Shown in pieces: positions 1 to 15,906 of a DNA stretch of 15,906 bases. Source of the stretch: an uncultured Eubacteriales bacterium. Its GTDB lineage: Bacteria; Bacillota; Clostridia; Christensenellales; Christensenellaceae. Both the position numbers and the translations under genes were made by a program. The notes under the pieces are model-generated. The model ran no database searches. It was not told the DNA's origin and saw only the letters and a list, made by a program, of their open reading frames with translations. Location of the stretch: the NCBI GenBank assembly GCA_900545085.1, contig UQXU01000039.1:1-15906 (forward strand). The letters run 5' to 3'. The stretch's first letter is position 1; every line of letters starts with the position of its first letter.

Positions 1-362
1 GGTATGAATACATTGTCGGCGGAATAAAGAGCACTACTGAGAACCTGCAGAATGCAATGGAAGGCGAAAACTACGAATGGACGCAAATGTATGCAAAGTT
101 TGCAAAAGAGGCTCACGAAGAAGGATTCAAAGAAATCGCCAGAAAGTTTGAAATGGTGGCGGATATAGAAAAGACGCATGATGAACGCTACAAAAAGCTT
201 CTTGAAAACATGAAAGAAGGAAAGGTATTCTCAAGAGAAAACGGAGGCGTTTGGGTCTGCCAAAACTGCGGCTATGTACACAATGGCGATACCGCACCCG
301 CTGTCTGCCCTGTATGCAAGCATCCTCAAAGCTATTTTGAAATAAGAGCCGACAATTACTGA
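1..362 (+). CDS. rbr: Rubrerythrin, C-terminal part (5' truncated by window)
   Basis: Reading frame 3 is open from the window edge, so the gene starts upstream. About 120 C-terminal residues are visible. The first part is the end of the ferritin-like four-helix domain, with di-iron ligand motifs EGENYEW and IEKTHDERY. The C-terminus is a rubredoxin-like domain with two Cys pairs, CQNC and CPVC, followed by the typical ending [13 protein letters not shown]. Rubrerythrins are cytoplasmic non-haem iron peroxidases that reduce hydrogen peroxide in anaerobes. The gene ends in TGA and is followed by a strong hairpin terminator. The family call is secure; upstream neighbours and promoter are not visible. 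Confidence 0.95.
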
Positions 363-380
363 GATTAAAACATAAAGATT

Positions 381-412
381 TTGTATACCTTTAAAAGCAG
401 TTATGTTATAAT
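381..412 (+). promoter_or_regulatory. Candidate extended -10 promoter for the MATE gene, inside the terminator stem
   Basis: TGTTATAAT at 404-412 is a perfect extended -10 element. The nearest -35-like hexamer is TTGTAT at 381-386 with a long 20-base spacer, so recognition would rest on the extended -10. Initiation near 419 would begin in the loop of the hairpin, so the new transcript carries only the right arm and escapes termination. Confidence 0.55.
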
Positions 413-459
413 AAATTATCAGACTTAAACACAATTTATTATAATTAGCTGCTTTTTTT
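393..459 (+). terminator. Rho-independent terminator of rubrerythrin gene
   Basis: The left arm 393-417 (AAAAGCAG, then TTATAATAAATT) pairs with the right arm 433-456 (AATTTATTATAA, then CTGCTTTT). There is one small internal defect and a loop of about 15 bases. Seven T follow the CTGC. A transcript from rubrerythrin contains both arms and should terminate here. Confidence 0.85.
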
Positions 460-477
460 ATGCAGAAAGGTCATACA

Positions 478-1860
478 ATGCAAGACGTTCAAAATAATCC
501 TCTGGGCACCGAAAAAATAAGTAAACTCCTGCTTAAATTTTCCGTACCAACCTTTGTTACACTTTTCATCAATTCGCTTTATAACATAGTGGATCAGATG
601 TTTATAGGCAATAAGTTAGGCGTAAACGGTATATCAGCTACTAACGTCGCTTTTCCTTTGCTTACTTTGACGTCTGCGTTGGCTCTGCTCATAGGAGATG
701 GATGCGCCGCAAATATAAGCCTGTGTCTCGGTAAAAAAGAACATGACAAAGCTAATCAGTATTTTGGTTCTGCGCTTATTATGCTTATTATTTCAGGCTG
801 CCTGCTTGCGGTTTTAAGCAGTATATTCTTGGAGCCTCTGATGTATGCTTTCGGCGCAGATACAAGAGTAATGCCTTACGCAATGGAATACACAAGGATT
901 ATATTAATCGGTCTCCCCTTCTCTGCTGTTAACATAGCTTTTACAACGATTATAAGAGCGGATGGAAATCCTGCGTATACTATGCGCAGCATGATAATAG
1001 GCACTATAATAAACATTATATTGGATCCTTTATTTATTTTTGCATTGGACATGGGAATGACAGGCGCAGCCTTAGCGACTATTCTGGGGCAGATAACTAC
1101 TGCAGTGCTATGCTTGTCATACATCCCCAAGCTGCAGCACTTCAAATTATCTAAGAGTGATTTGCGTATCAGATCTGATATTTGTAAAAGCATACTTTCT
1201 CTGGGGCTGCCCAGTTTTGCAATGCACATATCAAATACAGCAACTCAGATAATAATGAACAACCTCATGCGAACGTATGGCGGAGCTTCTATATATGGCT
1301 CTACTATCCCATTATCATGTTACGGCACATTAATGAAGCTTTATCAAATTGCTCATTCAATGTTTGTCGGGGTCTGCTCAGGTACGCAGCCTATAAACGG
1401 CTTTAACTTCGGCGCTAAAAAATATTCTCGTGTGATTAAAACATACAAATACGCTATAGTAATAGGTTTTATTATAGCATCTCTATGGTATATTGTATTT
1501 CAGCTTCTTCCTAAAGAGGTATTTTCTTTGTTTGTAAATGGAGATACTGATCCGCTTTATTATCAATTTGCGGTTATTTGCTCCCGAACTTATATGATGG
1601 CTTTTTTTATATATAGTCTGCCCATGATCACCTCCAGCATGTTTCAAGCTATAGGAGCTTCGGGTAAGTCTCTGATTATTACTCTCTCTCGTCAAGTATT
1701 CTTCTTGATACCGCTCTCTTTGGCGCTTTCGCATTTTTTAGGGTTAAACGGCGCGCTCTATTCTGCTCCATTGGCCGACGTTTTTTGTTTTATATTTGCA
1801 ATTATTTTGGCAGTTCCAACTGTCAAAAAGCTGAAATCACTTTCTTTGGAATTTGAATAG
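478..1860 (+). CDS. MATE-family multidrug/cation antiporter
   Basis: The product is a 460-residue membrane protein with about 12 hydrophobic segments, the normal size for a MATE exporter. These proteins use a Na+ or H+ gradient to expel cationic or organic compounds across the cell membrane. The N-terminus reads NPLGTEKISKLLLKFSVP, then NSLYNIVDQMFIG, typical of the MatE domain. The second repeat shows GVCSGTQPINGFNFGAKKYS. An in-frame ATG at 460 lies in the T run of the preceding terminator and has no ribosome site. The ATG at 478 has AGAAAGG at 464-470 with a 7-base spacer, so I chose 478. The gene stands alone between two terminators. The substrate cannot be told from sequence. Confidence 0.93.
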   Translation: MQDVQNNPLGTEKISKLLLKFSVPTFVTLFINSLYNIVDQMFIGNKLGVNGISATNVAFPLLTLTSALALLIGDGCAANISLCLGKKEHDKANQYFGSALIMLIISGCLLAVLSSIFLEPLMYAFGADTRVMPYAMEYTRIILIGLPFSAVNIAFTTIIRADGNPAYTMRSMIIGTIINIILDPLFIFALDMGMTGAALATILGQITTAVLCLSYIPKLQHFKLSKSDLRIRSDICKSILSLGLPSFAMHISNTATQIIMNNLMRTYGGASIYGSTIPLSCYGTLMKLYQIAHSMFVGVCSGTQPINGFNFGAKKYSRVIKTYKYAIVIGFIIASLWYIVFQLLPKEVFSLFVNGDTDPLYYQFAVICSRTYMMAFFIYSLPMITSSMFQAIGASGKSLIITLSRQVFFLIPLSLALSHFLGLNGALYSAPLADVFCFIFAIILAVPTVKKLKSLSLEFE

Positions 1861-1866
1861 CAAAAT

Positions 1867-1908
1867 AAAAAACTCGGTATCCAACGGATTTATTGGACCG
1901 AGTTTTTT
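1867..1908. terminator. Bidirectional Rho-independent terminator
   Basis: ACTCGGT (1872-1878) pairs with ACCGAGT (1897-1903), and CCAA (1881-1884) pairs with TTGG (1893-1896), leaving a two-base bulge. Six A precede the stem and six T follow it, so it can work on both strands. It lies between the convergent MATE gene and fhs. Confidence 0.92.
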
Positions 1909-1928
1909 GTCAATAGTGAGTTAATATT

Positions 1929-3608
1929 TTAGAACAAGCCGGATATATTTCCGTCGTTGTCTATATCAATATTAAGCGCAGCAGGAACAGAAGATAAACC
2001 GGGAAGCGTCAGGATATTTCCTGTATGAGCGACAACAAATCCCGCACCGGCAGAAGGCGTGAGTTTTCGTATAGTAACTTTGAAATTTTCAGGACGCCCG
2101 CGGAGGTTTGCGTCATCGCTCAAAGAAGCGGGAGTCTTTGCCATACATACAGGCGCATCTCCAAGACCTGCGCGTCTCATAGCTTCTGCGTCTGCTTTGG
2201 CCTGCTCTGTAAATTCTACATCGTCTGCACCGTATATGCGTTTAGCGATTTTAATTATTTTTTCTTCTATGCTGTCATCCGGATTATACGCCATCTTCAT
2301 TTCCGATTCCGGCTCTAGGCAAAGCGCGAGAACCTCTCTGGCTAATTCCTGAGTACCTGCTCCGCCCTGACCCCATCCGCGAGAAAGAACAGCCTTAGCG
2401 CCATATTTTGCGCATGCCATGCGGACTTCTTCAAGTTCAGCTTTTGTATCTGTTTCAAAAGCATTTATCGCTACAACTACATTTTTGCCGAATACCTCTG
2501 TCATGTTTTCCAGATGCTTTTCCAGATTTACCAGACCTCTTTTTAGAGCTTCGATATTTTCCTTATTAATATTAATTTTGTTGTTTTCGCTTTCGCCGTG
2601 GTATTTCAGAGCTTTAATAGTAACTACAACTACTACGCACTTCGGGCTAAAACCCGCCTCAGGGCAAACTATATCTAAATATTTCTCAGCTCCTAAGTCT
2701 GCTCCAAAACCAGCCTCTGTAATAACATAATCAGAAAGACGCAGCGCTAGCTTAGTAGCTAATATGCTGTTCGTACCGTGAGCTATATTTGCAAAGGGCC
2801 CCCCGTGAACAAATGCCGGAGTGTGTTCAATAGTTTGAACTAAATTAGGCTTGTACGCATCTTTTAAAAGCGAAGCAACGCTTCCCGCCGCGCCTATATC
2901 AGCTGCTCTGACCGGCTCCCCTTCTTTCGTATAGCCTACTATAATATTGCCTATGCGGCGTTTTAAATCTGCTCTGTCCTCCGCCATGCATAGCACTGCC
3001 ATTATTTCGCTGGCGGCCGTTATTACAAATCCAGCCTTGTGCTCAATTCCGTTTTTTTCTCCTATTCCCACAATAATCTCTCTCAAGGCTCTGTCGTTCA
3101 TATCCAAGCAACGCTTGAAAGTTATATTGTCGGGATCTATTTTTGCTTTATTCCCATGAAAAATATGCGCGTCTATCAATGCCGCCAGAAGATTATTTGC
3201 CGCTGAAATAGCATGGAGATCACCCGTAAAATGCAAATTAATTTCTTCCATGGGCAGTATTTGAGAATACCCGCCTCCGGCAGCTCCGCCTTTGATGCCG
3301 AATACCGGCCCTAATGACGGCTCGCGCAAAGCCAAAGAAGTTTTTGCCCCCAAGCGAGTCAAACCATCTGCAAGACCGATGGATACCGTTGTTTTTCCTT
3401 CTCCGGCGGGAGTAGGATTTATGGCTGTGACAAGTACAAGATTTCCGTCAGTCTTATTTTTCAGCCTTTCCATAGCAGAGTCTACATCAACTTTCGCCAT
3501 ATAATTACCGTATTGGAAAATCTCAGATTCAGTCAGACCTACTTTCTCAGCGATATGTTTTATAGGCTGCATCTCCGCATTTGCCGCTATTTCAGCATCT
3601 CTATTCAT
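1929..3608 (-). CDS. fhs: Formate-tetrahydrofolate ligase
   Basis: This cytoplasmic enzyme makes 10-formyl-tetrahydrofolate from formate, ATP and tetrahydrofolate, feeding one-carbon metabolism and, in acetogens, the methyl branch of the Wood-Ljungdahl pathway. At 559 residues it is full length for the family (about 556). The P-loop TPAGEGKTT is at about residues 66-74. Other family blocks are GIKGGAAGGGYSQILPMEEI, FVHGGPFANIAHG, TEAGFGADLGAEKY and SRGWGQGGAGTQEL. The ATG at 3608 has GGAGG about 12 bases upstream and a strong promoter at 3666-3694. The gene is monocistronic here, with no folD or other C1 genes next to it, so its pathway role cannot be narrowed. Confidence 0.97.
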   Translation of the reverse strand: MNRDAEIAANAEMQPIKHIAEKVGLTESEIFQYGNYMAKVDVDSAMERLKNKTDGNLVLVTAINPTPAGEGKTTVSIGLADGLTRLGAKTSLALREPSLGPVFGIKGGAAGGGYSQILPMEEINLHFTGDLHAISAANNLLAALIDAHIFHGNKAKIDPDNITFKRCLDMNDRALREIIVGIGEKNGIEHKAGFVITAASEIMAVLCMAEDRADLKRRIGNIIVGYTKEGEPVRAADIGAAGSVASLLKDAYKPNLVQTIEHTPAFVHGGPFANIAHGTNSILATKLALRLSDYVITEAGFGADLGAEKYLDIVCPEAGFSPKCVVVVVTIKALKYHGESENNKININKENIEALKRGLVNLEKHLENMTEVFGKNVVVAINAFETDTKAELEEVRMACAKYGAKAVLSRGWGQGGAGTQELAREVLALCLEPESEMKMAYNPDDSIEEKIIKIAKRIYGADDVEFTEQAKADAEAMRRAGLGDAPVCMAKTPASLSDDANLRGRPENFKVTIRKLTPSAGAGFVVAHTGNILTLPGLSSVPAALNIDIDNDGNISGLF

Positions 3609-3665
3609 AATGATTAACGTCCTCCGTAGATAAAACTAATCGCAATATTAATTCGCAATGTGACA

Positions 3666-3694
3666 ATTATATCAGAGTAATCACTTAAAATCAA
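3666..3694 (-). promoter_or_regulatory. Sigma-A promoter of fhs
   Basis: Read on the minus strand: -35 TTGATT (3694-3689), a 17-base spacer, -10 TATAAT (3671-3666), with TG one base before the -10 (extended -10). This leaves a leader of about 50 bases before the fhs ATG. Confidence 0.85.
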
Positions 3695-3728
3695 CACTAT
3701 ACGTCAATTTGAATTATTGCAGCAATTT

Positions 3729-3756
3729 GTAAAATAAAAAGAGCGCTCATAAGCGC
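3729..3756 (-). terminator. Short GC-rich terminator, minus strand
   Basis: On the minus strand GCGCT-TATG-AGCGC is followed directly by TCTTTTTATTTT. The stem is only 5 bp, though all but one pair are G-C. It lies about 275 bases beyond the znuB stop and just before the fhs promoter, so it may end the zinc operon transcript or an unrecognised short RNA. Confidence 0.5.
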
Positions 3757-4031
3757 GGTGAGACAAGAAAACAAGCAAAACCCTTATATCATCACGTTTT
3801 GAGGACATCGGGCAAACAGGTTACAACTGAACACGAGCAGAAAAGACGTTATCGAAAGGCGATGGCTTTCTATTCATACATCGCCGTTCCATACGCCGAC
3901 AGGCTTTTTTCTTCTGCTGCCAAGTTAAGATTGAGCCTTTTCAGATTATAAGTTCCGATTGCCGTTACCACTTATTTTCAAAACTTTTATTTATGGTATT
4001 GACCATTACAGTCTAGATATTTTATTTACAT
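3757..4031. other. Non-coding stretch downstream of znuB, no gene recognised
   Basis: No convincing gene is present. A plus-strand frame is open from 3733 for about 75 codons but has no good start or ribosome site. The only structure seen is a hairpin, GGCGATG (3858-3864) with CATCGCC (3879-3885), loop 14 bases, without a T run. It could be a long 3' untranslated region, a small RNA or a decayed gene. Confidence 0.4.
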
Positions 4032-4856
4032 TTACTGCTTATGTGTTTTCAATTTTGAAATTACTAAACAAATCAAAAACGCCACAATATTCATTATGAC
4101 TACACTCGCGCCTGTGGGAGTGCTGAATACGAATGATACAAAAAGACCCGCAAAGAAGCATATTACAGCAAGCGCCGCGCTCAATATAGTGACAGAACGA
4201 AATTTTTTGCAAAGGCGCATAGCTGTCAGAGATGGAAAGATTATAAGACTTGAGATAAGGAGCGCCCCCATCATCCTCATACCCAGCACGATAGTGATAG
4301 CAGTAAGAAGCGCTATAAGCATATTGTAAACATTTGCTTTTGTACCTGTAGCTTTTGCAAAACTTTCATCAAAAGTAACCGCAAAAATACGGTTGAAAAA
4401 GACTATAAAAAGAACTAGAACAGCGATTGAAAGAACAACGCTTAATTCAACATCAGAATCGCTCATAGCGAGTATGCTGCCGAAGAGATAGTTGTTTATA
4501 TCAGTGTTTACACCGTCAGCCATTGATACGGCAACTACACCTATTGCGAGAGCGCTCGTAGAGATAAGCGCTATTGCCGCATCTCCATGCAGTTTGCTGT
4601 TCTCGCTGATCCGTAAAAGCAAAAACGCCGCCGCTACAACTATAGGAACAGCAATAGCTAAGGGGGCAGCTCCCGTAACCGCGGCTATCGCTAAAGCTCC
4701 GAAACCTACATGAGACAAACCATCACCTATCATGGAGTATCTTTTCAGCACGAGACTTACTCCGAGAAGTGAAGAGCATAACGCGACAAGAACGCCCACG
4801 ACAGCAGCACGCACGAGAAATCCGTATGAAAACATAGTATTTAAAGCTTCAAGCAT
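4032..4856 (-). CDS. znuB: Zinc ABC transporter, membrane permease
   Basis: The product is a 274-residue, very hydrophobic protein of the ABC-3 (ZnuB/MntB/AdcB) family with about 8-9 membrane segments, which forms the channel for zinc import. Typical blocks are LVLKRYSMIGDGLSHVGFGA near residues 36-55, then DINNYLFGSILA and MMGALLISSLIIFPSLTA. A longer frame reaches a TTG at 4874, but the ATG at 4856 has GGAGGTG about 6 bases upstream, so I use 4856. That ATG overlaps the znuC stop by 8 bases, implying translational coupling. It is the last gene of the zur-znuA-znuC-znuB operon. Zinc rather than manganese is inferred from the histidine-rich ZnuA and the Fur-type regulator. Confidence 0.93.
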   Translation of the reverse strand: MLEALNTMFSYGFLVRAAVVGVLVALCSSLLGVSLVLKRYSMIGDGLSHVGFGALAIAAVTGAAPLAIAVPIVVAAAFLLLRISENSKLHGDAAIALISTSALAIGVVAVSMADGVNTDINNYLFGSILAMSDSDVELSVVLSIAVLVLFIVFFNRIFAVTFDESFAKATGTKANVYNMLIALLTAITIVLGMRMMGALLISSLIIFPSLTAMRLCKKFRSVTILSAALAVICFFAGLFVSFVFSTPTGASVVIMNIVAFLICLVISKLKTHKQ

Positions 4857-5556
4857 TTGCTTCACCTCCGACAAGAGCTGCGTAAGCGTCGCTGTTGATA
4901 TACTCTTTGTTTGTGCCGAAGAATATTTGCTTATGCCTTACTTGAAGAACATGAGTGGCATATTTCTCAACTGTAGACATATCGTGGGAAACCATTATTA
5001 TTGTCATACCATTTAAATTAATTTCTGAAATAATATTATAAAGAGCTACAGTCATTCTGGGATCAAGTCCCGCTGTTGGTTCATCGAGCAGAAGCAGCTT
5101 TTTTGCCGCGCATAGCGCTCTAGCCAGAAGAACGCGCTGTTGCTGACCTCCGGAAAGCTCGCGGTAGCACATATTTTGCTGATCTAAAATGTTTAGTTTC
5201 CTCATGTTCTCTTCAGCAAGTTGTTTTTGTTTTTTACCAAAAAAAGGACGCATCCCCAATGATCCGAGACAACCTGAGAGAACTACTTCTCTCACGCTGG
5301 CAGGAAAATCCCGCTGGACGTCAGTTTGCTGAGGCAAATATCCAATTTCTCCGTGCTTTAATTCATCCCCCATTATTATCTCTCCGAATGTCGGAGACTT
5401 TAAGCCAAGTAAGCCCTTAACAAGCGTACTTTTGCCTGTGCCGTTTTCGCCGACAATACAGAGATAGTCGCCGGCATTTACTGTAAAACTTAAATTTTCT
5501 ATGACATCTACGCCATCATATCCCAGCGTAACGTCATTAAATGTAACTAAACTCAT
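4849..5556 (-). CDS. znuC: Zinc ABC transporter, ATP-binding subunit
   Basis: This 235-residue ABC ATPase drives zinc import from the inner face of the membrane. Walker A is GENGTGKST (residues 36-44), the Q-loop is in GYLPQQTDVQ, the ABC signature is LSGGQQQR (134-141), Walker B is LLLLDEP (154-160) and the switch histidine is in SHD (H191). All catalytic elements are intact. It starts at 5556, where the ATG shares one base with the znuA stop (TAATG), and it runs 8 bases into znuB. It works with ZnuA and ZnuB. The metal assignment comes from context. Confidence 0.94.
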   Translation of the reverse strand: MSLVTFNDVTLGYDGVDVIENLSFTVNAGDYLCIVGENGTGKSTLVKGLLGLKSPTFGEIIMGDELKHGEIGYLPQQTDVQRDFPASVREVVLSGCLGSLGMRPFFGKKQKQLAEENMRKLNILDQQNMCYRELSGGQQQRVLLARALCAAKKLLLLDEPTAGLDPRMTVALYNIISEINLNGMTIIMVSHDMSTVEKYATHVLQVRHKQIFFGTNKEYINSDAYAALVGGEANA

Positions 5557-6521
5557 TAATTAAGCGCCTCTCTCAAGGTATTTGCGTTCTCTCTCATCAG
5601 ATCTATATATGTTTTTCCCGCATCAAAATCGTCTTTTGTAACATTGTGGCAAGAATGCAGCAGCAAACTCTTCGTGCCGGTATCTTGGCAAATTGTATCT
5701 GTCAGTTTTTCATTAGAGAGCTCCAAATGCAGCACTGCCGGAATGTGTTCTTGATTGACTTTATCTATCAAAAAAGCAACCGTAGCAGCGCTTGGTTCTG
5801 TTTCGCTCGCACATCCCGGAAAGGCCGCTACTGCTTCAAGATCGTACTCTTCAATAAAATACCTAAATGGCATTCTGTCTCCGAATACAAGTGTTTTTCT
5901 CTCGCCGGTGCTTACAATTTCTTTAAACTCGTTGTCTAGCTCTTCCAGCTGTAAACAATACTCCATGGCATTTTGATAATAAACTTCTGAGTTTTCAGGA
6001 TCTGCATCAGACAATGTTTTTGATATTTGAGTAACTATTTTCTCTGCATTGAGCGGTGATGTCCAAACATGTTCATCGTATTCCTCATCTTCGTCATGTT
6101 CTTCTTCGCTGTGGTTATGATTTCCGGACATGCCTTCTGTAAATTCTTCCTCCAGTGTTTCTACACAGTCCATCATCGCAATTCTCTTTTGACTGCTGTT
6201 ATCTATGCTGTCAAGAATATCAGAAACCCAATTTTCAGATTCGCCGCCATTGTAAATAAATACGTCGCACTCTTCTATGGCTATGATGTTCTGAGGAGTC
6301 GGATCGAAAGAATGGCTTTCCGAGCCCGGCGGAAGCAGCATGATAACTTGTGCATTGTCGCCCGCTGCCGCGCGAGCGAAGTCATACGCGGGGAAATTAG
6401 ATGCGACAACTTTTAGTTTCGTACTTTGTTCTGTTTGCTGAACACGGCTGACGGAACAACCTGTCATTACTATAAAAGCAAACATCAGCATGAACGAGAT
6501 CAATCTTTTTGAATTATTCAT
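5556..6521 (-). CDS. znuA: Zinc-binding lipoprotein of ABC transporter
   Basis: This 321-residue extracellular solute-binding lipoprotein should deliver zinc to ZnuBC. A signal peptide ends in MTGC with the lipidated Cys at residue 22. Cluster A-I metal-binding hallmarks are H70 in the block SESHSFDPTP, and H151 in DEHVW. Between them lies a flexible loop (about 133-151) rich in His, Glu and Asp, typical of zinc chaperone loops. The usual third ligand block (HDAFGYF in many homologues) is replaced by GDRMPFRYF at 214-222, followed by FPGCASETEPS and a HSCHN motif (289-293), so the ligand set differs from the textbook protein. The ATG overlaps the fur-family stop by four bases (ATGA), and AAGGAG lies upstream. 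Confidence 0.92.
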   Translation of the reverse strand: MNNSKRLISFMLMFAFIVMTGCSVSRVQQTEQSTKLKVVASNFPAYDFARAAAGDNAQVIMLLPPGSESHSFDPTPQNIIAIEECDVFIYNGGESENWVSDILDSIDNSSQKRIAMMDCVETLEEEFTEGMSGNHNHSEEEHDEDEEYDEHVWTSPLNAEKIVTQISKTLSDADPENSEVYYQNAMEYCLQLEELDNEFKEIVSTGERKTLVFGDRMPFRYFIEEYDLEAVAAFPGCASETEPSAATVAFLIDKVNQEHIPAVLHLELSNEKLTDTICQDTGTKSLLLHSCHNVTKDDFDAGKTYIDLMRENANTLREALN

Positions 6522-7000
6522 CCCTTAGCTGCTCCTTGGTTTACGCGAGGTGAGCGATATATATGATTACTTGTACGGTGTTTTCGTGCAAGTATAGAGG
6601 ATTTTACTGCGCATTCATTGCATATTCCGTATATAACTGTTTTCATTGAATTCATATCAAAACCATGCTGTACAGAGAGATGATGATGAAGTTGTTTAAG
6701 TTCACAGCAATCGAAATGAATAAATTTATTGCATTTTTCGCATTTAAAGTGAAAATGCGGCTCTTTGTCTGCGCTCATATATTCATAGTAAGACGTTTGA
6801 GTTCCATCCATGCTGAATCTCTGTATAACGCCTTCGGATGTAAGTCTGGACAGCTGTCTGTATATAGTAGCTATACCCACATCGTATCCTTTGTTTTTTA
6901 AATAATGTGCTATATCTGATGCACTCATGTGTGCGCCTGTATTAGTTTTTAGCGTATCAACTATGAGCTGCCGCTGTCTGGTTTTATAAGTCTCTCTCAT
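6518..7000 (-). CDS. zur: Fur-family metal regulator, probably Zur
   Basis: This 160-residue DNA-binding repressor has a winged helix containing GIATIYRQLSRL (residues 42-53). Its regulatory His cluster is HFHF (82-85), HFDCC (95-99) and HHH (105-107). The structural zinc site is CEKC (87-90) plus CNEC (127-130). Its position as first gene of a zinc transport operon points to Zur; PerR or Fur is less likely but cannot be excluded from motifs alone. After CNEC there is a basic tail of about 30 residues, longer than usual. The ATG at 7000 has GAGGTAG upstream and a near-consensus promoter. It overlaps znuA by four bases, so regulator and transporter are co-transcribed and probably autoregulated. 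Confidence 0.9.
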   Translation of the reverse strand: MRETYKTRQRQLIVDTLKTNTGAHMSASDIAHYLKNKGYDVGIATIYRQLSRLTSEGVIQRFSMDGTQTSYYEYMSADKEPHFHFKCEKCNKFIHFDCCELKQLHHHLSVQHGFDMNSMKTVIYGICNECAVKSSILARKHRTSNHIYRSPRVNQGAAKG

Positions 7001-7030
7001 GCTTCTACCTCGAATATGATAGCTGTTCTT

Positions 7031-7059
7031 ATTTTAGCAGTATTGGAAGTATGTGTCAA
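7031..7059 (-). promoter_or_regulatory. Promoter of the zur-znuACB operon
   Basis: On the minus strand: perfect -35 TTGACA (7059-7054), a 17-base spacer, -10 TAAAAT (7036-7031). The start point would lie about 25 bases upstream of the zur ATG. Confidence 0.85.
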
Positions 7060-7063
7060 CATG

Positions 7064-7079
7064 AATTTGATAACGAATT
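7064..7079. promoter_or_regulatory. Candidate Zur/Fur-type operator
   Basis: AATTTGATAACGAATT is an AT-rich imperfect dyad (12 of 16 positions symmetric) directly upstream of the -35 of the zinc operon, between the divergent zur and tsaE promoters. The position suits regulation, but the match to known Zur boxes is only general, so this is tentative. Confidence 0.35.
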
Positions 7080-7097
7080 GCATATTTAGGTAAGCAC

Positions 7098-7126
7098 TTG
7101 CAAATTTCCGAAGTATACTTTATTAT
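7098..7126 (+). promoter_or_regulatory. Promoter of tsaE-tsaB-rimI
   Basis: -35 TTGCAA (7098-7103), a 17-base spacer, -10 TATTAT (7121-7126). It reads away from the zinc operon and leaves a leader of about 55 bases before the tsaE ATG. Confidence 0.7.
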
Positions 7127-7188
7127 ATTAGAGTAGCGGTTTAACAGTAAAATGCTGCGTTTATCATTTTTAGAAAGGGCGGAAAACT

Positions 7189-7608
7189 ATGCCCGAATTC
7201 CATACAAAAAGTCCGGCTGAAACTCGTGCGATAGCAGAAACTTTTGCATCATCGTTAAGGGGTGGTGAAGTGATAGCTCTTCAAGGAGATATCGGCGTAG
7301 GCAAGACTGTTTTTACTAAAGGTCTTGCGGCAGGTTTAGGAATCACATCTAATGTCACCAGTCCGACATTTAATATTGTAAGACAATACAATGGACGGCT
7401 TCCGTTGTATCATTTTGACGTATATAGAATTACTGATCCGGATGAGATGCTTGAAATAGGGTTTGAAGAGTATTTATACAGCGGAGCGGTCGTGGTTATA
7501 GAATGGCCGGAGCTGATATCAGATTTAATCCCGCAAGATGCAATAACAATCACTATCGAGCGGGAAGAGGAGGACGGCCGAAGGATATCTATCGGCAAAA
7601 AAATATGA
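7189..7608 (+). CDS. tsaE: tRNA t6A synthesis ATPase TsaE
   Basis: This 139-residue cytoplasmic P-loop ATPase is needed with TsaB and TsaD for threonylcarbamoyl modification of A37 in ANN-decoding tRNAs. Walker A is GDIGVGKT (residues 33-40), then NVTSPTF (55-61), HFDVYR (75-80) and VVVIEWPE (101-108), all family hallmarks. Length is normal. The ribosome site is AAAGGGCGG before the ATG at 7189. Its stop overlaps the tsaB start in ATGA, so the pair is translationally coupled. Confidence 0.96.
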   Translation: MPEFHTKSPAETRAIAETFASSLRGGEVIALQGDIGVGKTVFTKGLAAGLGITSNVTSPTFNIVRQYNGRLPLYHFDVYRITDPDEMLEIGFEEYLYSGAVVVIEWPELISDLIPQDAITITIEREEEDGRRISIGKKI

Positions 7609-8270
7609 TTATACTAGCTATTGATACAACGGGAAAAGTATGCAGTACAGCAGTCTCCAAAGACGGAAAGCTGTTAAGTGAGGAATACAGAGATGTTGGT
7701 TTGACTCATTCTGCTTCCTTAATGCCAATGATTGAAACAGTGTTAGGCAGCGCAGGAGTAGATATATCTGATATAGATAGAATTGCAGTTTCAAACGGCC
7801 CCGGCTCTTTTACGGGAGTGCGCATAGGGGTTTGCGCGGCAAAAGCGTTAGCCCACGCGCGCGGAATTCCGATTTGCGGTATTAGCACATTAGAAGCAAT
7901 GTCTCATAATATTGCACATTTTGATGGAACTGTAGTTCCTATGATAGATGCCCGCAGAGGAGAAGTATACGCCGCAGCTTTTAGAGACGGAAAAAGAATC
8001 ATGCCGGATACAGCAGGTCCAATAGAGCAAATATTGGATAAAATTGAAGACAAAATAATATGCCTCGGAGATGGGGCAACAGCTCTGCACGACAGAATAA
8101 TTAAATTGAGACCTGACGCTTTGTTTGCTCCGGCAAATTTAGCTTTTCAGCGTGCAGGCTCGTCGGCGCTTTTAGCAGAAAAAACAGAACCACATACATA
8201 TTGTGAGATTAAACCTCATTATCTACGTGAATCTGGAGCTGAACGCAAAAAGGGGAAATCTACATCGTGA
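7605..8270 (+). CDS. tsaB: tRNA t6A synthesis scaffold protein TsaB
   Basis: This 221-residue ASKHA-fold protein partners TsaD in transfer of the threonylcarbamoyl group to tRNA. It begins MIILAIDTTGKVCSTAV and carries the GPGSFTGVRIG motif at residues 65-75, then MIDARRGEVYAA. The frame is open further upstream to 7503, but that part overlaps tsaE and is not TsaB-like. The ATG at 7605, within the ATGA overlap, gives the family N-terminus. There is no close strong ribosome site, consistent with coupling to tsaE. The catalytic partner gene tsaD is not in this window. Confidence 0.95.
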   Translation: MIILAIDTTGKVCSTAVSKDGKLLSEEYRDVGLTHSASLMPMIETVLGSAGVDISDIDRIAVSNGPGSFTGVRIGVCAAKALAHARGIPICGISTLEAMSHNIAHFDGTVVPMIDARRGEVYAAAFRDGKRIMPDTAGPIEQILDKIEDKIICLGDGATALHDRIIKLRPDALFAPANLAFQRAGSSALLAEKTEPHTYCEIKPHYLRESGAERKKGKSTS

Positions 8271-8752
8271 AAAAAGCAGATGAAATTACTATTCGAAGAG
8301 CCAACGTAAACGATATAGAAGCTATAGCCGAGCTTGAAACGGCATGTTTTTCCGCTCCATGGCCATTAGAGGTAATCTATGAAGATCTGGCTATTCACAA
8401 AAATTTATATTATCTTGTAATCAAAGATGACATGGCTGTGGGCTATGCCGGAATGTGGATGATATTAGACGAAGCGCACATAAATAATGTGTGTATCCAC
8501 CCGGATTATCAGGGTAAAGGCTATGGAAATAGATTGGTGGATTTCGTTATTCATGAGGCATATAGTCAGGGTGCAGACAGCCTTACATTGGAAGTGCGCG
8601 CAGGAAATATACGAGCACAAAAGCTCTATGCTCGTTTTGGCTTCATTGTCGAAGGGATTAGGAAAAAGTATTACGAAGACAATGGCGAAGATGCATTAAT
8701 AATGTGGAAACAGGGACTATCCATGGAACTAAAGAAAACAAATAAAAACTAA
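8267..8752 (+). CDS. rimI: Ribosomal protein S18-alanine N-acetyltransferase (GNAT family)
   Basis: This 161-residue GNAT acetyltransferase acts, by family knowledge, on the N-terminal alanine of ribosomal protein S18 using acetyl-CoA. The RimI signature CFSAPWP is at residues 27-33. The acetyl-CoA pyrophosphate loop is HPDYQGKGYG (78-87). The C-terminal part has NIRAQKLYARFGF. The start is a GTG at 8267 overlapping the tsaB stop as GTGA, with AAGGGG upstream. The tsaE-tsaB-rimI order is common in Firmicutes, which supports RimI over a generic GNAT. The C-terminal tail is slightly longer and lysine-rich. Confidence 0.92.
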   Translation: MKKADEITIRRANVNDIEAIAELETACFSAPWPLEVIYEDLAIHKNLYYLVIKDDMAVGYAGMWMILDEAHINNVCIHPDYQGKGYGNRLVDFVIHEAYSQGADSLTLEVRAGNIRAQKLYARFGFIVEGIRKKYYEDNGEDALIMWKQGLSMELKKTNKN

Positions 8753-8812
8753 AAATGTGTGGATAGAATTTATATTATTATAATATATTAATTTTCGGAA
8801 AAGGTGATGATT

Positions 8813-9556
8813 ATGAGCAAACCAATTTTAATACATGCGGCATCTCACGCAGAAGCGGAACATTTAATTTCTTCGATGCTAAATACATGCATGACTACAG
8901 TTGGCGGCTGGAATTACTATGACGGTAAATTCGGCGGAGTCAGCGTTATTGTATACGAAAGCGGCGACGGAATGGTAAACGCTGCATCGGCCACTACCGT
9001 TGCCGTAGCGTATTTCGGACCGGGTGCAGTTATAACACAAGGGACAGCGCGGCGCATTGCAGGTGAATCTGAACATGGCGACTTGTTTATTGCGGAGTCT
9101 GCTGTCAACGCAGGCAGTTCTTCTCATTGTGATTTTTCTCCAAAAGATATAAGCCTAGCTCAGTCCGGGATGCTGTTAAAACAAAAAGAATTAAGAGCGG
9201 AGGAGCGTCTCGCTGAAGTTACATTGCGAGCTCCTTACGAAGGAAACAGACATATCGGCACCATAGCGAGCACAGATTCTGAGCTGACAGAAAAAGAAGC
9301 AATGGCTTTGGCAAAGGCTTTCGGCGCTGAAGTGCTGGATCGTGAAAGCGCTGCAATATTTCAAGTAGCTAAAACATTTGGAATTCCGTGTATCGGCGCT
9401 AAGCTGATTTACAATCACGAGGACCCTGCTATGTTGCAAAAATTTGCAGAATATATTTATGTTCTGGCACGTCGTGTAGCTCGCGCCGGCTATGGTATAG
9501 ATTTTAATGTCAGTAATTTGATAAACGTCAATGCAGACGAAAGCGATAGTGAATAG
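8813..9556 (+). CDS. Nucleoside phosphorylase superfamily protein, MTA/SAH nucleosidase-like
   Basis: The product is a 247-residue protein with the phosphorylase/nucleosidase fold. Family signals are GDGMVNAASATTVAVAYFGP (51-70), VITQGTARRI (73-82) and ESAAIFQVAKTFGIPCIGAK (178-197). The last block matches the MEGAAIAQV...GVP region of MTA/SAH nucleosidases, with E178 at the substrate-ribose position. Where those enzymes have the catalytic Asp of the ISD motif, this protein reads LIYN (N201), so activity or substrate may differ. It likely cleaves or binds purine nucleosides in the cytoplasm, perhaps in S-adenosylmethionine salvage. GTG and ATG codons at 8804 and 8807 are possible, but ATG 8813 is best spaced from AAAAGGTG. 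It follows rimI by 60 bases, possibly with its own weak promoter. Confidence 0.72.
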   Translation: MSKPILIHAASHAEAEHLISSMLNTCMTTVGGWNYYDGKFGGVSVIVYESGDGMVNAASATTVAVAYFGPGAVITQGTARRIAGESEHGDLFIAESAVNAGSSSHCDFSPKDISLAQSGMLLKQKELRAEERLAEVTLRAPYEGNRHIGTIASTDSELTEKEAMALAKAFGAEVLDRESAAIFQVAKTFGIPCIGAKLIYNHEDPAMLQKFAEYIYVLARRVARAGYGIDFNVSNLINVNADESDSE

Positions 9557-9593
9557 ACCACACTTCTTATTTCTGATTTAAAAAATAACGCTC

Positions 9594-9641
9594 AACAGCG
9601 AGGGACGGTATAGCCTAACGGCTATGCCGTTCTTCGCTGTT
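9594..9641. repeat. 48-base long hairpin at the junction before the redox cassette
   Basis: AACAGCGA (9594-9601) pairs with TCGCTGTT (9634-9641). Inside it GGGA pairs with TTCT through wobbles, and CGG-T-ATAGCC pairs with GGCTAT-G-CCG, around a four-base TAAC loop. No T run follows on the plus strand. On the minus strand a T6 run begins about 8 bases past the stem. It may be a weak terminator or a small repeat element. Confidence 0.6.
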
Positions 9642-9642
9642 A

Positions 9643-9671
9643 TGGCTATTTCTAACATTTCGTGTTATACT
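9643..9671 (+). promoter_or_regulatory. Candidate extended -10 promoter for the SDR gene
   Basis: TGTTATACT (9663-9671) is an extended -10. The -35 region, TGGCTA at 9643-9648 with a 17-base spacer, is poor. It starts right after the long hairpin and leads to a strong ribosome site. Confidence 0.5.
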
Positions 9672-9695
9672 GAAAATAAAAGGAGGATTGACATA

Positions 9696-10412
9696 ATGTT
9701 TCAGCATAAAGTAGCAGTTATTACAGGCGGCGCCCAGGGCATCGGGAAATGTATTGCCGAAGAATTTAAGAAGAACGGGGCGGCTGTCTGCATCATTGAC
9801 AAACAGCCAAATGGCTATTTTACCGGTGATTTAGCAGAAAAAGAAAGCTTAAGGTGTTTTGCAGAGAAAGTCATTGACGAGCATGGCAGAGTGGATTATC
9901 TGATTAACAATGCCCTCCCCTTGATGAAAGGAATATCCGAATGTTCTTATGAGGAATTTAATTATGCCTTGCGGGTAGGCTTAACAGCGCCTTTCTACCT
10001 TACAAAGCTGTTTCTTCCCTACTTTTCTGCTGATGCGGCTATTGTGAATATTTCTTCTTCCCGCGACCGTATGAGTCAGCCGCAGACGGAAAGCTACACC
10101 GCTGCCAAAGGCGGGATTGCGGCGCTTACACATGCTCTTGCGGTCAGTTTGGGCGGGAAAGTCCGCGTAAATTCCGTTTCCCCTGGCTGGATAGATACCG
10201 TTTACACGGAGTATGAGGGTGCGGATGCACTCCAGCATCCTGCCGGCCGGGTAGGGAATCCTCTGGACATTGCCAATATGGTGTTGTACCTTTGCTCGGA
10301 TAAAGCAGGATTTATCACCGGAGAAAACATCTGCATCGACGGCGGAATGACAAAACAGATGATTTACCACAATGATTTTGGTTGGGCGCTGAATGGGGAG
10401 GACAAGCAGTGA
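9696..10412 (+). CDS. Short-chain dehydrogenase/reductase (SDR family)
   Basis: This 238-residue NAD(P)-dependent oxidoreductase of the classical SDR type is cytoplasmic. The cofactor-binding glycine motif TGGAQGIG is near residue 10, the NNA motif follows FAEKVIDEHGRVDYLI, the catalytic Ser is in NISSSR, and the catalytic YxxxK is in ESYTAAKGG. The end GENICIDGGMT is typical. An earlier in-frame ATG at 9624 lies in the hairpin region. The ATG at 9696 has AAAAGGAGG at 9678-9686 with a 9-base spacer. The substrate is unknown; homologues act on sugars, steroids, acyl chains or small ketones. It lies 226 bases before a LysR gene in the same direction. Confidence 0.92.
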   Translation: MFQHKVAVITGGAQGIGKCIAEEFKKNGAAVCIIDKQPNGYFTGDLAEKESLRCFAEKVIDEHGRVDYLINNALPLMKGISECSYEEFNYALRVGLTAPFYLTKLFLPYFSADAAIVNISSSRDRMSQPQTESYTAAKGGIAALTHALAVSLGGKVRVNSVSPGWIDTVYTEYEGADALQHPAGRVGNPLDIANMVLYLCSDKAGFITGENICIDGGMTKQMIYHNDFGWALNGEDKQ

Positions 10413-10581
10413 ACAATCCAATAACCAGAAAACGAAGGATAACCTGCGCGCCGCCGATACTGCTTTTTCGGCATTCTCCCCTCCCCCGTCTATTTAAAGT
10501 GTTTTTCCGCCTTTAGCTTCCGTGTAATAAAATCCAGACAGTATATCTTGTCCTGCCCTTCATGTATCTGCGATGATATGC

Positions 10582-10610
10582 TTTACATTTATGTTTTTCG
10601 TCGATATAAT
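10582..10610 (+). promoter_or_regulatory. Promoter of the lysR-type gene
   Basis: -35 TTTACA (10582-10587), a 17-base spacer, -10 TATAAT (10605-10610). The ribosome site AAAGGGAGGTG follows close to the ATG at 10639. The SDR and LysR genes are therefore probably separate transcription units. Confidence 0.8.
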
Positions 10611-10638
10611 CTGAGGTAAGAAAGGGAGGTGCCTTATT

Positions 10639-11516
10639 ATGGATATTCGTGTACTTAAATACTTTCTTGCTGTTGTGCAAGAGGAGAGCGTTACACGGGC
10701 GGCAGAAGCCATTCATACCACGCAGCCAAATCTCTCCAGGCAATTAAATTTGCTGGAAGAAGAACTGGGCTGCAAACTTTTTGAACGAGGTAGCCGAAAA
10801 ATTACTCTTACAGAAGAAGGGCTGTTCCTGCATAAACGGGCAAAAGAGATTGTAGAGCTCACGGAGCGGACAGAATCTGATTTGAGCCTTCTGAAAGAAG
10901 CTGCCAGCGGTGTCGTCCATATTGGCGGTATCGAAACCCATGTCATGCGTTTTCTCGTCCATACAATCCTGACGCTGAAAGACGTTTATCCGCAATTCAA
11001 TATGACTTTTTCAGCGGGAGCATTGCGGAGATTACGGACTGGCTCAATAAAGGTCTTCTGGACTTCGGCGTGGTCGTAGCACCGGTAGATATGCAGAAAT
11101 ATGACTATATCAAGCTGCCCGTCAATGACCGTTTCGGCGTTGTCATGCGAAAAGACTGCCCGCTTGCCAAACTTCATTCTATCCGACCGGAAGATATTGG
11201 CGATTATCCGGTATGGGTAGCGCACCAGCAGATTGAGGGAAATGTTCTTTCCAGTTGGCTGGGCCGAGACTTGCAAAGCCTGAACATCGTTTCTACGTTT
11301 AATCTCATTACAACACCTGCTATGATGATTGAAGAAGGTTTCGGTATGGCATTTACTTTCGATCATCTTGTAAGTACCGGAGAAAACAGCAGCTTATGTT
11401 TCCGTCCTCTGGAACCCAAAATAGAAGCTGACATTTTTCTGATCTGGAAAAAGTATCAGATGTTCACAAGAGCCGCAAGTATATTTTTAGAGGAAGTCCG
11501 CCGGAAATCCCGCTAA
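10639..11516 (+). pseudogene. LysR-family transcriptional regulator with a one-base frameshift
   Basis: The N-terminal frame (10639-11079) has the LysR winged helix-turn-helix, with VTRAAEAIHTTQPNLSRQL at about residues 18-36 and the linker helix behind it. It continues as good LysR sequence to YPQFNMTF, then runs into unrelated residues. The sequence resumes one frame over as FSGSIAEITDWLNKGLLDFG, read from 11010, and runs to the stop at 11516 with the ligand-binding domain. A single missing T in the T5 run at 11007-11011 explains this; six T would restore one protein of about 292 residues. It could be a true mutation, slippage-prone phase variation or a sequencing error. Targets are unknown; the adjacent SDR or alcohol dehydrogenase genes are likely. 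Confidence 0.85.
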
Positions 11517-11653
11517 CCCTCTTTTGCCGCTTCTATCTGGAAGCCACGGTCTCTTGTAACAACCTTCGTCCATTTCCCACTTCGGAAATGGAAAAACACA
11601 AATAAAAATGATTCCCTTCCTTTTCATCTCCAATGTGACTGTATATCTAATGC

Positions 11654-11683
11654 AAAAGGCCGCAGAATTGTTTTCTGCTGGCC
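11654..11683 (-). terminator. Terminator of the adh-SUMF1-AKR operon
   Basis: On the minus strand GGCC-A-GCAGAA pairs with TTCTGC-GGCC around an AACAA loop, with one bulged A, followed by TTTT. It lies 26 bases past the stop of the aldo/keto reductase gene. Confidence 0.8.
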
Positions 11684-11708
11684 CCTGCATGAAAAGTTCA
11701 TTTGATAG

Positions 11709-12680
11709 TTACCAATCTCCGTATCTTTCATTACGGTTCAAATCTGCAATCTGCGAAAGTTCTTCCTCTGATAACTCAAAATCAAAAACATCATAGTTTT
11801 CCGCAATGTGATCCGGGTTACTCGATCCGGGAATAACAACATATCCGGTCTGCAAATGCCATCTTACCAAAATTTGTGCAGAGGTTCTATTATGGGATTC
11901 TGCTATATTCACAATCGTTTCATCATTGAAAATATCCTGTGTATGCCCTCTTCCGCCAAAGGGATAATAGGATTCCATTACTGTCCCATACTGGCTGACA
12001 TATTCCGGCATCTGCTCGTTTTTATAATATGGGTGGTATTCATTTTGGAGAACCGCAGGCATGATTTCCGCATTTTCTGTCACACGCTCAAAATCTTCCG
12101 GTGTGTAATAGTTAGAAATCCCGATGGAATGAACCTTACCATCATAAACTGCCTGCTGAATTGCAAGGTAAAGTTCGTTTTCTCCGACTCCCGGCTGATG
12201 AACCAGCATCAGGTCAATATAATCAAGCCCCAGCCTTTCATTACAAGCGTCAATGGCATCCTCATAATCCTCAGAAATACCGGGAACAAGCTTGCTTGTA
12301 ACAAAGACTTCTTCCCTTGTAACGATTCCTTCGTCAATGGCTCTCCTGACGCCTTTGCCCACGCCTTCCTCATTTCCGTAATATCTGGCGGTATCAATCA
12401 GCCGGTATCCATCCTGCAGAGCGTGATAAACACTGTTTTCCACAGTTTCATCATCCTGCGTCCAGGTACCAAGCCCAATGATTGGCATTTCATAGCCGCT
12501 GTTTAACATAACCGTTTTGTTTTCAAAATCAAATTCTTCAGCAAGCTGTTTTTCTGGTTCAGATGTGACAATTTCTGAAACCGCAGCGTTTTTATCATCG
12601 AAAGGAGATACCACAGCCTGCCCGCAGGCAGACAGACATATCATGGAAAGAGGCAAAAGAAAAGATAATATTTTTTTCAA
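11709..12680 (-). CDS. Aldo/keto reductase lipoprotein
   Basis: This 323-residue protein is built as a signal peptide, linker and full aldo/keto reductase barrel (about residues 55-323). The signal peptide has KK, a hydrophobic core and lipobox LSAC with Cys at residue 19, so the protein should be lipid-anchored outside the membrane. All four catalytic residues are present: D96, Y101 (ARYYGNEEGVG), K130 (VTSKL) and H161 (LVHQP). In the cofactor-phosphate segment, the common IPKS is IPGSS (283-287) and the usual Arg is H291, suggesting weaker NADPH preference. The start is TTG at 12680, 9 bases after AAGGAG; the only later ATG would destroy the signal peptide. It is the last gene of a three-gene operon, 13 bases after the SUMF1-like gene. 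AKRs normally reduce aldehydes and ketones in the cytoplasm, so export is odd. Confidence 0.88.
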   Translation of the reverse strand: MKKILSFLLPLSMICLSACGQAVVSPFDDKNAAVSEIVTSEPEKQLAEEFDFENKTVMLNSGYEMPIIGLGTWTQDDETVENSVYHALQDGYRLIDTARYYGNEEGVGKGVRRAIDEGIVTREEVFVTSKLVPGISEDYEDAIDACNERLGLDYIDLMLVHQPGVGENELYLAIQQAVYDGKVHSIGISNYYTPEDFERVTENAEIMPAVLQNEYHPYYKNEQMPEYVSQYGTVMESYYPFGGRGHTQDIFNDETIVNIAESHNRTSAQILVRWHLQTGYVVIPGSSNPDHIAENYDVFDFELSEEELSQIADLNRNERYGDW

Positions 12681-12693
12681 GTCCTATCACTCC

Positions 12694-13641
12694 TTACGAA
12701 AGGCCGATTCTAAGACCAATGGTATAATCGGTAGCGGAATAGAAATAGCGGTAAGTACAGGTAAAACGGTAATCATCATTATAGTAAATGCTGCCGCCCC
12801 GCTTAATATAGTTATTGCTCGGCGTTGTATTGCAGGGATCAGTCCGCGTCTCAGTGCTGTAAGGTGCCGCATAGTCAGCTACCCATTCATACACATTACC
12901 GCTCATGTCATAAATTCCCAATTCATTCGGTTTCTTCTGCTTAACCGGATAGACGCGTCTGCCGTCATCACTTGTCCAGCCCACTTCGGACAGGGTATCG
13001 CTGCCGGAATAAATATACCCCTGGCTCTGATTTCCGCCTTTTGCGGCAAATTCCCACTGCGCTTCGGTAAGCATATGGAAATTCTGATCCTCCGGAATAA
13101 TCCCTGCCGCATGAGCTTTCTCATTCAATCTTTCTACAAATTCCTGACATTCCGGAACAACTACGCTGGCAATCGGATATTCCAGATCTTCCTCACTATG
13201 ACTGTCATACATGACTTCGTTCCACAAGGCTCTGGTGACTTCTGTTTCGCCGATGCAGTAAGAGGAAACTGTTACCTGATGCTCCCCGGCCTGGTTGCTT
13301 ACCTGCGTTCCGCTACCCTGTGCCCTTTCGTCATTTCCCATCGTGAAGGTTCCGCCTTCAACATAAATCATTGTGAACTCTACACCATTCAGACTATAAG
13401 TAGCGGTTTCTAAATCACTGGTATTTGTCTCGGCATCCTGTGGTACAGACGAGTCATTCTCCGCTGCCTGCTCCGTATCTGCTTCTGCGGTATCCGATTC
13501 AGGCATTGTCGATTCTTCCACTGTAACATCCGGCTGTGTCTGACTGCTTTCCACATCAGCTTTCGCCTGATTGCCACAGCCTGTAAATGCAAGTGTTAAT
13601 AACATTACAAGGGAGAGAACCCCTATTTTAGATTGTTTCAT
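12694..13641 (-). CDS. SUMF1/formylglycine-generating-enzyme-like lipoprotein
   Basis: This 315-residue exported lipoprotein has a signal peptide ending FTGC (Cys 22). Residues about 23-82 form an acidic Ser/Thr/Glu-rich linker. From about 86 comes the FGE-sulfatase (SUMF1) fold: MIYVEGGTFTMG (91-102), EVTRALWNEVM (134-144), TEAQWEFAAKGG (192-203), GIYDMSGNVYEWVADY (242-257) and a C-terminal RGGSIYYNDDYRFTC...GLRIG. True formylglycine-generating enzymes use a Cys pair in the C-terminal part; here only one Cys (C295) is seen there, so catalysis on sulfatases is doubtful and no sulfatase gene is nearby. It may instead bind a ligand or partner. The ATG at 13641 has AAGGAG upstream. It lies between the alcohol dehydrogenase and AKR genes, 29 and 13 bases away. 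Confidence 0.88.
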   Translation of the reverse strand: MKQSKIGVLSLVMLLTLAFTGCGNQAKADVESSQTQPDVTVEESTMPESDTAEADTEQAAENDSSVPQDAETNTSDLETATYSLNGVEFTMIYVEGGTFTMGNDERAQGSGTQVSNQAGEHQVTVSSYCIGETEVTRALWNEVMYDSHSEEDLEYPIASVVVPECQEFVERLNEKAHAAGIIPEDQNFHMLTEAQWEFAAKGGNQSQGYIYSGSDTLSEVGWTSDDGRRVYPVKQKKPNELGIYDMSGNVYEWVADYAAPYSTETRTDPCNTTPSNNYIKRGGSIYYNDDYRFTCTYRYFYSATDYTIGLRIGLS

Positions 13642-13670
13642 TTCACAACACTCCTTTATCTAATCGTTCT

Positions 13671-14840
13671 TTACAGACACATAGTAAAGATTTTTTCAAT
13701 GTCCTCCTGTTTCAAAGGCTTAAAACCGGGGAGAACGTCTCCGCCGCAAGCCTTCTTAGCCATAAGAGAGAAATAGGATGCGTCAATTCCGATTTCCGAC
13801 AAGTTGGATTTCAACCTCAGCGTTTTATAAAGAAATTCTTCCGTCAGGCAAATACTCTTTTGAGCGACTTCCATTTTGGGAAGCGCCGGGTCAATTCCAA
13901 AGACCTGAACTCCAAACTGATAAAAGCGGTCTGCTGTGTTTTCATCCAGAATATAACGCATCCAGCGCGGCGTTAAGATAGCAAGTCCTAAACCATGCGT
14001 AATGTCATAAATTGCGGACAGCTCATGCTCCATAGGATGGCAGCTCCATTCACAATTTTGCAAAGCACCGGTAAAACCGTTAATCGCCCAGGATGCAGCC
14101 CACATTAAATTCGCTCTGGCTTCATAGTTGTCCGGCTGCTCCAATGCAATGGGGGCATACTTTATAACAGTTTTCATCAAGCTTTCTTTCACACAGTCCA
14201 GCATATACATACTGCCGTCCTGGGGAACAAAATAACTTTCAAAAATATGGGAAAGAATATCGGCGCTCCCGCAGGCAGTCTGATACTTACTAACCGAATA
14301 CGTCAGGGTCGGATCAAGGAATGAAACTTTGGGCTGCATGGGTGCGAAAGAAAATCCCAGCTTATCGTTCGTTTCCGGGTTGCTGATGACGCCGCCCGCA
14401 TCCATTTCAGAGCCGGTAGCCGCCAAAGTCAGAACGGTGACAACCGGAAGGCATTTCTGAACGTCCACCTTTTGCAGAAGAATATCCCATGCGTCTCCGT
14501 CATAATAAGTCGCTGCGCCTACATATTTTGCACAGTCAATAACAGAACCGCCTCCAACAGCCAGCAATACGTCAATGTTCTCTCTTTTGCAGATGTCCGC
14601 CCCTGCGTTTACAGAAGAAACACGAGGATTTGGTTCGATACCGGCCAACTCAAACAACTCCATTCCGGCTTTTTTGATTTCAGCTACAATCTTATCATAG
14701 AGGCCGCTTTTTTTGATGGAACCGCCGCCATAGCACAGCAAAACTTTTTTGCCGTAAGCCGACAGTTCCGTTCCTAAATGTTCAAGCTGATCCGGGCCAA
14801 AATAAACACGAGTGGGAATGTCATAAATAAATGAATACAT
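13671..14840 (-). CDS. Iron-containing alcohol dehydrogenase (BDH/YqhD-like)
   Basis: This 389-residue group III alcohol dehydrogenase is probably a cytoplasmic NAD(P)H-dependent aldehyde reductase. It begins MYSFIYDIPTRVYFGPDQLE, like butanol dehydrogenases. The cofactor motif GGGSVID is at 96-102. Metal ligands are D194 and H198 (GSADILSH), H268 (CHPMEHEL) and H282 (THG), matching the spacing in YqhD. The frame extends upstream to 14933, but that part lies in the promoter and leader. ATG 14840 has AGAAAGG with a 9-base spacer. It is the first gene of the operon with the SUMF1-like and AKR lipoproteins, divergent from a marR gene. The exact substrate is not deducible; short-chain aldehydes are typical. 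Confidence 0.93.
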   Translation of the reverse strand: MYSFIYDIPTRVYFGPDQLEHLGTELSAYGKKVLLCYGGGSIKKSGLYDKIVAEIKKAGMELFELAGIEPNPRVSSVNAGADICKRENIDVLLAVGGGSVIDCAKYVGAATYYDGDAWDILLQKVDVQKCLPVVTVLTLAATGSEMDAGGVISNPETNDKLGFSFAPMQPKVSFLDPTLTYSVSKYQTACGSADILSHIFESYFVPQDGSMYMLDCVKESLMKTVIKYAPIALEQPDNYEARANLMWAASWAINGFTGALQNCEWSCHPMEHELSAIYDITHGLGLAILTPRWMRYILDENTADRFYQFGVQVFGIDPALPKMEVAQKSICLTEEFLYKTLRLKSNLSEIGIDASYFSLMAKKACGGDVLPGFKPLKQEDIEKIFTMCL

Positions 14841-14856
14841 AAACACCATCCTTTCT

Positions 14857-14870
14857 AAACTGAACAGTTT
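14857..14870. promoter_or_regulatory. Inverted repeat in the alcohol dehydrogenase leader
   Basis: AAACTG-AA-CAGTTT is a perfect 6-bp dyad between the promoter and the ribosome site of the alcohol dehydrogenase gene. On the plus strand it is followed by T's. It could be an operator. The same leader also has a GGCGG-TTTT-CCGCC hairpin at 14885-14898. Confidence 0.4.
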
Positions 14871-14916
14871 TTTGGTTTTATTCCGGCGGTTTTCCGCCAT
14901 CCCGTTTCTGATTTTA

Positions 14917-14944
14917 ATTATACTCAGAAACACACGAATAACAA
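14917..14944 (-). promoter_or_regulatory. Promoter of the adh-SUMF1-AKR operon
   Basis: On the minus strand: -35 TTGTTA (14944-14939), a 16-base spacer, -10 TATAAT (14922-14917). The leader before the ATG is about 70 bases and contains two inverted repeats. Confidence 0.65.
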
Positions 14945-15166
14945 ATACTTCTTAGTAATGCGGTTTCATGCTTTTTAGTTATATATCGGAGCGCATTGTG
15001 TTTTGTTATATTTAGCAGACTGGCATGCAATGTAATTCTATAGTCAGGAAACTGTTTCCGATATTCCTGTGCGGAGAAGGCTGCGCGTTCCACAAACGCT
15101 GAAAAAACATTCCTAACATGAAAAGAATTCTATATGACTTCATAGCATAAGTGTTGATATTTCTGA
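14945..15166. other. Intergenic control region between divergent adh operon and marR
   Basis: No gene is seen here. The clearest element is GGAAAC-T-GTTTCC (15047-15059), a perfect 13-base palindrome that shares the 8-mer AAACTGTT with the leader repeat at 14857-14870 read on the minus strand. A short direct repeat, AATTCTATA, also occurs twice (15035 and 15127 regions). These suggest regulator binding but are unproven. Confidence 0.4.
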
Positions 15167-15195
15167 TTGACAATAGAATATAGTTGCGTTATAAT
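15167..15195 (+). promoter_or_regulatory. Perfect-consensus promoter of marR
   Basis: -35 TTGACA (15167-15172), a 17-base spacer, -10 TATAAT (15190-15195). Both hexamers and the spacing are ideal for sigma-A, which implies the gene needs repression; a palindrome lies at the expected start point. Confidence 0.9.
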
Positions 15196-15201
15196 GTAGT
15201 C

Positions 15202-15224
15202 AAATATTAGACCGTCCAATATTT
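15202..15224. promoter_or_regulatory. 23-base palindrome, likely MarR operator
   Basis: The left half AAATATTAGAC and right half GTCCAATATTT are mirror-symmetric around C15213, with only one mismatched pair (A15209/C15217). It sits at the predicted transcription start, where a bound repressor would block the promoter. The length and the GAC-C-GTC centre fit MarR-type operators. Confidence 0.75.
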
Positions 15225-15237
15225 TCGGGAGGATTTT

Positions 15238-15699
15238 ATGGAGTGGAAAAAAGTAAGAGCATATGTTAATCAATACTGTAAATTAAGAGATATTCAATTT
15301 TCAGCATATGAGCTATATGCAAGAAAGTACGGATTAACGGCAAAGGAATTGTTTGTATTGGATATTATTTGGTTTGCTCCTCAAGGCTGTTTACAATCTG
15401 AGATTTGTCAAAGAATGTCCGCTACAAAGCAAACGATAAGCGCCATCATTAAAAAGTTTTGGAAACAAGGGTATTTGTCCATTGCAGAATCTGAAACAGA
15501 TCGCAGGAATAAAGTTATTCGTTTTACACAGGAAGGAAAAGAATACGCCGGTAAAATAATTCTGCCTGCCGCCAATGCCGAAATTAGCGCTATGGCGGAA
15601 CTTAGCGACAACGATATTCATGAGCTTGTTCGCATAACATCGATTTTTTCAAAGCATATGAAACACAAATTTTCTGAAATCAGGGAGGATGAAAAATGA
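15238..15699 (+). CDS. MarR-family transcriptional regulator
   Basis: This 153-residue winged-helix dimeric regulator is of a normal MarR size. The recognition region is QSEICQRMSATKQTISAIIKKFWKQGYL (about residues 53-80, given here by its parts QSEICQRMS and TISAIIKKF). The wing follows with ESETDRRNKVIRFTQEGKEYA; DRR and the TxEG motif are typical. The ribosome site GGGAGG is at 15228-15233. Its stop overlaps the next start in ATGA. The strong promoter with a palindrome at the start point implies autorepression, perhaps relieved by a small ligand or oxidant. It may also control the divergent alcohol dehydrogenase operon. Confidence 0.93.
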   Translation: MEWKKVRAYVNQYCKLRDIQFSAYELYARKYGLTAKELFVLDIIWFAPQGCLQSEICQRMSATKQTISAIIKKFWKQGYLSIAESETDRRNKVIRFTQEGKEYAGKIILPAANAEISAMAELSDNDIHELVRITSIFSKHMKHKFSEIREDEK

Positions 15700-15906
15700 T
15701 TCTGAACACAGGCGGACGAACGGATACAGTCCAATACTACACAGACTGGCTGCTGCGTCGTTTTGCAGAAGGTTTTGTCATGACTCGCAATCCGCTTTTC
15801 CCAAACAAGGTATACCATTACGATTTGACACCGAACAAAATAGATTGCGTTGTATTTTGTTCGAAAAACTACAAACCGATTTTGTCTCGGCTGCACGAAA
15901 TTACAG
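15696..15906 (+). CDS. DUF1848-type protein, N-terminal part (cut by window end)
   Basis: The first 70 residues are visible. They read MILNTGGRTDTVQYYTDWLL, then an EGFVMTRNPLFPNKVYHYDL block and IDCVVFCSKNYKPIL. This matches my memory of the DUF1848 start, which has an SxRTDIPAFY-like opening, RNP and a VDCIVFWTKNP-like block. The family has no settled function; members end in a Cys-rich region that is beyond this window. The ATG overlaps the marR stop by four bases, and GGGAGG lies upstream, so the two are co-translated and the protein is probably under MarR control. Confidence 0.75.
   Translation, partial: MILNTGGRTDTVQYYTDWLLRRFAEGFVMTRNPLFPNKVYHYDLTPNKIDCVVFCSKNYKPILSRLHEIT

Follow-up and report, generated by a model that had tools for sequence, protein, structure and literature searches.

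An aldo-keto reductase that carries the signal of an exported lipoprotein is a firmer finding of this analysis than the three-gene set in which it lies, and its lineage recurs apart from that set. In the window (the whole 15,906-nucleotide stretch that was analysed), an iron-containing alcohol dehydrogenase, a PF03781 (SUMF1/FGE-like) protein and the aldo/keto reductase (PF00248) follow one another on the minus strand, with gaps of 29 bases between dehydrogenase and SUMF1-like gene and 13 bases between the latter and the reductase (Table 1). A preliminary description had given these three genes, their order, both gaps and two lipoboxes, and all of this was borne out by the frame coordinates, by Pfam and by inspection of the signals by eye. 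Judged from their spacing, the three genes are likely to be co-transcribed.

Table 1. Coordinates of features in the window
Feature	Position	Strand	Details
Split LysR regulator, two overlapping frames	10639..11516 (10639-11079, 11070-11516)	+	PF00126 in first frame, PF03466 in second
Hairpin with four U, candidate terminator	11654..11683 (stem 11683-11658)	-	3' of the reductase stop codon
Aldo-keto reductase lipoprotein, 323 aa, TTG start	11709..12680	-	PF00248, 147 bits against a cut-off of 24
Cofactor loop of the reductase, PGSSNPDHIAEN	11796..11831	-	Gly and His replace the NADPH-binding Lys and Arg
SUMF1/FGE-like lipoprotein, 315 aa	12694..13641	-	PF03781, 97.6 bits against a cut-off of 23.3
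Iron-containing alcohol dehydrogenase, YqhD/butanol-dehydrogenase type, 389 aa, cytoplasmic	13671..14840	-	PF00465, PF25137
Candidate sigma-70 promoter, TTGTTA-16-TATAAT	14917..14944 (14944 to 14917)	-	10/12 consensus positions

The reductase begins with a lipoprotein signal, MKKILSFLLPLSMICLSAC, whose lipobox LSAC ends at Cys19 as read by eye. Its membership of the aldo-keto reductase superfamily follows from the PF00248 match and from the Asp/Tyr/Lys/His tetrad, which is catalytic in these enzymes; here the residues are Asp96, Tyr101, Lys130 and His161, invariant in 19 of the 19 rows of an alignment (A2) of the window protein with 18 chosen relatives at 58-65% identity. Of the 120 top-scoring database matches, 119 keep the Asp/Tyr pattern. 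An AlphaFold model (mean pLDDT 83.7) finds its nearest folds in 1vp5 and E. coli DkgA (1mzr), and the score against the DkgA equivalog NF008598 (NCBIfam) is 206.9 bits, below the cut-off of 425. The barrel and the tetrad are common to the window protein and the 2,5-diketo-D-gluconate reductases TM1009 (1vp5), DkgA and an engineered Corynebacterium enzyme (1m9h), whereas the window protein is predicted to be anchored outside the cell. Where reductases of the NADPH type have a Lys and an Arg in this loop, which binds the cofactor, the window protein has Gly and His, and P284, G285, S286, N288, P289 and H291 of the loop are invariant in A2. In our alignment with 1m9h the same two residues occur in the engineered enzyme, while the other three distinct proteins have Lys and Arg; K232G and R238H are the substitutions given for 1A80/1M9H (PMC4580623). 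What was engineered there occurs naturally here. Going by these residues, the loop has switched from an NADPH to an NADH signature.

The window protein falls in one clade (100/100), whose members mostly carry signal sequences, lipoboxes or anchors and in some cases dockerin, S-layer, lectin or Flavodoxin_4 domains. An N-terminal hydrophobic segment was found in 27 of 32 reductase frames with the Gly/His loop and in none of 21 with the Lys loop (53 classifiable frames, 13 of 66 being excluded), counts that do not represent independent events since the exported reductases form one clade. Gly and His were also present in three short, apparently cytosolic reductases, so the loop is not export-specific. 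Taken together the branch appears specialised for extracellular life, and a phrase search of the literature returned no paper naming an exported, secreted, periplasmic, extracellular or lipoprotein aldo-keto reductase. If instead the lipobox were misread or inefficient, the protein would be a cytoplasmic DkgA-like enzyme, with NADH on hand and a fold already shared with cytosolic DkgA; the several kinds of N-terminal hydrophobic segment within the clade, together with its dockerin, S-layer and lectin fusions, make this very unlikely. Aldo-keto reductases are known as cytosolic enzymes that use NAD(P)H, and no nicotinamide cofactor is expected outside the membrane. For a reductase that is exported, a clade-wide shift to the cell surface combined with an engineer-like change of the loop raises the question of what supplies the electrons for reduction outside a fermenting cell.

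The neighbourhoods of the relatives suggest one possible route for electrons. Flavodoxin_4 was present in 12 of 22 reductase loci against 0.44 expected, where the profile had been seeded from five of these same loci (several matches being confirmed by Pfam), the genome density was taken from Pfam, and the loci are all related by descent and include near copies such as L014 and L015. In two loci (L020 and L032) Flavodoxin_4 is fused to the reductase, which suggests redox work and makes the question of the external electron donor testable. Exported Flavodoxin_4 frames made up 16 of 29 overall (four of the 29 are short) and 13 of 25 within the 35 reductase loci; the flavinylation motif that was looked for occurred in none of the 29. 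Genes for DUF4405 also lie near reductase relatives, the 55 neighbours examined with Pfam having come from loci already known for Flavodoxin_4 or DUF4405. These relatives resemble the extracytosolic electron transfer by Flavodoxin_4 and DUF4405 described in PMC11334425, in that exported Flavodoxin_4 is their neighbour or fusion partner and DUF4405 genes are close by, whereas neither gene was found in the window, whose sequence stops roughly 1 kb beyond the upstream end of the operon. The string 'aldo' does not occur in the main text of that paper. In the relatives, electrons could pass by way of exported Flavodoxin_4, neighbouring or fused, and DUF4405 cytochromes. A bolder and rather improbable extension is that gut and rumen Bacillota and Synergistota share a surface system, in which a clade of exported reductases with an NADH-type pocket would reduce external sugars or aldehydes. 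Exported flavodoxins and DUF4405 membrane cytochromes would keep these enzymes reduced, and some species would carry them on cellulosomes or S-layers; the window would then hold a flavodoxin-free version in which the partners are a cytoplasmic dehydrogenase and an FGE-like lipoprotein. If true, carbonyl reduction would be one more of the redox activities that these bacteria carry out beyond the cytosol.

The SUMF1-like protein likewise starts with a lipoprotein signal, MKQSKIGVLSLVMLLTLAFTGC (lipobox FTGC, Cys22, by eye), followed by a linker and an FGE-like domain. Its profile matches are to structures of FGE and of GldK/PorK, with which it has the PF03781 family in common, and it is a lipoprotein like GldK/PorK, while its scores lie far beneath the GldK and GldJ cut-offs. 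FGE has a copper-binding cysteine pair following an RGGS motif; none of the 26 rows of an alignment (A1) has a cysteine in the nine-residue stretch that starts at the GS of RGGS. No sulfatase was found among the 18 reading frames of the window scanned with Pfam, a set that leaves out TsaB and unlisted small frames. Because the cysteine pair is missing and no sulfatase was found, a role in sulfatase maturation was rejected. Similarity to TvpA, which we take to indicate a link to targets of diversity-generating retroelements, raised a second candidate role, and this was rejected because the C-terminal region, which would be expected to vary, is strongly conserved. The structure model was too poor for use (mean pLDDT 51.9). 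As a lipoprotein it probably has a structural or binding role.

In one close relative the reductase itself is missing about 80 residues (about 70-149), and therefore D96, Y101 and K130, three of the four tetrad residues, although an assembly error is possible. This deletion, the altered loop, the expected lack of external cofactor and the absent cysteine pair would all fit a barrel that no longer acts as a reductase and holds or senses an external ligand, with the SUMF1-like protein as a second binding lipoprotein. We consider such a role unlikely, given a tetrad that varies in none of the 19 aligned rows, a loop that matches an engineered enzyme of altered specificity rather than random decay, and the redox work suggested by the Flavodoxin_4 fusions.

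The preliminary description had put the three genes forward as the best candidate for an undescribed system, and its own check, conservation of the triplet, gave this no support: none of 35 reductase loci holds the SUMF1-like gene or this type of dehydrogenase, in a set where 13 of the 35 have both flanks near 8 kb and reading frames were assigned crudely, by taking the longest, so that absent partners are partly absent sequence. Contig sizes were compared for 53 of 120 SUMF1, 120 reductase and 120 dehydrogenase matches, each drawn from more than 7000. Among the matches listed, reductase and SUMF1-like gene fell on equal-sized contigs in three further lineages (3 against 0.0125 expected above 9 kb), equal size suggesting a single contig and saying nothing of adjacency; the SUMF1-like gene and dehydrogenase shared a contig in none, and dehydrogenase and reductase shared a long one (25 kb) only in the close relative with the deleted reductase. 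The dehydrogenase relatives, the best 120 of 7998, are 72-96% identical and spread over many contigs; being the best 120, they do not prove the triplet absent, and more distant copies beside a SUMF1-like gene would be missed. It looks as if the reductase/SUMF1 pair and, separately, the exported reductase lineage recur, while the triplet is local.

These counts bear on a narrower account, namely that the true unit is the exported reductase with the SUMF1-like lipoprotein and that the dehydrogenase, an ordinary gene serving general fermentation or detoxification, has come to lie beside them in this lineage. The shared contigs in three lineages, the scattered and highly similar dehydrogenase relatives and the lack of a dehydrogenase at all 35 reductase loci favour it; the 29-base gap on one strand, the 25-kb contig and the distant copies that would escape the best 120 of 7998 count against it, and we regard it as possible but somewhat doubtful. 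Searches of genome samples, which may overlap and used strict E limits, with no positive control for Bacillota, found the SUMF1-like protein in 0 of 397 genomes (from the family to which the L001 genome belongs, E 1e-30), 0 of 391 (the class of G404, E 1e-40) and 0 of 11 (E 1e-10), as weak partial matches in 2 of 6, and once in 301 (46%); that genome alone turned up again among 100 and, when P0029 was the query, among 395. Viral contigs held seven SUMF1 loci (at most 36% identity) and one reductase locus (L065, 57%); 139 plasmid records were all below 60%.

The dehydrogenase has no lipoprotein signal by eye. Its loop YGGGSIKK is close to the one in E. coli YqhD, and the nearest solved structures are 7w9x, 1vlj, 6l1k and YqhD (1oj7); it belongs to the Fe-ADH family itself, and scores 258.5 bits against the YqhD equivalog NF011717 (NCBIfam), below the cut-off of 645. 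A YqhD-type iron alcohol dehydrogenase and a DkgA-like reductase, closely spaced on one strand, recall the yqhD-dkgA pair of the E. coli yqhC-yqhD-dkgA operon; unlike in E. coli, the SUMF1-like lipoprotein separates them, the reductase is a lipoprotein with a Gly/His loop, and the nearby regulator is of split LysR type, whereas the E. coli regulator YqhC is of AraC type. At one other locus (L067, a single case) an AraC regulator is followed by a SUMF1 relative (46%), a 242-aa protein and an Ahr-like aldehyde reductase. According to PMC8262776, the product of E. coli yqhD is an aldehyde reductase that depends on NADPH and is co-regulated with DkgA, and dkgA codes for a methylglyoxal reductase.

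We favour, tentatively and with somewhat less than even confidence, an operon of the YqhD/DkgA kind that handles carbonyl compounds and is divided between two compartments, with the reductase acting outside the membrane. The dehydrogenase would convert aldehydes entering the cytoplasm to alcohols, the substrates of the reductase would be aldehydes or ketones, whether sugars or small electrophiles, on the outer side of the membrane, and the SUMF1-like lipoprotein may hold or present the reductase or its substrate. A task shared across the membrane had been suggested before. Part of that suggestion holds: the dehydrogenase is cytoplasmic, its two neighbours carry export signals, and the yqhD-dkgA likeness and L067 make a carbonyl theme plausible; the lack of triplet conservation weakens the rest. 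Sec-type lipoprotein signals export proteins unfolded, and this, the absence of an expected external cofactor, the lack of Flavodoxin_4 and DUF4405 in the window, the deleted tetrad residues of the close relative and the 0 of 35 loci are points against a split operon.

A single promoter and a single terminator had also been proposed. Candidate elements do lie at both ends, but the 12 promoter-like sites in the region are what chance gives (11.0 +/- 3.8 in shuffles), and the hairpin after the reductase, with just four U after its stem, was not reported by a terminator scan. The 66-nt stretch around it folds at -22.5 kcal/mol (z -4.32), equalled in none of 200 shuffles. The scan did report sites on the operon strand just within the starts of the SUMF1-like gene (13626-13607) and the reductase gene (12627-12611); its total of 6 is at chance level (4.5 +/- 2.1 expected), and because of that frequency the site inside the SUMF1-like start decides nothing. 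The LysR gene is convergent with the operon and, from its sequence, is a candidate regulator of it, possibly broken; LysR relatives with up to 47% identity to its C-terminal half occur at other reductase loci (L004, L033).

The preliminary description had placed two lipid-anchored proteins beside a dehydrogenase, and the lipoboxes and the intergenic gaps of 29 and then 13 bases, both found in the sequence, agree with this. It had also proposed one promoter and one terminator for the trio, which holds only in part: a strong hairpin does lie 3' of the aldo-keto reductase (AKR) gene, but its U run numbers just four, and promoter matches of this kind are about as common in the region as expected by chance. 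Terminator-like sites, one of which lies within the start of the SUMF1-like gene and another within that of the AKR gene, likewise occur at chance frequency.

Genes of the putative operon in the window
Gene	Position	Strand	Remark
Iron-containing alcohol dehydrogenase	13671-14840	-	first in head-to-tail trio
SUMF1/FGE-like lipoprotein	12694-13641	-	lipobox seen directly in sequence
Aldo-keto reductase lipoprotein	11709-12680	-	lipobox seen directly in sequence

The predicted model of the AKR (mean pLDDT 83.7) matches TM1009 and E. coli DkgA, and its catalytic Asp96, Tyr101, Lys130 and His161 are invariant in all 19 rows of an alignment of the window protein with 18 hand-chosen relatives. The Asp/Tyr pattern is present in 119 of the best 120 database matches listed. 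The exception, P0124, is a close relative on a contig of 25044 bases that has lost about 80 residues in-frame, including three of the tetrad, and would be either an inactive copy or a faulty sequence. The cofactor loop of the window AKR is PGSSNPDHIAEN, whose Gly and His recur in 116 of the best 120 listed matches. Going by the titles cited in PMC3565945, studies on 2,5-diketogluconate reductase concern a motif for NADH binding and a change in cofactor specificity. The aligned solved enzyme sharing the Gly and His is an engineered form of that reductase, 1m9h; a table of mutations that alter specificity gives K232G and R238H as changes from 1A80 to 1M9H, leaving the cofactor unnamed (PMC4580623).

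The fetched loci hold 66 AKR frames, of which 53 were classed and 13 left out for missing motifs. An N-terminal hydrophobic segment is found in 27 of 32 Gly/His frames, versus 0 of 21 Lys frames. Among the Gly/His frames, no such segment was found in L022, and those of L025, L030 and L051 are short and cytosolic in appearance. In the Selenomonadaceae frame L035:7950-8888 the segment falls just short of the limit, and inspection by eye shows a lipobox and a TRREFL motif; its twin-arginine-like signal (MTRREFLTL) could permit export of a folded, cofactor-loaded AKR. In a tree of 50 rows, the 29 exported-group rows and L025 form one clade (support 100/100), covering Bacillota and Synergistota.

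Neighbourhoods were compared in 35 of the 54 fetched loci, those with AKR identity of at least 49.5%. Within five genes of the AKR, Flavodoxin_4 occurs in 11 loci and DUF4405 in 6, Cyclophil_like2 is fused or equally near in 9, and any of the three is found in 20. Flavodoxin_4 matches were observed in 12 of 22 loci, against 0.44 loci expected from genome density (99 occurrences in 70.5 Mb, 22 genomes), and the 35 loci contain 25 Flavodoxin_4 frames, of which 13, spread over 11 loci, look exported. Pfam scans of 55 neighbours, hand-picked from ten Flavodoxin_4/DUF4405-type loci, returned Flavodoxin_4 (15), further AKRs (9), MatE (5), DUF4440 (5), DUF4405 (4) and LysR (2). PMC11334425, in whose main text 'aldo' does not occur, describes extracytosolic Flavodoxin_4 proteins and DUF4405 cytochromes that act in electron transfer. 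No frame for Flavodoxin_4, Cyclophil_like2 or DUF4405 was found in the window, where just 1 kb or so precedes the operon.

Some exported AKRs are themselves fused to such domains. A lipoprotein Flavodoxin_4-AKR fusion (L020:287-1891) and an SLH-Flavodoxin_4-AKR fusion (L032:6669-8855) are candidate surface flavin-to-AKR enzymes. A local profile placed Cyclophil_like2-AKR fusions in six loci, with Pfam confirmation for L036 and the database relatives P0169 and P0206; the latter two also have dockerin-like repeats by eye, unreported by Pfam. Other AKR fusions involve dockerin (L007), RicinB_lectin_2 (L031) and Big_2 (L029). Ruminococcus AKR lipoproteins carry either the dockerin (L007, 7698-8846) or a cyclophilin-like domain (L002-L005, L033), and there are hints of cellulosome attachment.

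The SUMF1-like protein passes the PF03781 cut-off. Known FGE-type activity is nevertheless unlikely, because the FGE cysteine pair is absent from all 26 aligned rows; we infer a structural or binding role, GldK/PorK-like. Its close relatives form a tight group, strongly conserved in a C-terminal stretch around RGGS(F/I)YYNDDYRFT and TYRYFYS. Most of the 54 listed relatives have an N-terminal lipobox or signal sequence by eye, and some more distant ones bear SLH, dockerin or other surface domains. Further relatives occur in Sphingobacterium sp. WOUb80 and a MAG labelled Agriterribacter. In a single case, locus L067 (G577, a genome sampled from the same family as a Mucilaginibacter genome), a divergent AraC gene is followed by a SUMF1 relative at 46% identity, then by a protein of 242 aa and a zinc alcohol dehydrogenase; for the latter the top NCBIfam match is the NADPH-dependent aldehyde reductase Ahr (340 bits, below the cut-off of 470); no AKR, Flavodoxin_4 or DUF4405 was found in its 19-kb stretch.

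Within the triplet proposed earlier, recurrence is seen for a pair, in which the dehydrogenase would be at most a putative third member. Among the matches listed, SUMF1 and AKR relatives fall on equal-sized contigs of 13280, 31249 and 53228 bases, three matches in length versus 0.0125 expected above 9 kb, and the pair is recurrent. A SUMF1 or dehydrogenase of the window type occurs in 0 of the 35 AKR loci (both flanks near 8 kb in 13 only), and no listed matches place SUMF1 and dehydrogenase on equal-sized contigs, a comparison confined to the best 120 dehydrogenases (72-96% identity), with copies below 72% beside SUMF1 outside its scope. The chief rival explanation, that the dehydrogenase is merely a neighbour, is a real and only slightly lesser possibility. 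AKR and dehydrogenase do share a contig size of 25044 bases among the matches listed (P0124 and P0241, a close relative); two further short-contig coincidences are at chance level, and the dehydrogenases adjoining cytosolic AKRs in L043 and L051 have 34-35% identity. The reading we tentatively favour is that the unit deals with carbonyl compounds on either side of the membrane and that the AKR works on the outer one; the main weakness of this reading is the missing electron source. Under either explanation the exported AKR is the interesting part.

The solved structures nearest to the window dehydrogenase are 7w9x, 1vlj, 6l1k and E. coli YqhD. It shares with 7w9x, 1vlj and YqhD a YGGGS(I/V)K loop, which we take to go with NADPH in YqhD; 1vlj, bearing the same loop, is annotated as NADH-dependent. 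By score, the window protein falls well short of the cut-off for the YqhD equivalog.

Elsewhere in the window, a LysR regulator (10639-11516) is split into two frames with a 10-base overlap, reflecting a frameshift or an assembly error. A divergent MarR gene lies in the 15238-15906 stretch, with a 12/12 sigma-70 promoter match at 15167-15195, and is followed by a DUF1848 gene truncated by the window end. A Fur-family regulator, a ZnuA-type binding protein, an ABC ATPase and an ABC-3 permease (4032-7000) form a metal uptake operon, probably for zinc. At 57-362, a rubrerythrin-type protein combines a rubredoxin-like domain with only part of the rubrerythrin domain.
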